Below, in pieces: positions 1 through 64,000 of a DNA stretch of 64,000 nucleotides. The position numbers and the translations under genes are program-made. Positions within the stretch are counted from its first letter, which is position 1. Every line of letters begins with the position of its first letter. A model generated the notes under the pieces. The model did not search any database, had not been told where the DNA came from, and saw nothing but the letters and a program-made list of their open reading frames with translations. The stretch is from contig NZ_JAPMLT010000001.1 of NCBI RefSeq assembly GCF_026410385.1, forward strand, positions 682,001-746,000, given 5' to 3'. This DNA is from Tumebacillus lacus. Lineage in GTDB: Bacteria > Bacillota > Bacilli > Tumebacillales > Tumebacillaceae.

Positions 1-1806
1 CAGCACCGATACGCCGTACTTCACATCTTCAAACTCGCGGAGCAGGTCTTCGAACAGATACGTGCCGAGCTGATGCGCGAGCGGGCGGTACAGATCGCGA
101 GACAGCGGCGCCGTGCGGCGATGTCCGCCCAGCAGCAACGGCGTTTGCAGTTCGACGCGGCGGTGCACCAGCCCCTGATGACCGAGCAGCGACGGACGCG
201 GTCCGATCACGACGCGAGTGGAGAAGTGTTCGATCTCGCGCTCCCGGTCGATGGCCGGATTGGTGACGACCGCAACGCTCTCTTTGAAATAATCGGCCAG
301 ATTGCGACGCTCTTGGCTGAGCACAGCCAACGGTCCGTCAAAGCCAAGAGACCGGATCGGCTCAAGGCCCGTGTTCGCCTGATGATCGACCAGCGTCAGA
401 TCCTCCGACTCCCAGCCCAGCGCTGCCAGCAGTCGTTCGCGATCTTCCGCCGATTCCTGCTTCGCCGTCTCGACGAGCAACTCACCGTCTGCAAACTCCG
501 CGCGCGGTGCCCCGAAGGCAATCGAACGGCGATAGTTGGCAAATTTGAAACGGGTGCTCGCCCGTTGCAACACCTCTCGTTGCAACTCCGGGTAGTTCAG
601 CTCCTTGACTCCTTCCGGCGACAAGAGCAGACCGATCTTTTCACCCGGAGCCATCGGACGAGGTTCGCAAATCATCTCACGCAGCGGCACCACGCCTTGT
701 TCCGACGAAAACCAGATCGACGTCTCCGTCTGCACCCGCCACAGAGGACGCAGGCCGAGCGCGTCGACGCTGAACACGCACTCGTTCCCATAACGGGACA
801 CGATGCCAGCCGGACCTTGTGCAAACGGCCCCCACGCCGAACGGAAGTACATGTACAGATCTTGCAGATCCTTCTGGAAGTGCTTGATCTCGTTGACAAT
901 CGGCGGGAACACCATCTCCATCGCTTCAAAGAACGACAGACCGTACTCGTTGATCAGGCCTTCCACCGCCCGGTTCAAGTCCTGCGAGTCGGACCCGCCG
1001 ACCACCGTCGGAATGCCGAGCATCTCTGCCTCTTCGCGCAGCCGCTTGATCGTGTTTAACTCGCCGTTGTGTCCGAGCAGCGAGAACGGCTGGACTCGCT
1101 CAAACACAGTGGTCGTGTTCGTCGAATAGCGGTTGTGACCGACCGTCACCGACGAGCGCAATTCCGGATTTTGCAATTCGGGGTAGTACCCGCGCAGGCA
1201 CTCCGCCGATCCGCGCACCTTGTACACCACGCTGTAGCGGCTGAGCGAAACGACGTGAATCGGCGTTTCTGCCTCGATCTCGCAGGTCAGATGGTACAGA
1301 CGCGCATCGTAGTCCTTCAGCTCAACCGCCTCAGCGCCCTCTTCCTGCACGCCGAACGCGATCTGCCAAAACAGCGGCTCTTCCTTGGTCCCTTGCGGAC
1401 CGAGCACGCTCGGGTCGACCTCGCCCGCTTGATCGAGCAGGATCGTCAGCCCTTTTGTTGCAAACAAATCGCGCACCGTCTTTTTCCAGTCGGCCACCGT
1501 CGCGCTGTCCGTCTTCGGCACAAACAGATGCGCCACACCAAAATGCTCATCTTCCACAAACGCGCCCGGCAAACCGTTCTTCATCAACCGTTTCATCCAG
1601 ATCTTGCGAGGAATGTCGACCAAGATACCGGTCCCGTCCCCTTCACCATCCACAAAGCCGGCCCGATGATTCATTTGGTCCAGTGCATCGATGATCCGCG
1701 ACACATTTTCGTGTGTCGGCTGACCACTCGTTTCCACAGCGGCGACAATGCCGCATGCATCATGTTCTTCCGGCAATTCTTTGTTCCAATTTCTTTGTTT
1801 TTCCAT
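1..1806 (-). CDS. gltB: Glutamate synthase large subunit, N-terminal part (partial)
   Basis: N-terminal 602 codons of the large (glutamine-hydrolysing) subunit of glutamate synthase, which makes two glutamates from glutamine and 2-oxoglutarate; the rest lies beyond the left edge. The start is the ATG at 1806, eight bases or so after a GGAGG. The protein begins with a short propeptide and then HDACGIV, where Cys is the class II glutamine amidotransferase nucleophile exposed by propeptide removal. RYSTNT, HNGE(L)NT and GSDSQDLN follow, all typical of the GATase domain; the central domain starts near the edge. A promoter is seen just upstream (1852-1881). Family call is secure; FMN and Fe-S regions cannot be seen. 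Confidence 0.95.
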   Translation of the reverse strand, partial: MEKQRNWNKELPEEHDACGIVAAVETSGQPTHENVSRIIDALDQMNHRAGFVDGEGDGTGILVDIPRKIWMKRLMKNGLPGAFVEDEHFGVAHLFVPKTDSATVADWKKTVRDLFATKGLTILLDQAGEVDPSVLGPQGTKEEPLFWQIAFGVQEEGAEAVELKDYDARLYHLTCEIEAETPIHVVSLSRYSVVYKVRGSAECLRGYYPELQNPELRSSVTVGHNRYSTNTTTVFERVQPFSLLGHNGELNTIKRLREEAEMLGIPTVVGGSDSQDLNRAVEGLINEYGLSFFEAMEMVFPPIVNEIKHFQKDLQDLYMYFRSAWGPFAQGPAGIVSRYGNECVFSVDALGLRPLWRVQTETSIWFSSEQGVVPLREMICEPRPMAPGEKIGLLLSPEGVKELNYPELQREVLQRASTRFKFANYRRSIAFGAPRAEFADGELLVETAKQESAEDRERLLAALGWESEDLTLVDHQANTGLEPIRSLGFDGPLAVLSQERRNLADYFKESVAVVTNPAIDREREIEHFSTRVVIGPRPSLLGHQGLVHRRVELQTPLLLGGHRRTAPLSRDLYRPLAHQLGTYLFEDLLREFEDVKYGVSVL

Positions 1807-1851
1807 CTCCCTTGAACACCTCCGATTATTCCGTTTTTCTCGATAATTTAG

Positions 1852-1881
1852 ATTATAAGGTCTCGTGGATATAAATACAAA
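1852..1881 (-). promoter_or_regulatory. Promoter candidate for gltB
   Basis: Reading on the minus strand, TTTGTA (1881-1876), an 18-base spacer and a perfect TATAAT (1857-1852) lie about 45 bases before the gltB ATG. The -35 is weak, so an activator is possible. Confidence 0.5.
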
Positions 1882-2065
1882 GGGAAAATTCTTGATGACA
1901 CAGAATATTCAAAGCCACAATGCGCAGTGAAAGCTATGAAAGCCCTTTCATAAGGTGATCCCACTCGATCAAAAGTCTAAATTGGCTCTTTTTTATCTAG
2001 TCCATATGATACAGGACAAACCATGGACGTTCGAAAATAACGCATACTCCGACTATTTCCTATAA
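1882..2065. other. AT-rich intergenic spacer, no gene seen
   Basis: Part of the 317-base gap between gltB and the next gene. It is AT-richer than its surroundings. I see no open frame with a ribosome binding site and no strong hairpin; it probably carries upstream regulatory DNA for gltB. Confidence 0.4.
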
Positions 2066-2098
2066 TAACAAAAAGAGAGGCTTATAACAGCCTCTCTT
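2066..2098 (-). terminator. Intrinsic terminator after MmgE/PrpD-like gene
   Basis: Perfect 10-base arms AAGAGAGGCT / AGCCTCTCTT around a 6-base loop, followed on the minus strand by a T run. Confidence 0.85.
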
Positions 2099-2123
2099 AT
2101 GTTAAAAATAATATATTTGTTTT

Positions 2124-2918
2124 TTACCGTCGGTAAAACTGCGGGATGCAACAAATATCCTCGATCGCCATCACCGCATCGACGTAATATTCTACGTAAG
2201 GGTCCGACATCCGACCTGACGTATGCTCCCGGAAACGGGCGACCACTTCGTCCGCATTGACTTCCGTCGCCAGAAGGAACTCCCTCATCCCTGGCTTTCC
2301 GGACGTGCGCTCCAGCGCCTGCCACCAGCCCTCCGGCAGATCGCTCCGCATGGCATTTTCCTCGCTCCACTCATCGCGGGCCAGCCCGGCTGCCACCACG
2401 ATGTCCTGCGCGATCAGACCACGGGCGATCCCCGACTCCGGCACCTCCTGATGTTGACGGAACATCATGCCGAGCAACACAGCCCATCCGTCTTCGTCCA
2501 GTTCAAACGCATGAGCGGCACCGACCAATGCACCGAGCCATTCCGCGCCGGCATGGTCCCCCATCCGATACGATGTCTCCAGCCCTGCGATCAAAGCGGC
2601 GACCAGTTCCTTGCCGCCTTTGTTCTGCGCTTCAATCGAGGCCAACACCACGGAGAACATCAACTGCCCCGCCTTCAGCACCGCATTTCCGCAGGCTGCC
2701 AGCGGTGCCGGCACCATCCGCTCCGCTGCGAACAGCATCGCCTGCTCCTCGCCGCCAAACGCCTCCAGATGCTCAGCCAGTCGCCGTGCCTCCTCATCCT
2801 GCCGCCCCGCCCACGCTTGTCCCAGCCAGTCGAGAAACAACAGTTTCGCCTTGATCGTCTCCTCATAGTCCCACGCTGTCCACGGCGCCTGCAACGCCTC
2901 GCTCAACCACTTTTGCAT
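2124..2918 (-). CDS. Short MmgE/PrpD-like protein
   Basis: 264 residues. The first ~75 residues (FLDWLGQAWAGR, then a stretch ending in AACGNAVLKAGQ) resemble the N-terminal helical domain of the MmgE/PrpD family, whose full members (2-methylcitrate dehydratase and relatives) are about 450 residues. This protein is much shorter and the usual HALDFDD-like active-site segment is not seen, so catalytic activity is doubtful. It sits 30 bases downstream of a DUF441 gene on the same strand, so the two are probably co-transcribed, and a terminator follows. The family assignment is by eye and only moderately sure; the biological role is unknown. Confidence 0.6.
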   Translation of the reverse strand: MQKWLSEALQAPWTAWDYEETIKAKLLFLDWLGQAWAGRQDEEARRLAEHLEAFGGEEQAMLFAAERMVPAPLAACGNAVLKAGQLMFSVVLASIEAQNKGGKELVAALIAGLETSYRMGDHAGAEWLGALVGAAHAFELDEDGWAVLLGMMFRQHQEVPESGIARGLIAQDIVVAAGLARDEWSEENAMRSDLPEGWWQALERTSGKPGMREFLLATEVNADEVVARFREHTSGRMSDPYVEYYVDAVMAIEDICCIPQFYRR

Positions 2919-2951
2919 CTTCTGCTGCCTCCTCCATATGCCCCGCTATCC

Positions 2952-3401
2952 TTACCTTTGAAACAGCCCGAGCAGCATCGCCATCATCCCGGCAGCGATC
3001 AGCGGCCCGACCGGCACGCCACGGAACAGCGCGACACCAAGGATCGTGCCGATCATCAGCCCTGTGACCACCAGCGGACTGGCCGACATCAGTTGCACGC
3101 CTCGCCCGCCGAGATAGGACACAAACACCCCGACCGCGATGGCGAGCAACGCCTGCGGCGTGATGAACGTGCGCAAGATCTCATCGGTGCCGATCTTGCC
3201 GCTGGCGATGGGTGCGAGCACCCCGATGGTCAGGATGATCACGCCAAACTGCAACCCATACTGCTCCAGACTCGGAAACCAACGATCCAAATGCAACAGC
3301 CGCATCAGCAGCAACACCGCCACCGCGACCGAAACCGAATGGTTGTTGCCGATCACACCGATCGCCAACAAACCGAGCAACAACAGATTTGTAATGTCCA
3401 A
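2952..3401 (-). CDS. DUF441 (UPF0756, YtwI-like) membrane protein
   Basis: 149 residues, almost entirely hydrophobic, with four or five membrane segments and the Gly-rich features of UPF0756 proteins such as Bacillus YtwI. The start chosen is TTG at 3401, because a GAGGAGAG ribosome binding site lies 9-16 bases upstream and no ATG is better placed. Function of the family is not established; it is an inner-membrane protein. It is first in a likely two-gene unit with the MmgE/PrpD-like gene. Confidence 0.8.
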   Translation of the reverse strand: MDITNLLLLGLLAIGVIGNNHSVSVAVAVLLLMRLLHLDRWFPSLEQYGLQFGVIILTIGVLAPIASGKIGTDEILRTFITPQALLAIAVGVFVSYLGGRGVQLMSASPLVVTGLMIGTILGVALFRGVPVGPLIAAGMMAMLLGLFQR

Positions 3402-3554
3402 AACAGACTTCTCTCCTCATCCTTGCCAAACATTCCATCTGCAACAAAGTGTAGCACAACTTGCCAGCGGCATGAAACATCCTGCCCCTTACGTACGCTC
3501 AGAGCAGGTGCCCTCTGCCCTCTATCGACTCTTTATCCCCTGTGATAGAATGGT

Positions 3555-3582
3555 TTGGTTACAGATTAACGAACGCTATAAC
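3555..3582 (+). promoter_or_regulatory. Weak promoter candidate for MFS gene
   Basis: TTGGTT, a 16-base spacer and TATAAC lie 35 bases before the GTG start of the MFS transporter. Confidence 0.35.
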
Positions 3583-3616
3583 TTCGTACTTCTTTGAGTA
3601 CTTTGGAGGTTTTGCA

Positions 3617-4855
3617 GTGACTCTCATTCATCGTTTGCGCCGCAGCATGGCCGACTATCCGCCGATGCTCTGGTTGCTCGCCGTCGGTTGTTTTCTCAAC
3701 GTCGGCGGTCTGTCGTTCCTTTGGCCGCTCAACTCGATCTACATCCACGAGGAACTGGGCAAACCGCTGACCGTCGCCGGTCTCGTGCTGCTCCTGCACT
3801 CGGCAGGCGCCACGGCGGGCTACCTCGCCGGCGGCTCGCTGTTTGACCGCGTCGGCGCACGCCCCGTTCTGCTGACCGGCCTGCTCACCGCGTCGCTCGT
3901 GATCGCGCTGCCCGGTCTGATCGACTCGTGGCCGCTCTATGTCGCCGTGATGTTCTTGTTCGGACTGTCCGCATCTTTCGTCTTCCCGGCGATCAACGCG
4001 CTCGCTGCCAAGGTCTGGCCGGAAGGAGGACGACGGGCTTTCAACTTCCTCTACGTCGCCAACAACCTCGGCGTCGCGGTCGGCACCGCCATCGGCGGCC
4101 TCGTCGCGCAGGTCTCCTTCGACCTCGCTTTTCTGTCGGCCTCGTTGACCCTGTTCCTCTTTGCCGTCTTTGCCTTCTTCAAGATACGCGACCCTGAGCC
4201 CTCCGTCACGGCTCCTGCCCAACCGGTCGCCGAAGCGCAAGCCGCAGCCCCTGAAACGTCCGCGACCTTTGAGCGTCCGCTGACTCCGGAATTCAAGATC
4301 CCTTGGCTGCCGATCAACGCCCTGTTCATCGGCTTCCTGATCCTCTGGATCGCCTACGTGCAGTGGCAGAGCTCCATCGCCGTGTATATGCAGAGCCAAG
4401 GCACCTCGCTGTCCGCCTACTCGCTGCTCTGGACGATCAACGGCGTCCTGATCTTCTGCGGCCAACCGCTGATCGCCTGGCTCGTCCGGGTCTTTCGGTC
4501 ACCTTCGTCGCAGATGTTCCTTGGCACCGGCCTGTTTCTCATCGCGTTTCTGCTGATCCTCCTGAGCAACAGCTACTCCGTCTTTATCGCCGGGATGATC
4601 GTTCTCACCCTCGGCGAGATGTTGCTCTGGCCGTGTATCCCCGCGGCCGTCTCTCAGCTCTCACCGCCCTCGCGCCTTGGCTTCCTGCAAGGGCTGATCG
4701 GCAGCGGCGGCCCGGTCGGACGGATGCTCGGCCCGCTGATCGGCGGCCTACTCTACGACCACTTCCCCTTCTCCACGTTGGTGCTCTTCATCATCGGCCT
4801 GATGCTGATTCCTCTGATCTGCTTCGCCGTCTACATGCGCACCGCCCGCACATAA
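3617..4855 (+). CDS. MFS transporter (multidrug-exporter type)
   Basis: 412 residues with twelve predicted membrane segments and a long charged/Ala-Pro central loop (about residues 190-220) separating two six-helix halves. The loop between helices 2 and 3 has GGSLFDRVGARPVL, a good match to the MFS A-motif. I prefer GTG at 3617 over the in-frame GTG at 3542, because a GGAGG stands 7 bases upstream of it. Substrate cannot be told; a proton-driven exporter of a small molecule is likely. The gene stands alone, with a terminator directly after the stop. Confidence 0.85.
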   Translation: MTLIHRLRRSMADYPPMLWLLAVGCFLNVGGLSFLWPLNSIYIHEELGKPLTVAGLVLLLHSAGATAGYLAGGSLFDRVGARPVLLTGLLTASLVIALPGLIDSWPLYVAVMFLFGLSASFVFPAINALAAKVWPEGGRRAFNFLYVANNLGVAVGTAIGGLVAQVSFDLAFLSASLTLFLFAVFAFFKIRDPEPSVTAPAQPVAEAQAAAPETSATFERPLTPEFKIPWLPINALFIGFLILWIAYVQWQSSIAVYMQSQGTSLSAYSLLWTINGVLIFCGQPLIAWLVRVFRSPSSQMFLGTGLFLIAFLLILLSNSYSVFIAGMIVLTLGEMLLWPCIPAAVSQLSPPSRLGFLQGLIGSGGPVGRMLGPLIGGLLYDHFPFSTLVLFIIGLMLIPLICFAVYMRTART

Positions 4856-4889
4856 AAAAAGGTGTGTCCTCCGCTCTGGAAGACACACC
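4854..4889. terminator. Bidirectional terminator between MFS gene and tldE
   Basis: GGTGTGTC / GACACACC stem with an A7 run on the left (T run for the minus strand) and a T-rich tail on the right; it separates convergent genes. Confidence 0.8.
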
Positions 4890-4901
4890 CACCTTTCATT
4901 T

Positions 4902-6257
4902 TTACTTACCCGCGATTGACAGCGCAGCGATCTTGATCGACGGCGCACCGCACGCCCCGCGCCCTGGCGCATGGAAGCGCAGATCATTCCCCAGTTCCTC
5001 CACCGATTGCAACAGGTCAAAGAAATTTCCGGATACGGTGATCTGATTGACCGGACGCGCCACTTGGCCGCCTTCGATCAAAAAGCCAAGGCACGACAAC
5101 GAAAAATCGCCCGATACCGGGTTGGTGCCCGCATGGATCCCTTGCAGTTCCACGAGCATCAGACCGCGTTCCGTCCCGGCAATCAGTTCGTCGAGCGACT
5201 TTGTGCCCGGTTGCAGGACAAAGTTATTCGGCGCGATCGAAACGGTCGATTTATACGATCCCTTGACTGCGTTGCCAGTCGAGGACACGCCGGCCTTCTT
5301 CGCCGACTTGCGGTTGTGCAGCATCGTGACCAGTTGCCCCTCCCGGATCACCTCCAGACGCGCGGTCGCCGTGCCCTCCGAGTCAAACGGCACCGAGCCG
5401 GGCCCTCCCGGCAGCAGCGCGTCGTCGACGAGGGTGATGTTTGCGCCCGCCACTTGGTCGCCGACACGTCCTTGTAGCTTCGAGAGTCCTTTTTCTGCCG
5501 CCTCGCCGGAAAACACCTCCGAAAAGGCGTTGAGCAGTTGTGCGGCAACGTTGTTGCGCAAGATCACCGGATACTGGCCTGATTCCACCGGCTGAGCCCC
5601 GAGTTTTGCCACCGATTCCTTGGCAGCCCGCGTCGCGATCCCGGTGAAATCAAGACGGGCGAGATCATCGGTGACAAAGCCGCTGTCCAACGCGCTCGTC
5701 ACCTCTTCGCCGTCTTTTGCCACTGCGGACAATCCCCCGTAGACCAGCGAGCTCTTCACCGTGCAGTCGAGCCCTTGCGTGTTGATGATCGACACTTCCG
5801 CCTCCGAGTTGGTCACCATGCAGTAGTTGATCAGATCGACACGCGGGTCGACAGCCAACGCCGTACGCTCCATCTCCTTCGCCGCCTCGATCAACACGGA
5901 CGGATCCAGCTTTGCCAGTTCCGGCGCGTACAGGTCCAACTCCGGATACTGATCCGAGCCGCCAAACAGCTCCTCTATTTCGCCGCCCTGAAGCAATTCG
6001 GCGTTGGCCCGCGCCTCCGTCAGCAGAAATTCAATCGACGACTCGTCGAGCCGCTCGGTAAACGAATACCCCATCTTGCCGCCGATGCTGCCGCGGAACG
6101 ACAGACCCGCCTTTTCCGCGACCGTATACGAGTCGATCTCTCCTTTAAACACGCGGACCGACGTGCTTTTGTCCGCCTGATAATAGACCTCCATATCCGC
6201 ATATCCCAGTTCCCGACCGCGGGCAAACAGTTCCGTTCGAAATTGTTGCAGATCCAT
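4902..6257 (-). CDS. tldE: TldE/PmbA metalloprotease partner subunit
   Basis: 451 residues of the TldD/PmbA family. In Escherichia coli TldD and TldE form a heterodimer in which TldD carries the zinc site and TldE is the non-catalytic partner; the pair processes modified peptides such as microcin B17 and CcdA. Visible family features are the N-terminal VRVFKGEID and the C-terminal GIHAGTNPVSGDFSLSCLGF segment (seen here as overlapping short blocks). No HExxxH motif is present, as expected for TldE. It starts only 3 bases after the tldD stop, so translation is coupled. No adjacent modified-peptide precursor was found. Confidence 0.92.
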   Translation of the reverse strand: MDLQQFRTELFARGRELGYADMEVYYQADKSTSVRVFKGEIDSYTVAEKAGLSFRGSIGGKMGYSFTERLDESSIEFLLTEARANAELLQGGEIEELFGGSDQYPELDLYAPELAKLDPSVLIEAAKEMERTALAVDPRVDLINYCMVTNSEAEVSIINTQGLDCTVKSSLVYGGLSAVAKDGEEVTSALDSGFVTDDLARLDFTGIATRAAKESVAKLGAQPVESGQYPVILRNNVAAQLLNAFSEVFSGEAAEKGLSKLQGRVGDQVAGANITLVDDALLPGGPGSVPFDSEGTATARLEVIREGQLVTMLHNRKSAKKAGVSSTGNAVKGSYKSTVSIAPNNFVLQPGTKSLDELIAGTERGLMLVELQGIHAGTNPVSGDFSLSCLGFLIEGGQVARPVNQITVSGNFFDLLQSVEELGNDLRFHAPGRGACGAPSIKIAALSIAGK

Positions 6258-6260
6258 GAG

Positions 6261-7652
6261 TTACTGGCCCCCCTTTCGACCGCCGACCGTCAGCTCCGAG
6301 ACACGAATCATCGGTTGGCCGACGTCAGCCGGGATGCTGCCCGAGACCGAGCCGCACATCCCTTGGCCGTAGCCGAGGTTTTGCCCGACCATGTCGATGC
6401 GCTGGAGCACCTCGATGCCCTTGCCGATCAGCGTCGCGCCGCGCACCGGTTTCTCGATCTTGCCGTTGCGCACGATATAGCCTTCACGCACCGCAAAGTT
6501 AAAGTCACCGGTCGCCGTGTTGACCGATCCGCCGCCCAGATACTTCGCGTACAAAGCGTATTCCGTGTTGGCGATGATCTCCTCCGGCGTCGATTGACCC
6601 GCTGCGATGTACGTGTTGGTCATCCGTGAGGTCGGCGCAAATTTATATGACTCCCGGCGGGAGGAACCGGTCGACGCCATGTTCATCTTGCGGCTGCCGA
6701 CCTTGTCGATCAGATAGCCTTTCAAGATCCCGTTTTCGATCAGCACGTTGCGCTGAGTCGGCGCGCCTTCGTCATCGATGTTTTGCGAGCCCCAGCCGTT
6801 CGGGATCGTGCCGTCATCGACAGCCGTCACCAGCGGCGACGCCACCTGTTGCCCCATCTTGCCTGCAAAGACAGACGCCCCTTTGGCGACCGACGTCGCC
6901 TCCAGCCCGTGTCCGCACGCCTCGTGGAAGATGACCCCGCCAAACTCATTGTCCAGAATGACAGGCATCTTCCCGCTCGGGGCAAACTCCGCATCGATCA
7001 TCGTCTTGGCCGTCTCCCCGGCCACGCGCGCATAATGCTCGATGTCGAGGTTGGCAAAGTACTCCAGCCCCGCATGCGCACCCGGCCCGTAAAACCCGGT
7101 CTGCTTCTCCGTCCCGCGCGATGCGATCGCTTCGATCATCATCCGCGAACGCACCCTGCGGTCTTCCACAAACAGTCCGTCCGAGTTGGCGATCAACACG
7201 CGTTGATCGTTTGTCAAAAAGCCGATCTTCGTCTGCGCGATCACCGGATCGACCGCTTTTGCCGCCAGATGAGCGCGGCGCATCCACTCGACCTGCTTCG
7301 CCTTCGCCACATCCTGCGGCAACAGTTTGACCTCGTGTCTGTTGTCGAGGACCGACTTGCGCAAATCGAGCGCGCGACCGGTCGCTTGCCCGCGAATCGC
7401 TTGGGCTGCCGCTCGCGCCACCTTGATCAGATTGTCACGGTCCGCATCGTTTGTATACGCATAAACGGCAAACGTGCCGTCCAAAATCCGAATGCCCACA
7501 CCGAAGTCACGCCCCGATACTCCGTTGTCCACATCGCCGCCGAGCATCTGCAACACCGAACTGGTGCGATCCTCCACAAACACTTCTGCAAAATCGCCGC
7601 CTGTCTCCAGCGCCGCGTTCAGCACGTCTTCCACAACTGCTTGATTGAGCAT
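6261..7652 (-). CDS. tldD: TldD zinc metalloprotease
   Basis: 463 residues. The catalytic motif HEACGH (HExxxH) is present in the middle, followed by GLEATSVAKG, and the C-terminal metal-binding region is kept (RGATLIGKG, MCGSVSG). TldD is the active subunit of the cytoplasmic TldD/TldE heterodimer, which digests unfolded or unmodified peptide segments. I place the start at ATG 7652, 8 bases after a GGGAGG; an in-frame upstream extension has no ribosome binding site and no family similarity. First gene of the tldD-tldE operon. Confidence 0.93.
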   Translation of the reverse strand: MLNQAVVEDVLNAALETGGDFAEVFVEDRTSSVLQMLGGDVDNGVSGRDFGVGIRILDGTFAVYAYTNDADRDNLIKVARAAAQAIRGQATGRALDLRKSVLDNRHEVKLLPQDVAKAKQVEWMRRAHLAAKAVDPVIAQTKIGFLTNDQRVLIANSDGLFVEDRRVRSRMMIEAIASRGTEKQTGFYGPGAHAGLEYFANLDIEHYARVAGETAKTMIDAEFAPSGKMPVILDNEFGGVIFHEACGHGLEATSVAKGASVFAGKMGQQVASPLVTAVDDGTIPNGWGSQNIDDEGAPTQRNVLIENGILKGYLIDKVGSRKMNMASTGSSRRESYKFAPTSRMTNTYIAAGQSTPEEIIANTEYALYAKYLGGGSVNTATGDFNFAVREGYIVRNGKIEKPVRGATLIGKGIEVLQRIDMVGQNLGYGQGMCGSVSGSIPADVGQPMIRVSELTVGGRKGGQ

Positions 7653-7736
7653 CTCTGTACCTCCCTTTTCCCGTTGTACATTCATTCGCTTCCCGAACCA
7701 AAGATTCCTACGTGCTCTTACCATATTCATCCGGGC

Positions 7737-7769
7737 AAAAAAACAACCACCCTCTCTTCCAAGGGTGGT
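7737..7769 (-). terminator. Terminator after polysaccharide deacetylase gene
   Basis: ACCACCCT / AGGGTGGT arms with an 8-base loop and a seven-T run on the minus strand; it abuts the stop codon. Confidence 0.88.
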
Positions 7770-8806
7770 CAAATCGACTTCGGCAGATTCAACAGGTCAG
7801 GCACCGTCACAAATTGATAGCCCTGCCCGCGCAAATCTTCGATGATCTTCGGCAGCGCACTCACCGTGTTGTCGAGCTTGCCGCCTTTGCCGCCGGCCGA
7901 GTGCATCAAAATGATCGAGCCTGGCTTGACGTTGGCGTGAACCTCCGCGACGATCGACGCAGACGGCGTGCCCGCCCAGTCGCGCGTATCGACCGACCAG
8001 TGGATCACCCGATAGCCGAGCCCGTTCATCTGCTGCGTCACCACCGGCGACAACGAGCCAAACGGCGGCCGCACCAACGACGGCTTATAACCGAGTTGCT
8101 CCGTCAACAGGTCGGATGTGCGCCCGACTTCCGCCTGTACTTGAGCCGCGGTGAGCTTCGGCAGGTTGACGTGGCTCCACGTGTGATTGCCGATGGCGTG
8201 TCCTTCGGCTGCAATGCGCTTGACCATCTCAGGATGATGCTCGGCGTTGAGACCGATCAGGAAAAATGTTGCCTTCACATTCTGACGTTTCAGGATGTCC
8301 AAGACCTGACCCGTGTAGATCGCATCCGGCCCGTCGTCAAACGTCAGCGCCACAGAACGCACCTCGGCAGGACCTGCTTTGTACACCGTCTGCGCATCGG
8401 CAGGAGGCATGGTCGGCACCGGCGGCGGCGTCTGCTCAACCGGTGCTGGTGTCGGTTGCGGGGGTTGCGGCTTCGGTTCGGAGGCGGGTTGTTGCGGCCC
8501 GTAGACCGGGTCTGTCTTTCCCGGATCGGCCGGGGCCGGTGCGGGTTCGGTCTTCCCGCTCTCTGCCGGAACCGGTTGCGGGTTTGCAGGAACTGCGGAC
8601 AGAGGTTCTTTCTGACCGTCTCGGTCAGGAGTCGGTCGTTCAGCCGCCAGGGGCTTCGCAGGCGCCGGTTGAGTCGCCTGCACATCCGAAGACGAGGTAT
8701 TGGATTTGTGTTCTCTGGCCATCGAGATGGCAGACGTATCGGAGCAAGCTGTCAAGACTGGCAACAGGACGATCAGTCCGGCCAGCGGAACAGACCATTT
8801 TCTCAT
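7769..8806 (-). CDS. Polysaccharide deacetylase lipoprotein (NodB domain)
   Basis: 345 residues. A signal peptide ends in the lipobox LTAC with Cys21, so the protein is anchored on the outside of the membrane. Residues ~25-130 are a Pro/Ala/Thr-rich spacer. The C-terminal ~200 residues form a NodB carbohydrate esterase 4 domain: TFDDGP (metal Asp pair), HTWSH (metal His pair) and RPPFGS are all present, so the enzyme should be active on N-acetylated wall sugars, most likely peptidoglycan. Start chosen at ATG 8806 with a GGTGGGG site upstream; a GTG four codons earlier is the alternative. Monocistronic, with its own terminator. Confidence 0.92.
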   Translation of the reverse strand: MRKWSVPLAGLIVLLPVLTACSDTSAISMAREHKSNTSSSDVQATQPAPAKPLAAERPTPDRDGQKEPLSAVPANPQPVPAESGKTEPAPAPADPGKTDPVYGPQQPASEPKPQPPQPTPAPVEQTPPPVPTMPPADAQTVYKAGPAEVRSVALTFDDGPDAIYTGQVLDILKRQNVKATFFLIGLNAEHHPEMVKRIAAEGHAIGNHTWSHVNLPKLTAAQVQAEVGRTSDLLTEQLGYKPSLVRPPFGSLSPVVTQQMNGLGYRVIHWSVDTRDWAGTPSASIVAEVHANVKPGSIILMHSAGGKGGKLDNTVSALPKIIEDLRGQGYQFVTVPDLLNLPKSI

Positions 8807-8920
8807 GTGCAACCCCACCCTGTTTTCACGTTCTTTCTACATACTTCGACGGATGAAAGGAGCAAATCGTTTCACGATCCAAAAAAGTTGCATAATTTAC
8901 AAGAAATGGATGAAAGCAAA

Positions 8921-10591
8921 CTAACCGATTTCAGCAACGGCACCCGTCAGTTCGACCGGCAAGATCACGTCGATCGTCGTCCCGTCCGGGCCGCTCTCGA
9001 TCTCGATCTCGCCTTGGTGATACTGTATGATCTTATAGCTGACCATCAGACCAAGCCCCGTGCCCTTTTCCTTTGTCGTATAGAACGGCTCTCCCAGGCG
9101 CGGGATCAAATCCTCCGGGATGCCGCACCCTTTGTCGGTGACGCGGATCAGCAGGTGATCCTCATCCTGCCGTCTGACCTGCACCTTCACATCGCCGCCC
9201 TCCGGCATCGCCTCAATGGCGTTTTTCAACAGATTGATAAACACTTGTTTGAGCTGATTTTCCTCACAGACGATCAGAGGCAGTCCCTCTTCAAACTCGG
9301 TGAGGATCTGCACGTTGTTCATGATCGCCTGCGTGTCGACCAACATCAAAACGTTGCGCAGCAGCACCGTCAGATCCCGCTCTTGCAAGTGCACCGCCTG
9401 CGGTTTGGCGAGCAAAAGCAGCTCGCTGACGATAAAATTGATCCGGTCCAGCTCGTCCAGCATCACCTGATAATAACTGGGATGTCCGGCGCTCCCCTGC
9501 TGGAACAACTGCACAAACCCGCGCAATGCAGTCAGCGGATTGCGGATCTCATGCGCCACGCCGGCCGCCAATTCCCCGATCACGCGTTGCTTCTCCGAAT
9601 TGCGCAGCAGCTCCTCCGTCCGTTTGCGCTCCGTCACATCGCGGGAGACGATGACCATGCTGTCCATCGTCCCGTCCTCGCGAACCACCGCCATCCCCCG
9701 GCTTTCCAGCGTCACGTACTCGCCGTTTTGGTGCCGATAGCGGAACTCCGACGAGACAGGCAGCGAGGCAAGGATCATCTGTTGCCAGGTCTCTTTCATC
9801 AGCTGAACGTCTTCCGAATGCACCAGCTCGAGCGAGCGCAATCCTTGAAAATAGCTCAGATCATACCCGAGCACCGTCTCGTGCGACGGTGACACATAGC
9901 GGATGCAGCCGTCCGGGTCGACCAGCGAGATCAGGTCGGACGTATTTTCTGTGATCAGCCGGTACCGCTCCTCGCTCTCCCGCAGCCGACGCTCGACCCG
10001 CTTGCGCTCCGAGATATCGCGCAGGATGTTGGCAAATCCGACCACATTCCCCTGCTGATCGCGAATCGGCGAATACGTGATGCTCACATCGATCAGCGTG
10101 CCGTCCTTGTGGCGGCGAACCGTCTCGTAGCCCACCACGCTCTCTCCGGCGCGTACACGGCTTTGCAACATCTCCACCTCGGTGATATACGACTCATCGG
10201 GGATCGTCTGCACCTTCCGCCCGGTCATCTCTTCCACCGTGTAGCCGAAGATCTGCTCAGACGCCTTGTTCAGCCGCAACAGCGTCCCGTCCGGAGCAAA
10301 CACCCCGATTGCATCGGCCGTGTGATCAAAAAACGACTCCAGTTGCTCCTTCGTCGCCCGCAGTTCCTCCTCGGCGACGCGGACACGCTGGACCACCACA
10401 GCCGACATCAGCGCCAGTCCGACGGCGGTCACGCCCCCGATCAGCATCAAGCCGTCCAAGTCCTTCTCATATCCATATAGAATCGTCAATAGCAGCAACA
10501 GATGAATGACCCCGTAGACGAACGAACGTCTCTTTTCCACCTTTCCTATGTCACCGACCTTCCCTTTTTCAATAGTATCTGACTGTATCAT
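8921..10591 (-). CDS. Membrane-anchored PAS-PAS sensor histidine kinase
   Basis: 556 residues. Two membrane segments near the N-terminus (about residues 20-70) are followed by a PAS domain (~85-195), a second PAS domain (~205-320), a HisKA dimerisation domain with the H-box AHEIRNPLTALRGF, and a HATPase_c domain with N-box NLLKNAIEAM, G1 DKGCGIP and G2 GTGLGL. Architecture matches the KinA/KinE-type kinases that feed the Spo0 phosphorelay, and no response regulator is adjacent, which fits an orphan phosphorelay kinase (inference). Start ATG 10591 is chosen; alternatives lie upstream and downstream and no ribosome binding site settles it. Confidence 0.88.
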   Translation of the reverse strand: MIQSDTIEKGKVGDIGKVEKRRSFVYGVIHLLLLLTILYGYEKDLDGLMLIGGVTAVGLALMSAVVVQRVRVAEEELRATKEQLESFFDHTADAIGVFAPDGTLLRLNKASEQIFGYTVEEMTGRKVQTIPDESYITEVEMLQSRVRAGESVVGYETVRRHKDGTLIDVSITYSPIRDQQGNVVGFANILRDISERKRVERRLRESEERYRLITENTSDLISLVDPDGCIRYVSPSHETVLGYDLSYFQGLRSLELVHSEDVQLMKETWQQMILASLPVSSEFRYRHQNGEYVTLESRGMAVVREDGTMDSMVIVSRDVTERKRTEELLRNSEKQRVIGELAAGVAHEIRNPLTALRGFVQLFQQGSAGHPSYYQVMLDELDRINFIVSELLLLAKPQAVHLQERDLTVLLRNVLMLVDTQAIMNNVQILTEFEEGLPLIVCEENQLKQVFINLLKNAIEAMPEGGDVKVQVRRQDEDHLLIRVTDKGCGIPEDLIPRLGEPFYTTKEKGTGLGLMVSYKIIQYHQGEIEIESGPDGTTIDVILPVELTGAVAEIG

Positions 10592-10603
10592 AGAACAATC
10601 GCA

Positions 10604-10630
10604 AGAAAAAAGCACCCTCCCGCGGGTGCT
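10604..10630 (-). terminator. Terminator after small membrane protein gene
   Basis: AGCACCC / GGGTGCT stem, 6-base loop, followed on the minus strand by a T6 run. Confidence 0.85.
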
Positions 10631-10651
10631 TTCCGAATCGGGACGATCCCG

Positions 10652-11038
10652 TTATTCTTTTCCGCCAAACAGCCCGGCCACCAGCGCAGCTCCGCAGGTG
10701 ATCTGGATATACGCATTGTCCAGAAAATGCGCCATCAGCGGCGTCATCCGTACCCACCCGGCAAAACTGCACAATGTCCACCCGAGCAGGACGACACAAG
10801 GCGCGAACACCAACCCAAGCACCGGCCACCTCACCCCGCGCTTCATCCGCGGGACCAACGCCACACCGAGATACATCCCGAAGCAAACATCGAGCAGCAG
10901 ATGAATCCACATCACCGACCCGTACTCATACGTCCGGGCCATGTACCCTCGCACCCACTCCCGGATCTCCTCCGACACCCACAACAGCACAAACAGCCCG
11001 ATCACCCAACACACGACCTGCTTCCAGGATCGCATCAT
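10652..11038 (-). CDS. Hypothetical membrane protein
   Basis: 128 residues with about four hydrophobic segments and a basic loop (RMKRGVRW). Not recognised. The start is the ATG at 11038 (an ATG doublet), placed 5 bases after AGGGGG; a longer in-frame extension to 11107 runs through a terminator and is unlikely. It lies between a terminator on each side and is therefore a single-gene transcript. Confidence 0.65.
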   Translation of the reverse strand: MMRSWKQVVCWVIGLFVLLWVSEEIREWVRGYMARTYEYGSVMWIHLLLDVCFGMYLGVALVPRMKRGVRWPVLGLVFAPCVVLLGWTLCSFAGWVRMTPLMAHFLDNAYIQITCGAALVAGLFGGKE

Positions 11039-11090
11039 GTCCACCCCCTGCAGAATGACTCCGTGTCGAAATATATTCAGGGGAAGGCGC

Positions 11091-11121
11091 AAAAAAACCA
11101 CCCTCATAAAAAACGGGTGGT
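11091..11121 (-). terminator. Terminator after HtrA-like gene
   Basis: ACCACCC / GGGTGGT arms with an 11-base loop and T7 run on the minus strand, immediately after the protease stop codon. Confidence 0.85.
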
Positions 11122-11131
11122 TTCTTCACTG

Positions 11132-11938
11132 CTACCTCTTTCTCCCCTTCCCCGCTCTCCTTCTCAACTTCGGCACACCGCTCATCAGATCCCGCACCAC
11201 GTGCTTCACCTGATCGACGGCAATCGCAAACCCGATGCCTTGCGAACTCGCGCTCACCGCTGTGTTCATGCCGATCACCTGTCCACGCAGGTTGATCAGG
11301 GGACCGCCGGAGTTGCCGCGGTTGATGGCAGCGTCCGTTTGGAGCAGGTGCGGGTAGTGCCGGTCGCCGATCTGGATCGGCCGCTCCAGGGCGGACACGA
11401 TGCCGACCGTGACGCTGTGGTCGAGGCCGAGCGGACACCCGATCGCCACCACCCACTCCCCCGCTCGGACGCTGTCCGATCTGCCGAGCGGGATCGTGCG
11501 GCAGTTCTTGGGCGGGTGGACCTTGAGGACGGCGAGGTCGTCTTTGTAACTCGTCTTGACGACTTCGGCGCGCATCAAGCGATCTTGGTTATAAAATCGC
11601 ACAAAGACCTCTTCCGCGTTGTGGATGACGTGTTCATTCGTGAGGATGTACCCGCGGGGGTCAAAGAAAAATCCCGTTCCGATATTCGTGGTGTTGCGCT
11701 TTGGCTTTTCGTCGAACGAATCCGCGATGGGAAGCGGATGACCGCGACGGCGCCGGGAGGAGGACTCGCTGCTTTTCTCAGGTTCTCGTTTCGAGACTTC
11801 AATGTTGACGACCGCCTGTTTGTAGCGGTCGACGACGTCGGCGACGCTCATCGCGGCGAGTCCGGGGAACAGGCGACGCTCCGCCGCCTTTTTGCGGGTT
11901 TTCTTGGTTACGCGCAGGTTCTGATTCGCCTTTTTCAC
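11132..11938 (-). CDS. HtrA-like trypsin-family serine protease without membrane anchor or PDZ domain
   Basis: 268 residues of the S1C protease family. The triad is intact: His103 in NEHV, Asp134 in DDLAVLKV and Ser210 in RGNSGGP. Unlike Bacillus HtrA/HtrB/YyxA it has no N-terminal membrane segment or signal peptide and ends shortly after the protease domain, so there is no PDZ domain. Both ends are strongly basic (KKTRKKAAERR at the start, RRRAGKGRKR at the end). A cytoplasmic or forespore role, or nucleic-acid binding, is possible but unproven. Start: GTG at 11938, 8 bases after GAGG; GTG 11947 is the alternative. Single gene with its own terminator. Confidence 0.88.
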   Translation of the reverse strand: MKKANQNLRVTKKTRKKAAERRLFPGLAAMSVADVVDRYKQAVVNIEVSKREPEKSSESSSRRRRGHPLPIADSFDEKPKRNTTNIGTGFFFDPRGYILTNEHVIHNAEEVFVRFYNQDRLMRAEVVKTSYKDDLAVLKVHPPKNCRTIPLGRSDSVRAGEWVVAIGCPLGLDHSVTVGIVSALERPIQIGDRHYPHLLQTDAAINRGNSGGPLINLRGQVIGMNTAVSASSQGIGFAIAVDQVKHVVRDLMSGVPKLRRRAGKGRKR

Positions 11939-12077
11939 TCCACTCACCTCGTATCCACATCGTATGTGTTCGCCCGCCCCCTTGTACGCCTAAAATGCGG
12001 GCGAGTGGACAAAAAGGCGATTGTCTTGCATAGACATATACTGACAAGCTCTGACGACTCTCGGAGGTGACTTCGTT

Positions 12078-12941
12078 TTGGAACTGCTCATCGCTTTGCC
12101 GGCGGCGGCAGGACTCGGCGCGATGCACTTTTTGGAACCGGGACACGGCAAGGGCGTCATGACCGCCTATCTGGTCTCGTCGCGGGCGCGCACCCGCGAT
12201 GCGATCACTCTGGCGTTCACGGCCGCTCTGTCGCATACCTTTTCCATCTTTCTGATCGCCTTGGTCGCCACGTCTGCGCTGCAATTTCTCCTGCCCCATC
12301 AAGTCGAAGGCTGGCTTGGCCTCGTCTCGGGCGCGATCATCACGTACATCGGGGCCAAAATGGTCTACCAGCGTCTCTTCCCGCCGGTTGTCACGCTCGG
12401 CGGCATCCGTCGCGCTGCCACAGAAGGCACCTACGTCTGCGATCACGGACACGTGCATCTGATCGGCGATCCCGGCGGACACGATCACAGCCATCACGGC
12501 CATCGTCATTTCGATGACCTCATCACCCTCGACGACCTCGCTCCCGGCTACGGCTCGTCCGGTGCAGGCTATGGCTCCTCCTCCGGCTCAGCCGTCCACC
12601 ACCGCACCGTCAACCGCCTGCAGGCCTCTTCGTTCCGCCGCCTGCTGACCATCGGCGTGCTGGCCGGGCTGATCCCCTGCCCGAGTGCGCTGGCGATGTT
12701 GCTCGCCGCCACGTCGGCCGGGCAGGTCACGCACGGCATCGGGATGGTGCTCGCGTTTTCACTGGGCGGGGCGGTGTCGTTGTCGCTGATCGGCATCCTG
12801 CTCCTGCGCGCGGAGAACGCCGTCAAATTTTTCGAACGCCGCAGCATCGGCCACATGATGGCGACGTTCAGCGCCCTGCTGATCGTCGTGCTCGGCTTCC
12901 TCGTCACCTACGAGTCGATCCTCAAACTGGAATTGATGTAA
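12078..12941 (+). CDS. NicO-family nickel/cobalt exporter
   Basis: 287 residues with six membrane segments. The first helix contains HFLEPGHGKG, the HxxxPGHGK-type metal motif of the NiCoT/RcnA group, and a second conserved segment has GLIPCPSALAMLL. Between the two halves is a hydrophilic loop rich in His and Asp (about residues 120-150), as in RcnA, likely to bind or sense Ni(II)/Co(II). Probable role: efflux of nickel or cobalt. Start: TTG at 12078, 10 bases after GGAGG. No RcnR-type regulator lies nearby. A shared terminator separates it from the convergent pepA. Confidence 0.87.
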   Translation: MELLIALPAAAGLGAMHFLEPGHGKGVMTAYLVSSRARTRDAITLAFTAALSHTFSIFLIALVATSALQFLLPHQVEGWLGLVSGAIITYIGAKMVYQRLFPPVVTLGGIRRAATEGTYVCDHGHVHLIGDPGGHDHSHHGHRHFDDLITLDDLAPGYGSSGAGYGSSSGSAVHHRTVNRLQASSFRRLLTIGVLAGLIPCPSALAMLLAATSAGQVTHGIGMVLAFSLGGAVSLSLIGILLLRAENAVKFFERRSIGHMMATFSALLIVVLGFLVTYESILKLELM

Positions 12942-12948
12942 CCGCAAG

Positions 12949-12989
12949 CAAAAAAGCCACCGACACGATACGCTGTCGATGGCTTTTTT
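12949..12989. terminator. Bidirectional terminator between nicO-like gene and pepA
   Basis: Long stem of AAAAAGCCA plus CGACA pairing with TGTCG plus TGGCTTTTTT, with A and T runs on both sides. Confidence 0.88.
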
Positions 12990-12996
12990 CTTTTCA

Positions 12997-14496
12997 TTAC
13001 TCGCCGAGGTTTTCCGCCAGCTGCACCAGCGTGCGCACGCCAAATCCGGTCGCGCCCTTCGGATGCAGGTCCGAAGTGCCTTCCGCGTCGCGAGCCGTGC
13101 CCGCGATATCGAGATGCACCCACGGGGTGTTCTCCACAAACTCGCGCAGGATCATCGCGCCGACGATGGAGCCCGCATCGCGGCCGCCGGAGTTTTTCAT
13201 GTCGGCGACGTTCGAGTTGTACTGGCGGCTGTATTCCTCCACCAGCGGCAGTTCCCAGACGCGCTCGCCCGTTTGGTGGAACGCTTCCTTCACCACAGCC
13301 GCCCAGTCGGTGTCGTTGGAGAACAGACCGCCGACTTGGCGACCCAGCGCGATGGAGATCGCACCGGTCAGCGTGGCGGCGTCGACGATCTTGGTCGCGC
13401 CGTTGCGCACCGCCCAGGTCAGCGCATCGGCCAGCACCACGCGACCCTCGGCGTCGGTGTTGACGATCTCAATCGACTTGCCGTTCATCGCGACGACGAC
13501 ATCGCCCGGCTTGATCGCGTTGCCGGAGACCATGTTCTCCGCCGCCGGGATCACCATCATGATGTTCGCCTTCGGTTTCAGCGCACCGATGGCTTCCATC
13601 GCGCCGAGCACCGTGCCGGCACCGCCCATGTCGGTCTTCATCAATTCCATCCCGGCCGGGGGCTTCATCGAGTAGCCGCCGGTGTCAAAGGTGATCCCTT
13701 TGCCGACATACGCGATCTTCTCTTCCGACTCCGGCGCGCCGTTGTGCGTGATCACGATCAGTTTCGAGGGCTGGTCGGAGCCTTGGCCGATGCCGAGCAA
13801 CGCGTTCATGCCCAGTTCCCGCATCTCCGCTTCTTCGAGGACCTGGATGCCAAGACCGTGACGGTTCGCCACTTCGGTCGCCAGCTCCGCGAGACGGGTC
13901 GGGGTCAGCGTGTTCGCCGGTTCGTTGATCACATCGCGGGAGAAATTGGTCGCTTGAGCGATGATCAGACCGCGCTTCAGTCCTTGCTGGATCGCCGCTT
14001 CCTTGCTCGCGTCGTTCTCGACGACGAGGACGCTTTGCAGAGTCTCTTTTGCCTCATGCTTTTTCAGCGTCTTGACTTTGTACAGGCCGAGCACCGTGCC
14101 TTCCGCCAACGCTTGCGCCGCTGCGGTCACATCGAGACCGCCGCTGCCAGCACCGTGCACGATAGTGGCGATGCGGGTCGGTTTGAACTCGCGGGTCGCA
14201 CGCGCAGCCGCCGCTGCGATGTGGCGGGCGCGGTTGACGTGAAATTCTTCCCGTTCGCCAAGCCCGACCACCAGCACGCGCTGCGCCTTGATCTTGCCGA
14301 ACGGGTACAGGGTGCGGGTCTCTTTAAAACGCCCGGTCAGATCGCCGGCTGCGATCAGTGCGCTGATCTGGCCGTCCAGCGCGGCGTCGAGCGCTCCGGT
14401 CGCGCCGCCCAAAGCGGTCACGCCTTCGAACAGATTGACGATCAAAACGTCAGCTTCCACTTCGGTGATCGGTTGCAGGGTCAGTTGAAAGTCCAT
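12997..14496 (-). CDS. pepA: Leucyl aminopeptidase (M17), copy 1
   Basis: 499 residues, the normal length for cytosolic leucine aminopeptidase, a two-metal hexameric enzyme that removes N-terminal residues from peptides. The catalytic C-terminal domain shows GKGITFDTGGYS with the metal Lys and Asp, KTDMGG, and the signature NTDAEGRVVLADAL. The N-terminal ~160 residues are the regulatory macro-like domain. ATG 14496 follows GAGGAGG. Monocistronic between terminators. A second, more divergent M17 enzyme is at 26776-28188. Confidence 0.95.
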   Translation of the reverse strand: MDFQLTLQPITEVEADVLIVNLFEGVTALGGATGALDAALDGQISALIAAGDLTGRFKETRTLYPFGKIKAQRVLVVGLGEREEFHVNRARHIAAAAARATREFKPTRIATIVHGAGSGGLDVTAAAQALAEGTVLGLYKVKTLKKHEAKETLQSVLVVENDASKEAAIQQGLKRGLIIAQATNFSRDVINEPANTLTPTRLAELATEVANRHGLGIQVLEEAEMRELGMNALLGIGQGSDQPSKLIVITHNGAPESEEKIAYVGKGITFDTGGYSMKPPAGMELMKTDMGGAGTVLGAMEAIGALKPKANIMMVIPAAENMVSGNAIKPGDVVVAMNGKSIEIVNTDAEGRVVLADALTWAVRNGATKIVDAATLTGAISIALGRQVGGLFSNDTDWAAVVKEAFHQTGERVWELPLVEEYSRQYNSNVADMKNSGGRDAGSIVGAMILREFVENTPWVHLDIAGTARDAEGTSDLHPKGATGFGVRTLVQLAENLGE

Positions 14497-14539
14497 GAAA
14501 ATCCTCCTCGGGAAGTAAAATAAGGGTATGTAAGCGCAG

Positions 14540-14564
14540 AAAAAGACCGACCTTGACGGTCGGT
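14540..14564 (-). terminator. Terminator after DUF1450 gene
   Basis: GACCGACC / GGTCGGT stem with a 5-base loop; T5 run on the minus strand. Confidence 0.85.
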
Positions 14565-14572
14565 TTCTTCAA

Positions 14573-14986
14573 TCAGTCCAGTTTCGGTTCTGCGTCCGCC
14601 TTCGGAGCTTCTGCCGATTTCGGAGCTTCTGCCGATTTCGGAGCTTCTGCCGGTTTCGCAGCCGCAGCCGGTGCCGGTTTTGCAGCAGCCGGTTCTTTCG
14701 GCGGCGCGGGCGGTGCCGGCGGGAGGTCGACGAGTTGAACGCCCGTCAGGAACTCAGCGCCGCTTGTCAATTTGAAATACAGATCGCGCTCATCGCGAGC
14801 ATGCACAATCGCCCCGTTGCGAATCACGAACGGCACGTCAAAGCACAGCGAGCACAGGTCCTTGCCTGCGCAATCCTTGATCTCAACTTTCTCATCCGGA
14901 TATTTGGACGTGTACGCATCATAGACACGTTGGGAAAACTTTTCGAGGTTCTTCTGGCAGAACACCATTTTCACAGACGAAGCCAA
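14573..14986 (-). CDS. DUF1450 (YuzB-like) protein with Pro/Ala repeat tail
   Basis: 137 residues. Residues ~1-75 match DUF1450/UPF0349, with a Cys near the start (VFCQKN), DCAGKDLCSLCFDVPFVIRN and a thioredoxin-like small domain. The C-terminal ~60 residues are low complexity: Pro, Ala and Lys, ending in three copies of a six-residue EAPKSA-type unit. Bacillus YuzB is about 78 residues and lacks such a tail. Start: TTG 14986 is best spaced from AAAGGAG (the upstream TTG at 14995 touches it; ATG 14968 is also possible). Function unknown. A tail-less paralogue lies at 19447-19689. Confidence 0.75.
   Translation of the reverse strand: MASSVKMVFCQKNLEKFSQRVYDAYTSKYPDEKVEIKDCAGKDLCSLCFDVPFVIRNGAIVHARDERDLYFKLTSGAEFLTGVQLVDLPPAPPAPPKEPAAAKPAPAAAAKPAEAPKSAEAPKSAEAPKADAEPKLD
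14603..14656 (-). repeat. Three tandem copies of an 18-base unit in the DUF1450 tail
   Basis: The unit beginning CGGAGCTTCTGCC (plus strand) occurs at 14603, 14621 and 14639; the first two copies are identical and the third differs at one base. In frame it encodes the EAPKSA-type repeat. Confidence 0.9.
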
Positions 14987-15116
14987 GAGAGACAACTCCT
15001 TTACTCAAAACAGACTGGTACGAAGCACTCCCTCTATTCTACATCAAATAGGGCAACAAATTCCAGCCATAGCCCCTCGATTGTTCGACTTCTCAGAAAT
15101 AACAGCGGCACTTCGC

Positions 15117-15347
15117 TTAAAACAGGTCTTGTTGCACGATCGCGTAGGACTCTTTTCCGCACGAAGAACACCAAAAGAGATGCGTGCACGTTTCATTCTC
15201 CGCCCGCACCTGCGTCGACAGCCAATACGGCGAATAGTCGCTCACATAGTCGCTGACCATGCCGCCGTCTGTCATCGCCGTCCCGCAGTCTTTGCAGGGC
15301 ACATGCATCTCCTGAAGCCCGTTGCACAGCGGACACACCTGTTCCAT
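15117..15347 (-). CDS. Small zinc-ribbon protein
   Basis: 76 residues. Two knuckles are seen: CPLC and CKDC near the N-terminus, and a second pair CSSC near residue 61 preceded by a Cys-Thr-His. Likely binds one or two zinc ions; function unknown. ATG 15347. It is the last of a run of five small minus-strand genes starting at 16543, although a terminator (15584-15620) lies inside the run. Confidence 0.75.
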   Translation of the reverse strand: MEQVCPLCNGLQEMHVPCKDCGTAMTDGGMVSDYVSDYSPYWLSTQVRAENETCTHLFWCSSCGKESYAIVQQDLF

Positions 15348-15365
15348 ATCGCCGAGGCCTCCTTT

Positions 15366-15530
15366 TCAACTGAGCAGATAGCGGACACCAAACTTGCCTC
15401 GTTTCGTCTTGAAGATCTGCACGACAGGCTGGCTGTTGCCCGCCATCATCTGATCATCGCGCATGCACATCGCCACGTAATTGGCAAGCGAACGATTGTC
15501 ATACGTTCTGGCTTCATACATCCAGGCCAT
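15366..15530 (-). CDS. 54-residue hypothetical protein, paralogue of 42996-43160
   Basis: 54 residues, start ATG 15530 behind GGGGGAAG/GGAAAGG. It has the same length and pattern as the protein at 42996-43160: an MxW(M/V)Y start, a central Asp and Ala-rich helix, and an end of the form (I/V)xxTxxGxxGVxYL. This makes both genes more credible. No known domain recognised; a small single-domain cytoplasmic protein is likely. Confidence 0.65.
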   Translation of the reverse strand: MAWMYEARTYDNRSLANYVAMCMRDDQMMAGNSQPVVQIFKTKRGKFGVRYLLS

Positions 15531-15583
15531 CCTTTCCACTTCCCCCTTTTGACTTCTCCTCCTACTATGCCCCGGAAAAACGG

Positions 15584-15620
15584 AAAAAACGCCCGACTCT
15601 GCCACAGAGTAGGACGTTTT
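15584..15620 (-). terminator. Terminator after iscX
   Basis: Stem of AACG plus CCCGACTCTG against CAGAGTAGGACGTT with one mismatch, followed by T6 on the minus strand. Confidence 0.8.
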
Positions 15621-15633
15621 CCCAATCAATCGA

Positions 15634-15828
15634 TTACTCCACCAGATCGTGCCACGCCATCTGGATCTCTTCCAGCACCTTCTCGCTGGAGTCGGCTGCG
15701 TCGCCTTCAAAGCCTTCCAACTCCAGCACCCAACGGCGCAGCGTTGCAAAGCGCAGCGAGAGCACATCCGTATCCGGGTGCTTCTCGTGAAGTGCCTCCG
15801 CAATATCCAAAGCATCTTCCCAGTTCAT
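15634..15828 (-). CDS. iscX: IscX (YfhJ) family protein
   Basis: 64 residues matching IscX over its whole length: start MNWEDALDIAEALHEKHPD, the central RFATLRRWVLELEGFEG, and the acidic end with EEIQMAWHDL. IscX is a small acidic helical protein that binds iron and the cysteine desulfurase IscS and modulates Fe-S cluster assembly in proteobacteria. No iscS, iscU or frataxin gene is near. ATG 15828; a terminator follows. The preceding gene is a small zinc-ribbon protein and then a chelatase, so a metal theme is plausible. Confidence 0.85.
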   Translation of the reverse strand: MNWEDALDIAEALHEKHPDTDVLSLRFATLRRWVLELEGFEGDAADSSEKVLEEIQMAWHDLVE

Positions 15829-15864
15829 CGCGTATGTACCCCCTTTCCTACCTCTCCGTCTCGA

Positions 15865-16119
15865 TCAGCAGTCCGCGTCATCCGCACCGAACGCCGTCTT
15901 GTACATCGAGCAGGCCACCTTGCCCGTCGCCTTGTTGCGCCACAGGCCGAACACCCACTCGCCTTCAAACAGGGCGAACGTCCGCACATACACCGCGTCA
16001 CAGGATGAACAAGCAGCGCGCTGCTCCCCTTTTTCGCCCGTCGGCATCTCCGGCCGGACTTGATGACCGCAGGCCGAACACTCAAAGAGTTCCATTCTCG
16101 CGTCCCGGTTGTCGCTCAT
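15865..16119 (-). CDS. Small zinc-ribbon protein
   Basis: 84 residues. Two CxxC knuckles (CSAC near residue 14, CSSC near residue 37) form a likely zinc ribbon; the rest contains a FALFEGEWVFGLWRNK segment and ends with two Asp and a Cys. Function not recognised. Start ATG 16119 behind GGAGG; it overlaps the end of the chelatase gene by 38 bases, so the two are translated from one mRNA. Confidence 0.75.
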   Translation of the reverse strand: MSDNRDARMELFECSACGHQVRPEMPTGEKGEQRAACSSCDAVYVRTFALFEGEWVFGLWRNKATGKVACSMYKTAFGADDADC

Positions 16120-16543
16120 GCTCGCCCTCCTCTGCTGCCGGTCTGCCTTGCGTTCCGTCTACATTGTACCACAGTTCATCCGCCGCCTGTACGCGCTCCC
16201 AGGCGATGTCGGCCAAGAGTTCATGCCCGCCCAGATGCTCCGCCTGCACAAATTCCACCTCGGGATGCCGCGCTCTGGCTGCGTGCAACTCCTGCGGCAG
16301 ATCCTGCGCGACATGACGTCCCGGCAGCAGAAAATATGGAACGGCAATCACCCGCGTCGCTCCTTGCGCGACGCAGGTGTTCAGACCGTTTGGGATATCG
16401 GGAGCAGTTCCCTCCAGAAACGCCGCTTCGACGATGCAGTCGCCGCCGCTGCGTTTCCGTACGAGCTGCACCAGAGCGTGCAGATCTTCGTTGACAGCCG
16501 CCATCGGACTGCCGTGCGCGATCAGGAGGATCGCTGTCTTCAT
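16082..16543 (-). CDS. CbiX/SirB-type sirohydrochlorin chelatase
   Basis: 153 residues. The start LLIAHGSPM and the mid-protein PYFLLPGRHVAQDLP are hallmarks of the single-domain CbiX family, which inserts Co(II) or Fe(II) into sirohydrochlorin (cobalamin or siroheme synthesis). The last ~30 residues, which overlap the next gene, are a hydrophilic extension. Start ATG 16543 behind GGGAGG; in-frame upstream codons lie within the FMN reductase gene and are not family-like. No other tetrapyrrole genes are nearby, so which metal is inserted is open. Confidence 0.82.
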   Translation of the reverse strand: MKTAILLIAHGSPMAAVNEDLHALVQLVRKRSGGDCIVEAAFLEGTAPDIPNGLNTCVAQGATRVIAVPYFLLPGRHVAQDLPQELHAARARHPEVEFVQAEHLGGHELLADIAWERVQAADELWYNVDGTQGRPAAEEGEHERQPGRENGTL

Positions 16544-16577
16544 CGCGTCCGCCTCCCTCTCGTAGCAGGATGCCCGA

Positions 16578-17120
16578 TTACTTCGCTGCGGCAAACAGTT
16601 TAACGAGGCGCGCCACGTCCTTGCCGATCGCTTCAAAGCGCTCTTGCAGCTTTTCATCGGAGAACGTGCCGTCCGGGTTGAACTGGGTGCCGCCCGGTAC
16701 CGCGCCGAAGTGCGGGGACAGGTAGCCATGCAGGGAGCGGATGATCGTCATCATCGTGTTCAGCGTGTTGGTCGCCACCGGGCCGCCGCCCGACGCGATC
16801 AGACCGACCGGCTTGCCGGAAAATTGGTTGTAGCCGACAAAGTCGAGCGCGTTTTTGAACACGCCGGAGACGCTGTTGTGGTATTCCGGCGAGCCGAGCA
16901 GGAAACCGTCCGCTTGATCAAACAGCGCGACAAACTCCGGCACATGGCCTTTGCTGTAGTTTTCCGCGTCAGACGGGTCATAGATGTGCAGCGGCTTTTC
17001 TTTCAGATCCCAAAAGACGACTTCCACGCCTTCGCGACGGGATGCTGCTGCTGCTACTTGGACGGCTTTAGCCGTGATGGAATCCTGTTTCAAGGAACCG
17101 ACGAGAGCTACGATTTTCAT
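16578..17120 (-). CDS. NADPH-dependent FMN reductase / azoreductase-like flavoprotein
   Basis: 180 residues with a flavodoxin-like fold: LVGSLKQDSITAKA binds the FMN phosphate, and GSPEYHNSVSGVFKNALDF is the signature of NAD(P)H:FMN reductases of the SsuE/ArsH/YieF group (seen as GSPEYH and KNALD). Such enzymes reduce flavin, quinones or azo dyes. Start ATG 17120, 11 bases after GGAGG. It has a near-consensus promoter containing a perfect palindrome (17168-17183), so expression is probably repressed until an inducer, perhaps a quinone or electrophile, is present (inference). Confidence 0.9.
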   Translation of the reverse strand: MKIVALVGSLKQDSITAKAVQVAAAASRREGVEVVFWDLKEKPLHIYDPSDAENYSKGHVPEFVALFDQADGFLLGSPEYHNSVSGVFKNALDFVGYNQFSGKPVGLIASGGGPVATNTLNTMMTIIRSLHGYLSPHFGAVPGGTQFNPDGTFSDEKLQERFEAIGKDVARLVKLFAAAK

Positions 17121-17165
17121 CGAAAAAAATACCTCCATGACTGGTGCATGCTATTTTATGTACTT

Positions 17166-17195
17166 AATATACAATTTTGTATAAAAATGTGTCAA
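17166..17195 (-). promoter_or_regulatory. Strong promoter with palindromic operator candidate, FMN reductase
   Basis: Minus-strand TTGACA (17195-17190), 18-base spacer, TATATT (17171-17166). The spacer and -10 contain the perfect inverted repeat TATACAATTTTGTATA at 17168-17183, well placed for a repressor to block RNA polymerase. Confidence 0.7.
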
Positions 17196-17223
17196 GAAAT
17201 TTTTCCCGCTTTTCCGCTCTCTG

Positions 17224-17233
17224 GGGCATACTA
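17224..17233 (+). promoter_or_regulatory. Forespore-type -10 box candidate before small lipoprotein
   Basis: GGGCATACTA lies 33 bases before the ATG and resembles the sigma-F/sigma-G -10 consensus. Near-identical boxes precede two YhcN lipoprotein genes (43247 and 50507). No clear -35 is seen. Confidence 0.4.
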
Positions 17234-17265
17234 CGCAAGATGTTGCCAGGAGGGGAGGTGATCCC

Positions 17266-17430
17266 ATGTCGGGACGATGGAAAAAGGCGGTGTGGATCGC
17301 GCTGGTCTCTTCAATGTTGCTCGCCGGTTGTGCGAACGACGAACAGCGCAACCCGAACGACACCAACTCCGGCGGCGGTGCTCGTGGCAGCGGCGGCACC
17401 GGCGGGATGGGAGGCGGAACCGGCTCCTGA
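17266..17430 (+). CDS. Small glycine-rich lipoprotein
   Basis: 54 residues. A basic N-terminus and hydrophobic stretch end in the lipobox LLAGC with Cys22, giving a mature lipoprotein of about 33 residues rich in Asn, Gly and Ser. The ATG at 17266 is behind a strong GGAGGGGAGGTGA. No homologous domain recognised. A sporulation-type -10 box lies upstream, and this box is shared with two sporulation lipoproteins in the window, so a spore-envelope role is my guess. Too short for most gene callers. Confidence 0.7.
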   Translation: MSGRWKKAVWIALVSSMLLAGCANDEQRNPNDTNSGGGARGSGGTGGMGGGTGS

Positions 17431-17519
17431 GCCGCTTTTTGCAGGAATCTTTCTTCACGGCGCGAAGTAAAGTCGTATTCATCCCATGCGACGCGCCGAG
17501 AAGGAGGGTTCCCGCTCAA

Positions 17520-18047
17520 ATGTTCAAAACAATCCAAACACGTTGGTTGCGCGAAACGGTCAATTGGGTGTGCATCATCACCGTCGCCGTCCTGCTCAAC
17601 CTCGTGCTGCGCGAACACGTCTTTGCGATCACCAAAATCGAAGGCTCCTCGATGTTGCCGACCTTGGAAGACCACCAGCGGGTCTACCTGAACCGTCTCG
17701 CCTACACCGTCGGCGACCCGGAGCGCGGCGACATCGTCGTCTTCCCCGCGCCGCACGACTCCAAAGACTACATCAAGCGCGTGATCGGCCTGCCTGGCGA
17801 CAGCGTCGAGATCAAAGAAGGTCGGCTCTACGTAAACGGCGAGCATCAGCCGGAGACCTACATCGACACCGTCCCGGAAGATTTTCCCGCGGTCACCGTC
17901 GCACCCGACCACCTGTTTGTCATGGGCGACAACCGCCACCCGATGGGGTCGCTGGACAGCCGCGACACCCGCGTCGGCCAAGTCGCCATCGATCAACTCA
18001 AAGGCCGCGTCGATCTGGTGCTCTTCCCGATGCCGCGCATCTTATAG
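17520..18047 (+). CDS. lepB: Signal peptidase I
   Basis: 175 residues, typical of Gram-positive SipS-type enzymes. One N-terminal membrane segment (about residues 15-32) is followed by the catalytic Ser44 in GSSMLPT and catalytic Lys86 in DYIKRVIGLPGD; the later GDNR and SLDSRD boxes (FVMGDNRHPMGSLDSRD) are also present. It cleaves signal peptides of secreted proteins on the outer face of the membrane. ATG 17520 lies 9 bases after AAGGAGGG. Terminator follows. Confidence 0.95.
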   Translation: MFKTIQTRWLRETVNWVCIITVAVLLNLVLREHVFAITKIEGSSMLPTLEDHQRVYLNRLAYTVGDPERGDIVVFPAPHDSKDYIKRVIGLPGDSVEIKEGRLYVNGEHQPETYIDTVPEDFPAVTVAPDHLFVMGDNRHPMGSLDSRDTRVGQVAIDQLKGRVDLVLFPMPRIL

Positions 18048-18052
18048 AAAAG

Positions 18053-18084
18053 AAAAAACCTACGGATACGTCCGCAGGTTTTTT
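18053..18084. terminator. Bidirectional terminator between lepB and HTH-TPR gene
   Basis: AAAAAACCT plus CGGA pairs with TCCG plus AGGTTTTTT around TACG. The last codons of the minus-strand HTH-TPR gene (stop at 18060-18062) lie inside the stem. Confidence 0.85.
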
Positions 18085-19382
18085 GTCGTGATCAAGCGGC
18101 TGCCGAGCAGCCCGTTGACTTTTGTCTGCCAATCATGAGCGGTCTGAAAATCCCCCGCTCCCTTGCAGATCCGGGCGAGCAGGAGACACGCCCCTTGCCA
18201 CTCCTGCTCCCACCCTGCCCTTTCGAGCAGCCGCACCGCTCGCTCCGCTGCCGCCCGTGCGCCTTTCGCGTCGCCCGCCTGCCACATAGCATCGGCGAGC
18301 GCGCGATACAGCACGCCGCAGTGACGATCTTCCGGCGGCAACTGACAGATCGCCTCCTGCAAGGTACGCAGGGCAGCACCCGGTTCGCCGACGCTCTGCA
18401 CATGTTGCGCGTGCAAGACGAGCACCTGCCCGATCAACTCCGAAAGGCCGAGCGTCAACGACTGGCGTAAACAGTCGGCAAACTCCCGCTCCGCCTCGTC
18501 CCACCGCCCCATTCGGCCCATCAGCCGTGCCTGCCACGCCCGCATCTCGACGGCCGCCCGCCTGTCGCGTCCTTGCTCATACATCGTTCGCGCCGCATCA
18601 AGATGCTCGGCCGCCTCCGACCATCGACCCAGCCCTTCCAGCGTTTGCCCGAGCCCGGCATGAGCAGATGCCCGCAGTCTCCACAGCCCCCGGCTGCCCC
18701 GCAGCGCGTCGACCGCCTTTTGAAACGCCCGCAGTGCCGCATCCGGCCGTCCCGACTGCTGCTCCGCCCGTGCCAGGCCGAGCTGCGCCGACACGATCAG
18801 CTCCCTGTCTGCCGCGAAATGGAAGGACAGATCTTCCCGCACGCTCTCCCACTCGCGCAACGCCAGCCGCCACTCTTGCAAGGCCACCTCCGTCTCGCCA
18901 AGCAGCGCGGCCACCTCGCCAAGCCGGCAACGCCACCGCAACACGTCCCGCGCCTCGCCTTCCCGAACGGCCAGACGCAACGCCTTCTCATACCAAGTCC
19001 TCGCCTCGAACAGCCGTCCGAGCCCGTACAGACAGTCTGCCGCCTGCCCGGTCAACTCACGCAGCGACCAACCCGGATGCGGATCGTCGAGACAGGTGAA
19101 CAGCAGCGGCAACGCCGCCTCCCGATGCCCGAGCGCGAGCAACGACTGCGCTTGTTTGTAACAGGCCGCCCGCTCCTGATCGACCGACTGCGCAGGAAAC
19201 AGTTCCTCCTCCGCCACGCCGAGCCGCTCCGCCAGCATCACCAGCAGCTCGCGGGACGGCTGCACCCGGTCCGACTCGATCTGCGAGATCATGCTCTTCG
19301 AGACCAGCCCCGCCGCCAGCTCGCTCTGGGACATGACAGCGCGCCGACGCAAAGACCTGATCCGCGCTCCCAAAGTAGTCAC
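18060..19382 (-). CDS. HTH-XRE regulator with TPR repeats (RRNPP-like, no adjacent peptide)
   Basis: 440 residues. An XRE helix-turn-helix (about residues 5-60: LGARIRSLRRR, then SQSELAAGLVSKSMISQIES) is followed by eight or nine tetratricopeptide-like helical pairs to the C-terminus. This is the layout of peptide-responsive RRNPP regulators, but no small secreted peptide gene lies directly downstream; the next gene is the convergent lepB. It may act with a peptide encoded elsewhere or be a general TPR regulator. Start: GTG at 19382 behind GGGAGG, since the long upstream in-frame stretch has no similarity and overlaps the divergent gene's promoter region. Confidence 0.8.
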   Translation of the reverse strand: MTTLGARIRSLRRRAVMSQSELAAGLVSKSMISQIESDRVQPSRELLVMLAERLGVAEEELFPAQSVDQERAACYKQAQSLLALGHREAALPLLFTCLDDPHPGWSLRELTGQAADCLYGLGRLFEARTWYEKALRLAVREGEARDVLRWRCRLGEVAALLGETEVALQEWRLALREWESVREDLSFHFAADRELIVSAQLGLARAEQQSGRPDAALRAFQKAVDALRGSRGLWRLRASAHAGLGQTLEGLGRWSEAAEHLDAARTMYEQGRDRRAAVEMRAWQARLMGRMGRWDEAEREFADCLRQSLTLGLSELIGQVLVLHAQHVQSVGEPGAALRTLQEAICQLPPEDRHCGVLYRALADAMWQAGDAKGARAAAERAVRLLERAGWEQEWQGACLLLARICKGAGDFQTAHDWQTKVNGLLGSRLITTKNLRTYP

Positions 19383-19446
19383 GACTGGTAAACCTCCCTT
19401 ATTCTTGATACACTGGTCAGGAACCTGGAAGAAGGAGCCTGCCGAT

Positions 19447-19689
19447 ATGGGAATCGTGATCGTCGAAGTCTGTGACGTCAACCCGGCCTCCGGGCTCGAC
19501 CTCGAACAACTCGAAACGGAGTATGCCGGGGTGAGCGTGATCCGGACGCCGTGCCTGAGCAATTGCACGCAATGCGCCGCCGTCCCCTACGCCTACGTCA
19601 ACGGCGAACTTCTCACCGCCGCTGACAAAGACGCCCTGTGGAACGACCTCAAGCGCGAAATTGAAAAAGAACTGGAAGCTTGGCAATAA
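19447..19689 (+). CDS. DUF1450 (YuzB-like) protein
   Basis: 80 residues matching DUF1450/UPF0349 for its whole length, with Cys near the start (VEVCDVN) and a CLSNCTQCAAVPYAYVNGEL core. ATG 19447 behind AAGGAG. Function unknown; the Cys arrangement suggests metal or redox chemistry. Divergent from the HTH-TPR gene with only 64 bases between the starts. The paralogue at 14573-14986 carries an extra Pro/Ala tail. Confidence 0.8.
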   Translation: MGIVIVEVCDVNPASGLDLEQLETEYAGVSVIRTPCLSNCTQCAAVPYAYVNGELLTAADKDALWNDLKREIEKELEAWQ

Positions 19690-19695
19690 CCAGTG

Positions 19696-19738
19696 AAAAA
19701 GAAAGGGCCTTGCCGCCATCACACCGGCAAGGCCCTTC
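19696..19738. terminator. Bidirectional terminator after DUF1450 gene
   Basis: 13-base perfect arms AAGGGCCTTGCCG / CGGCAAGGCCCTT with a 9-base loop; T-rich on the minus-strand side. Confidence 0.88.
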
Positions 19739-19780
19739 TGTTGTCGACCGTTCTGCAGAAATCGGCATCCACGCCGACCG

Positions 19781-20608
19781 TTACGCCAGCGCGGCCGCTT
19801 CCTCCGACGCTTCCGTCAGCACCGCTTCGATCTTGTATCCGCTGTGCTTCTTCATGTTCAGCACGCCGCAGTCGAGGATCAGATACTGACCTTTGATCCC
19901 GAGCAGCTTGCCGGAGATCGTCGTCTCTTTGTCGAACGACAGCGACTTGATCTTCTCCAGCGTCTCCAAGATCGGGTAGGTAAACTCATACAGCTCGTCC
20001 ACGTCAAACAGATACTGCTGGAACTCCTGCGGCACGATCTCCTTCACCTTCTCGCGCACCTCGAACAGATCCGCCTCTTCGGTGACGCCCTTGAGCATTT
20101 TCCGCCAGTCGGTCTTGTCGGCGATGTGCTCGGCGATCGCCATCTCCAGCTCACCCGCGAGCTTGCGGGTCGGCGTCTCGGCGATCGGGATCGCGCAGAT
20201 CGCGCCTTGATCGACCCAACGGGTCAACTCGCGATTTTTCCGGGTCAGGCCGACCTTCACATTGGACGACAACGCCAGATAGACATAATGCGGAATCATG
20301 CAGTGCGTCTGTGCAAACTCGTCGTCGCGGCACGTCCCCAGATGATGGTGGCACTCGTGCGGCTTCATGATGCACAGATCGGTCTCCGCCAACGTCGTCA
20401 CGCACGGATAGCAGTAGCCGCCGCCGTACAGCTTTTTCACTTTGCGGCCGCACGTGCCGCACGCCTTTTCATCGAGAAACGTCAGCTGCACCTGCCCGCC
20501 GATAAACGGATTGAGCGACACCCGTTCCTCGCCCATTTCCAAAAAATATTGAACCGGGAGTTCCGGCTTATGCGTCAATTCACTCAAAAACCCTGTCAAA
20601 GTGGTCAT
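19781..20608 (-). CDS. DUF2797 domain protein
   Basis: 275 residues. Cys clusters CGTCGRKVKK ... YCYPC in the N-terminal third look like a zinc site, followed by HECHHHLGTCRDDEFAQTHC and a stretch with VYLALSSNVKVGLTR, which fits DUF2797 proteins of bacteria and archaea. Function unknown. Start ATG 20608 behind GAGAGGAAG; the longer in-frame version to 20665 has no ribosome binding site. The next gene upstream is an acetyltransferase on the same strand, 75 bases away. Confidence 0.75.
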   Translation of the reverse strand: MTTLTGFLSELTHKPELPVQYFLEMGEERVSLNPFIGGQVQLTFLDEKACGTCGRKVKKLYGGGYCYPCVTTLAETDLCIMKPHECHHHLGTCRDDEFAQTHCMIPHYVYLALSSNVKVGLTRKNRELTRWVDQGAICAIPIAETPTRKLAGELEMAIAEHIADKTDWRKMLKGVTEEADLFEVREKVKEIVPQEFQQYLFDVDELYEFTYPILETLEKIKSLSFDKETTISGKLLGIKGQYLILDCGVLNMKKHSGYKIEAVLTEASEEAAALA

Positions 20609-20683
20609 GCGGCAACTTCCTCTCTCTCCCACGACTCTTATCTGAGAATCAATCAAATCTATCAACCTGTACCGTCTAGTGTA

Positions 20684-21643
20684 TCAAAGATTCGGCCTCG
20701 TTGCCACGTACAAAGAAAACCGTTCCGTCGGCACAAATCCGACCCGTTCATAGATGCGGCGCGCAGGCTCGTTCGGATCTGACACCGTCAACGCCACCTT
20801 TTCTTGCGACCCGCGCCGCTCGCGCACGCGTTTCAAGCCTTCGCGCACGATCTCCTCGCCATAGCCTTGCCCCCGCGCTTCCGGGAGCACCGCCGTGTAG
20901 AGCAGCATCGTCTGTCCGGCGTATCGTCCGGCTGTCAGATGCTGAAACAGGGCAAACCCGACATCCCTCCCGTCCCGGTCGGTCGCCAGCACCCACACCC
21001 CCGGATCAAGCACGCCAAACCGGTCGCGGAACAGATGAAAACTCTGCTCCGGGTGCCGCGCATCCCAATCCATCGCCGGATCGAGCGACCCCTCAAACGA
21101 GCGGCAAAACGCGCGCAGAAACCGTTCATGCACATCCTCGTTGTATGTAACAAACGTCAGCCTGTCTGTCGTCGACGCGACCGACTCCTTAAGATCGATC
21201 ACCATATCGGTGCGCGTCACCTGCCGATCAAACCCGCGGCGCAACAGATGTTCCCCAAGCAGCCCTTTTGGCGACGGATAATCCACATAGATCGCCCGAT
21301 TGACCACCGGCGACAGATGCGGCCAGAAATCACGCAAAAAAGCGTCCCGCACCGACTCCTGCGAGACCTCTTGCACCAGCGGATCGATCTCGGGCCGGGT
21401 CAGATGCACATCCCGATCAAACTCCCCGTATCGCCACACCCCGATCATCCGCGCCCCGAGCATCGCCACCAGTGACTCCGACTCGATCGTCTCCACCAGA
21501 TCCTGCCGGTTAAACCGCGCCAGATCCCGCTCCATCTGCACCTCAAGCTCCGCCCCGCGCAGTCCCCTCGCAGCCAGCACGACACGCGTCATGCCGAGGA
21601 TATCACCCGGTCGCACGTTGCGGATTTGGATGTCTCGTTCCAT
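20684..21643 (-). CDS. GNAT-family N-acetyltransferase, two-domain
   Basis: 319 residues. The C-terminal half is a clear GNAT domain with the acetyl-CoA loop LPEARGQGYGEEIVREGL and the NEPARRIYERVGF segment. The N-terminal half looks like a degenerate second GNAT-like domain. Acceptor substrate unknown. ATG 21643. A single-gene unit or co-transcribed with the DUF2797 gene downstream. Confidence 0.82.
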   Translation of the reverse strand: MERDIQIRNVRPGDILGMTRVVLAARGLRGAELEVQMERDLARFNRQDLVETIESESLVAMLGARMIGVWRYGEFDRDVHLTRPEIDPLVQEVSQESVRDAFLRDFWPHLSPVVNRAIYVDYPSPKGLLGEHLLRRGFDRQVTRTDMVIDLKESVASTTDRLTFVTYNEDVHERFLRAFCRSFEGSLDPAMDWDARHPEQSFHLFRDRFGVLDPGVWVLATDRDGRDVGFALFQHLTAGRYAGQTMLLYTAVLPEARGQGYGEEIVREGLKRVRERRGSQEKVALTVSDPNEPARRIYERVGFVPTERFSLYVATRPNL

Positions 21644-21700
21644 CGATTACTCCCCTGCTTTCCGTTTAACTCCAGTATCATTTCTACTATACAGGAAAAT

Positions 21701-22294
21701 TCACTTTAGTTTCATCCCCACATACATCCCGGCCAAGAAAATCGTCGAGATCAAAATAAAATGCACCGCGATCCATACGGGTCTTCCGTATTGAAACAGA
21801 TCGGCCGCGATCGGTTTTCTCGCTTCAATCGGCACGATCTTTCCCCCGACCCATTCAAAGAACAGGAGATAGAGCCACCACCACGTATAGGAATCCCATG
21901 TGTCCCAGTATTTTGAATACATCAAGATATCAGTCTTGTTCGACAGCAGGATTTCAAAAGAGATGCCCAGATGAACGACGGCCCAGTAGAACGGCACTTT
22001 CCATTTCCAATCCGTCGGGCTGTAGCGAACGCTTAGCAAGACCAAACTGGGAAAAGAGAAGATCACCGCCAACACATGAAAGATCGGAAATTGCGGTCGA
22101 ATTGCATTCGGAAACAGATAGAAACCGAAATACACAAAAACCCCGCACAGAAACATCGCCACCAGACTGGCCAATCCAAAGAGCATCCCATAGCGTCGCC
22201 AAGAAGTTCTCATGATCCATAAACTGACGATGACAGCCGTGAGAATACTGCCGATTACGATGGCCGTCTCCAGATTCCACCCAAATATCGTCAT
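21701..22294 (-). CDS. CBO0543-like integral membrane protein
   Basis: 197 residues with about six membrane segments. The Trp/Tyr-rich stretch SYTWWWLYLLFFEWVGGKI resembles the CBO0543 family of Firmicutes membrane proteins, which have no known function. ATG 22294. Faces the alkA gene divergently with about 125 bases between. Confidence 0.6.
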   Translation of the reverse strand: MTIFGWNLETAIVIGSILTAVIVSLWIMRTSWRRYGMLFGLASLVAMFLCGVFVYFGFYLFPNAIRPQFPIFHVLAVIFSFPSLVLLSVRYSPTDWKWKVPFYWAVVHLGISFEILLSNKTDILMYSKYWDTWDSYTWWWLYLLFFEWVGGKIVPIEARKPIAADLFQYGRPVWIAVHFILISTIFLAGMYVGMKLK

Positions 22295-22419
22295 CCTGTG
22301 CTCACCTCTGTATGAATGTCGTGCCTCTCATTCAGAATGGTCATGATACAGGTGATTTAGGCAAGGTGGAAGAATTATCTATAGACAATCCCTGCACCGC
22401 AGAAACGGAGGCTCCCCCC

Positions 22420-23394
22420 ATGATATACACCTATACCCTGACCCCGGCCGCGCCTTACCGATTCCGCTACTTCAAAGAGCGCGTCGAGACCTCGTCCAAC
22501 TCCTATCTCTACAGGATCAGCGACGATCAGATCGCCCGCGCGCACATCCTCGGCGACGACACCGTGCTCGTCCGCGTGCGTGCCGAGCAGCCGGACAGCC
22601 CGGATGCGGCTCCCTTGCTCCATCTCACAGTCGAAGGTGCGCCCGCGCAGGACGTCGCCGACCGCGCCGCAGCCGTTTGGCGGCACATGCTCTCCGCCGA
22701 CCGCGACCTCGCCCCCTTTTACAACGCCGTCGCCCACGACGACATCCTGCGCGGCTTGACCGAGCGCTACAAGGGCATGCATCTCCTGCTCGACAGCGAC
22801 CCGTTTGAAGCGATGATCCTCGCCATCATCGGTCAACAGGTCAATTTGAGCTTTGCCGAGTCCCTGAAAAAAAGCCTCGTCGAGCTCTGCGGCCGTCACA
22901 TCACAGTCGGCGGCGAGACGTTTGTGGCATTCCCCGGTCCCGAGGAGATCGCCCGTCTCACCGCCGACGACCTGCGCGCGCACAAATACAGCCAGCGCAA
23001 AGCGGAGTACGTCGTCGACTTCGCTCGCGGGGTGGCAGAAGGCAGCGTCGACCTCGTCGCCCTCGATGCGATGAGCAACGAGGAAGCGATCCAATACCTC
23101 GTGAAACTGCGCGGTGTCGGCCGCTGGAGTGCAGAGTGCGTCCTGATGAACGGTCTCGGCCGACCCGACCTGCTGCCGGCTGCCGACATCGGCCTTCGCA
23201 ACGCGATCCGCCATTTCTACGGCTGGGAGCATCAGCCGACCGAGCAGGAAGTGCGCGACTTTGCCGCCGACTGGAAAGGCTGCGAATCGTACGCCACCTA
23301 CTACCTCTGGACCGCCCTCGGCGCAGAAAAAGCGATCGCAGCCGCCCGGAAAAAACGAAAATCGACCCCCACAGGCAAGTCTTTCCACTCGTAG
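22420..23394 (+). CDS. alkA: DNA-3-methyladenine glycosylase II (AlkA-like)
   Basis: 324 residues. An N-terminal ~100-residue domain of the AlkA/OGG1 type precedes a helix-hairpin-helix GPD domain: LRGVGRWSAECVLMNGLGR with the catalytic Asp in PAADIGL. It removes alkylated bases (3-methyladenine, 7-methylguanine) in base excision repair. Start ATG 22420 is 9 bases after GGAGG; an upstream in-frame extension has no similarity. Confidence 0.9.
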   Translation: MIYTYTLTPAAPYRFRYFKERVETSSNSYLYRISDDQIARAHILGDDTVLVRVRAEQPDSPDAAPLLHLTVEGAPAQDVADRAAAVWRHMLSADRDLAPFYNAVAHDDILRGLTERYKGMHLLLDSDPFEAMILAIIGQQVNLSFAESLKKSLVELCGRHITVGGETFVAFPGPEEIARLTADDLRAHKYSQRKAEYVVDFARGVAEGSVDLVALDAMSNEEAIQYLVKLRGVGRWSAECVLMNGLGRPDLLPAADIGLRNAIRHFYGWEHQPTEQEVRDFAADWKGCESYATYYLWTALGAEKAIAAARKKRKSTPTGKSFHS

Positions 23395-23432
23395 AAATAT
23401 GACAGACACGAGTTTGAAGGAGGAATTGAAAA

Positions 23433-24674
23433 ATGAAGAAGACCGCTTCCATCCTGCTTGCCCTGACTCTCGCTGCGACCGGTGCCACCGGCGCGTACGC
23501 CCAAGGGGACGGCCCGTCGCGCACGATGCCTGCCTTGGACGAGATCGGCCACTTCAAATTTAACGGTCATTTCCACGACGTGACCAAAGGCGACTGGGCG
23601 ATCCGCTACATCACCGAGATGAACACCAAAGGCGTGATCAAAGGCGACGGCTACGGTCAGTTCCGCCCGAGTGCCAACGTCTCCCACGAAGAAGCGATCA
23701 CTATGACCGTCCGCCTGATGGGCCTTGAAGAAGAAGCGCGTGCCATCACCGACATCGACCTCGACCTGAACGACGAAGCAAAAGTCTCCGCCTGGGCCAA
23801 AGCCTACATCGCCCTCGCGCAGGAAAAAGGCTTCCTCGACACCGGCATCACCCTCGACCCGCAAGGTCATGCCGACCGCGAGTGGATCACCCGACTCGTC
23901 GTCCGCGCCATGGGCCTCGAAGCAGAAGCCAAGGCGCACATGACCGACAAACTCGACTTTAAAGACGCGAAAGAAATCGAAGCCGACTACGTCGGGTACA
24001 TAGCGGTCGCAGCGGAGCAAGGCATCATCAACGGCTACCTCGACCACACGTTCCAACCGAACAAGCCGGTCAAGCGCAACGAACTGGCCGCGATCCTCGC
24101 CCGTGCAGAAAACCGCTTTGAGTACGACCGCGACCGCCAGCGTCAATCGCAAGGTCAGCTCCACGGCACCCTGACCGCCGTCAGCGACACCTCCCTGACC
24201 TTCCGGACGCCGACCGGGGCGACGGCCACCTATAAACTGTCCGGCTCCTACTACGTCTTCCTCGGCGAAAAGATCGCCCAGCTCGCCGACCTGAAAACCG
24301 GCATGGGCGTGCGCGTTTTGCTCAACGCACAAGGCCAGATCGTCTTCATCCAAGCCCAGCCGCAAGCGCCGAAGCGCGAGGAGATCGCGACTCATGCGTT
24401 TGGCACCGTCACCGCCTACACCGCGCCCAAAGCGGACGCAGCCGGCATGATCACCATCGCCCAACCGGCGAAAAAGCACCCCACCGAAGACAAGGACAAA
24501 CAACCGCGCACGTTGACGCTATCCGTTGCAGCCGACGTAAAAATCCTGCACAATGGAGAAGTCGACGTCCTGAAACAGACGGTCACCGTCAACGACCGCG
24601 TCGAACTGCTCATCGTGAACAACACCGTCCTTGAGGTGGACGTTCTCCCGGCCCTGCTCAAACAGCCGGAGTAA
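23433..24674 (+). CDS. Secreted protein with three S-layer homology domains
   Basis: 413 residues. A Sec signal peptide with the AYA cleavage site near residue 23 is followed by three SLH repeats (about 50-95, 110-160 and 170-225: FHDVTKGDWA, VSAWAKAYIALA, EADYVGYIAVA), which bind pyruvylated wall polymer. The C-terminal ~190 residues contain two beta-rich blocks (LHGTLTAVSDTSLTF and AFGTVTAYTA) that look like small OB/Sm-like repeats of unknown function. ATG 23433 behind AAGGAGG. Surface-located, non-covalently wall-bound. Confidence 0.88.
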   Translation: MKKTASILLALTLAATGATGAYAQGDGPSRTMPALDEIGHFKFNGHFHDVTKGDWAIRYITEMNTKGVIKGDGYGQFRPSANVSHEEAITMTVRLMGLEEEARAITDIDLDLNDEAKVSAWAKAYIALAQEKGFLDTGITLDPQGHADREWITRLVVRAMGLEAEAKAHMTDKLDFKDAKEIEADYVGYIAVAAEQGIINGYLDHTFQPNKPVKRNELAAILARAENRFEYDRDRQRQSQGQLHGTLTAVSDTSLTFRTPTGATATYKLSGSYYVFLGEKIAQLADLKTGMGVRVLLNAQGQIVFIQAQPQAPKREEIATHAFGTVTAYTAPKADAAGMITIAQPAKKHPTEDKDKQPRTLTLSVAADVKILHNGEVDVLKQTVTVNDRVELLIVNNTVLEVDVLPALLKQPE

Positions 24675-24723
24675 GGAGGCACCGGAACCCAGGGCGGTCA
24701 GTCAGACAAAAGGAGTTTTCAGA

Positions 24724-25341
24724 ATGATCTCAATCGCCCTGCAACCATTCGACCCGGCCGACATCGACCGCATACTCGGCTGGATCGACACCCCGGAAGA
24801 ACTGATGCTGTGGAACGGCACACATTTTACCTTCCCGCTCACCGCCGACCAGTTGGAATCCCGTTATCAGCGTGCTGTCACGTCGACCGACATGCGGATG
24901 TTTAAAGTCGTCGACACCGCCACCGGCACACACATCGGCCATATCGAGTTGACCGACATCGATCTCGTCAATGAAAATGCCAAGATCTCCTGCGTCCTCC
25001 TCGGCGACCGCGCCTATCGGGGCAAGGGGCTCGGCAGCCAAATGATCGATCTCCTGCTCGACTGCGGCTTTGGCGAATTGAACCTGCACCGCATCACCTT
25101 GTTCGTCTTCGATACCAACACAGCGGCCATCCGTGCTTACGAGCGAAGCGGCTTCGTCACAGAAGGCCGCATCCGCGAAGTCCGCAAACTGGGCGACACC
25201 TACTGGAGCCTGTACCAAATGGCATCCTGCAGCGTGAATGGCAACAAAAAAAACCTCTTCGTTAACGAAGAGGTTTTTTCATGTCCACCGGCTGCTGGCT
25301 ATCGCAGATCGAATCCGCTCTGTCCGAACGGCTTCGGCTGA
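24724..25341 (+). CDS. GNAT-family N-acetyltransferase with abnormal C-terminus
   Basis: 205 residues. Residues 1-170 are a RimJ/RimL-type GNAT domain, with RGKGLGSQMIDLLL binding acetyl-CoA and NLHRITLFVFDTNTAAIRAYERSGF typical of the group (cited here as short blocks). After YWSLYQMAS the frame stays open through a strong terminator hairpin (25246-25279) and ends only at 25341, inside the convergent gene. A TGA in the +1 frame at 25235-25237, just before the hairpin, looks like the ancestral stop, so a one-base indel near the end is likely. ATG 24724 behind AAAGGAG. Confidence 0.8.
   Translation: MISIALQPFDPADIDRILGWIDTPEELMLWNGTHFTFPLTADQLESRYQRAVTSTDMRMFKVVDTATGTHIGHIELTDIDLVNENAKISCVLLGDRAYRGKGLGSQMIDLLLDCGFGELNLHRITLFVFDTNTAAIRAYERSGFVTEGRIREVRKLGDTYWSLYQMASCSVNGNKKNLFVNEEVFSCPPAAGYRRSNPLCPNGFG
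25246..25279. terminator. Terminator lying inside the GNAT open frame
   Basis: Perfect palindrome CCTCTTCGTTAACGAAGAGG (25254-25273) flanked by A8 and T6. It would end transcripts before the GNAT stop codon at 25341, and serves the convergent gene too. Confidence 0.88.
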
Positions 25342-25658
25342 GCCTGGATGCCGTCAAACAGCAGCATCCAGCCTGCTTCCACGCGGTACATGCGCATCTC
25401 GACTTTGTCATCCATCATCAGCAGATGGAACAGGCTCATATCCGACTTGAAATACGGCGACAGATGCTCATCGTGCAATTTCAGGTTGAGCACCCGATGC
25501 TTGTCCTGCTGGGGGATCGTCATCCCGTCTGTCAACACAAAGTCAGCCACCGTCAACTCCGGCAAAAACGGAGCTTTCGTATGCGACTTCAAATGCTCAT
25601 ACAGATTTCGAACCGCCTTCGCTTTCCGACTTGCCTCCAAGATATATGCGTAATACAT
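25299..25658 (-). CDS. Hypothetical protein
   Basis: 119 residues, not recognised. It is soluble with mixed charge and a Met-rich centre (SLFHLLMMDDKVEMRMYRVE). ATG 25658 behind AAAGGAG. Its last 43 bases overlap the end of the convergent GNAT gene, and it shares the terminator at 25246-25279. Confidence 0.65.
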   Translation of the reverse strand: MYYAYILEASRKAKAVRNLYEHLKSHTKAPFLPELTVADFVLTDGMTIPQQDKHRVLNLKLHDEHLSPYFKSDMSLFHLLMMDDKVEMRMYRVEAGWMLLFDGIQAQPKPFGQSGFDLR

Positions 25659-25872
25659 AACACAGCTCCTTTGGAAAAACGGTCATGCGTATACAGATTT
25701 AGGATAGCATATTTGGGGAGAAAAAGCATCCGTCTTTGCCTACCGACTGTTCCAGACAATCGCGATACCACTTCCACCTGATTTTACCGCTTTAACGAGT
25801 AGAAGTATCACTGTATACTAGCAGTACAACCCCACCCCAAGGGAGATACCCTTCGCTCTTTTCCTGTTATAG

Positions 25873-25898
25873 AGAGGCCCACGCCCCCGTGGGCCTCT
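25873..25898. terminator. Terminator-like hairpin after GNAT gene
   Basis: AGAGGCCCACG / CGTGGGCCTCT stem with a 4-base loop, 20 bases beyond the stop of the minus-strand GNAT gene; no strong T run. Confidence 0.65.
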
Positions 25899-25917
25899 TC
25901 CTATTTCGTCTGCCCTC

Positions 25918-26388
25918 TTACCCGAGCTTTTTCCCCAATCGCCAACAGAGCTGCCCGTGATTGTTGGGCTCTTCGCACAGACGGACGAGGTTTTGCTTTT
26001 CATAGAAACGAATCGCACGCGGGTTCGACTGCGCCACACGCAGGTGATACTCATCCAAGCCCATGTTGGAAAATAAGTCTTCCGCATACCGGATCAGTTG
26101 CTCGCTGTATCCTTTCCCGCGACAGGAAGGGATCACATACACGAAAGATACATACCCGATCTGCTTCCCTTCATAGGGCATCACCCGCAAGACCAGCTCG
26201 CCGACGGTCTGCCCCTCCTGTTCCGCCAACACGAAACCTTCCGGCAGCGCATCTGCTTTCCCCTTGGCAAATGCCAAATAGTCCTCCCGATCCACCTCGA
26301 TCTCTTCCTCACCCGAGGCCGTCTCCGTGAAAAAGGCGATCAACGTATCCAGATCATCCTCTACCCGCACCTGACGAAAACTCAGCAT
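25918..26388 (-). CDS. GNAT-family N-acetyltransferase
   Basis: 156 residues, the normal size for a single GNAT domain. VYVIPSCRGKGYSEQLIRYA is the acetyl-CoA loop and SNPRAIRFYEKQNLVRL the beta-6/alpha-4 region. Acceptor unknown. Start ATG 26388, 7 bases after GGGGAG. Monocistronic. Confidence 0.85.
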   Translation of the reverse strand: MLSFRQVRVEDDLDTLIAFFTETASGEEEIEVDREDYLAFAKGKADALPEGFVLAEQEGQTVGELVLRVMPYEGKQIGYVSFVYVIPSCRGKGYSEQLIRYAEDLFSNMGLDEYHLRVAQSNPRAIRFYEKQNLVRLCEEPNNHGQLCWRLGKKLG

Positions 26389-26421
26389 TTGGATCTCCCC
26401 TTCCTTTCCTGTCACTCTATC

Positions 26422-26452
26422 AAAAAAACAGCCCTGACACTAGTCAGGGCTG
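26422..26452 (-). terminator. Terminator overlapping the 3' end of the membrane protein gene
   Basis: CAGCCCTGAC / GTCAGGGCTG stem with ACTA loop and T7 on the minus strand. The right arm is made of the last coding codons before the TAG at 26440-26442. Confidence 0.88.
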
Positions 26453-26772
26453 TTCTCATGATTCTCGTCATTCCGACTCTCATACGACTCATATCGGTCA
26501 TCATCGTCCTCGTCATCATCCCGGTCTTCCCACTCGCGGAGCTTTTCCTGGTACCGCAGCTTTCTCTTGATCTCTTCCTCGGGCGACCACCATTCGCGGT
26601 CGACGCGGGAGAAGACGAAGATGAACGGCAGGATCAGGATCAGGCCGCCGAGGGCGATGATCGGGATCGAGAGCAGCGACCACAGCAAGGAGACGCCGCT
26701 GAAGTAGAGGATGAAGAACACCAGCGGGCAGAATACCAGACAGGTGCGCCACCAAAAACGGTAGTAAGACAT
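26440..26772 (-). CDS. Hypothetical two-helix membrane protein with acidic tail
   Basis: 110 residues: two membrane helices (about 8-25 and 30-55), then a charged tail with an EEEIKRKLRYQEKLREWE helix and a run of Asp and Glu. Not recognised. It starts 3 bases downstream of the pepA2 stop on the same strand, so it is the second gene of that operon. The last codons form part of the terminator stem. Confidence 0.7.
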   Translation of the reverse strand: MSYYRFWWRTCLVFCPLVFFILYFSGVSLLWSLLSIPIIALGGLILILPFIFVFSRVDREWWSPEEEIKRKLRYQEKLREWEDRDDDEDDDDRYESYESRNDENHENSPD

Positions 26773-26775
26773 GAT

Positions 26776-28188
26776 CTAGCCGATGATGAAGTCTGCGAGC
26801 AGACGCGCACCGAAGCCGGTTGCGCCTTCGTTGGAGTAGGTGTGGACGCGGTTTACGTCCATCGGGCCGGCCATGTCGATGTGCGCCCACTTCTGTTCCG
26901 CACCGACGAAGCGGCGCAGGAACAAAGCTGCGGTGATCGCGCCTGCAAACGGGCCTTCCGCGATGTTGCGCACGTCCGCATACGCGGAGTACAGCAACTC
27001 TTCATACTCGTCTGCCAACGGCAGCTCCCACACTTTCTCACCGGTCGAGTACGCCGATTTTTTGATGCCGGAGACGACGCTCTCTTCGCCGAACAGACCC
27101 GCGTACTTCTTGCCGAGGGCTGCGAGGCACGCGCCGGTCAGAGTCGCGATGTCGACAACGCGCTTCGCACCCAGCTCTTGGGAGTACAGCAGCGCATCAG
27201 CCAGCACGAGGCGGCCTTCCGCGTCGGTGTTGCCGACTTGGACGGTCATGCCGTTTGCATACTCGATGATCTCGCCCGGCAGCATGGAGTTTGCGTCAAG
27301 CAGGTTTTCGCAGGTCGGGATCAGTGCGACGATGTTCGCTTTCACGCCGAGGCGGGTCAGGATGTACATCGCGCCGACAACCGCTGCCGAGCCGCCCATG
27401 TCCATCCGCATGTCGGACAGGTCACGCGCGATCTTCAGCGACACGCCGCCCGAATCGTAGGTCAGACCCTTGCCGACCAGCGCGGTCAGCTCTTGCGAAG
27501 CGTCAGTCTGGTAGGAGATCTTGATCATCGCGCCCGGGTTTTTGCTGCCTTTGCCCACCGCGATGATCCCGTTGAACTTCTTCGCCGCGAGGTCGTCGCC
27601 TTTGAAGACTTCCACCTGCGCGTCGGTGCCTTTGAACAGCTCTTGCACGTAGTCCACGAGGTCGTACGGGCGCATTTTGTTCGTCGGCTCGTTCTTCAGG
27701 TCGCGGGCGATGCAGGTGCCCTCGGAGTAGACGGTCGCTTTTTTCACGACTTCATCCAGGCCGGTCAGCTCACCGTCCACCGTTGCGATGGTGACCGTCT
27801 CCACCGTTTCTGCTTCAAATTTCTTTTTGTATTTGACGAACTGGTAGTCGCCGAGCAGGAAGCCCTCGACCGTTGCGTGAACCAGCTCTTCTTTGGTGAA
27901 GTTGGTGCCTTCGGGAAGCAGCACGGTGACTTCCTTTTGCTCTTCTTTGCGAGCGGCGCGCGCGCCAAAGCCCACGGCGTTGCGCAGTTTGTTCAGTTCG
28001 AACTTCGCGGCCGCGCCCATGCCGATCACCGCATAGCGGGTGCCTTCGCGATCAAAGAACACAGCATGGTCTTTCACCTTGCCGTGGTATTCGTTCAGTT
28101 GGAGACCGAGTTGATCAAAGGATTGTCCGATGAATACCGGAACGATCGTCAATTGACCCGCTTGGCGTTTGCCCGTCTGTACTTTCAT
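26776..28188 (-). CDS. Leucyl aminopeptidase family protein (M17), copy 2
   Basis: 470 residues. Metal and catalytic motifs are intact: GKGLTYDSGGVS, MRMDMGGSAA and NTDAEGRLVLADAL. It is shorter and more divergent than copy 1 (12997-14496), above all in the N-terminal ~150 residues, so specificity may differ. ATG 28188 follows GGAGG. A good promoter stands upstream (28255-28283) and the gene is followed by a small membrane protein. Confidence 0.92.
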   Translation of the reverse strand: MKVQTGKRQAGQLTIVPVFIGQSFDQLGLQLNEYHGKVKDHAVFFDREGTRYAVIGMGAAAKFELNKLRNAVGFGARAARKEEQKEVTVLLPEGTNFTKEELVHATVEGFLLGDYQFVKYKKKFEAETVETVTIATVDGELTGLDEVVKKATVYSEGTCIARDLKNEPTNKMRPYDLVDYVQELFKGTDAQVEVFKGDDLAAKKFNGIIAVGKGSKNPGAMIKISYQTDASQELTALVGKGLTYDSGGVSLKIARDLSDMRMDMGGSAAVVGAMYILTRLGVKANIVALIPTCENLLDANSMLPGEIIEYANGMTVQVGNTDAEGRLVLADALLYSQELGAKRVVDIATLTGACLAALGKKYAGLFGEESVVSGIKKSAYSTGEKVWELPLADEYEELLYSAYADVRNIAEGPFAGAITAALFLRRFVGAEQKWAHIDMAGPMDVNRVHTYSNEGATGFGARLLADFIIG

Positions 28189-28254
28189 TTTCTTGTGTTC
28201 CTCCTTATGTAGCGAAACAGACGTTTCGGGTGTAAAAATAATGACTCTTTGTTC

Positions 28255-28283
28255 ATTATAGCGTTTCCAACTAGGAATACAAA
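28255..28283 (-). promoter_or_regulatory. Promoter for second M17 aminopeptidase
   Basis: Minus-strand TTTGTA (28283-28278), 17-base spacer, perfect TATAAT (28260-28255). A small leader hairpin CGAAAC/GTTTCG lies at about 28212-28228. Confidence 0.6.
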
Positions 28284-28293
28284 GAAGTTTTTC

Positions 28294-29826
28294 CTACTCC
28301 GCTAAAGTCCAACCCCCGGCGCGCCCTGTCGCTTTCTTCCATCCTCGGTACAAATCAAGCCGTTGCTCCTCCGCCATCTGCGGTTGGAACGCCGTTTTGG
28401 CGCCGATGTTCGCCGTCAGATCGTCGAGCGACGGCCAGTAGCCGACCGCAAGTCCCGCCAGATAGGCCGCCCCTCTCGCCGTCGATTCGTGGCTCTCCGG
28501 ACGCAACACCGCACAGCCGAGCAGATCGGCTTGGAATTGCATGAGAAATTCGTTCTGCACCGCTCCGCCGTCGACGAGCAGCTGCACGATCTGCAGCCGC
28601 GAATCGGCCTGCATCGCCCACAGCACGTCGCACGTCTGGTAGGCGATCGCCTCCAGCATCGCCCGCGCGATGTGCGCCCGGTTGACCCCTCGCGTCAAAC
28701 CGAGGATCGTGCCTCGCGCATACGGGTCCCAGTACGGTGCTCCAAGGCCTGTGAACGCCGGCACGATGTACACGCCGTTCGTATCCGGCACGGTGCGCGC
28801 CAGTTCTTCCGACTCCGCCGCATCGCGCAAGATGCCCAGTTCATCGCGCAGCCACTGAATGCCCGCGCCTGCGACAAAGACGCTGCCTTCCAACGCATAG
28901 GTGACCTGATCGCCGATCTTCCACGCCACCGTGGTCAGCAGTCCGCTCTCCGACGAGATCGGTTGCCCGCCGGTGTTCATCAACAGAAAACAGCCGGTGC
29001 CGTATGTATTTTTCGCCATGCCTTTCGCAAAGCAGCCCTGCCCGAACAACGCCGCCTGCTGGTCGCCCGCGATCCCGGCGATCGGCACAGCCGCGCCAAA
29101 GACCGTCTCGTCGGTCTGCCCGTAGACCTCGCTCGATCCGCGCACCTCCGGCAACATCGCGCGGGGGATGCGAAACAGGGCGAGCAACTCGTCGTCCCAG
29201 TCCAGCGTGCGCAGGTTGAACAGCATCGTCCGCGACGCATTGGATACGTCCGTCAGATGTAAGCGCTTGCCCGTGAGATTCCACAAGACCCACGTGTCGA
29301 CCGTGCCGAACAGCAGCTCGCCCCGCTCCGCCCGTTCGCGCAGCTCCGGGGCCCGGTCGAGCATCCACTCCGCCTTGGTCGCGGAAAAATACGCGTCGAT
29401 GACAAGGCCGGTCTTTTCCCGGATCATCTGCGCATGGCCCGCCTCGGTCAACTCTTCACAGCGCTCGGCCGTCCGGCGGCACTGCCAGACGATCGCAGGT
29501 CCCACCGGTTCGCCCGTGACCCGGTCCCAGATCACCGTCGTTTCGCGCTGGTTGGTGATGCCGACAGCCGCCACCTGATCGGGAGCCACATTTCCGTTTG
29601 CCAGCGCATCGAGCATCGCCTGCCGCTGCGTCTCCCAGATCTCCTTGGCGTCGTGTTCGACGTGGCCCGGAGTCGGATAGTGCTGCGTGAAACTGTGCTG
29701 GCCCACGGCGACGACGTTCGCCGCCTCGTCATAAAGGATCGCCCGCGAGCTGGTCGTGCCTTGATCGAGTGCCAGGATATATCTCGGTGCCGCTTGTTGT
29801 TCGATTGGTTCTGTTGGCTTCATCAT
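28294..29826 (-). CDS. glpK: Glycerol kinase
   Basis: 510 residues, full length. FGGY kinase features include the N-terminal [15 protein letters not shown], the catalytic region around [12 protein letters not shown] and the C-terminal [18 protein letters not shown]. It phosphorylates glycerol to glycerol 3-phosphate. ATG 29826 follows GGGAGGGG. Neither glpF nor glpD is adjacent. A terminator hairpin lies 18-53 bases upstream of the start, between this gene and the chemoreceptor gene, which allows for leader antitermination as in Bacillus glpFK (inference). Confidence 0.96.
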
Positions 29827-29843
29827 GTTCCCCTCCCGAATGG

Positions 29844-29879
29844 AAAAACAGTCGCAGCTTCAGATACCGGGCTGCGACT
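29844..29879 (-). terminator. Terminator between chemoreceptor gene and glpK
   Basis: AGTCGCAG / CTGCGACT stem and T5 run on the minus strand, immediately before the glpK ribosome binding site. Confidence 0.8.
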
Positions 29880-29918
29880 CGTTTGTTTCGGATGAGTGTC
29901 CGATTTTATAGAACTGTA

Positions 29919-30374
29919 TTATTCGCCGAGTTCGTTGATGAGCGAATGGATCGATTCTTTTGCGTCCTGCATCGCCGAGACGCTCTTTTGGACGGAGTTG
30001 GTCTCTTCTTCCACCGAGCGGAACAGATCCTCGGTGATGCCTTGCACGGCGGTCAGCACGTTTTTGATCGAGGTGGTCGCATCGGCCGACTGCTCGGACA
30101 GTTTGCGAACTTCGGTGGCGACGACGGAGAAGCCGCGGCCGTGTTCGCCGGCGCGGGCTGCTTCGATGCCTGCGTTGAGCGCGAGCATTTTGGTCATCGA
30201 GGCGATGCGGTTGATCGAGACGGTGATCGCGTCGATTTCTTTGATCTTCTCATTGAGGTATTCGGTCAGCTCTTTGGTGCGCTGGGAAGAGCGCTCCGTA
30301 CGCAAAATTTCCGCTTCAGCGTTTTCGATTGCGCCGATCCCTTGGCGCAGTTCGTTCGCGAGTGCGTTCGACAT
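29919..30374 (-). CDS. Minimal soluble chemoreceptor signalling domain
   Basis: 151 residues with no membrane segment, HAMP or recognisable sensor. The centre carries the highly conserved chemoreceptor hairpin tip region (ALNAGIEAARAGEHGRGF then VVATEVRKLSEQSA), flanked by coiled coil. This is the size of one cytoplasmic signalling hairpin, well below ordinary soluble receptors such as YfmS. It could bind CheA/CheW or act as a receptor-array modulator. ATG 30374 behind GAGGGG; an upstream in-frame stretch to 30638 has no similarity. Confidence 0.82.
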   Translation of the reverse strand: MSNALANELRQGIGAIENAEAEILRTERSSQRTKELTEYLNEKIKEIDAITVSINRIASMTKMLALNAGIEAARAGEHGRGFSVVATEVRKLSEQSADATTSIKNVLTAVQGITEDLFRSVEEETNSVQKSVSAMQDAKESIHSLINELGE

Positions 30375-30545
30375 GTGTGGTCCCCTCAATTCTCGGAAAA
30401 TGAGATATTTTGTCGTTGCTGTAACGTGTGCGATATGATAATAGACAAAGTATAACATGGAAAGACTAGTACTGTCTCTCGCCTGTTTTCCCCGATTCCA
30501 AATCTTACGACTTTGTGAAACGATTCTCTTTCCTTGTGAAATCTG

Positions 30546-30575
30546 TTGCATAGCCGGAAAGTATAGTGGTATCAT
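30546..30575 (+). promoter_or_regulatory. Promoter candidate for 54-residue membrane protein
   Basis: TTGCAT, 18-base spacer, TATCAT, 35 bases before the ATG at 30611. Confidence 0.45.
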
Positions 30576-30610
30576 GGCAAATAGAAATCTAGCGTGAGGG
30601 GGGAGTCCCG

Positions 30611-30775
30611 ATGTATCGTTTCTATATGGGTATTGCAATCATGTGTCTGTTGTTCGCAGTGTTCGGCCTGTTGCTTTCTGTCAACTCGGCCGCTTTCGCG
30701 ACCGTCCTGCTTGGCTTTGCAGGCGCTTTCGTAGCGATCGCCTTCATCACCTCCGGACCGGAGTCCCGCTGGTAG
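30611..30775 (+). CDS. Small two-helix membrane protein
   Basis: 54 residues, start ATG 30611 behind a GGGGGGAG site. Two hydrophobic helices (about 5-23 and 27-46) and a short tail ending PESRW. Not recognised. It has its own promoter candidate and a strong terminator 40 bases after the stop, which supports it as a real gene despite its size. Confidence 0.65.
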   Translation: MYRFYMGIAIMCLLFAVFGLLLSVNSAAFATVLLGFAGAFVAIAFITSGPESRW

Positions 30776-30813
30776 GCGCGCTGTCGCTCGATTTCCACAC
30801 ATACTTCAAAAGA

Positions 30814-30847
30814 CCCCTGCGTCCCACTTCGGCGCAGGGGTTTTTTT
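30814..30847 (+). terminator. Terminator after small membrane protein gene
   Basis: CCCCTGCG / CGCAGGGG arms, 11-base loop, T7 run. Confidence 0.9.
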
Positions 30848-31493
30848 AGCGTGATGCAAACAGCTCCGGCAACACCGTCTCTGCCGCTTTGTTGCAGACG
30901 ATGACCGGCACTCCCTTCTCTTCGCAGATCTTCGGCAGTCCGCCGACCGGCTGCATGTCCAACTTGGTCCCGACGACGAGCAGCAGGTCGGCCTCCCCCA
31001 CCCAGTCGACCGCCGTGGCGAAGTGCCGCACCTCTTCCCCTTCAAGGACGATGTTCGGTTTGAGCAACTCGCCGCAGGACGGGCAGTGCGGCAACGGATT
31101 GGTCTCCGCCACATGCGCCGGATAGAGAGCCGCGCATCCGAGGCAGATCAACTCGCGCAGGTTGCCGTGGATCTCCAGAACGCGTTCGCTGCCCGCCTTT
31201 TGGTGCAGCCCGTCAAAGTTTTGCGTGATCACACAGGCCCCGCTCCTTGCCAACGCACGGTGCGCCTCATTTGGCACCGCTTCTCTCCAATCGAGCAACA
31301 TCTCGCGGTAACACTCGTAAAACCGCTCCGGATCGCGCTCGAACATCTCCTTGGCAAACACCTCTTTGAGCGGCACGCCCCGCCACTCGCGCTTGATCGT
31401 CGGCAGGCCGCTCGCCACCGAGATGCCCGCCCCCGTGATCGCCACCGGCCGCCGGGCCGCCCTCGCCCATTCCCGCCATTGTGCCTCCATCAC
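30846..31493 (-). CDS. Sir2-family NAD-dependent protein deacylase
   Basis: 215 residues. GAGIS (NAD binding), QNFDGLH with the catalytic His, the zinc knuckle pair CLGC ... CPSC, and GTKLDMQPVGGLP are present. The usual PDFRG after GAGIS is replaced by PTIKREWRG, and the protein is short for the family, so acyl specificity could differ. It would remove acetyl or longer acyl groups from lysines in the cytoplasm. ATG doublet at 31493. Divergent from the YIEGIA gene. Confidence 0.88.
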   Translation of the reverse strand: MMEAQWREWARAARRPVAITGAGISVASGLPTIKREWRGVPLKEVFAKEMFERDPERFYECYREMLLDWREAVPNEAHRALARSGACVITQNFDGLHQKAGSERVLEIHGNLRELICLGCAALYPAHVAETNPLPHCPSCGELLKPNIVLEGEEVRHFATAVDWVGEADLLLVVGTKLDMQPVGGLPKICEEKGVPVIVCNKAAETVLPELFASR

Positions 31494-31535
31494 TTGATCG
31501 TCCCTCCTCTGCTCCTTGCAGGATGTCTCTTTTCA

Positions 31536-31564
31536 GTATGTCTCTTCCGCCCCCGGAAATAATA
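31536..31564 (+). promoter_or_regulatory. Sigma-F/sigma-G type promoter candidate, YIEGIA gene
   Basis: GTATG, 14-base spacer, GGAAATAATA. The -10 fits the forespore consensus GGnrAnAnTr at every fixed position; the transcript would start some 10 bases before the ribosome binding site. Confidence 0.5.
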
Positions 31565-31583
31565 CGGAAAAGGAGGGATGCCT

Positions 31584-32498
31584 GTGCCGGCCCAACTGCT
31601 CACACCGGAGCACCTCACGATGATCGCAACCGGCTTTGTGCTGGGCACCTACGCCCGCTATTCCACAGTCGAAGAAGACTACCGCCAGTTTCCCAGCTAT
31701 CCGAACGGCTATCTGATCCACCTGGTCACCGGCGGCGTGGCAGCCGCCATCGGCGCCGTCGCGCTGCCGGCGTTGCTCACCAACAACTTTGTCGGCGTCT
31801 CCTTCCTCGCCCTCGCCATCCAACAGTTTCGCGACGTGCGCAAAATGGAGAAGAGCTCGCTGCAAGATCTGGAGCCGACCGAGCAGATCCCGCGCGGCCG
31901 CGCCTATATCGACGGGATCGCCAAAACGTTCGAAGCTCGCAATTATTTTTCGCTGATCACCGCGTTTGTCACCGTCCTCGTCATGTTGATGATCCCAGGT
32001 CACCGTCCCTTGCTGGACATCCCGTTCGGCGCGGTCGCCGGACTGCTGACGCTGTTCCTGTTGCGTCGGCTGTCGAAGGGCAAGACCATCGGGGAGATCG
32101 CCGACGTCGCGCTGGCCACGATCCGCTTTGAAGGGGACATGCTCTGGATCGACGACGTGCCGGTCAGCAACGTCGGCCTCCCCGATGTCCGGGAGCGGAT
32201 GCGGCGCGAAGGCGTCGCCGTGATGATCACCGCCCGTACCGTCGGAGGCCAGATCGTGCTCGCCAATGAAGGCCAGCGTCAAGCGATCGCCCACGAGGCG
32301 GCAAGGACGCTCGGGCTGAAACGCTATCTCTATCAGCGGCGTGACTTTGAAAAGGGGCGGATCTGCTTCGCATTCCTCCCGATCCGCCGTGACAACGGCG
32401 CGCTGCTGGAACTGGTCGCGCAAGTGCCGATTCTCGAATCGGCGAAAAAGAGCGCCCGGATGCGCGATCCTGAGATTTTGCCGAAGGAGGGGCGGTGA
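31584..32498 (+). CDS. YIEGIA family membrane protein
   Basis: About 304 residues. An N-terminal membrane part (three to five helices, residues ~10-160) contains YIDGIAKTFEARNYF, the family signature, and is followed by a soluble C-terminal domain. YIEGIA proteins occur in spore formers; exact role unknown. GTG 31584 is 7 bases after GGAGG; ATG 31578 is in frame but only 1 base from it. The next gene, a small partner, overlaps its stop. The forespore-like promoter upstream fits expression in sporulation. Confidence 0.85.
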   Translation: MPAQLLTPEHLTMIATGFVLGTYARYSTVEEDYRQFPSYPNGYLIHLVTGGVAAAIGAVALPALLTNNFVGVSFLALAIQQFRDVRKMEKSSLQDLEPTEQIPRGRAYIDGIAKTFEARNYFSLITAFVTVLVMLMIPGHRPLLDIPFGAVAGLLTLFLLRRLSKGKTIGEIADVALATIRFEGDMLWIDDVPVSNVGLPDVRERMRREGVAVMITARTVGGQIVLANEGQRQAIAHEAARTLGLKRYLYQRRDFEKGRICFAFLPIRRDNGALLELVAQVPILESAKKSARMRDPEILPKEGR

Positions 32499-32701
32499 AC
32501 GAAACGATGACCCTGCGCCAAACCCGTGACATACTCGCCGTCGTCACCACAGACAAAAAGTGGCTCGCCGGTGGCAAAGCGCAAGCGTTTCTCGCTGAGT
32601 CAGACGAACAATGTCTCGCTTTAACGCAGGAAATTGCAAGTGCGTTGCACGGTGAAGTCTTTTCCCTTTCCAATGGGGTTTTCCTTGTACTCGGCATGTA
32701 A
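32495..32701 (+). CDS. Small partner protein of YIEGIA (capping-complex subunit type)
   Basis: 68 residues, soluble alpha/beta. Start GTG 32495 overlaps the TGA of the YIEGIA gene (GTGA), so translation is coupled. Small proteins in this position are annotated elsewhere as a capping complex subunit for YIEGIA; I rely on position and size for this name. Two-gene operon. Confidence 0.65.
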   Translation: MNETMTLRQTRDILAVVTTDKKWLAGGKAQAFLAESDEQCLALTQEIASALHGEVFSLSNGVFLVLGM

Positions 32702-32754
32702 GCCCTTTCAAAACGAACAACGGTAAACACGAACATTTTTTCACCGAAATACAC

Positions 32755-32784
32755 TTGACGTTCGGAAAATGCCCGTGATAGAAT
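32755..32784 (+). promoter_or_regulatory. Promoter of the serine operon leader
   Basis: TTGACG, 18-base spacer, TAGAAT; transcription would start near 32791, just before the T-box leader. Confidence 0.7.
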
Positions 32785-32825
32785 ACAGACAATTCAAGAA
32801 CACACAATTTCATCACAAGTGAAAC

Positions 32826-33187
32826 GCGATGAGGGAAATCGTCCTTGTCCTTGACGCTTCAGAGAGCCGGTGGTCGCTGTGAACCGGTGCGTCAGACAGA
32901 GACTCAGCATTCCGGAGCGTCTTTCCGAACGGCACCTTGACCCCTGCGGCGGGGATGTCCAGTAGGCAATCACGGCTCGGCCCCGTTATCGGCCTTGCAG
33001 ATCGTCGCAGTGTTTCAGGCGGCAGACCTGCTGAGGCGTCCGTTTGCGAGAACGGATGCGAACAAGGGTGGTACCACGAAGGATCTCGAACTCCTCTCGT
33101 CCCTTTCCGTACAAGAACTGCGGCTGTGCTGTCTGCACCTGTCGCGTTCACAGGATTTTTGTGCGGAGAGGGATGAGAGGATTTTTT
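32826..33187 (+). promoter_or_regulatory. T-box leader, serine-type, controlling aminotransferase-serA
   Basis: The stem I region has AGAGAGCCGGTGGTCGCTGT and its partner GAACCGG, the usual T-box distal element. The specifier-loop side reads GACTCAGCATTCC, where both TCA and AGC are serine codons. The T-box proper AAGGGTGGTACCACG is at 33064-33078. A terminator can form from CCTCTCGTCCCT (33093-33104) and AGGGATGAGAGG (33169-33180) followed by T6; the T-box pairs to make the competing antiterminator when uncharged tRNA-Ser binds. Low charged tRNA-Ser should therefore switch the operon on. Confidence 0.9.
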
Positions 33188-33242
33188 CATTCCCTGTAGT
33201 CACAAAATTCCGAAAACAACCACATTCAGGAGAGTGATCACG

Positions 33243-34409
33243 ATGTTCCAAGGACAGACGATTTTGCGTATCCCCGGCCCGACCCCGATCCCGCCGACCG
33301 TTGAGCAAGCCCTGAGCCGACCGATGATCGGCCACCGCAGCGGCGAGTTTTCCAAGTTGTTTGCCGAGACGGCCGAACGATTGAAACTGGTGTTTCAAAC
33401 CGAGCAGGACGTGGCGATCCTCGCCGGCACCGGCACCGCCGGGCTGGAAGCGGCCGTCGCCAACACCGTCTCGCCGGGTGACACCGTCCTCGTCTGCACG
33501 GCCGGCAACTTCGGCGAACGGTTTATCAAAATTGTGAAGTCCTACGGCGGCCGCGTGCTCGTTCTCGAAGCGCCGTGGGGCGAGAGAATCGCACCGGACG
33601 CGGTTCGCCGTGAGCTGGAGCAACATCCGGAGATCAAGGTCGTCTTTGCCACCCACTGCGAGACGTCGACCGGCGTGCTCCACGACATCGAGGGCATCTC
33701 CAAAGCGGTGCGCGAGACGGAGGCACTGCTCGTCGTCGACGCGGTCTCCTCCCTCGGCGCGACCGACCTGCCGATGGACCGCTGGGGCGTCGACATCGTC
33801 GTCACCGGCTCGCAAAAAGCGTTCATGCTGCCGCCGGGTCTCTGCTTCCTCGCCTTGAGCGAACGGGCGTGGCAAGTCGTCGAGCAAAACGACTCGCCGC
33901 GCTTCTACTTCGACCTCCGCTCCTATCGCAAGAAACTGGCGGAACGCACCACGCCGTACACCCCGGCCGTGTCGCTGATCTTCGGTCTCGCCGAGGTGCT
34001 GAACCTGATCGAGCAAGAAGGTCTGCAACAGGTCTTTACCCGCCATCTGCTGATGCGCGATATGGTCCGCGCAGCGGGCCGCGCACTGGGACTGCCGCTG
34101 TTCTGCTCCGACGAAGCGGGCGCGCCGACGGTGACCTCGTTCTCCGGCAACGGATTTGACGTCGAGGCTTTGCGCAAAGTACTGCGCACCGAGTTTGGCA
34201 TCGTTATCGCAGGCGGCCAACAGCATTTGAAAGGCCAGATCTTCCGCATCGGCCACATGGGCTACTGCACCCCGCTCGACATGCTGCAAGTGCTCGCCGC
34301 GCTGGAACTCGCCCTGCTGCGCGTCGGTGCCGCTGTCGAGCTCGGAGCGGGTGTCCGCGCAGCCGGGCAAGTATATCTCAACGCCAAGGAGGCCCTCAAA
34401 CATGCCTAA
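33243..34409 (+). CDS. Class V PLP aminotransferase (serine/alanine-glyoxylate type)
   Basis: 388 residues. Fold-type I aminotransferase of the class V group: IPGPTPIPP at the start, the phosphate loop AGTGTAGLEA, and the PLP lysine Lys192 in GSQKAFMLPPG. Relatives are annotated as alanine-glyoxylate or serine-pyruvate aminotransferases. Because it precedes serA under a serine T-box, it probably does the transamination step of serine synthesis in place of SerC (inference). ATG 33243 behind AGGAG; it ends 8 bases into serA. Confidence 0.9.
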   Translation: MFQGQTILRIPGPTPIPPTVEQALSRPMIGHRSGEFSKLFAETAERLKLVFQTEQDVAILAGTGTAGLEAAVANTVSPGDTVLVCTAGNFGERFIKIVKSYGGRVLVLEAPWGERIAPDAVRRELEQHPEIKVVFATHCETSTGVLHDIEGISKAVRETEALLVVDAVSSLGATDLPMDRWGVDIVVTGSQKAFMLPPGLCFLALSERAWQVVEQNDSPRFYFDLRSYRKKLAERTTPYTPAVSLIFGLAEVLNLIEQEGLQQVFTRHLLMRDMVRAAGRALGLPLFCSDEAGAPTVTSFSGNGFDVEALRKVLRTEFGIVIAGGQQHLKGQIFRIGHMGYCTPLDMLQVLAALELALLRVGAAVELGAGVRAAGQVYLNAKEALKHA

Positions 34410-35991
34410 ATACCGCGTACTCGTCAGTGACCCGATCTCCGAACAGGGCCTCGGCGCTCTGCTCACCTCGCCTGATGTCGACGTCGACATCCAGACCGAC
34501 CTCGCTCCCGATGAACTCAAGGAAATCATTGGCGACTACGACGCCCTGCTCGTGCGCAGCCAGACCAAGGTGACCGCCGAGATCATCGCGGCGGGCAAAA
34601 ACCTTCGCGTCATCGGTCGCGCGGGCGTCGGTGTCGACAACATCGACACGGCGGCTGCCACCCGTTACGGCGTCGTCGTGATCAACGCCCCGGACGGCAA
34701 CACGATCTCCACCTGCGAGCACACCTTCGCGATGCTGATGGCGATGGCGCGCAAGATCCCGCAGGCGCACGGCAAGCTGAAAGCCGGCACCTGGGACCGC
34801 AAATCGTTCGTCGGCGTCGAGCTGAACGGCAAGACGCTCGGCATCCTCGGATTTGGCCGCATCGGCGCGGAAGTGGCCAAACGGGCGCTCGCGTTCAACA
34901 TGCGCGTGCTGGCGTTCGACCCGTTCCTGACTCGCGAGCGCGCCGAGGCGCTGGGCGTGAAGATGTCGACCGTCGATGAGATCGTCGAAAACGCCGACTT
35001 CATCACCGTCCACACTCCGCTGACCAAAGAGACCAAGCATCTGCTCTCCCGCGACCAGTTCGCCCGGATGAAAGACGGGGTCCGCCTGCTCAACTGCGCC
35101 CGTGGCGGCATCATCGACGAAAAAGCGCTGGCTGAAGCGTTGGAGAGCGGCAAAGTGGCGGCGGCCGCCCTCGACGTATTTGAAGAAGAACCTCCGCTCG
35201 GCAACCCGCTGCTCGACTACGACCAAGTCGTCACCACGCCGCATCTGGGCGCATCGACCGAAGAGGCGCAGATCAACGTCGCCATCGACGTCGCCGCCGA
35301 ACTGCTGAACATCCTGCAAGACAAACCGTTCAAAAACGCAGTCAACCTCCCGTCTCTCCCCGGCGACGTGCGGCAAGCGCTGGAGCCGTACCTGACGCTC
35401 GCCGAAAAGCTCGGCACGCTCGTCTCGTCGCTGACCGACGACTCGGTGCGTCGGATCGAAGTGACGTATGCGGGCAAGCTGGCCGACGGGCAGACGGAGC
35501 CGATGACTCGCTATCTGCTCAAAGGGCTGCTCTCCTACCACCAAGGCGAGACGGTCAACTACGTCAACGCGCCGTTCCTCGCCGAACAGCACCGCATCGC
35601 CGTCGAGGAGACCAAGACGACGCGCCACCACGTGTATAACAATTTGCTCCACGTTCGCCTCGTCACCGAAGGCGAAGCGGTCACCGTCGCCGGCACGTTT
35701 ATCGACGGCCTCGGCCCGCGCATCGTCCAGATCGGCGACTTCACCGTCGATCTCGCCCCGCAAGGCGTGCTACTGATGACCGAACACCGCGACAAACCGG
35801 GCATGATCGGCCAGGTCGGCACGATGCTCGGCATGGCCGAGATCAACATCGCCTCGATGCAAGTCGGCCGCCGTGAAGAGGGCGGGCGTGCCCTGATGGT
35901 GTTGCAGGTAGATAAGACACCGGAGGAAGAAACACTGCGCGCCATTGAAAAGATCGCCGATATCACGAAGTTCCGCGATGTCGTGCTCTAA
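34402..35991 (+). CDS. serA: D-3-phosphoglycerate dehydrogenase
   Basis: 529 residues, the long form. Substrate/NAD domains show RSQTKV, RAGVGVDNID, the Rossmann GFGRIG, and PHLGAST with the catalytic His. An allosteric substrate-binding domain and a C-terminal ACT domain (MTEHRDKPGMIGQVGTMLG) follow. It oxidises 3-phosphoglycerate, the first step of serine synthesis, usually inhibited by serine via the ACT domain. ATG 34402 behind AAGGAGG, overlapping the end of the aminotransferase gene; translation is coupled. Terminator follows. Confidence 0.97.
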   Translation: MPKYRVLVSDPISEQGLGALLTSPDVDVDIQTDLAPDELKEIIGDYDALLVRSQTKVTAEIIAAGKNLRVIGRAGVGVDNIDTAAATRYGVVVINAPDGNTISTCEHTFAMLMAMARKIPQAHGKLKAGTWDRKSFVGVELNGKTLGILGFGRIGAEVAKRALAFNMRVLAFDPFLTRERAEALGVKMSTVDEIVENADFITVHTPLTKETKHLLSRDQFARMKDGVRLLNCARGGIIDEKALAEALESGKVAAAALDVFEEEPPLGNPLLDYDQVVTTPHLGASTEEAQINVAIDVAAELLNILQDKPFKNAVNLPSLPGDVRQALEPYLTLAEKLGTLVSSLTDDSVRRIEVTYAGKLADGQTEPMTRYLLKGLLSYHQGETVNYVNAPFLAEQHRIAVEETKTTRHHVYNNLLHVRLVTEGEAVTVAGTFIDGLGPRIVQIGDFTVDLAPQGVLLMTEHRDKPGMIGQVGTMLGMAEINIASMQVGRREEGGRALMVLQVDKTPEEETLRAIEKIADITKFRDVVL

Positions 35992-35999
35992 AAGATGAC

Positions 36000-36044
36000 A
36001 ACGACCTGAGTCCGGCAAAAGTGCCTAGCTCAGGTCGTTTTTTT
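36000..36044 (+). terminator. Terminator of the serine operon
   Basis: ACGACCTGAG / CTCAGGTCGT arms, 18-base loop, T7 run. Confidence 0.9.
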
Positions 36045-36225
36045 ATAGCTACATCTGTCTCGCCGCTTCCGACCCGAGCCGTCAACGCGGCCAGCCGGAA
36101 GGACGCCGACTGGAACGACGCCAACGGCTCAGCGTGCCTTCGATCCCTTCCATCTTCGTTCGTCCTGTTGTGGGAGACGGAGGCTCACATCCGTTCGGTG
36201 CAGCTATTTACTCCGAATCGTGCGG

Positions 36226-36273
36226 GAAAATAAACAAGAGCGTTGTGCATCGTCTGCACACCGCTCTTGTTTA
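36226..36273. terminator. Bidirectional terminator after MBL-fold gene
   Basis: AAACAAGAGCG / CGCTCTTGTTT outer stem with inner TGTGCA / TGCACA. The ~180 bases between this and the serine terminator hold no gene I can support. Confidence 0.85.
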
Positions 36274-36279
36274 CTATCC

Positions 36280-36948
36280 CTATGTCCATCTCACGTTCGG
36301 ACCGTCCGACAAGATGTCGCTCTTGTCGTTGACCGCCCAGTTGTTCTGCCGCTCATAGCCGACCGTCGTCTCCGGCCCGTGGCCCGGGTAGACGACCGTG
36401 TCGACCGGCAGCGTGTACAGTTGCTCGCGAATGCTCTTGATCAGAGTCGGACCGTCGCCACCGTACAGGTCGGTGCGGCCGATACCGTTTTGGAACAGCG
36501 TGTCCCCGGCGAAGACCATGCCGTCCGTCACAAACACCACATGACCTGGCGTGTGTCCCGGCGTGAAGCGCACTTCAAATGTGTACGAGCCTACCGTGAG
36601 GGTGTCCCCGTGCGCGAAATGCCCGTCCGCAGCGGGACCGGTGATCGGCTCCATATACTCCGCATACCGACCGGAGCCGTTGAGATCCGGTTCGGTCAGC
36701 CAGTCCTTTTCGATCTCGTGGATCAAGACCTTCGCCCCGGTCGCTTCCTTGATCTGTTTCAGCCCGGCGATGTGATCGAGATGGGCGTGGGTCAGCCAGA
36801 TCTCCTTGACGTTCAGGCCCTTCGCCGCCTCCAGCAGTTCGTCCGGGTCTTGGCCCGCATCGACGATCACCGCGTCTTTGCTGGCCGGGTCGACGATCAG
36901 ATAGCAGTTGGTCTGAAACAAACCGAGCGAAAAAATATGTACGTCCAT
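36280..36948 (-). CDS. MBL-fold metallohydrolase (glyoxalase II-like)
   Basis: 222 residues of the small glyoxalase II-like group (as Bacillus YqgX). Metal ligands: THAHLDH (HxHxDH), the later GHTPGH and FAGDTLF, and final His in YPGHG. Thioester hydrolysis, such as S-lactoyl-bacillithiol, is a common role (inference). Start ATG 36948, 6 bases after GGAGG; ATG 36954 touches it. Confidence 0.9.
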   Translation of the reverse strand: MDVHIFSLGLFQTNCYLIVDPASKDAVIVDAGQDPDELLEAAKGLNVKEIWLTHAHLDHIAGLKQIKEATGAKVLIHEIEKDWLTEPDLNGSGRYAEYMEPITGPAADGHFAHGDTLTVGSYTFEVRFTPGHTPGHVVFVTDGMVFAGDTLFQNGIGRTDLYGGDGPTLIKSIREQLYTLPVDTVVYPGHGPETTVGYERQNNWAVNDKSDILSDGPNVRWT

Positions 36949-36993
36949 ATCCATCCTCCTTTTCCTCTACTATACACGACTTGGCTCCACAAG

Positions 36994-37025
36994 AAAAAGG
37001 CACCGCGAGCAAGCGGTGCCTTTTT
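36994..37025. terminator. Bidirectional terminator between MBL gene and Xre gene
   Basis: AAAAAGGCACCGC / GCGGTGCCTTTTT stem with a 6-base loop. Confidence 0.88.
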
Positions 37026-37061
37026 CATTCATGCATTGAATCTCTCTAATTAAAGTAAAGA

Positions 37062-37274
37062 TCAGTACGCGTAGACGTCGTAAAGATCGGCCACCGGCAC
37101 CCCCAGTGCCTGGGCGATCGTGGACAGCTTGGTCGCATTGGCGCCGCGCGTCCCCGACTCGATCGCGTAGATGTACGATTGTGAAACCCCAGCACGGTCA
37201 GCTAGTTCTTTCACGCTCAGACCTGTTTCTTTGCGCAGTTTTTTCAACTGCATCCCAATCGTCAAATCACTCAT
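37062..37274 (-). CDS. Small XRE-family transcription regulator
   Basis: 70 residues, a single XRE helix-turn-helix: LKKLRKETGLSVKELADRAG, recognition helix SQSYIYAIE, then SGTRGANATKLSTIAQALGV. ATG 37274, 7 bases after GGGAGG. It lies divergently from the HTH-TPR regulator 37521-38840, with an AT-rich 245-base region between them that contains a 12-base palindrome, so the two may share regulation. Confidence 0.88.
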   Translation of the reverse strand: MSDLTIGMQLKKLRKETGLSVKELADRAGVSQSYIYAIESGTRGANATKLSTIAQALGVPVADLYDVYAY

Positions 37275-37393
37275 TTTGCATCCTCCCCAGATTCCCCATT
37301 ACCCAGATTGCAAGACATTCCCCAATGCTTTACAATCAAGATTTTCATTACACTTATTTTATAACACAATCTGCTGTTTTTTGGTTCAGCGAG

Positions 37394-37405
37394 CTTTAAT
37401 TAAAG
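37394..37405. repeat. Palindrome CTTTAATTAAAG in divergent regulatory region
   Basis: Perfect 12-base palindrome between the Xre gene and the HTH-TPR gene. A related AATTAAAGTAAAG occurs near 37050. Possible operator of the Xre protein. Confidence 0.5.
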
Positions 37406-37459
37406 TTCGATCAGCAGTTTTCGACAAAATTCTACTTTAAAACTGACGTCCCCGTACAA

Positions 37460-37488
37460 TTGACGAAATAATTCTGGTAGAATACTAT
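37460..37488 (+). promoter_or_regulatory. Promoter of HTH-TPR regulator/peptide operon
   Basis: TTGACG, 17-base spacer, TACTAT, 33 bases before the TTG start codon. Confidence 0.65.
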
Positions 37489-37520
37489 CAAATAGCCACG
37501 TCTTTTTGGAGGTTTTCACG

Positions 37521-38840
37521 TTGCGAGTATGGAACCAACCTCGAGCTGTGCAGATCGGCCAAAACATCCGCGAAAAACGCAAATCCCTCGGTCTTTCCCA
37601 GTCTGTGCTGGCAAAAGGACTGTTTTCGGTCCAGACGATGAGCCTGATCGAACGGGGCAAACTGGGCGCGAACGAGAGCACGCTGGAAGTGCTCGCCGAA
37701 CGTCTGAACTGCTCGGTCGACGACCTGTTGGTCATGAAGCATGACCTGCAGGAAGACTGGCTCCGCGACCTGCTGGAGACCGCACGGCGCTTTCAGACGG
37801 TCGGGCGGCGGGAAAAGGCCATCGAGGTGTTGCACACGCTCTACACCGAGTCATTCGCCAAAAACAGCACGCTCTATCTGCTGGAGAGCTCCTACGGCCT
37901 GTGCCTGCTCTACCATGAAACGGGCCGTCATCGAGCGTCGACCGACTGGGGGCTGGAGGCGTTGCGCTTGCTGCAGCCGGATGAAGATCTGGAACGTGCA
38001 CTCACCCTCTATTCCACCATCGGTCACAACAGCTACATCCTGGGCGAGATCTGGGACGCTTACGAACGGCTGCGCGAGGCGGAGGCGCTCGTCGACCAGC
38101 ACGGTCACATCTCGGAGCAGACCGGCCGCCTCTATTACACGATGGCGATCTTAAAGCAGGTCCTGCGCAACTGGGAAGGCTGCGTCTGGTATTCGACGCG
38201 CGCCTTGCAGATCTTTGAGCAGTGTGACATGGTCGTCTTTATCGGCCGCACGCTGATGATGCTCGGCACCGCCCACAAAAACCTCGGTCGCACCGCCAAG
38301 GCATCGCAGCACATCGAACGCTCGATTCGCATCTTGAGTCAAACATCCGACCTGTCCTCACTCGCCCGTTCCTACCATTCCCTCGCCGAGCTCGAAGTCA
38401 CGCTCGGTCACCTTGACAAAGCCCGCAAAAATTTCCTTCGCTCCCTTACCTACAAACGCCAGTCCCATGACACTGACGGTGCTCTGTACACGTTGCGCTC
38501 CCTCGCTCAACTGGCCCAACAGACCGGCCAGATGGAAGAGGCGCGCCACTACCTGCAGGATGCGCTCGACCGTACCGAAAAGCACAGCCTCGACCTGCAG
38601 CGGGCGGTCACCCTGCGCTGTCTGGGCGATCTGGCACTGCAAGAAGGACTTCTTGACGATTATACACAGTTATATAAACAGGCGATTGAGATTTTCGAGC
38701 GGTTCAGCTACTCCACCGAACTGGCCGAGTCTGCAGAACGCTTGGGCAATTACTACCTAGAGATCGGGCGTGAACGGTTGGCCGTGCCGTACTTGCGACT
38801 GGCAAACCTGCACTACCGCAAGCTTTTACAAAAATCATAA
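37521..38840 (+). CDS. HTH-TPR regulator, candidate RRNPP quorum-sensing receptor
   Basis: 439 residues. An XRE helix-turn-helix occupies residues ~11-68 (IGQNIREKRKSLGLSQSVLA, then TMSLIERGKLG), followed by an all-helical TPR array to the end (for example LDKARKNFLRSLTYKR and MEEARHYLQDALDRT). This is the architecture of NprR/PlcR/AimR-type receptors that bind imported peptides. Start TTG 37521 is 8 bases after GGAGG. A 35-codon secreted-peptide gene starts 20 bases after the stop with its own ribosome binding site, and one terminator follows both. The target genes and even the sign of regulation are unknown. Confidence 0.85.
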   Translation: MRVWNQPRAVQIGQNIREKRKSLGLSQSVLAKGLFSVQTMSLIERGKLGANESTLEVLAERLNCSVDDLLVMKHDLQEDWLRDLLETARRFQTVGRREKAIEVLHTLYTESFAKNSTLYLLESSYGLCLLYHETGRHRASTDWGLEALRLLQPDEDLERALTLYSTIGHNSYILGEIWDAYERLREAEALVDQHGHISEQTGRLYYTMAILKQVLRNWEGCVWYSTRALQIFEQCDMVVFIGRTLMMLGTAHKNLGRTAKASQHIERSIRILSQTSDLSSLARSYHSLAELEVTLGHLDKARKNFLRSLTYKRQSHDTDGALYTLRSLAQLAQQTGQMEEARHYLQDALDRTEKHSLDLQRAVTLRCLGDLALQEGLLDDYTQLYKQAIEIFERFSYSTELAESAERLGNYYLEIGRERLAVPYLRLANLHYRKLLQKS

Positions 38841-38860
38841 GCATTTGGAGGAACGTCCAC

Positions 38861-38968
38861 ATGAAAAAAGCACTCGCATCGCTCGCCATTCTGGCCTTCC
38901 TGTTTGCGATCTCCGCTCCGGCAACGGCCGTCGTCGCCGACCAACCGCCGATCTGGGGCAAACACTAG
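38861..38968 (+). CDS. Candidate secreted signalling pro-peptide (35 residues)
   Basis: 35 residues, ATG 38861 behind TTGGAGGAA. The N-terminus has two Lys and a hydrophobic core, then an APATA signal-peptidase site; predicted remnant after cleavage is VVADQPPIWGKH. Size, export signal and position right behind an HTH-TPR receptor match Phr/NprX/PapR-type precursors, whose C-terminal 5-10 residues become the signal after further cutting and re-import by an oligopeptide permease. The tail, with Pro-Pro and Trp, matches no known signal I recall. Too short for most gene callers. Confidence 0.75.
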   Translation: MKKALASLAILAFLFAISAPATAVVADQPPIWGKH

Positions 38969-38975
38969 GACATAC

Positions 38976-39007
38976 AAAAAAGAGACTCTCTCGAGAGTCT
39001 CTTTTTT
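38976..39007. terminator. Bidirectional terminator after pro-peptide gene
   Basis: GAGACTCTC / GAGAGTCTC stem flanked by A6 and T6; shared with the convergent PHP gene. Confidence 0.9.
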
Positions 39008-39013
39008 CTGTCA

Positions 39014-39826
39014 TCAGGTCAGCGTCACCATCGACCGCTCGCGTCCCGTAAAGGTCACGATCTCCCGGTAGCCCGCATCGCGGATGTACGCCACCGCCGT
39101 GTCGTAGTCCGCTCCGACGTCCTCCGGTCGATGCGCGTCCGAGGACAGCGAGATCGGCACCCCCTGTGCGCGAAACGCCCGCAGGAAATCGGGAGCCGGA
39201 TAGAGCTTTTGCACCGGTTTGCGCAGCCCTGCGGTCGACACCTCGGCGGCGAGACCGTTGCGGGCAAACGCCGCAGCGATCCGCTCGTACCAGCCTTGGA
39301 AAAAGGCGGCGTCTTCCGGCTCATAGCCCATCACCTTGATCACGTCCGGGTGACCGGAGATGTCAAACAGGCGGCTCTCCGCCAGTTGGAGCAGGATCTC
39401 AAAATACTCCTCGTACGTCCGCACCACATCGCGGCGCTCCCACTCCGGCAAAAATTGCGGCAGATCAAAGCCGAAATCACCGATCCAATGAACCGAACCG
39501 ATCACATAGTCGAACGGATAGCTTTTCAAAAATTCGCGCATGTCCGCATCGCGCCCTGGCACATAATCCATCTCAATGCCAAACTTGACGCGGTGACCGG
39601 CTTTGCGGGCGTCGAGGATCATCGCCATGTACTCGTCGAGATCCTGCTGCCGCCGCTCCGCCGTCCATTCGTTGTCGAACAGCTCCCGCGTCTGTTTGAA
39701 ACGGTAGCCGTGCTCCGACACCCCGTATTCAGCGATGCCCTCCGCTGCCGCTTTTCGCAAAAAGTGTTCCAGCCACTCGACCGTGTACGGTCCGCGTTCC
39801 GTATGCGTGTGATAGTCTGTTCTCAT
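39014..39826 (-). CDS. PHP-domain histidinol-phosphatase (HisJ-like)
   Basis: 270 residues. The metal-binding PHP motifs are visible: DYHTHTE at the start, SEHGYRF, GIEMDYVPG, GSVHWIGDFGFD, SGHPDVIK and the final SSDAHRPEDVG. This best fits HisJ/HisK-type histidinol phosphatases, which make L-histidinol in histidine synthesis. No other his gene is near, so another phosphoesterase role is possible. ATG 39826, 9 bases after GAGGAGAG. Confidence 0.82.
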   Translation of the reverse strand: MRTDYHTHTERGPYTVEWLEHFLRKAAAEGIAEYGVSEHGYRFKQTRELFDNEWTAERRQQDLDEYMAMILDARKAGHRVKFGIEMDYVPGRDADMREFLKSYPFDYVIGSVHWIGDFGFDLPQFLPEWERRDVVRTYEEYFEILLQLAESRLFDISGHPDVIKVMGYEPEDAAFFQGWYERIAAAFARNGLAAEVSTAGLRKPVQKLYPAPDFLRAFRAQGVPISLSSDAHRPEDVGADYDTAVAYIRDAGYREIVTFTGRERSMVTLT

Positions 39827-39861
39827 CCCGGCTTCTCTCCTCTTTTTGTACAAGAATACCG

Positions 39862-40641
39862 CTATTCGATCATTAGATCCAGAGGGGAAGACGCATTTGC
39901 GTAACGTTTTTTCTGAATGCGGCCGGCAAGGTACCCTTTGCGGCCCGCTTCAATCGCCAATTTCATCGCTTCTGCCATCAGCACCGGATCTTTCGCGCCG
40001 GCGACGGCCGTGTTGAGCAACACCGCATCCGCGCCGAGTTCCATCGCCTGCGCCACGTCAGCCGCCGAGCCGACGCCCGCGTCGATGATCACCGGCACTT
40101 TGCCCGCGCACTCTTCGATGATGAACGACAGGTAGTGCGGGTTGAGCAGACCGAGACCCGAGCCGATCGGAGACGCGCCCGGCATCACCGCATGCGCGCC
40201 CGCTTCGACCAGATGACGGGCGAGGATCGGGTCATCGTTGGTGTAGGTCAGCACGGTAAATCCTTCTTTGACCAGCATTTCCGTCGCTTTGAGCGTCCCG
40301 ATCGGATCGGGCAGCAACGTCCGCATATCGCCGATCACTTCGACCTTGATCATGTCGCACAGGCCGGACGCTTTGGCGAGACGGGCGATGCGCACCGCTT
40401 CTTCCGCCGTCTGTGCACCTGCCGTGTTCGGGAGCAGGGTGTATTTTTTCAGATCGAGCCGTTCGAGGAAATTCGGGTTGTCCGGGTTGTCAATATTCAG
40501 ACGGCGAATCGCAAAGGTGAGCACTTCCGCCTCCGATGCGTCGACCGCTTGTTGTTGCACGTCGAGGTCGGAAAATTTGCCGGTGCCCAGCAGCAGGCGC
40601 GACGTAAACTCATACGTTCCGATTTTCAAAGTATCTGCCAT
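39862..40641 (-). CDS. thiG: Thiazole synthase
   Basis: 259 residues, full length. ThiG builds the thiazole phosphate of thiamine from deoxyxylulose 5-phosphate, dehydroglycine and ThiS thiocarboxylate. Family features: RLLLGTGKF, the Schiff-base Lys in [19 protein letters not shown], the [11 protein letters not shown] phosphate loop and [19 protein letters not shown] (seen as contiguous family blocks). Third gene of the TPP-controlled operon, 30 bases after thiS. Confidence 0.97.
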
Positions 40642-40671
40642 TGTTTGTGATCCCCTCTCACTCTATCGTTC

Positions 40672-40872
40672 TTATCTGCCGCCGCCCACAAAGTGGACGA
40701 TCTCGATCTTGTCGCCTTCCGTCACATCGGTCGTCGCATACAGATCGCGGGGCACGATGTTCAAGTTGTGCTCGATGACGATGATCCGCTCGTTCAAGCC
40801 AAAGCTCTGCACCACATCGGCGAGCGTTTTCGCCGCCACGTCGCGCTCTTGACCGTTGATGATCAGTTTCAT
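40672..40872 (-). CDS. thiS: Sulfur carrier protein ThiS
   Basis: 66 residues, ubiquitin-like fold. Carries sulfur as a C-terminal thiocarboxylate for thiazole synthesis. The end reads HFVGGGR: the normal carboxy-terminal Gly-Gly is followed by one extra Arg before the TAA, so it could not be adenylylated by ThiF unless trimmed. ATG 40872 overlaps the TGA of thiE by 4 bases. Confidence 0.93.
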   Translation of the reverse strand: MKLIINGQERDVAAKTLADVVQSFGLNERIIVIEHNLNIVPRDLYATTDVTEGDKIEIVHFVGGGR

Positions 40873-41504
40873 GCTCGGTCCCCCCTCTCGCGGTCGACGA
40901 TCGCACGCAGGGCACGGGCCGCTCCCGTCACATCGTCGGCACCGATCACCGCCGAGACGACCGCCACGGAGTTCGCGCCGTTTCGAATGATCTCTGCCAC
41001 ATCGTCCGGCCCGATGCCGCCGATGGCGACGATGGGCAAGCGCACAGCATCGCGCACCGCTTTCACGCCGGCCGGGCCGACGACCGGCTCTGTGTCGAGC
41101 TTGGTCTGCGTCGGGCGCATCGGACCGAGCCCGATGTAGTCCGCTCCGGCCTGCTCTGCCGCCACCGCCTCGGCGACGTTGTGCGTGGAGATGCCGACAA
41201 ATTTGCCCGGTCCGAGGATGTCGCGCGCGATTTCAATCGGCAGGTCGCCCTGTCCGAGGTGCACGCCGTCCGCGTCGACCGCCCGGGCGACATCGATGCG
41301 GTCGTTGACGATCAGACGCGCCCCCAACTCGCGGGTCAGGCGGCGCAGCAGGTGCCCCGCCGCCAGCAGGTCGCGGCCGGTGTAGTCTTTCTCGCGCAGT
41401 TGGATCGTGTCGGCCCCGCCTTGGATGGCGGCACGGATCACGTCTTCCAACTGCCTTCCTTTCAGAAACGCGTGACCGGTGATCACATAAAGTCTCGAAT
41501 CCAT
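40869..41504 (-). CDS. thiE: Thiamine-phosphate synthase
   Basis: 211 residues. Joins the pyrimidine and thiazole moieties to make thiamine phosphate. TIM-barrel family motifs: QLREKDYTGRDLL, RLIVNDRIDVA, GVHLGQGDLP, GLGPMRPTQTK and AIGGIGPDDV. ATG 41504 behind AGGAGG. First gene of thiE-thiS-thiG, directly after the TPP riboswitch terminator. Confidence 0.97.
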   Translation of the reverse strand: MDSRLYVITGHAFLKGRQLEDVIRAAIQGGADTIQLREKDYTGRDLLAAGHLLRRLTRELGARLIVNDRIDVARAVDADGVHLGQGDLPIEIARDILGPGKFVGISTHNVAEAVAAEQAGADYIGLGPMRPTQTKLDTEPVVGPAGVKAVRDAVRLPIVAIGGIGPDDVAEIIRNGANSVAVVSAVIGADDVTGAARALRAIVDRERGDRA

Positions 41505-41523
41505 CGTTCCAGCCTCCTAAAAA

Positions 41524-41560
41524 ACAAAAAGCCGCCTCTGACTATTCCTCAGAGACGGCA
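41524..41560 (-). terminator. Riboswitch expression-platform terminator
   Basis: GCCGCCTCTGA / TCAGAGACGGC stem with 7-base loop and T5 run on the minus strand, lying between the TPP aptamer and thiE. Confidence 0.88.
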
Positions 41561-41600
41561 GTGCGTGTCAACGTCATATGAACGCGTAGATGCCATCCCG

Positions 41601-41697
41601 CTTCCCTACGCTGGTATTATCCAGAGTACAGGTTCCAAGGGTTGAAAGCACAGTCAGCTGCCTTCTCTCAGCCTCCGCAGTCGGAAGCACCCCTAGG
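41601..41697 (-). promoter_or_regulatory. TPP riboswitch (THI element) of the thi operon
   Basis: On the minus strand GGGGTGCTTCCG starts the P1 region, then GGCTGAGAGAAGG (the CTGAGA pyrimidine-sensing loop), ACCCTTGGAACCTG and GGATAATACCAGCGTAGGGAAG (the pyrophosphate-sensing arm). All core TPP aptamer motifs are present. A terminator follows, so TPP should switch thiESG off. Confidence 0.96.
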
Positions 41698-41714
41698 GGA
41701 TTGATACGCTTTTT

Positions 41715-41743
41715 ATGATACCATTGGTTGTTCTGCCTGACAA
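41715..41743 (-). promoter_or_regulatory. Promoter of thi operon
   Basis: Minus-strand TTGTCA (41743-41738), 17-base spacer, TATCAT (41720-41715), directly before the TPP aptamer. Confidence 0.7.
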
Positions 41744-41746
41744 TGG

Positions 41747-42226
41747 TTAATGCACCTGCGGCACAGAGACCAGCGAGAAGCCGATCACCTGATCGGCAAA
41801 CACGGTCAACTGCGGCAGTTGCACCTGCTCCGTCCCTTGTCCGAGCGTCACGTCGGTCAGCGAGAGGATCGGGGCCGCATCGATCAGTTCGAGTTTTTGC
41901 TCCTCTTTTTCATAGAGGGCCAGCAATTCGGTGCGCATGTGAGTGACCATCGAGGCGACGTCCGGAGTGAGCGTCTCACCTTGTTTGGTGAACGACTCGG
42001 CGTAGGAGGGCTTGATCTCCTCCAGACGGCCTTCAATCTTGCCCCATGCGGTCAGCAGCACGACGCGGGCGGGTTGTGATCCGCTGCCGTAGCGCATCGC
42101 CACTTTCGAGAGCGCCTCCATCGTCAGCCATTTCAGCGACACGCGCTTCTCCAGCGCTTTTGGGAGGGCCGGCATCGAGGAGTGGGCCGCTTTGTCTTTG
42201 GTTTGCTCTGCTTCTTGTTTGGGCAT
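41747..42226 (-). CDS. Conserved-looking hypothetical protein
   Basis: 159 residues, not recognised. Basic, charged N-terminus (~30 residues), then ARVVLLTAWGKIEGRLEEIKP and near the end SLTDVTLGQG ... QLTVFADQVIGFSLV, a pattern that loosely recalls split Sm-like beta strands with a helical insert. No signal peptide. ATG 42226 behind GGAGCGG. The thi promoter begins right after its stop; a 38-residue peptide gene lies 48 bases upstream. Confidence 0.6.
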   Translation of the reverse strand: MPKQEAEQTKDKAAHSSMPALPKALEKRVSLKWLTMEALSKVAMRYGSGSQPARVVLLTAWGKIEGRLEEIKPSYAESFTKQGETLTPDVASMVTHMRTELLALYEKEEQKLELIDAAPILSLTDVTLGQGTEQVQLPQLTVFADQVIGFSLVSVPQVH

Positions 42227-42274
42227 GATGTCTCCGCTCCTTTTATCGGGTAGTATGCCCGATGACGCGGAAAC

Positions 42275-42391
42275 TTAGTGAGCGATGACGGCAACGGTGT
42301 TCAGATCGAGCCGTTCCGGCTTTTCCAGCGCGCCGAGGAACAGCAGGCCCATCACGCCGACAAAGCAAAAGAGTAGTGCTGTGCGTTTCAA
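42275..42391 (-). CDS. Small exported or membrane peptide (38 residues)
   Basis: 38 residues with a TTG start at 42391, 11 bases after GGTGGAGG. The N-terminus is MKRTALLF followed by a hydrophobic stretch, then a polar tail ERLDLNTVAVIAH. It could be a pro-peptide signal, a membrane peptide, or a chance frame. No receptor gene is adjacent. Same general layout as the pro-peptide at 38861. Confidence 0.45.
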   Translation of the reverse strand: MKRTALLFCFVGVMGLLFLGALEKPERLDLNTVAVIAH

Positions 42392-42495
42392 AAGTAAAAA
42401 CACCTCCACCCTCATTCTGTCAGAAGTGAAGGCAGATTGTCCAGCACCTGTTTTTCCACTGAAAAGACGCTCTGATCAGGCCTATCTTTGCTGAC

Positions 42496-42921
42496 TCAGA
42501 TCTTTTCTTTGCCGAGCAGCCGTCTGTGCTCGATCTTCAGGCATCTGTCCATGATCACGGTCAATCCGGCTTCCTGCGCCCGTTGGGCCGCTTCTTCGTC
42601 GACGATCTGGAGTTGCGTCCAGATCGCCTTGGCTTTGATCTGGATCGCTTGCTCAACGATGGCCGCCACCTCATGACTTCTGCGAAACACGTTGACGATG
42701 TCGATCGGCCCTTCTGTCTCGGTCAGCGACGGATGCGCTTTGCGTCCGAGCACCACATCGGCGTTCGGGTTGACCGGGACGACTTCGTACCCTTGCGATT
42801 GAATGTATTTGGAGACTTCGTAGCTCGGCTTGGTCACGTCTTCGGAAAGACCGACCACCGCGATGGTCTTCGCGTTTTTCAACAGATCGACCAGTTGTTC
42901 ATCTGTCGGATTTTGAAACAT
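42496..42921 (-). CDS. CoA-binding domain protein (YneT/YccU-like)
   Basis: 141 residues with a Rossmann CoA-binding fold: TIAVVGLSEDVTKPSYEVSKY, VVPVNPNADVVLGRKAHPSL, IDIVNVFRRSHEV and IWTQLQIVDEEAAQRAQEAG are typical of this single-domain group. Binds CoA or a nucleotide; role unknown. Start ATG 42921, 6 bases after GGAGG. Confidence 0.88.
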   Translation of the reverse strand: MFQNPTDEQLVDLLKNAKTIAVVGLSEDVTKPSYEVSKYIQSQGYEVVPVNPNADVVLGRKAHPSLTETEGPIDIVNVFRRSHEVAAIVEQAIQIKAKAIWTQLQIVDEEAAQRAQEAGLTVIMDRCLKIEHRRLLGKEKI

Positions 42922-42995
42922 TTTCATCCTCCTCAATCGATATCAATCGACAATTTTCTATAATATTTTGAATTGTTCCACGTGGAAACACAATT

Positions 42996-43160
42996 TTATT
43001 GCAAATATTTGACCCCGTACCGCCCTTTGGCTGTCTCGTAGATCCCTACGTACGACGGGCTTTTGTAGCCGTACACCCACCAGTCTTCGCGAAATCGCGC
43101 TGCCAGACAGCTCGCTTGAAATTTGCTGTCGAACAATTTACCGTAATACACCCAACTCAT
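42996..43160 (-). CDS. 54-residue hypothetical protein, paralogue of 15366-15530
   Basis: 54 residues, ATG 43160 about 12 bases after AAAGGAG. Begins MSWVYYGKLFDSK and ends YETAKGRYGVKYLQ, the same frame as the protein at 15366-15530 (MxWxY start, GxxGVxYL end, equal length). No known domain. Possibly a small regulatory or spore-associated protein. Confidence 0.65.
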   Translation of the reverse strand: MSWVYYGKLFDSKFQASCLAARFREDWWVYGYKSPSYVGIYETAKGRYGVKYLQ

Positions 43161-43246
43161 CGGCTTGCTTCTCTCCTTTGCGACGTAGTTGAATACAGTC
43201 TTCCCCACCCTGCCTAGAAATTTCCCGCGATCATCACTTTCCTCCT

Positions 43247-43256
43247 GGGCACACTA
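43247..43256 (+). promoter_or_regulatory. Forespore-type -10 box candidate, YhcN lipoprotein
   Basis: GGGCACACTA followed by CGCA, 23 bases before the ATG. Shared (GGGCAYACTACGCA) with the small lipoprotein gene at 17266. Confidence 0.4.
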
Positions 43257-43278
43257 CGCAGAAAGGAGGGATGTCCAG

Positions 43279-43866
43279 ATGAGCAAATTCTCCCGGATGA
43301 TGGCAGGCACAGCCGCTCTGACCGCCGCCCTGCTGCTGGTCGGTTGCAACCCGACCGCGTCGCCGCAAGCGGACCAGACACCTGCCAACGAAGGCCGCGA
43401 CAACCTGGAGGCCCGCACGCAGCAGACACCGGCCGAACGGAAGCCCAACCTCGAACAGGTCGGCGAGATCAAAGCGCCCCGCCACGATGTCCGCGCCCCC
43501 GCACTGGGTGCGACAGACAACAAAGGGTCGGACAAATCGCTCAATCAGCAAGCGGATGAGATCGCCGAGATCGTCAACCGCATCCCCGGCGTCGAGCGTT
43601 CCGCCGTGCTGTTGACCGGCAAAACGGCGCTGGTCGGCGTCGATCTGCAAAACAAGATCTCCGGCTCGAAGATCGACTCGATCAAGTTCTCCGTCAAAGA
43701 GGCGGCCGAGCGCACCGGCAAAGGCTACAACGCGGTCGTCACCGCCGACATCGACACGGTGACCCGCGTGCGCGAGTTGATTGCCGGCGTGCGCGCTGGC
43801 AAGCCGGTCTCCACCGTCAGCGACGAGATCGCCGACATCGTCTCCCGCCTGTTGCCTGAAATGTAA
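43279..43866 (+). CDS. YhcN/YlaJ-family sporulation lipoprotein
   Basis: 195 residues. Signal peptide with lipobox LLVGC (Cys23), then a disordered Gln/Pro-rich linker and a ~110-residue YhcN/YlaJ domain (QQADEIAEIVNRIPGVERSAVLLTG as several family blocks, VGVDLQ, and the final ELIAGVRAGKPVSTVSDEIAD). Members are forespore-made inner-spore-membrane lipoproteins that aid germination. ATG 43279 behind AAAGGAGGG. A second member is at 49931-50467. Confidence 0.88.
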   Translation: MSKFSRMMAGTAALTAALLLVGCNPTASPQADQTPANEGRDNLEARTQQTPAERKPNLEQVGEIKAPRHDVRAPALGATDNKGSDKSLNQQADEIAEIVNRIPGVERSAVLLTGKTALVGVDLQNKISGSKIDSIKFSVKEAAERTGKGYNAVVTADIDTVTRVRELIAGVRAGKPVSTVSDEIADIVSRLLPEM

Positions 43867-43902
43867 AAAAAGCGATGTTCCCGTTGCGGAACATCGCTTT
43901 TT
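43865..43902. terminator. Bidirectional terminator between YhcN gene and resE
   Basis: AAAAAAAGCGATGTTCC / GGAACATCGCTTTTT stem, 6-base loop. Confidence 0.9.
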
Positions 43903-43905
43903 CTT

Positions 43906-45663
43906 TTATGCATGCAAGATCGGCAACAAAACATTGAACTGCGTGCCTGTTCCGACTTCACTTTCCACCACGATGTCGCCGTGGTGGTTTTTCACGATGT
44001 TGCGCGTGATCGCAAGTCCCAGGCCCGTGCCGCCTTTGCTCCGGGTGCGGGCTTTGTCGACTTTGTAGAAGCGATCCCAGATGAACGGCAGATCTTCTTG
44101 CGGGATGCCCTCCCCGGTGTCGCGAACGCCGACGCGTACCAGCCCTTCGGTGCGCGTCAACTGCATCGTGATCTGCCCGCCCTTCGCCGTGTGGCGGAAG
44201 GCGTTGTCGACGAGGTTGGTGAACACCTGCTCCAACCGGTCGGTGTCGCCCTGCACGAGCATCGGTTCGCTCTCCTCCGGCACGTCGACTTCGACGACCA
44301 CGTGCACCTCGCGCTCGTGCGCGACGGTGGCAAATTTGCGGCCGATCCGCTTGATCAGGTGGACCATGTTGACTTCCTCGTCGTTCATCTGGAATTGGCC
44401 CGACTCCAACTGAGCCAGGTCGAGCAGATCGTTGACGAGGCGGCGCATGCGGTGCGTCTCGTCGAGGATGATCTGGGTCAACTCCTGCCGTTGCTCCGGA
44501 TCGTCGCCAAACTCGTCGAGCAACGCCTCCGAATAGCCCTGCATCATCGCCAGCGGCGTGCGCAGTTCGTGCGAGACGTTGGCGATGAAGTCTTGACGCA
44601 TTTTGTCCAGCGTGCGCTCGTGGGTGATGTCGCGCAGCACGGCGACGACACCGCGCTGGGATGCACCGTCCTTTTCATAGAGCGGCACCATCGTCACCAC
44701 GAGGATGCGGCCTTGCCAGTCAAACTCATCGTTCATCTGCTGGCCGCTGCGCATCACCTGCATTTCCAGTTCATACAGCTCGCGAGGCAGTTCGCGGTCG
44801 TTCGGCGAGCCGGTGTCGGTCAGCAGTTTGGCGCGCATGTAGCGGCGGGCCGGCGGGTTGGCCAGCGTGACGGTGCCGTTGAGATCGGCTGCCACTACGC
44901 CGTCTGTCATCGAGGTGATGATCGAGGCGAGCTGTTCTTTTTCCCGCTCCAGATCGTCGATGTTTTCTTCCAGCTTGTAGGCGAGCGTGTTCAGCGTCAA
45001 GCCGAGGCGGCCGACCTCATCGCGGGTGACCACCTCGACTTTGCCGTGAAAGTCCCCCTGCGCCATCTGTTCGGCGACCTTGTTCATCTGCACCAGCGGC
45101 CGCGACAGATTCATCGAGACGACAAACGCCAGTCCCGTCGCCAGCATGATCGCGAGACCCGCCGCAAAGAACAGCAGCTCGCGGACGCGGTCGATCGCAT
45201 CGGCGGCAGTGGTCGGCTGGATGACGTACAGCAGGCGGTCGATCTGCCCGCCTACGACCAGCGGCTGCAACGCCCAGATGTAACTGGTGCCCGTCGGGAC
45301 TTCCGTGTCCCACGACGGCTGTTTGCCCTGGACGACCACACCGCGCCCTTGCACGATCTGTTCGAGCTGAGCCGGGCTGAGCTGCGCGATCACATCGTCG
45401 GCCATCCACGGCGGGATCACCTTCGGCATCCCCGCCTCTTCCTTGGCCAGTTCTTCGACGATGGTCTGGTTGAGCGGCTCCGGGTAGTTTTGAATCACAT
45501 CGACCATGTGCTCGATCCGGTGTTGGAGCCGTTCTGCTTCCGCTTTGTAAAAATAGCTGTCAAACAGTTGCTCCAAAAAGATCGACAGCAACACCAGCAC
45601 GACGATAAACAACCCGATGATCGTCAGCAGCAGTTTTGCGACGATAGAGTTGCGGATCTTCAC
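43906..45663 (-). CDS. resE: Sensor histidine kinase ResE
   Basis: 585 residues. Two membrane helices (about 9-30 and 160-185) bracket an extracytoplasmic domain; then HAMP, PAS (SIITSMTDGVVAADLNGTV), HisKA with NVSHELRTPLAMMQGY and HATPase with DNAFRHTAKGG, DTGEGIP and GGTGLGLAI. Domain order and its place after resD identify ResE, the kinase controlling aerobic/anaerobic respiration genes in Bacillus. Start overlaps the resD stop by 4 bases. Confidence 0.93.
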   Translation of the reverse strand: MKIRNSIVAKLLLTIIGLFIVVLVLLSIFLEQLFDSYFYKAEAERLQHRIEHMVDVIQNYPEPLNQTIVEELAKEEAGMPKVIPPWMADDVIAQLSPAQLEQIVQGRGVVVQGKQPSWDTEVPTGTSYIWALQPLVVGGQIDRLLYVIQPTTAADAIDRVRELLFFAAGLAIMLATGLAFVVSMNLSRPLVQMNKVAEQMAQGDFHGKVEVVTRDEVGRLGLTLNTLAYKLEENIDDLEREKEQLASIITSMTDGVVAADLNGTVTLANPPARRYMRAKLLTDTGSPNDRELPRELYELEMQVMRSGQQMNDEFDWQGRILVVTMVPLYEKDGASQRGVVAVLRDITHERTLDKMRQDFIANVSHELRTPLAMMQGYSEALLDEFGDDPEQRQELTQIILDETHRMRRLVNDLLDLAQLESGQFQMNDEEVNMVHLIKRIGRKFATVAHEREVHVVVEVDVPEESEPMLVQGDTDRLEQVFTNLVDNAFRHTAKGGQITMQLTRTEGLVRVGVRDTGEGIPQEDLPFIWDRFYKVDKARTRSKGGTGLGLAITRNIVKNHHGDIVVESEVGTGTQFNVLLPILHA

Positions 45664-46379
45664 TCGCCCACCTCAAACTTGTAACCGACACCCCAGACGG
45701 TGACGATCATCGACGCAGCACGCTCCGAAGCACGGCCGAGCTTTTCACGCAAACGCTTGATGTGCGTGTCGACGGTACGCTGATCGCCGTAAAACTGGTA
45801 GTTCCATACGTCGCGCAGCAGCTCTTCGCGGGAGAAGACTTTCTCCGGGCGTTGCGCGAGATAGACGAGCAGTTCATACTCTTTGGGCGTCAAGGAGACT
45901 TCGTCGCCTTCGCAGGTGACGCGGCGCGAGTCGAGATTGATCGTCAAGCCGTTGAACGTGAGCACAGAGGAGACGGCTGCCTCTTTTTCGCCCGGCACTT
46001 GCACGACGCGCTTGAGCAACGCCTTGACGCGCATCACCAGTTCACGCGGCGAGAACGGTTTGACCACGTAGTCGTCGGCGCCGATCTCAAAGCCGTGGAT
46101 GCGGTTCATCTCGTCACCTGCCGCCGTCAACATGATGATCGGCGTCTCCACGCCCTGCTGACGCAGAGTCGCGCAGACATCGCGGCCGTCCATCGACGGC
46201 AACATCAGATCGAGAATGATCAGATCAAAGCGGTTTTCCAGCGCCAGATTGAGCGCTTCCTGCCCGTCGTCCGCTTCCTCCACATCGAAGGCGTTGCGCT
46301 CCAAGTACATTCGCACCAGACGGCGGATGCGGTCTTCATCATCGACGACGAGGATCTTCGGGTTTTGCGTCTGTTCCAT
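45660..46379 (-). CDS. resD: Response regulator ResD
   Basis: 239 residues, OmpR family. Receiver domain with VVDDEDRIR, phospho-acceptor Asp in LILDLMLP and Lys in VKPFSPREL; winged-helix DNA-binding domain with LTPKEYELLVYLAQ and RTVDTHIKRLREKL. Located directly after resABC, hence ResD. Start ATG 46379 with AGGAGAG upstream. A 30-base hairpin sits between resC and resD. Confidence 0.95.
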   Translation of the reverse strand: MEQTQNPKILVVDDEDRIRRLVRMYLERNAFDVEEADDGQEALNLALENRFDLIILDLMLPSMDGRDVCATLRQQGVETPIIMLTAAGDEMNRIHGFEIGADDYVVKPFSPRELVMRVKALLKRVVQVPGEKEAAVSSVLTFNGLTINLDSRRVTCEGDEVSLTPKEYELLVYLAQRPEKVFSREELLRDVWNYQFYGDQRTVDTHIKRLREKLGRASERAASMIVTVWGVGYKFEVGE

Positions 46380-46401
46380 CGGTTTCACTCTCCTGATAGA
46401 C

Positions 46402-46431
46402 GTACAAGCCACCGGGAGTGGTGACTTGTAC
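46402..46431 (-). repeat. Inverted repeat between resC and resD
   Basis: GTACAAG / CTTGTAC plus four inner pairs around GGGAGT, one mismatch. It lacks a T run, so it is more likely an RNA processing or stabilising hairpin than a terminator. Confidence 0.5.
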
Positions 46432-46460
46432 ATGGAAGTTTGAGATTGTCGGTCGAGCCG

Positions 46461-47663
46461 TTACGTTGCATACGAGTGCAGACCCGAGATGACGAGGTTG
46501 ACACCGACCAGCAGGAAGAGGATGACCACAAATCCGGCCACCGCCATCCACGCGGTCTTGGTGCCTTCCCAGCCCCGGCGCAGTCGCAGATGCAGGTAGG
46601 CCGTGTAGTACAGCCACGTGATCAGCGCCCACGTCTCTTTCGGGTCCCAACTCCAGTAGGAGCCCCACGCCTCTTGCGCCCAGATCATCGCAAACACCAG
46701 CGCGCCGAGGGTGAAGACCGGGTAGCCGATCGCCACCGCCCGGTAGCTCAGTTCGTCGAGCATCTCCGCGTCGAGTCCTTGCACCCATTTCGAGATGACG
46801 CGCACCAGCGGTTTGCGGGCGATCAAGCGCAGCACGCCGTACAGCACCAGCGAACCGATGATCGTCCAGATCACGGTGTTAAAGCCGACCGGCGCATTCG
46901 TGCCGTGCATCCAGCCCGGCGTCTCGATCAACGGCAGCGGGATGCCCGCCATCGTCGTCAGCGAGCCGAGGTCGGTGCCCGACGGGCCGGCCAAGGGCGG
47001 CATGCGGTAGAGCAGTTGCGATCCGGTGTTCGCGCCGGCGAGGAACTCATAGCCCGCGCCGCGGAACCCGGTTGCCAGCAGGATGAAGGCGACGAGCGTA
47101 AAGAACAGATAGATCGTAAACTCCAAAAACTTGGCTGCGCGGCTCTTGCCCGACACGTCGGTGACGACGAGCAGATACATCAGACCCGCCGCAAAGGAGA
47201 TCGTCAGAATCCCTTCGCCAAGCGCGGCCGTCGTCACATGGATGCTCAGCCAGTAGGACTGGAGAGCCGGGATCAGCGGCTTGACATCGCGCGGGAACAC
47301 CGACGCGTAGGCGAGGATCGTCAGACCCACCGGCGCAACGAACGCACCGAGCACGTGCACTTTATAGAAGGCATTGATGACCACAAACGCGAGCATGATC
47401 GTGAAGACCCAGAAGCTCATGTATTCGAACATATTGGAGACCGGGGCAAACCCGCCGTACACCCAACGCGTGATGATCGCGATCGCTTGCGACGAAACGC
47501 CGATCACCATCACGATATACCCCCACTTCGTCCAGAAGGTGGCTTTTTCCTTTGATTCGACTTTCATTTTTCGGCCCGTCACACCGACGATGTAGAGAAT
47601 CGCCGCTGCCAGATAGGAGAAGAAAGCGGTGCCAAAAAAGAAGCCGGACAGTTGCATCATCAT
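46461..47663 (-). CDS. resC: Cytochrome c biogenesis protein ResC (CcsA/CcsB type)
   Basis: 400 residues with eight or more membrane helices. The heme-handling WWD motif appears as WGSYWSWDPKETWAL, with conserved His residues nearby. With ResB it forms the System II heme exporter and cytochrome c synthase. The ATG triplet at 47663 follows AGGTAAG. Part of resABCDE. Confidence 0.95.
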   Translation of the reverse strand: MMMQLSGFFFGTAFFSYLAAAILYIVGVTGRKMKVESKEKATFWTKWGYIVMVIGVSSQAIAIITRWVYGGFAPVSNMFEYMSFWVFTIMLAFVVINAFYKVHVLGAFVAPVGLTILAYASVFPRDVKPLIPALQSYWLSIHVTTAALGEGILTISFAAGLMYLLVVTDVSGKSRAAKFLEFTIYLFFTLVAFILLATGFRGAGYEFLAGANTGSQLLYRMPPLAGPSGTDLGSLTTMAGIPLPLIETPGWMHGTNAPVGFNTVIWTIIGSLVLYGVLRLIARKPLVRVISKWVQGLDAEMLDELSYRAVAIGYPVFTLGALVFAMIWAQEAWGSYWSWDPKETWALITWLYYTAYLHLRLRRGWEGTKTAWMAVAGFVVILFLLVGVNLVISGLHSYAT

Positions 47664-47707
47664 CTTACCTGTTCCCTCCTCTCGATCATGGTCTTGTCAT
47701 GATCTCT

Positions 47708-49213
47708 CTATTTCTTTTTGAATTTGACCGGTTCAACGTCAATCACCGACAAGGCACGGTTAAATTCCTTGTTCATGCCGAGCCAGTTTTTGTTGGTATG
47801 GCCGCCGACATGCAGCACGCCGTCCTCCAGTCTCGCCCACACGCGGCGATGTTGGAAGTAGAACACCAGCACCAAGCCCCACAACGTCACACCACACCCC
47901 GTGTAGACAATCGGGATGCCGAGGTCTCTGTTCAGTTTCAGGCCGGTCATATGGAACACATCGACCTGCTGGAATTTCAGCGAAAACTTGTACTCCGCCC
48001 CAAGCATCTGCTCCACAAACGGAGCCATCGGCATCATCCACTGACGGCTCGGCTCCGCAAACCCTGGTCCCGAGATGTCAAACTGTATCCCCGGATTGTA
48101 CGGCTCGCGGGAGTTCGTGTAGATCCCCATGTCTTTGTCGACGCGGATGTCCGGGTAGTAGTTGACGACTTTCAGCGTGTAGTCGCCGACTTTGTACTCC
48201 GGCTGCGGGTCTTCAAAGTCAAAATGGAACGTGCCGAGCGGCTTTTGCGTCGCTTTGTCCAGCAGTTGGATCTCCCCGTCCTTGAACATCGGGCTTGGGT
48301 CGAAAGAGTTTTGGAAGATGTACGTGTTTTCGTAGATCAGCGGATCGTTGACGATCAGATGCTTAATCGCGACCTCCTGATCGCCTTCGTACACGGCCAC
48401 GTCCGTCTCGTACTTTTTGACGCGGGTCTGCTGCTGATCGTAGTACTCCAGCTCAAAGCCGTTGTTTTGCAAGGAGAAGCCGAGCTCTTTAACCGGTACG
48501 CGCTCCCCTTCTTTGATCCAGACCATGTCGGTGTAGTACCAGCCTGGGATCAAGCGGGTGAAGACACCGGCGATGATGATCAACAGGCCGATGTGGATCA
48601 CGTACGCGCCAAATCGCGGCAGGCGGCCTTTTTCTGCAAGCAGTGCGCCTTGCTCGGTGCGGATCTTGTAGCGGCGCTTCTTCAGCGCTTCGCCGAGCCG
48701 ATTCATCTCCTCTTCGCCTGCCGCTTCCTTGCTTGCATACAGCCGGTCACCGCGGATCGCCAGCACCTTACGGGCGACCGGCTGATTTTTCAACGACTTG
48801 TAGAGCGGCACGCCGCGGTCGATGGAGACGATGACCAGTGAGATCGCCAGCAACAGGACGAGCGTCAGGTACCACCACGTCGTGTAGGTGTGGCTCAGCC
48901 CGAGGCGGAAATAGATTTCGCCGAGCTTGCCGTACGTATCAAAATAGTAAAATTCCGGGTTCGGGCTCGGGATCGCGTTCTCCTGCGGATAGATCGTCCC
49001 GAGCGTCGAACCGACGGTCAGCAGCGCGATGATCGTGATGCCGACCGGAACCGATGCAAAAAAGTCCCAGATCGATTCGATGATCCCTTTGCGCCGCACA
49101 GGTCTCACAGGCCGGGCGCCTTGAGCAGCGTTCTCCTGAGCGGTCTGGTTCTCATGGTCCGTCCCTTGACCCTTACGGTTTTCTGTTTGTTCTTCGTTGT
49201 TCAATTGCCTCAT
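47708..49213 (-). CDS. resB: Cytochrome c biogenesis protein ResB
   Basis: 501 residues. A charged N-terminal extension of ~45 residues precedes SIWDFFASVPVGITIIALL, the ResB signature; three N-terminal helices, a large outside domain (about 215-440) and a C-terminal helix. Partner of ResC in System II. ATG 49213 overlaps the resA stop (ATGA), so translation is coupled. Confidence 0.95.
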   Translation of the reverse strand: MRQLNNEEQTENRKGQGTDHENQTAQENAAQGARPVRPVRRKGIIESIWDFFASVPVGITIIALLTVGSTLGTIYPQENAIPSPNPEFYYFDTYGKLGEIYFRLGLSHTYTTWWYLTLVLLLAISLVIVSIDRGVPLYKSLKNQPVARKVLAIRGDRLYASKEAAGEEEMNRLGEALKKRRYKIRTEQGALLAEKGRLPRFGAYVIHIGLLIIIAGVFTRLIPGWYYTDMVWIKEGERVPVKELGFSLQNNGFELEYYDQQQTRVKKYETDVAVYEGDQEVAIKHLIVNDPLIYENTYIFQNSFDPSPMFKDGEIQLLDKATQKPLGTFHFDFEDPQPEYKVGDYTLKVVNYYPDIRVDKDMGIYTNSREPYNPGIQFDISGPGFAEPSRQWMMPMAPFVEQMLGAEYKFSLKFQQVDVFHMTGLKLNRDLGIPIVYTGCGVTLWGLVLVFYFQHRRVWARLEDGVLHVGGHTNKNWLGMNKEFNRALSVIDVEPVKFKKK

Positions 49214-49752
49214 CTCCCGGCATCAAGGAGTGGCTTGACGGTGTTCTCGATATACTCAAACGTCATCGGGAAATCCGCCTTTTGCACCAGATTCCCTTCC
49301 CTGTCGATAAAGAACGACGTCGGGATCGGCTTGACCTTGTACAGATCGATCGCCACCGCGTTGTCCGTATCCATCAGGATCGGGAATGTGAGCTTGTAGT
49401 TGTCGACAAATCCCTGTACAGGAACGGTCTTTTCCTTGAGATTGACGCCGAGAACGACCAACCCTTGATCTTTGTAAGTTTCGTAGGCCTGCTCGATGGC
49501 GGGCATCTCTTCCCGGCACGGTTGGCACCATGACGCCCAGAAGTTCACCAGCACCACTTTTCCTTTGTAATCGGACAGACTGGCCATTTTCCCATCCAGC
49601 GTCTGAAGGGTAAAGTCCGGTGCCGGCCCGCCGAGTTCCAGTTTGACTACCTCATCATTTTGGAAGTTGAACACCGCCCACAAGATCCCGACCGAAGCCA
49701 GGAGCAAGATGACGACTGTGACCACCTTCGAGAGGTCCGTGCGTTTCTCCAT
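49210..49752 (-). CDS. resA: Thiol-disulfide oxidoreductase ResA
   Basis: 180 residues. N-terminal membrane anchor (about 10-28), then a thioredoxin-like domain with FWASWCQPCREE (Cys76, Cys79) and the conserved Glu/Pro region near PTSFFIDREG. It keeps apocytochrome c cysteines reduced outside the membrane. First gene of the res operon; a TATAAT -10 lies at 49815-49820. Confidence 0.95.
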   Translation of the reverse strand: MEKRTDLSKVVTVVILLLASVGILWAVFNFQNDEVVKLELGGPAPDFTLQTLDGKMASLSDYKGKVVLVNFWASWCQPCREEMPAIEQAYETYKDQGLVVLGVNLKEKTVPVQGFVDNYKLTFPILMDTDNAVAIDLYKVKPIPTSFFIDREGNLVQKADFPMTFEYIENTVKPLLDAGR

Positions 49753-49814
49753 GTGTCGCTACACCTCTGCTTGTGAAAGAAAGACTTATGATTCGACATT
49801 CTGTGCGCTACTAA

Positions 49815-49820
49815 ATTATA
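49815..49820 (-). promoter_or_regulatory. -10 element candidate for res operon
   Basis: TATAAT on the minus strand, 63 bases before resA, with TG two bases upstream but no good -35; an activator such as ResD would fit. Confidence 0.4.
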
Positions 49821-49888
49821 CATGAAAGTGTACGATGTCTGACGGTCGCGAACGTGACAGTTTTATGAAAACCCCGCCCTCGTCAGCA

Positions 49889-49921
49889 AAGAAGCCTGCT
49901 CTGGTCACAGAGAGGCTTCTT
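49889..49921. terminator. Terminator-like hairpin after second YhcN gene
   Basis: AAGAAGCCT plus CTCTG pairing with CAGAG plus GGCTTCTT; GTCA loop, weak T run. Confidence 0.65.
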
Positions 49922-49930
49922 CACGTCATC

Positions 49931-50467
49931 TTACTGACCCGTCGGCCATGTCGTTCCCGCGACCTCTTTAAAACGAGCTTGATACGCGTCGAGAGGACGA
50001 CCGGTTTCCAGCGCGTGCGTGTAGCCGCTGAGATAATCGACCGTTCCCGGCTGGTCGGTGATGTTCACCCGATTGATCGTCCGGTCGATGGCGTACACCT
50101 TGGCACTGATCACATCGCGGACTTCGTCGGTCACCTGATAGCCCGGCGCCGGATGAACGCCGATATACGCCGTGCGGCCGACGACGAGCATCGCCGCGCC
50201 CTGCACCGCCGGGATCGACTCCAACTCGTAGGCGATCGCGTGGGCGGAGCGGATCTGATCGCCCTTTTGCATGTTGCGCGTGTCGGTGACAAACTGGCGG
50301 TCGTCAGCCGGCGGGGTAAAGCCGCTGTACGATTGCATGCCTTGATCGGCACGAGTTTCGTTTGTTTCCCGTTGGTTCGGTTGCGCTGCCTGGTTCCCGC
50401 TGCAGCCGGCGATCAACGCCGATGCGAGCAGACAGCTCGCGATCACTTTTCCTGCGTGCATATGCAT
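49931..50467 (-). CDS. YhcN/YlaJ-family sporulation lipoprotein, second copy
   Basis: 178 residues. Lipobox LIAGC (Cys22), a Gln/Asn-rich linker, then a divergent YhcN/YlaJ domain (AHAIAYELESIPAVQGAAML, GRTAYIGVH). Expected in the forespore and inner spore membrane. Start ATG 50467, 6 bases after GAGGAGG. A perfect 18-base inverted repeat (50481-50498) and a GGGCATCCTA box lie just upstream. Between res and rluB, where Bacillus subtilis has no such gene. Confidence 0.82.
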   Translation of the reverse strand: MHMHAGKVIASCLLASALIAGCSGNQAAQPNQRETNETRADQGMQSYSGFTPPADDRQFVTDTRNMQKGDQIRSAHAIAYELESIPAVQGAAMLVVGRTAYIGVHPAPGYQVTDEVRDVISAKVYAIDRTINRVNITDQPGTVDYLSGYTHALETGRPLDAYQARFKEVAGTTWPTGQ

Positions 50468-50480
50468 CGTCTGCCTCCTC

Positions 50481-50498
50481 ATGGGAAGTTCTTCCCAT
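50481..50498. repeat. Inverted repeat before second YhcN gene
   Basis: ATGGGAAG / CTTCCCAT around TT, directly upstream of the ribosome binding site; operator or mRNA hairpin. Confidence 0.55.
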
Positions 50499-50507
50499 AG
50501 GATGCCC
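50498..50507 (-). promoter_or_regulatory. Forespore-type -10 box candidate, second YhcN gene
   Basis: Minus-strand GGGCATCCTA, 30 bases before the ATG, close to the boxes at 17224 and 43247. Confidence 0.35.
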
Positions 50508-50519
50508 TTTTTTACCTGA

Positions 50520-51260
50520 TCAATCCTGTCCCTCGATCCCTGCCACCGCATAGAGACGGCGCACTTCCAGTTCGGACAGCTGACGGTGTTCGCCGTAGCG
50601 CAGTCGGCCCAGTTTCAAAAAGGCCAGTTCGGTGCGCATCAGCGTTTTGACCGGATGCCCGACCTCCTCGCACATCCGGCGCACTTGACGGTTGCGCCCT
50701 TCGTGGATCGTGATCTCGAGCTGCGTCTCATCGCGAGCCGTCTCCAAGATCTTCACTTTGGCGGGCGCCGTCATGCCGTCTTCCAACTCCACGCCTTCGG
50801 AGAGCTTTTTCACCGTTTCGGCGCTCACCTTGCCGCGCACCCACGCGCGGTACACTTTGTCGATCTCCTTGGACGGGTGCATCAAGCCGTTCGCCAGCGT
50901 CCCGTCGTTGGTCATGATCAGGAGACCCGCCGTGTCGAGGTCGAGACGACCGACCGGGTAGATGCGCTCCGCATACTCGTTTTCCAGCAGTTTGACGACC
51001 GTCTTGCGCCCTTGCGGATCATGGGCGGTGGTCACGACGCCGCGCGGCTTGTTCAGCAGCACGTACACTTTTTTCTCCGACGAGATCGGGTTGCCGTCCA
51101 CTTCGATCCGGTCTTTTGCCGGGTCGACTTTCGTGCCGAGTTCTTTGACAACTGCACCGTTGACCGTCACGCGGCCATCCACTATGTACTCTTCACATTT
51201 GCGGCGCGACGCCACTCCTGCCTGCGCCAACACCTTTTGCAAACGTTCCATCTGTTCCAT
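50520..51260 (-). CDS. rluB: 23S rRNA pseudouridine synthase RluB-type
   Basis: 246 residues. N-terminal S4 RNA-binding domain (RLQKVLAQAGVASRRKCEEY) and RsuA/RluB catalytic domain with GRLDLDTAGLLIMTNDG, in which the second Asp is catalytic. It modifies helix 89 of 23S rRNA. Position between res and spm genes is as in Bacillus subtilis. ATG 51260. Confidence 0.95.
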   Translation of the reverse strand: MEQMERLQKVLAQAGVASRRKCEEYIVDGRVTVNGAVVKELGTKVDPAKDRIEVDGNPISSEKKVYVLLNKPRGVVTTAHDPQGRKTVVKLLENEYAERIYPVGRLDLDTAGLLIMTNDGTLANGLMHPSKEIDKVYRAWVRGKVSAETVKKLSEGVELEDGMTAPAKVKILETARDETQLEITIHEGRNRQVRRMCEEVGHPVKTLMRTELAFLKLGRLRYGEHRQLSELEVRRLYAVAGIEGQD

Positions 51261-51332
51261 GTGCGAAGATCACCTCTAACGCACCATTATGCGGGAAGAA
51301 ATGCCCAAAAGCAAATCGCCCCCGGCACTTGA

Positions 51333-51683
51333 CTAGTGCGGGGGGCGGTCGATGCGGATCTTCAGTTCATGCCAGGGAAAATACTCGCCGGGACAATCAT
51401 CTCCGTGCGCGCTCACTTTGCCAGGGTCCATCTCAAACGCGGAAGACAGTCGCAACATCAATTTTACCAAGACAAACATCTGCTCGCGGACCACGCCCGG
51501 ATCGTCTGCCAGCGTGGAAAAGTCCCCCTCCACGCAGACGTGAATATGGTCATCATCGCGGAACTGGTTGGACGGTATCACCGTGCCGTCCCGGCAGACC
51601 AAAAAGTCAAACCCCGACCCGTTGATGTCCGGACAGGCCGAGTCGTGCAACACAATCCCGACAAATCCCATCGCTGCTCCCAC
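51333..51683 (-). CDS. Amidase_2/PGRP-like domain protein
   Basis: 116 residues. GIVLHDSAC (first metal His position), DFLVCRDGTVIPSNQF, HIHVCVEGDFS and the end HGDDCPGEYFPWHEL follow the order of N-acetylmuramoyl-L-alanine amidase 2/PGRP domains, though the protein is short and the metal ligands are partly altered, so activity is uncertain. ATG 51683 with GGGAG upstream. Sits among spore genes, so spore wall work is plausible (inference). Confidence 0.65.
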   Translation of the reverse strand: MGAAMGFVGIVLHDSACPDINGSGFDFLVCRDGTVIPSNQFRDDDHIHVCVEGDFSTLADDPGVVREQMFVLVKLMLRLSSAFEMDPGKVSAHGDDCPGEYFPWHELKIRIDRPPH

Positions 51684-51792
51684 AAGGTCCGCCTCCCCAA
51701 CCGATGCCGTTTACGTGTTCACCCATCGAGATCCTCATTGGGTGGTTTAGTATCAGCATCATATGCGGCCAAAGCCTGACCCTGTGTATGCG

Positions 51793-52329
51793 TTACCCAA
51801 AAATCCAATGTACGACAAAAAGCGCGGCGATGACACTGGCAAGGTCGGCGAGCAGGCCGACTTTCACCGCATAGCGGGCGTTGCGGATGCCCACCGAGCC
51901 GAAGTACACGGTCAACACGTACAAAGTCGTGTCGGACGCTCCCTGCATCGTCGAGGCGAGCTTGCCGAGAAACGAGTCCGGCCCGTGCGCCTGGAAGATG
52001 TCGGTCATGATCGCCATGCTCCCCGAGCCCGAGATCGAGCGCAGCAGCGCCATCGGCAAAAACTCAGACGGCACGCCGAGCGGTTCCAACAGCGGATTCA
52101 AACTCCCGATCAAGAGGTCGAGCGCCCCCGACTCGCGAAAAACAGACACGGCGACGAGCATCCCGACCAGATGCGGCATGATCTTGATCACCGTCGGCAG
52201 GCCGCTCTTCGCCCCGTCGATAAACGTCTCGTAGACGGGCACGCGGCGCATCAGGAGAGCGTAGGTCGGGATAAATGCGATGATCACCGGCAGCGACCAG
52301 GCTGCGATGAGCTGTACGATCTCCATCAT
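51793..52329 (-). CDS. spmB: Spore maturation protein SpmB
   Basis: 178 residues, several membrane helices with RRVPVYETFIDGAKSGL and RSISGSGSMAIMTD, features of the nucleoside-recognition (Gate) fold of SpmB. With SpmA it helps dehydrate the spore core. Overlaps spmA by 4 bases. Order spmB-spmA-dacB on this strand is as in Bacillus. Confidence 0.95.
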   Translation of the reverse strand: MMEIVQLIAAWSLPVIIAFIPTYALLMRRVPVYETFIDGAKSGLPTVIKIMPHLVGMLVAVSVFRESGALDLLIGSLNPLLEPLGVPSEFLPMALLRSISGSGSMAIMTDIFQAHGPDSFLGKLASTMQGASDTTLYVLTVYFGSVGIRNARYAVKVGLLADLASVIAALFVVHWIFG

Positions 52330-52922
52330 CGCCGGTTCGTCCTCCTTCTCTCTCGATTGCGGTAATACCGGTCAAGAAACACCGCTGTCGTCGTCGCGAG
52401 GAACGTCGCCAGCACCGTCGTGACCACCACTTCTGTGGGATTGGCCGAGCCGTATTGCATCCGCAGGCCGATGACCGTCGCCGGTATGATCGTCAATCCC
52501 GACGTGTTGATCGCCAGCAGCGTGCACATCGCGTCGCTGGCCCGCTCTTTGTCCGGGTTGAGGTCTTGCAGTTCCTTCATCGCCTTCAGCCCGAGCGGCG
52601 TCGCCGCACTGCCAAGGCCGAGCATGTTCGCGCTCATGTTGGCGACGATGGAGCCCATCGCCGGATGGTCCTTCGGCACCGACGGGTACAGAAAACGGGC
52701 GACGGGGTAGATCAATTTGGCCAGCGACTGGACGAGGCCCGCGTGTTCCGCGATCTTCATCAGACCGCTCCAAAACACCACGATGGAGAGCAGACCGAAA
52801 CAGACGACCGTGCCTTGCTTCGCCCCGCTGAGCACCGCGTTGGTCACCGCTTCCATCCGCCCGGTCACGGCAGCGACGATCACGCCGGAGACGAGCATAA
52901 ACACCCAGATCACATTGATCAT
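52326..52922 (-). CDS. spmA: Spore maturation protein SpmA
   Basis: 198 residues, membrane protein of the same Gate-type fold as SpmB (NAVLSGAKQGTVVCFGLL, NMSANMLGLGSAATPLGLKA, INTSGLTIIPATVIGLR). Works with SpmB in spore core dehydration and heat resistance. Starts 12 bases after dacB. Confidence 0.95.
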   Translation of the reverse strand: MINVIWVFMLVSGVIVAAVTGRMEAVTNAVLSGAKQGTVVCFGLLSIVVFWSGLMKIAEHAGLVQSLAKLIYPVARFLYPSVPKDHPAMGSIVANMSANMLGLGSAATPLGLKAMKELQDLNPDKERASDAMCTLLAINTSGLTIIPATVIGLRMQYGSANPTEVVVTTVLATFLATTTAVFLDRYYRNRERRRTNRR

Positions 52923-52934
52923 GTTGGCGCCTCC

Positions 52935-54134
52935 TTAGCGGCTGATCATCCCATTGATCAATTTTTTCATCTTTTCCCAAAACGTCTTCTCGGCGATATC
53001 CTTCGCGGCGAGCAGCGGCAGTTGCGCGACGAGGCGATCTTCAAAATAGATGCTGATCTCGCCGATCTTCTGCCCGGCGCTGATCGGCGCATGCAGGTTT
53101 TCTTCCAGCTTGATCTCTTTGCGCAGTTTCTCTTGCTCCTCGCTGCGCACCGGATAGGAAAACTCCTGATCGACGATCACGCCCACTTCCGCCTCCACGC
53201 CGTCCTCAACCGGAAGCGATTGCAACTCTTGATGCTCCTCGACGATGGGCTTGCTCTCGTATTTCTCAAACCCGTAGTCGAGCAACCGCGCATGGTCGAC
53301 CCAGTCGCTCGACGCGTCGAGCGTGACCACCGCCACCTGACGCCCGTTTTTTGTCGCCGACGAGACGAGCGTGCGGCCGGCCGCTTTCGTGTAGCCGGTC
53401 TTTACACCGTCTGCACCGCCGTAGCGGTTGAGCATCTTGTTTTTGTTATACAGTTTGCGGTCCCACGCCTCGCCTGGCATCGGCATCCGCCACACCTTGG
53501 TCTTGACGATCGTTTGGAACGTCTCGTTGCGCAGCGCGTAGGCGCTGAGCACCGCCATGTCGTGCGCCGTCGAGTAGTGCCCGTCCGCATCGAGCCCATG
53601 CGGATTGGCAAAATGCGTCCCGGTCAGACCGAGTTCTTTGACCAGCGCGTTCATCTTCTCGACGAACTTGGCCTCCGATCCGCCCCCGACATGCTCCGCC
53701 ACCGCCGTCGCCGCATCGTTGCCGGAGCGGAGCATCACGGCATAGAGCAGGTCGATCAACTTTTGCTTCTCCCCGACTTTCAGATAGATCGACGACCCCT
53801 CTTTGCCGGATGCCCGCGAGGAGACGGTGACCATGCCGTCCAGGTCCATCCCCGACTCGATGGCGACGATGGTGGTGATGATCTTGGTGATCGAAGCGAT
53901 CAGCATTTGTTTGTCGGCCGATTTTTCATACAGAATGCGTCCGGTGTGCACGTCGATCACGGCTGCTGCGCGGGCGCTCACCCCGACCTCATCGGCGTAC
54001 AGGTTCGCGGAAGCGGGGATCGCTTCCAGAAAAGCAGCGGTGTTTTGCGCATTGCTGTGAGTGGCGTGCGCGACAGGCGATGCCGTCATCGAAACGGCAA
54101 GAGCCAGCGCGGCCACGAACCATTTTGCTTTCAT
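52935..54134 (-). CDS. dacB: Sporulation D-Ala-D-Ala carboxypeptidase (PBP5*)
   Basis: 399 residues. Signal peptide, then an S11 domain with SxxK (Ser81-Ile-Thr-Lys84), SGN (SGNDAAT) and KTG (KTGYTKAAG). A C-terminal beta domain and an amphipathic helix (FWEKMKKLINGM) anchor it to the membrane. It trims cortex peptide side chains during sporulation. Its place before spmA-spmB supports dacB over dacA. A sigma-E-like promoter lies upstream. Confidence 0.94.
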   Translation of the reverse strand: MKAKWFVAALALAVSMTASPVAHATHSNAQNTAAFLEAIPASANLYADEVGVSARAAAVIDVHTGRILYEKSADKQMLIASITKIITTIVAIESGMDLDGMVTVSSRASGKEGSSIYLKVGEKQKLIDLLYAVMLRSGNDAATAVAEHVGGGSEAKFVEKMNALVKELGLTGTHFANPHGLDADGHYSTAHDMAVLSAYALRNETFQTIVKTKVWRMPMPGEAWDRKLYNKNKMLNRYGGADGVKTGYTKAAGRTLVSSATKNGRQVAVVTLDASSDWVDHARLLDYGFEKYESKPIVEEHQELQSLPVEDGVEAEVGVIVDQEFSYPVRSEEQEKLRKEIKLEENLHAPISAGQKIGEISIYFEDRLVAQLPLLAAKDIAEKTFWEKMKKLINGMISR

Positions 54135-54174
54135 GGGGGCCCTCTACCTCGTTTCCTTTGGACTGTCTGTCCTC

Positions 54175-54203
54175 ATGTATATGCACAAGCCCCCGGCTTA
54201 TCC
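54175..54203 (-). promoter_or_regulatory. Sigma-E type promoter candidate of dacB-spmA-spmB
   Basis: Minus-strand GGATAAG, 13-base spacer, CATATACAT; fits the mother-cell consensus partly. Bacillus dacB is known to use sigma-E. Confidence 0.4.
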
Positions 54204-54204
54204 C

Positions 54205-54254
54205 AAAAAACAAAGCGGGCATCTCTCCGGTCGAGAGATGCCCGCTTTGTTTTT
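54205..54254. terminator. Terminator after gerW (ytfJ)
   Basis: 17-base perfect arms starting CAAAGCGGGCATC, 5-base loop, A6/T5 flanks; it separates gerW from dacB. Confidence 0.92.
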
Positions 54255-54262
54255 CGTCATGC

Positions 54263-54775
54263 TTAGCACTCGTAGTTCGTGGATTGGTTCGACGCGCCGC
54301 CTTCCGCGTTGCGGCGCTTGCCGTTCTGTCCTTCATGTCCTTGCCCTTGGCCCTGCTGTCCGTTCTGCTTGTTTTTCTTCATCATCTGCGAGACCTTATC
54401 CATCACTTGAGGGGCGAGGTCGATCAACTTTTCATACAGTTGGTTCGGTCCTTCGGTGGACAGCATCTTCACCTGCCCGTTCCCGACGACGAGGAAGCCG
54501 ATCGGCGTGATCGACACCCCGCCGCCCGCACCGCCGCCAAACGGCAGCTCGACCGACGCGCTTTCACCGTCTTTACCGCCTTTGCCGCTCGTCTCGACCT
54601 CCGGATCAAACTCCGATCCGCCTGCCGCAAAGCCAAAGCCCACCTTGGAGATCGGCAGAATCACGCTGCCGTCCGGCGTTTCAACCGGGTCGCCGACGAT
54701 GGTGTTCACGTCCACCATCTCTTTGAGATTTTCCATCGCCGTGCTCATCAAGCCTTGAATCGGATGTTCCGCCAT
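54263..54775 (-). CDS. ytfJ: Sporulation protein GerW/YtfJ family
   Basis: 170 residues. GDPVETPDGSVILPISKVGFGFAAGG and the Gly-rich GGGAGGGVSITPIGFLVV (given as family blocks) are the GerW/YtfJ signature; a Gln/Gly/Asn-rich tail of ~35 residues ends in Cys. A cytosolic sporulation protein needed for normal germination in Bacillus. Overlaps the DUF2953 gene by 28 bases, as an ytfJ-ytfI pair. Confidence 0.92.
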   Translation of the reverse strand: MAEHPIQGLMSTAMENLKEMVDVNTIVGDPVETPDGSVILPISKVGFGFAAGGSEFDPEVETSGKGGKDGESASVELPFGGGAGGGVSITPIGFLVVGNGQVKMLSTEGPNQLYEKLIDLAPQVMDKVSQMMKKNKQNGQQGQGQGHEGQNGKRRNAEGGASNQSTNYEC

Positions 54776-55497
54776 TTTATGCCCTCCCTCAACCAGAGAA
54801 ATACCAATGTCAGTCCTGCAACCATAGCTTTACCGAGCCAAAATCGGATTATGCAAGTGAGCTCCGTCCGAAAGCCTTTTGCTTGGAAATGCGGCCGCAC
54901 GTCGTACTGTATCCGCTTTTTCACGCTGAAATAGCGGTAAGACAGCCCCGCGATGATGCCTTTCAGCCCCCAGACGAGGCCGGCGATGTAGGCGGTCTCG
55001 GCGGCATCGCCGGTGCCGTACGCGGTGCGCCATTCAAATTTTTGCAGCTCGAACGTCCGCGTGAACCGGCGGACCGCCCGCTTGTATTTGCGCAGTCGCT
55101 TGCGGATTTTTCGAATCTCCCGCATGATTTTCTCGATCTTCTCCACGGTGATCGTCACCCAGCCCTTTTGCCGCTTCGGCGTCTGTTTAGCCGGGTCTTT
55201 TTTCAGCGTGATCTTGCCGCTGCGCTCCATGATCGCGGCGACCGGGATGTCGTAGCCAAGGCGCACCAGTCCCGCCATCCCCCGCACGCCGATGTGGATG
55301 CGGTCATCCTTGCCCTCGCGCTTGAAATGGATCTCGATGGAAAACGGAAACAGCAGCAACAGCGCCATGACCAGCCCGAGCAAGAGCAACAGCCCGTTTA
55401 ACAGCCACTCGGCCCAGCGCGGCGGGAGCATCAGCCAGGTCACGACCAGCGCAGCGATGACCGCCAAGACGATCAGGAGTCCCCGAACCCAAGTCAT
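54748..55497 (-). CDS. DUF2953 (YtfI-like) protein
   Basis: 249 residues. Two or three N-terminal membrane helices, a highly basic helix (IEKIMREIRKIRKRLRKYKR), then LQKFEWRTAYGTGDAAETAY, the DUF2953 signature, and a C-terminal helix. Found next to ytfJ in many spore formers; likely a sporulation membrane protein. Confidence 0.85.
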   Translation of the reverse strand: MTWVRGLLIVLAVIAALVVTWLMLPPRWAEWLLNGLLLLLGLVMALLLLFPFSIEIHFKREGKDDRIHIGVRGMAGLVRLGYDIPVAAIMERSGKITLKKDPAKQTPKRQKGWVTITVEKIEKIMREIRKIRKRLRKYKRAVRRFTRTFELQKFEWRTAYGTGDAAETAYIAGLVWGLKGIIAGLSYRYFSVKKRIQYDVRPHFQAKGFRTELTCIIRFWLGKAMVAGLTLVFLWLREGIKWRNIRFKA

Positions 55498-55562
55498 GCG
55501 GCCCTCCTCCAGACATTGCAGATTCTCAGATTAGCTTCTCCACTTTCTCCCACAGCATACAG

Positions 55563-55594
55563 AAAAAACCCGAGACAGAAAGTCTCGGGTTTTT
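55563..55594. terminator. Terminator after scpB
   Basis: AAAAAACCCGAGAC / GTCTCGGGTTTTT stem with AGAAA loop. Confidence 0.9.
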
Positions 55595-55601
55595 GGCACT
55601 C

Positions 55602-56192
55602 TTACTGCTCGTCGTCCGCAAAAATGTCGGGCGTCTGGAACAAGAGATGCTCTTCCTCTTCCAGATCGTCAGGCGCGATAAACGCGGGCGGCGGCGGCAG
55701 TTCATCCAGTGCGCGCAGGCCGAAGTATTCCAGGAAGTCTTTGGTCGTCCCGTACAGGATCGGTCGTCCCGGCCCTTCGGCGCGACCGACCTCGTGGATC
55801 AACTGCTTGCTCACCAGCGTGGTGATCGCCCGGTCGGACTTGACGCCGCGCACCTCTTCGATCAACACGCGGGTGATCGGCTGTTTGTACGCGACGATGG
55901 CCAACGTCTCCAGCGCGGCCTGCGAGAGACCGGCCTGCTGCGGTTGCTGGGCGAGCCGTTCAAAATACGGCGCATGCTCGACGCGGGTGGTCAGCTGAAA
56001 CGCCCCCGCCACCTCTGCGACAACGAGACCGCGCCCTTCGTTTTCATAATCGGATTGCAGGTCATAGAGCAGGTCGAGCGCGTCTTCCGCATCCAGCTCA
56101 AAGATCGCCGCGACCTGCTTGGCGGTGATGCCTTCACTGCCGGCGACGAAGAGCAAGCCTTCGATCACCGCTTTTATCTGATTCAGATCCAC
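55602..56192 (-). CDS. scpB: Segregation and condensation protein B
   Basis: 196 residues with tandem winged-helix domains: [41 protein letters not shown] and [18 protein letters not shown]. Dimer that binds ScpA in the SMC complex for chromosome condensation. Follows scpA by 24 bases. Confidence 0.96.
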
Positions 56193-56216
56193 TGTGTCTC
56201 ACCCTTGCCTCTATCT

Positions 56217-56999
56217 CTATTCGATCTCGTTGTCGATCTCGATGTCGAGCACAGCCTCGATGATGATGTCTTCGAATAGACGATCTTGCAGGCAGCGCAC
56301 TTTCTGCTTTTTCATCAGTTCGAGCACCGCCAGAAACGTCACCACGATGTCGCCCCGCCGGTAGTAGTCACCCAACAGCGCGGAGAACGACAGCGAGCCG
56401 CCGGAAAACAGCAACCGGTCCATGATCTCAAACGTCCGCCCCTCGACCGAGATCTCGTCGCGGTGCACGTCGGCCACGTACTCGTCCGGCTGCGCTTTGG
56501 ACAGCGCCTTGCGAAACGCGTCGAGCAGGTCGAACAGCGTCACGCCCTCGACCGGGTTTGGCTGCGGCTGTTTGTCCCTGTCCTCCAAAAAGGCGGTGAG
56601 GTTTTCCGGGGGCTTGGTGAAGACGCGGCTGCGCTTTTCCTCGCGCTCCCGGAGGTCCTCGGCGAGCTGCTTGTATTTCTTGTACTCGATCAGCCGCTCC
56701 ATCAGCGCCTGACGCGGATCGTAGTCCGGGTCTTCATAGTCGATCAGGGGCACGTCCAACTCGATGGGACGCGGCAGCAGCAGTCGGGACTTCATCGCCA
56801 ACAGGCTGGAAGCCATCACGAGAAACTCGCTGGCGATCTCCAAGTTGAGCACCTGCATCAGGTCGACATAGACCATGTACTGGTCGGTGATCTCCGAGAT
56901 CGACACCTCGGTGATGTCGACCTCCGCTTTGTCGATCAGATGCAGGAGCAGATCGAGCGGGCCTTCAAACGATTGCAGCTTGAGCTTGAGCGGTTCCAT
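56217..56999 (-). CDS. scpA: Segregation and condensation protein A
   Basis: 260 residues, the kleisin subunit. N-terminal LQSFEGPLDLLLHLIDKAEVDI binds the SMC neck (given as family block), the middle is a charged coil, and the C-terminal winged helix ends LELMKKQKVRCLQDRLFEDI. Starts 4 bases after the M50 protease stop; likely operon. Confidence 0.96.
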   Translation of the reverse strand: MEPLKLKLQSFEGPLDLLLHLIDKAEVDITEVSISEITDQYMVYVDLMQVLNLEIASEFLVMASSLLAMKSRLLLPRPIELDVPLIDYEDPDYDPRQALMERLIEYKKYKQLAEDLREREEKRSRVFTKPPENLTAFLEDRDKQPQPNPVEGVTLFDLLDAFRKALSKAQPDEYVADVHRDEISVEGRTFEIMDRLLFSGGSLSFSALLGDYYRRGDIVVTFLAVLELMKKQKVRCLQDRLFEDIIIEAVLDIEIDNEIE

Positions 57000-57003
57000 C
57001 TCG

Positions 57004-57642
57004 TCAACTCAGCCCTGTGATCGTGCGGATCAAGTCGTTGGTCATGAGTTGCAACGGGAAGATGATAAACCCCGCCCAGCCAAAGAAGACCAGGAGCAAC
57101 AGCACGAACGGGCCGTATTTTTCCACGTTGTGCATTTTGAGAGCGGTCCGTTGCGGGAGCAGTTCGCGGACGATCCAGTAGCCGTCGAGCGGCGGGATCG
57201 GCAGCAGGTTGAACAGGAACAGAATCACGTTGATGTACACGACCGCGTTGACCAATTCGACTGCAAAATTGGACCAGGCATCGTCCATCAAGGACGGGAA
57301 GATCATTTTGAAGATAAATGCGAACAGCACGGCCGTCACAAAGTTGGCGAGCGGCCCGGCAAACGTGGTCAGGATCTTGCCGACCCGCTTGTTGCCTTTG
57401 AAATTGTATGGATTAAAAGTGACCGGCTTTGCCCAGCCGAAAGGGCCGAACAGGATCAAAAGCGTGCCGAGAATGTCCATGTGCGCGATCGGGTTCAGCG
57501 TCAGACGTCCATCGCGCTTGGGCGTCGGGTCGCCGAGCGAGTACGCGACCAAAGCGTGCGCCAGTTCGTGGACGGTGATCGCGATCAGGAAGGCGATCAG
57601 TCGAAACAGGATGTCATCCATGTTCAGACCACTGAAAAACAT
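57004..57642 (-). CDS. Site-2 protease family (M50) membrane protein
   Basis: 212 residues with about five membrane helices. Zinc motif HELAH (VHELAHALVAY) and LLPIPPLDGYWI (the NPxxDG-like third ligand). Short S2P proteases such as Bacillus YwhC/YwmF lack a PDZ domain. Substrate unknown. Start ATG 57642, 8 bases after GGAGGGGG. Confidence 0.9.
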   Translation of the reverse strand: MFFSGLNMDDILFRLIAFLIAITVHELAHALVAYSLGDPTPKRDGRLTLNPIAHMDILGTLLILFGPFGWAKPVTFNPYNFKGNKRVGKILTTFAGPLANFVTAVLFAFIFKMIFPSLMDDAWSNFAVELVNAVVYINVILFLFNLLPIPPLDGYWIVRELLPQRTALKMHNVEKYGPFVLLLLVFFGWAGFIIFPLQLMTNDLIRTITGLS

Positions 57643-57710
57643 GCGTTGTGCCCCCTCCATATGTTTCGTCAATAATCTATCTTATCACACCTGCCCCCTT
57701 CGAAAAAGTG

Positions 57711-57742
57711 AAAAAGCATCCGCCGAAGAAATGCGGATGCTT
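57711..57742 (-). terminator. Terminator after spermidine synthase-like gene
   Basis: AAGCATCCGC / GCGGATGCTT stem and T5 on the minus strand; the right arm touches the stop codon. Confidence 0.85.
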
Positions 57743-58644
57743 CAATCACGCAGGCGAAACAGCAACATGTCTTCGTCGGTCAGCGGTTTGACCTCCGCCA
57801 AATCCCACGGCGGATCATGCAGCATCCGCCCTGCCAATCGGTTCAACCGCCGTTTGTGCCGGTTAAAGTGCGTCGACCCGGACACCCGCTGCCAGAGCGC
57901 TTGCCGGTCTGGCAGCGGCGCGTCGGCGGCGATCAACAGCATATTTTGCGGCTCGCCGGGAAACGGCGTCGTCGGGATGATCACGACATGGGCAAACACA
58001 TCCCGGTACGTCCGCCACACCCGGCGCAGATAGAGGCTCTCCCGCCCGCGCACCGCGCCGATCACGTTGACCGCCACAGCACCGCCCTCGGCCAGTCGCG
58101 AGCGCAGCAGGCGGACAAACTCGATCGTCTCCAAACGCGGCGGGATGCGGTCGTCCGCATAGGCGTCGAGAAACACGAGGTCAAACTCTGCCGTCGCGTC
58201 CTCCAGATACCGCCTGCCGTCGGCGGCCAGATACTCGATCCGCTCGTCGTCCGGCGCGTGAAAATACTCCCGCGCCACCCGGATCACTTCGCCGTCGATG
58301 TCCACGCCGTGCAACTGCGCCGTTGGAAACAGCCGCCGCATCGTGCCGAGCGCCGTGCCCGTCCCGACGCCGATGGCGAGAAACGTTCGCAGGTTCGGCA
58401 CGACACAGACCGCGAGCAAAAACGCTTGCTGATAGGCGAACAGCAGCCGCTCCGGCTCCCGCAGATGCATCGCGCCTTGCCAGCCGCGGGAATCAAAGCG
58501 CAGATAGCGCACCTGCCCCCGCCGCTCGACATGCACCGTCTGATGCAGCGACTCCGTTTCATGCTCGCGTATCGTGCGCCCCCGCAAGATCCAATAGGTG
58601 CCGATGCCGCCGCAGAGGGCGGATAGCAGGACGAAGCCGTTCAT
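57742..58644 (-). CDS. Spermidine synthase-like methyltransferase-fold protein
   Basis: 300 residues. A short N-terminal hydrophobic segment, then a Rossmann domain with LAIGVGTGTALGTMRRLFP, HGVDIDGEVIRVAREYF and DLVFLDAYADDRIPP, typical of the spermidine synthase superfamily. A single-domain fused relative; polyamine activity is unproven. ATG 58644 overlaps the MFS stop by 4 bases, so it is the second gene of an operon with an EmrB-type exporter. Confidence 0.85.
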   Translation of the reverse strand: MNGFVLLSALCGGIGTYWILRGRTIREHETESLHQTVHVERRGQVRYLRFDSRGWQGAMHLREPERLLFAYQQAFLLAVCVVPNLRTFLAIGVGTGTALGTMRRLFPTAQLHGVDIDGEVIRVAREYFHAPDDERIEYLAADGRRYLEDATAEFDLVFLDAYADDRIPPRLETIEFVRLLRSRLAEGGAVAVNVIGAVRGRESLYLRRVWRTYRDVFAHVVIIPTTPFPGEPQNMLLIAADAPLPDRQALWQRVSGSTHFNRHKRRLNRLAGRMLHDPPWDLAEVKPLTDEDMLLFRLRD

Positions 58645-60140
58645 GGCCGGGGATCGGCGGCCGCCGCCTCCCCGTCCGCCCGTTCACGCGGGAAGAACAG
58701 GGTGAGCAGCAGCCCGCCGATGCCAAACACCGCCAGCAACACGAACGCCGCGTGCAGCCCCGTATCGAACGCGCCGGACAGCAGAGCGACGAGGTCGGGA
58801 GTGAGCTCTGCTCTCTTCTCTTCATCGAGCAGGTCGTTGGTTGCCGACAGCGGATCGACGATGCTCGGCTCATCGGCGAGCGCCTGCTGGATGCGGGCGT
58901 TCATCACCGCCCCCATCACCGCCACGCCGATGGCCGCCCCAAGCGAGCGGATAAATTGCAGGGAGGCGGTGGCGACACCGCGACGGTTCCACGGCACCGC
59001 CGACTGCACGGCGACGAGAAACGCCAGCGAGGACAAGCCCATGCCCATCCCCATCACAAACAGCACCGCCATCGCGTACGGATAGCCAAGCTTTGGCGTG
59101 ACAAAGTTCAACAGCACCGACGTGACGGCGATCAGCACCACGCCGATCAACGCCGTGCGCCGGAAGCCCCACTCGATCATCTTGCGTCCGCCAAAGAAAG
59201 CGGCGAGCGGCCAGCCGATGGAGAGCGGCATCAAGGCAAGACCCGCCTGCGTTGCCGTGCCGCCCCACACGCCCTGCACATAGGACGGGATGTAGGACGA
59301 CACGCCCATCAGCACCGCCTGCGTCAAAAATCCGGCCAGCACCGAGACGAGGATCACCGGCACCGCAAACAGATCGAGCGGCACCAAGGGCTCCTGTGCC
59401 TTGCGCTCATGCAGCACAAACCAGATCAACAACACCAAGAACAGGCCAAACAGCGCAAAGATCGGCGTCGACAGCCAAGCAAACTCCGTCCCGCCGCTGA
59501 GCAACGCAAACAAAAGCGCCGTCATCGACCCGGACAGCGTGATCGCCCCGAGATAGTCGATCTGATGCTTTTTCTTTTCAATGTCCTCATGCAGGGAATA
59601 GATCAGCACCAGCACGGCGATCAGCGCAATCGGCACGTTGATGTAAAAAACCCAGTGCCAGGACAGCAACTGAATGATCACACCGCCGAGCACCGGTCCG
59701 ACGATGGCCGAGACGCCCCAGACGGTCGAGAACAAGCCTTGCATCTTGCCCCGCTCTTCGACGGAGAATATATCGCCGACAATCGTCGTCGCCACCGCCA
59801 TGATCCCGCCCGCACCAAGACCCTGCACGACGCGGAACAAAATCAGTTGCACCATCGTCGTCGACAGAGCGCAGAGGATCGAGCCGATGACCACGATCAG
59901 ACAAGAGATGATAAAGATCGATTTGCGTCCGTACAGATCGGACAGCTTGCCGTAGATCGGCACGGTGACCGTGGAGGCGAGCAGAAAGCCCGAAAACACC
60001 CACGACATCAGAGGCAGACCGCCCAGCGAGCCGATGATCGTCGGCATCGCCGTCCCGACGATGGTCAAATCGATGGCCGACAGAAAATTCGCCAGCATCA
60101 CCGCGACCACCACGGCGGTACGATTTGTCGTTTTGGGCAT
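58641..60140 (-). CDS. DHA2-family MFS exporter (EmrB/QacA type, 14 helices)
   Basis: 499 residues, fourteen helices. Motif A variant GKLSDLYGRKSIFI after helix 2, motif C GVSAIVGPVLGG in helix 5, and SAIDLTIVGTAMPTI (D1 motif) in helix 1. A proton-coupled drug or metabolite exporter. Start ATG 60140 with AAGGAGGGG upstream; a TTG seven codons earlier overlaps that site. Confidence 0.93.
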   Translation of the reverse strand: MPKTTNRTAVVVAVMLANFLSAIDLTIVGTAMPTIIGSLGGLPLMSWVFSGFLLASTVTVPIYGKLSDLYGRKSIFIISCLIVVIGSILCALSTTMVQLILFRVVQGLGAGGIMAVATTIVGDIFSVEERGKMQGLFSTVWGVSAIVGPVLGGVIIQLLSWHWVFYINVPIALIAVLVLIYSLHEDIEKKKHQIDYLGAITLSGSMTALLFALLSGGTEFAWLSTPIFALFGLFLVLLIWFVLHERKAQEPLVPLDLFAVPVILVSVLAGFLTQAVLMGVSSYIPSYVQGVWGGTATQAGLALMPLSIGWPLAAFFGGRKMIEWGFRRTALIGVVLIAVTSVLLNFVTPKLGYPYAMAVLFVMGMGMGLSSLAFLVAVQSAVPWNRRGVATASLQFIRSLGAAIGVAVMGAVMNARIQQALADEPSIVDPLSATNDLLDEEKRAELTPDLVALLSGAFDTGLHAAFVLLAVFGIGGLLLTLFFPRERADGEAAAADPRP

Positions 60141-60197
60141 GGAAAGCCCCTCCTTTTTCAAAGCCGCTGCTTTTGTAACCCTATGTACTGTCCCTTA

Positions 60198-61082
60198 TTA
60201 TACCTGAAAGTCGCGCATCGCCGCGATCCACGCCTGCACGCCTTTGGCGTTCGCTTTGCGCTTGGGATAGACGAGATACACCGTCCGCTCCGGCAGCGGT
60301 GTCTCGCCGTCAAACGGCACGCGCTCCAGCACGCCGCTCTGCAGATGCTCCGCCGCCATCGAGTCGAGCAAAAAACCGATGCCCGTCCCCGCGAGCAGCA
60401 TATTCAAAAACAACGACGCGTGATCGACTTGCACCGCCGCCAACCACAGTTTGCCGACTTTGGCAGCAAACCACTCGTCAAACGGCGGTCCCCAGTTCAG
60501 ATGGATGAACGGCAGGTCGGAGAGATCCTCCGCCGTCACCACCCGCTCCCGCAGCCCGAGATCGCGATGCGCGACCAGGTGCATCGTCGACGAAAACAGC
60601 GGCACCACCTCAAACTCCGTATGCTGCGGCGGCACGAACAGCACCGCCACATCGACGAGGCCGTCCATCATCTTTTTGACCACCTCGTCCGAGTGCCCGG
60701 TGATCAGCCGCAACGCCGTCTGCGGATGCTCCTTGCGAAACACCTCCACCACCGGAAACAGCACATGATCCCACAGTGAATACACGCTCCCGACCACCAG
60801 CCGATCCTCAAAGCGGCCGTACGCCCTCGTCACCGACTCCCCTTCGCGGATCAACTCCATCACCCGCTGTACGTACGGCAGCAAGAGCCGGCCTGCAGGC
60901 GACAAGTCGACGTGGCGGGAGTTGCGCTCGAACAGCGGCTTGCCGACCCGCTCCTCCAGTCCTTTGATCCGCGCAGTCACTGTCGTCTGCGCCACGCGCA
61001 ACATCTCGGCCGCACGGGTAAAATGCTTCGTTTCCGCGACGGCGAGAAACGCTTCCATCTGCTCCCGTTCCAGACTCCTCAC
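60198..61082 (-). CDS. LysR-family transcription regulator
   Basis: 294 residues. N-terminal winged helix (AFLAVAETKHFTRAAEMLRVAQTTV as LysR signature) and an effector-binding domain with two periplasmic-binding-type lobes. GTG 61082 gives the usual LysR length; the ribosome binding site is poor. It is divergent from an MFS exporter (61181) with a LysR-type inverted repeat between them, and so most likely controls that exporter and itself. Confidence 0.88.
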   Translation of the reverse strand: MRSLEREQMEAFLAVAETKHFTRAAEMLRVAQTTVTARIKGLEERVGKPLFERNSRHVDLSPAGRLLLPYVQRVMELIREGESVTRAYGRFEDRLVVGSVYSLWDHVLFPVVEVFRKEHPQTALRLITGHSDEVVKKMMDGLVDVAVLFVPPQHTEFEVVPLFSSTMHLVAHRDLGLRERVVTAEDLSDLPFIHLNWGPPFDEWFAAKVGKLWLAAVQVDHASLFLNMLLAGTGIGFLLDSMAAEHLQSGVLERVPFDGETPLPERTVYLVYPKRKANAKGVQAWIAAMRDFQV

Positions 61083-61091
61083 CCCGCTTTG

Positions 61092-61106
61092 ATCAATTTT
61101 ATTGAT
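61092..61106. promoter_or_regulatory. LysR-box candidate
   Basis: ATCAAT-TTT-ATTGAT, a perfect 15-base inverted repeat with the T-N11-A form of LysR sites, in the divergent region; a second partial ATTGATTCGAT follows. Confidence 0.6.
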
Positions 61107-61180
61107 TGATTCGATAAAATAGTTTCGTTTCCCTTGTGAGATTCCTTTTTTTAGAATACAGAGAGAGGTGAAACGAAACG

Positions 61181-62407
61181 ATGACAACGAACGCAACCGC
61201 ACACAACGCACGCAGACGCCCCCTGCCCAAAGGGGTGCCCATGCTGATGCTGACATCCATGCTGATGTACCTGGGCTTTTATGCGCTGATCCCCTACCTG
61301 TCCTACCACCTGACCCACTCCCTGCTGATGACGCCCGCGCTGGTCGGTCTGATTCTCAGCGTACGACAGTTGAGCCAGCAAGGGATCACCTTTCTGACCG
61401 GCATACTCGCCGACCGCGTCGGCTACAAACCGATGATGGGCATCGGCATGATCATCCGCGGCGTCGGATTTTCCCTGTTTGGCCTCGTCACCACGCCGTC
61501 GCTTTTGTTCCTGTCGGCGATCCTCGCCGGTCTTGGCGGCGCGCTGTTCGAGCCGACCCGCGACGCGTCCGTCTCCGCCCTCACCCCGGCGGAGGACCGC
61601 ACTCGCGTCTTTGCGATCAAAAAAGTGCTCGGCAACGTCGGCATCGCCCTTTCCGCCCTCCTCGGCGGCGCTCTGATCGCCTTTGATTTCAAATGGCTGT
61701 CCCTCGTCTGCGGCGGCTCCTACTTCCTCGCCGCCGTCATCACGATGTACACCCTGCCTGCGATCAAAGTACAGGTCGAGCGCTTGCCGTTCAAACGGAT
61801 GTGGAACACCGTGCTGGCCGACCGCTTTTTCCTGAAATTTATCGTGTGCAACATCGGCTATTATTTCCTCTACCTGCAAATGTACTTTACGATCCCGATC
61901 CAAGCGGTCTCGATCACCGGCAGCGTGCATGCCGTCTCGTCGATCAACCTGACGTTGGCTGGCATCATCATCTTTTGCCAATACCCGATCACCCGCTTCA
62001 TGAGTCGCTGGTCCGCCCTGCGCGGCATCCAAGGCGGGCTGCTCCTGATGGCGGCGGGCTTGCTCCTGCTCGGGTCAGCACACGGCTGGGCCCTGTTTGT
62101 CGCCAGCGTCGCCGTCTTTGCCGTCGGCATGATGATCGTCGAGCCCGCCTCCTTCGACGTGATCGCAGGCGCAGCCCGGCCGGAGCTCGCCGCATCCTAT
62201 TTTGGCTTCTCCGCATTTTCCATGGCGATCGGCGGCGCGGTCGCGCAAGGCTCCGGCGGTTATCTGCTCCAGTACGGCACCGAGATCGGCATGCCCTCTC
62301 TGCTCTGGTGGGTGAGCGCAGCGGTGGCGGCGTTGTCAATCCTCGGCATTCAGCGATTGATCACCGATGGAAAAAAAGTGGTTGCACACTCTGAAAAATT
62401 CGTTTAA
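61181..62407 (+). CDS. MFS exporter (MDR type)
   Basis: 408 residues, twelve helices. Motif A is seen as GILADRVGYKPMMG after helix 2 and a related R/D-rich loop after helix 8. Basic, Arg-rich N-terminus before helix 1. Likely a drug or metabolite exporter controlled by the divergent LysR regulator. ATG 61181 behind AGAGAGG. No T-run terminator follows; a nested hairpin element starts 34 bases after the stop. Confidence 0.88.
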   Translation: MTTNATAHNARRRPLPKGVPMLMLTSMLMYLGFYALIPYLSYHLTHSLLMTPALVGLILSVRQLSQQGITFLTGILADRVGYKPMMGIGMIIRGVGFSLFGLVTTPSLLFLSAILAGLGGALFEPTRDASVSALTPAEDRTRVFAIKKVLGNVGIALSALLGGALIAFDFKWLSLVCGGSYFLAAVITMYTLPAIKVQVERLPFKRMWNTVLADRFFLKFIVCNIGYYFLYLQMYFTIPIQAVSITGSVHAVSSINLTLAGIIIFCQYPITRFMSRWSALRGIQGGLLLMAAGLLLLGSAHGWALFVASVAVFAVGMMIVEPASFDVIAGAARPELAASYFGFSAFSMAIGGAVAQGSGGYLLQYGTEIGMPSLLWWVSAAVAALSILGIQRLITDGKKVVAHSEKFV

Positions 62408-62441
62408 GATACATTTCACACACAACGAGAGATCGAAACCA

Positions 62442-62509
62442 AAGACGCTGCCAGCAACCAACCTCTGAGATCAAGCCGGGTTTCCGGCCTGATGTAAAAA
62501 CAGCGTCTT
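62442..62509 (+). other. Nested-hairpin structured element (RNA candidate)
   Basis: Outer arms AAGACGCTG (62442-62450) and CAGCGTCTT (62501-62509) are perfectly complementary and enclose an inner stem ATCA-GCCGG / CCGGC-TGAT (62470-62493, one A-C mismatch, GTTT loop). The single-stranded joins are CCAGCAACCAACCTCTGAG and GTAAAAA. No T run follows, so it does not look like a terminator. It lies 108 bases before a Ro60-like (DUF2828) gene. Could be a riboswitch, an sRNA or a Y-RNA-like partner; I recognise no known class. Confidence 0.45.
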
Positions 62510-62616
62510 GACCATAGACACGTACAGCCATTTCTCCCTCTAAACTGAGAAGGTGTCTAGTCCTCCGATCTCTCTTTCTTTTTCTCTTCTAAATAAAACG
62601 CCAGGAGCTGTTGTCT

Positions 62617-63390
62617 ATGTTGAACTTCCTGAAACATGCGACCTCTCAGACCGTCACAGAAAACGGTGCCATCGCCTCCCGTACCACGCACAGTTCGCTG
62701 CTGGATTGGTTCGCCCAAGCGGGCGCGCTGCGCACACGTGATGAACAGGACATCATCCGCTTGTTCTCGCAAGCATGGGCCGATGACCCGTTGCTCGCGC
62801 TCAAGTCGCTGTTTTATTTCCGCGACGTGCGCGGCGGTCAGGGTGAGCGGCAGACGTTTCGCACCGTCCTGCGCTACCTGGCGTTGTATCACCTGCATGC
62901 TCTTGAACAAAACATCCATCTGATCCCGGTGTACGGCAGATGGGATGATCTCTATATCCTGTTCGGCACTCCGGCGGAGGGAGCGGCCGGTCGATTGATC
63001 ACCGCGCAGTTCACCCAAGACCTCGCCTCCGACGCTCCGTCCCTGCTCGGCAAATGGCTCAAATCGGAAAACACCTCCTCGAAGGAAAGCCGTGCCCTTG
63101 CCCGCCGGACGCGCCAGATCCTCGGCCTCTCCGCCAAGGAGTACCGCCAGAGCCTGAGCCGCCTGCGCGCCCGCATCGGCATCGTCGAGACGACGATGAG
63201 CGAAAGGCGCTGGTCGGACATCGAATACAAATCCCTGCCGTCGCAGGCGGGCTTGAAATACAGGCAGGCGTTTCTGCGTCAAGACAACGAGCGCTACATG
63301 GCCTTCCTCGCGGCGGTCGCGAACGGTGAGAGCAAGATCAACACCGGCGCTCTCTTCCCCTACGAGATCGTCCGTCAAGTGCCGTCGTAG
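62617..63390 (+). CDS. DUF2828 (Ro60/TROVE-like) protein, N-terminal part before a frameshift
   Basis: 257 residues. SLLDWFAQAGALR, then LKSLFYFRDVRGGQGERQTF and IPVYGRWDDLYILF are hallmarks of DUF2828 proteins, helical-repeat relatives of the Ro60 RNA-binding protein. It stops at TAG 63388-63390, but the reading continues in the -1 frame with the second half of the same family (63390 onward). A one-base loss close to the stop would explain this. ATG 62617, 9 bases after AGGAG. Confidence 0.75.
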   Translation: MLNFLKHATSQTVTENGAIASRTTHSSLLDWFAQAGALRTRDEQDIIRLFSQAWADDPLLALKSLFYFRDVRGGQGERQTFRTVLRYLALYHLHALEQNIHLIPVYGRWDDLYILFGTPAEGAAGRLITAQFTQDLASDAPSLLGKWLKSENTSSKESRALARRTRQILGLSAKEYRQSLSRLRARIGIVETTMSERRWSDIEYKSLPSQAGLKYRQAFLRQDNERYMAFLAAVANGESKINTGALFPYEIVRQVPS

Positions 63391-64000
63391 GTCTGCCTGA
63401 GCAAGACGCACCGCTCAATGCGCTGTGGGAAAACCTCCCCGACTACATCGGGGACACAGCGGACGATGCGCTGGCGGTCGTCGACGTATCCGGGAGCATG
63501 ACCGGCCTGCCGATGGATGTCGCCGTCTCCGTCGGTCTGTACTTGGCCGAGCGCAACAAAGGCTTATATCACAACCATTTCCTGACTTTCTCGATGGAAC
63601 CGCAACTGGTCGAGATCACTGGCTCGACGTTCTGCGAGCGGGTGCGCAACATCCAAACGGCCGAGTGGGGCTACAACACCGACATCTTCAAAGTGTTCCA
63701 ACTGGTGTTGCAGACCGCCATCGACAACCAACTCCCGCAGGAGCAGATGATCAAAAAGCTGTTCATCATCTCCGACATGGAGTTTGATCAAGCGGACGCA
63801 TCGGCCGATACCGCCCTGTTCAACCAGATCCGCGAGCTCTATCGCCAGCACGGCTACGACCTGCCGCACCTCGTCTTCTGGAACGTCGACGCCCGCAACA
63901 CCCAGTTTCCGATGACGAAAAACGACGCAGGCGTGCAACTGGTCAGCGGCTGTTCCCCGACGCTGTTCACCCATCTGATGAAAGGCGAGCATGTCTCCGC
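63390..64000 (+). CDS. DUF2828 protein, C-terminal vWA-like part (partial, frameshifted)
   Basis: About 203 codons up to the right edge with no start codon or ribosome binding site of its own. VVDVSGSMTG is the MIDAS (DxSxS) of a von Willebrand factor A domain; VGLYLAERNKG, FIISDMEFDQAD and HLVFWNVDARNTQFP are DUF2828 C-terminal features. It continues the protein begun at 62617 in the -1 frame, so the gene here is either a pseudogene, carries a sequencing error, or is read by frameshifting. Confidence 0.7.

Follow-up and report, generated by a model that had tools for sequence, protein, structure and literature searches.

Organization of the locus

The window analyzed here is a stretch of 64,000 nucleotides from Tumebacillus lacus. 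The genome comprised 4.18 Mb in 26 contigs, and the window was located on contig C1. A gene for a 439-aa regulator was found in this window, followed at a distance of 20 nt by a 35-codon gene for a putative propeptide, and a small XRE regulator gene was encoded divergently upstream (Table 1). The regulator gene started with TTG, and a GGAGG sequence was seen by inspection ahead of it at 37508-37512. The profile search of its product returned HTH_3 (E 1.1e-7, residues 16-69) and TPR_12 (E 1.9e-22). The propeptide gene started with ATG, and its product was MKKALASLAILAFLFAISAPATAVVADQPPIWGKH. Hence, the open reading frames, the ribosome-binding sites and the HTH_3/TPR_12 matches agreed with the original prediction, according to which an XRE-HTH/TPR regulator was followed after 20 nt by a signal-peptide gene. 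A single promoter and a single terminator had also been proposed for both genes, and this was borne out by a conserved extended -10 element upstream and a strong hairpin downstream. A folding energy of -21.3 kcal/mol was calculated over the folded 56-nt stretch containing the hairpin (z -5.3), which was absent from the output of a simple terminator scanner.

Elsewhere in the window, an open reading frame on the plus strand (16644-17261) was followed 4 nt on by a small one that contained a LAGC resembling a lipobox and may encode a small lipoprotein.

Table 1. Features of the regulator-propeptide locus (window coordinates; genes include the stop codon)
Feature	Position	Strand	Basis
70-aa XRE regulator encoded divergently, probably a target or partner	37062..37274	-	Kept at 84-91% identity across the family
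Extended -10 of the divergent XRE gene, TGTTATAAAAT	37356..37366	-	TGTTATAAA in 7/7; full 11-mer in 5/7
Palindrome CTTTAATTAAAG, candidate operator	37394..37405	.	Exact once in the 4.18-Mb genome
Spo0A-type box TGTCGAA	37420..37426	-	TTTGTCGAA invariant in 7/7, on the XRE-gene strand
Extended -10 of the regulator-propeptide operon, TGGTAGAAT	37475..37483	+	TGnTAnA[AC]T in 7/7 upstream regions
439-aa XRE-HTH/TPR regulator, putative intracellular receptor of a peptide	37521..38840	+	HTH_3, TPR_12, AF2 model, orthologues in 7/7 family genomes
Ribosome-binding site GGAGGA of the propeptide gene	38847..38852	+	Precedes the ATG at 38861
35-codon propeptide gene, Sec-type signal peptide	38861..38968	+	Kept in 7/7 loci; pN<pS in 21/21 pairs
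Predicted mature peptide DQPPIWGKH, conserved core [DE][DNQ](E)PP[ITY]W	38939..38965	+	Invariant P29, P30, W32; cleavage site predicted
Intrinsic terminator hairpin, A/T flanks, closing unit	38976..39007	.	Fold z -5.3

Conservation within the family

A total of 61 genomes was searched, of which seven belonged to the family (two genera, the genome of the window included); the order was represented by 14 genomes. Orthologues of the regulator were found in all seven family genomes with 53-58% identity, and no match at E <= 1e-60 was obtained in the other 54 of the 61 genomes searched. In the seven non-family genomes of the order, neither the regulator profile (E <= 1e-25) nor the XRE gene (E <= 1e-20) gave a match. 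The divergent XRE gene was 84-91% identical in the other six family genomes.

A small secreted open reading frame was located behind all seven orthologous regulators, 20 nt away in the window and 14 nt away in the other six. None of the failures that had been named beforehand (a small frame that was unconserved, frameshifted or devoid of a signal peptide) was seen, and each of the seven frames began with a signal-peptide-like sequence as judged by a hydropathy rule, not by SignalP. Of the conserved pairs with variable tails that had been expected, the pairing itself was retained, while the idea of a code carried by the variable tails was not upheld, the core being constant across the family.

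In named records, orthologues of the regulator were found at three loci, from Tumebacillus avium, T. permanentifrigoris and T. flagellatus. MBL-hydrolase-like, thiS-like and thiE-like genes were shared as neighbors by all three of these contigs, and a serA-like gene by two of them (names by inspection). A mobile or phage origin of the locus was rejected based on these shared neighbors and on the lack of any match to phage records at 1e-5.

The predicted peptide

Two signal peptidase cuts were possible in the window propeptide, either after ATA23, leaving VVADQPPIWGKH, or after VVA26, leaving DQPPIWGKH. The latter was favored by the alignment, in which all seven propeptides had an alanine at position -1 of the predicted site, followed by the conserved core. 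The residues P29, P30 and W32 were invariant over the seven propeptides, thus placing a PPxW core directly behind the predicted cleavage site. The core read D-Q-PP-I-W in the window, D-D-PP-I-W in three genomes, D-N-E-PP-Y-W in two and E-N-E-PP-T-W in one. The original prediction had pointed to the tail VVADQPPIWGKH. It was corrected in that the conserved segment lay where the mature chain is predicted to begin and was not a variable C-terminal tail.

The chain past the core ranged from three residues in the window (GKH) to more than 40 in the relatives. The tails were variable and in three cases P/T-rich, and at least two cysteines were present in six of the seven propeptides. The window propeptide had no cysteine and almost no tail, and the regulator and the core were kept all the same. 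With tails that varied between genomes and hardly any tail in the window, the actual signal probably differs little from DQPPIWGKH. The value of pN was lower than that of pS in all 21 pairwise comparisons of the small frame, with pN/pS ratios of 0.32-0.89; therefore, the constraint was real but modest.

Paralogous regulators and a second pair

Small secreted frames were sought with a filter that required a start codon, a ribosome-binding site, K/R residues and a hydrophobic stretch. Of 62 window genes selected by length and GC3, only one had a hit behind it, namely the propeptide gene, and in a crude control of open reading frames of at least 150 aa, spurious ones included, a hit was obtained behind 5 of 130.

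The search for paralogues in the genome of the window gave 32 matches. Thirty of them had loci, which corresponded to 25 distinct genes, and after the removal of a 164-aa gene (L027) 24 remained, the window gene included. Both HTH_3 and TPR were assigned by Pfam to 23 of these, and TPR only to one (L003). A small secreted frame was located directly behind 8/24 TPR-regulator paralogues versus 0/61 other window genes (Fisher p 1.5e-5). The eight do not include paralogue L015, which was followed by a weak candidate with a TTG start. When the window pair, which had been chosen for its small frame, was left out, the proportions were 7/23 versus 0/61 (p 5.4e-5) or, against the crude open reading frames, 7/23 versus 4/129 (p 1.7e-4). 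The tails of the small frames behind the eight paralogues differed.

Some single paralogues were also recorded. L003 (G000:C22:95078-95839 and its frame, plus strand) encoded TPRs without an HTH by Pfam and had a secreted small frame 13 nt on, a layout similar to that of Rap-Phr. Another HTH-TPR paralogue, L011, was located in the window at 18201-19388 on the minus strand, and no secreted small frame was found behind it by the filter. Several related paralogue clades lacked such a frame in each genome examined. None was found downstream of the plasmid relatives of L019 either (two Priestia records of the 19 matched).

A second pair was recognized at L018/L058 (G000:C3:93801-95093, minus strand) with the orthologues L059-L064, thus covering all seven family genomes; six of the regulators were 56-58% identical to the copy in the genome of the window. 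The small secreted frames of this set lay at -4 to +2 nt behind the regulator and contained one to five copies of a [FW]xxx[ED]P[LMV]-like motif, for example, FINGGEPLSPK. Such repeated motifs resemble pheromone precursors with duplicated signals (PMC11343458). The family search with L018 gave 42 matches, of which the 30 with loci were all examined. No convincing small frame was found at the 23 other paralogues beside the L018 set, apart from one TTG-start candidate without a ribosome-binding site. This specificity lent added credibility to the regulator-propeptide pairing in the window. The paralogous pairs of the genome, one of which carried repeated motifs, support peptide signaling.

Intergenic control region

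The seven upstream regions aligned well. The palindrome CTTTAATTAAAG was exact at the locus in five of the seven genomes and had one mismatch in the other two. No second exact site was found in the genome of the window, and one-mismatch sites over the seven genomes (20) were no commoner than those of a reversed control pattern (31); therefore, no distant target was proposed. A one-mismatch copy, CTCTAATTAAAG, was noticed at 37044-37055, just past the 3' end of the 70-aa XRE gene.

The box TGTCGAA between the two promoters is identical to the core Spo0A box (PMC3485338). A tandem form, TTTGTCGAAAAWTGTCGA, was exact and confined to the locus in four of the seven genomes, and it was found with one mismatch in a fifth and with two in a sixth. 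In the window, the second box was degenerate and the tandem form lay beyond two mismatches. In six of the seven genomes (G000, G002, G003, G004, G005 and G006), the site TTTGTCGGAACATGTCGA recurred, which may be a further Spo0A-type tandem box. Judged from the control region of the locus, the regulator would act mainly on the locus itself, including its divergent XRE neighbor, and Spo0A would provide an input.

Receptor fold

The AlphaFold (AF2) model of the regulator, calculated from seven sequences (pLDDT 82, pTM 0.61), consisted of an HTH and about nine TPR hairpins (helices counted by eye). The best fold matches were TPR domains of LGN/Pins, with eukaryotic LGN (Z 28.0) above NprR or Rap. 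The first bacterial receptors among the matches were RapI (Z 23.6) and NprR (5dbk_B, Z 23.1, 304 residues, model residues 70-433). Since TPR folds are common, the modeled superhelix was compatible with membership in the RRNPP class and not a proof of it. Invariant residues made up 13 of 42 TPR groove positions versus 65 of 168 others (p 0.87), thus no excess of conservation in the groove was detected.

Comparison with known systems

The regulator had the C-terminal TPR superhelix of RRNPP/RRNPPA receptors (TPR_12, AF2 model) and the N-terminal HTH present in all of them but Rap. An adjacent gene for an exported propeptide was kept with the receptor at 7/7 loci, with the signal peptide judged by the hydropathy rule. 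The genome contained 12 matches to SBP_bac_5, a family of the oligopeptide-binding type. No profile named after NprR was among the families listed for the regulator, although the libraries may contain none. The PlcR-type RNPP_C profile (PF18768) was not among 25 of the 26 families at E <= 1; it matched paralogue L008 below the cut-off. The AimR profile NF038310 was likewise not among the 20 families listed at E <= 1, and the presence of an HTH set the regulator apart from the Rap subfamily, which is defined by the lack of a DNA-binding one. The resemblance to NprR, PlcR and Rap stated in the original prediction thus held for the layout and the probable function and did not extend to subfamily membership, as no subfamily-specific RRNPP profile was among those listed. 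It was concluded that the system probably works in the manner of RRNPP systems, with no fit to a named subfamily by the profiles listed.

NprR-NprX of the Bacillus cereus group was similar in its HTH and about nine TPR hairpins, its role as a transcriptional regulator and its adjoining small secreted gene. The NprX signal differs in sequence from the window peptide. A tblastn search of plasmids (E <= 1e-5) returned five records, none of Bacillaceae, in contrast to NprR-NprX. PlcR-PapR, also of the B. cereus group, has the gene order of the window pair and is autoregulated, as is proposed for that pair. However, PlcR acts on a regulon marked by PlcR boxes, whereas the window palindrome was exact only once in the genome. 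The Rap-Phr systems of Bacillus resembled the pair by a TPR receptor and an exported Phr peptide; RapF was matched by sequence (E 1.2e-5), and RapI, RapF and RapH were matched by the regulator model. Unlike the window regulator, Rap proteins are described as lacking an HTH (PMC9765709).

In AloR-AloP of Paenibacillus polymyxa, the gene for a secreted peptide is located immediately downstream of that for an HTH-TPR receptor (PMC7425212). The source describes multi-pair HTH-TPR/peptide repertoires in Paenibacillus, with more than 25 pairs per genome in some species, receptors without a peptide gene as well, and a link to sporulation via Spo0E-like genes (PMC7425212). Compared by description, the system was alike in its receptor and downstream peptide gene, its many pairs per genome and its unpaired receptors, and its link to sporulation parallels the one proposed for the window locus. 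It differed in that AloP13 is described as yielding a C-terminal 6-mer, whereas the start of the mature chain was conserved in the window system, and in having a spo0E-like neighbor where the window locus had an XRE gene (PMC7425212).

In searches of the open-access literature, no paper on RRNPP signaling in the Tumebacillus family was found among the matches listed, as judged by title or by mention of Tumebacillus. Tumebacillus is presumably placed by NCBI in Alicyclobacillaceae. This family is named among those with candidate systems in the large-scale prediction by RRNPP_detector (PMC10075063), which may already list the window pair as a prediction. The layout of the precursor is unusual within the known type of peptide signaling.

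Proposed mechanism and alternatives

We proposed that the locus was an RRNPP-type peptide signaling cassette, a reading to which a probability of about 0.8 was assigned. The small gene would encode a Sec-exported propeptide, from which signal peptidase, together with further proteases in the long-tailed relatives, would release a short peptide starting with D-x-P-P-x-W. This peptide would re-enter the cell through an oligopeptide permease and bind in the TPR groove of the regulator, thus altering its action at the intergenic palindrome. From this site, the regulator would control both the operon to which it belongs and the small XRE gene on the other strand, and through the conserved Spo0A-type box between the promoters the system would be linked to stationary phase or sporulation. 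The genes and their conservation, the peptide core, the conserved intergenic motifs and the paralogous pairs are shown by the sequences; we infer the export, cleavage, import and binding, as well as the protein that occupies the palindrome, the Spo0A input and the choice between activation and repression. Points against this reading were the generic nature of the TPR fold, the lack of excess conservation in the groove, the lack of a subfamily-specific profile among those listed, the cysteines in six of the propeptides, the modest constraint on the small frame, the two plasmid relatives of L019 with no small frame, the degenerate second Spo0A box in the window and the sample of seven genomes from two genera.

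In an alternative reading, the small gene codes for a secreted effector, an antimicrobial or surface peptide with disulfides, which is controlled by the regulator without being its ligand. Such an effector would suit the cysteines, of which six of the seven propeptides have at least two and which are uncommon in linear pheromones, the variable and in three cases P/T-rich tails and the lack of excess conservation in the TPR groove. However, the conserved part was the short PPxW core, and the species of the window kept both this core and the regulator with a tail-less, cysteine-free product. Small secreted frames with differing tails at similar positions behind 8/24 paralogues, and repeated motifs in one paralogue set that are comparable to the copies in known pheromone precursors with duplicated signals, also speak against it. 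An effector was considered unlikely. It was highly improbable that the small frame was a chance or non-functional one behind an ordinary XRE-TPR regulator. Only its length of 35 codons and the modest pN/pS ratios point that way, whereas the signal peptide and PPxW were kept in all seven orthologues, which argues strongly against it, and the filter gave a hit behind 1/62 window genes, namely the propeptide gene; a chance frame was rejected on this conservation and this control.

Within peptide signaling, the palindrome could belong to the small XRE protein, with the regulator-peptide pair acting through protein contacts in the style of Rap or NprR or at undetected sites. This variant was regarded as a serious possibility at somewhat less than even odds. 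The XRE gene was better conserved than the regulator (84-91% versus 53-58%), a one-mismatch copy of the palindrome lay by its 3' end, and NprR is known to regulate sporulation also by dephosphorylating Spo0F (PMC9765709). On the other hand, the site was positioned just upstream of the expected -35 of the XRE promoter (spacing inferred), which suits an activator better than an autorepressor. A further, rather doubtful proposal was a chain of two parts, in which a conserved N-terminal D-x-PP-x-W pheromone core, read by the receptor, would be joined in six of the seven genomes to a rapidly evolving, cysteine-containing tail with a separate function, the output being one divergent XRE regulator under the control of both peptide and Spo0A. 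Such a tail, which the species of the window lacks, might for instance be a surface or antimicrobial peptide closed by a disulfide.

As the pair and the core of the peptide were kept in all seven family genomes, the pair very probably represents a new cell-to-cell signaling system of a known general type. The candidate signal is easily synthesized (DQPPIWGKH, or DDPPIW in relatives) and comes with a receptor, a palindrome private to the locus and a likely target, and the near absence of a tail in one species indicates which residues constitute the signal. With seven further pairs apparent in the genome, one of them with repeated motifs, Tumebacillus would lend itself well to studying how so many channels of this kind are kept apart in a single cell.
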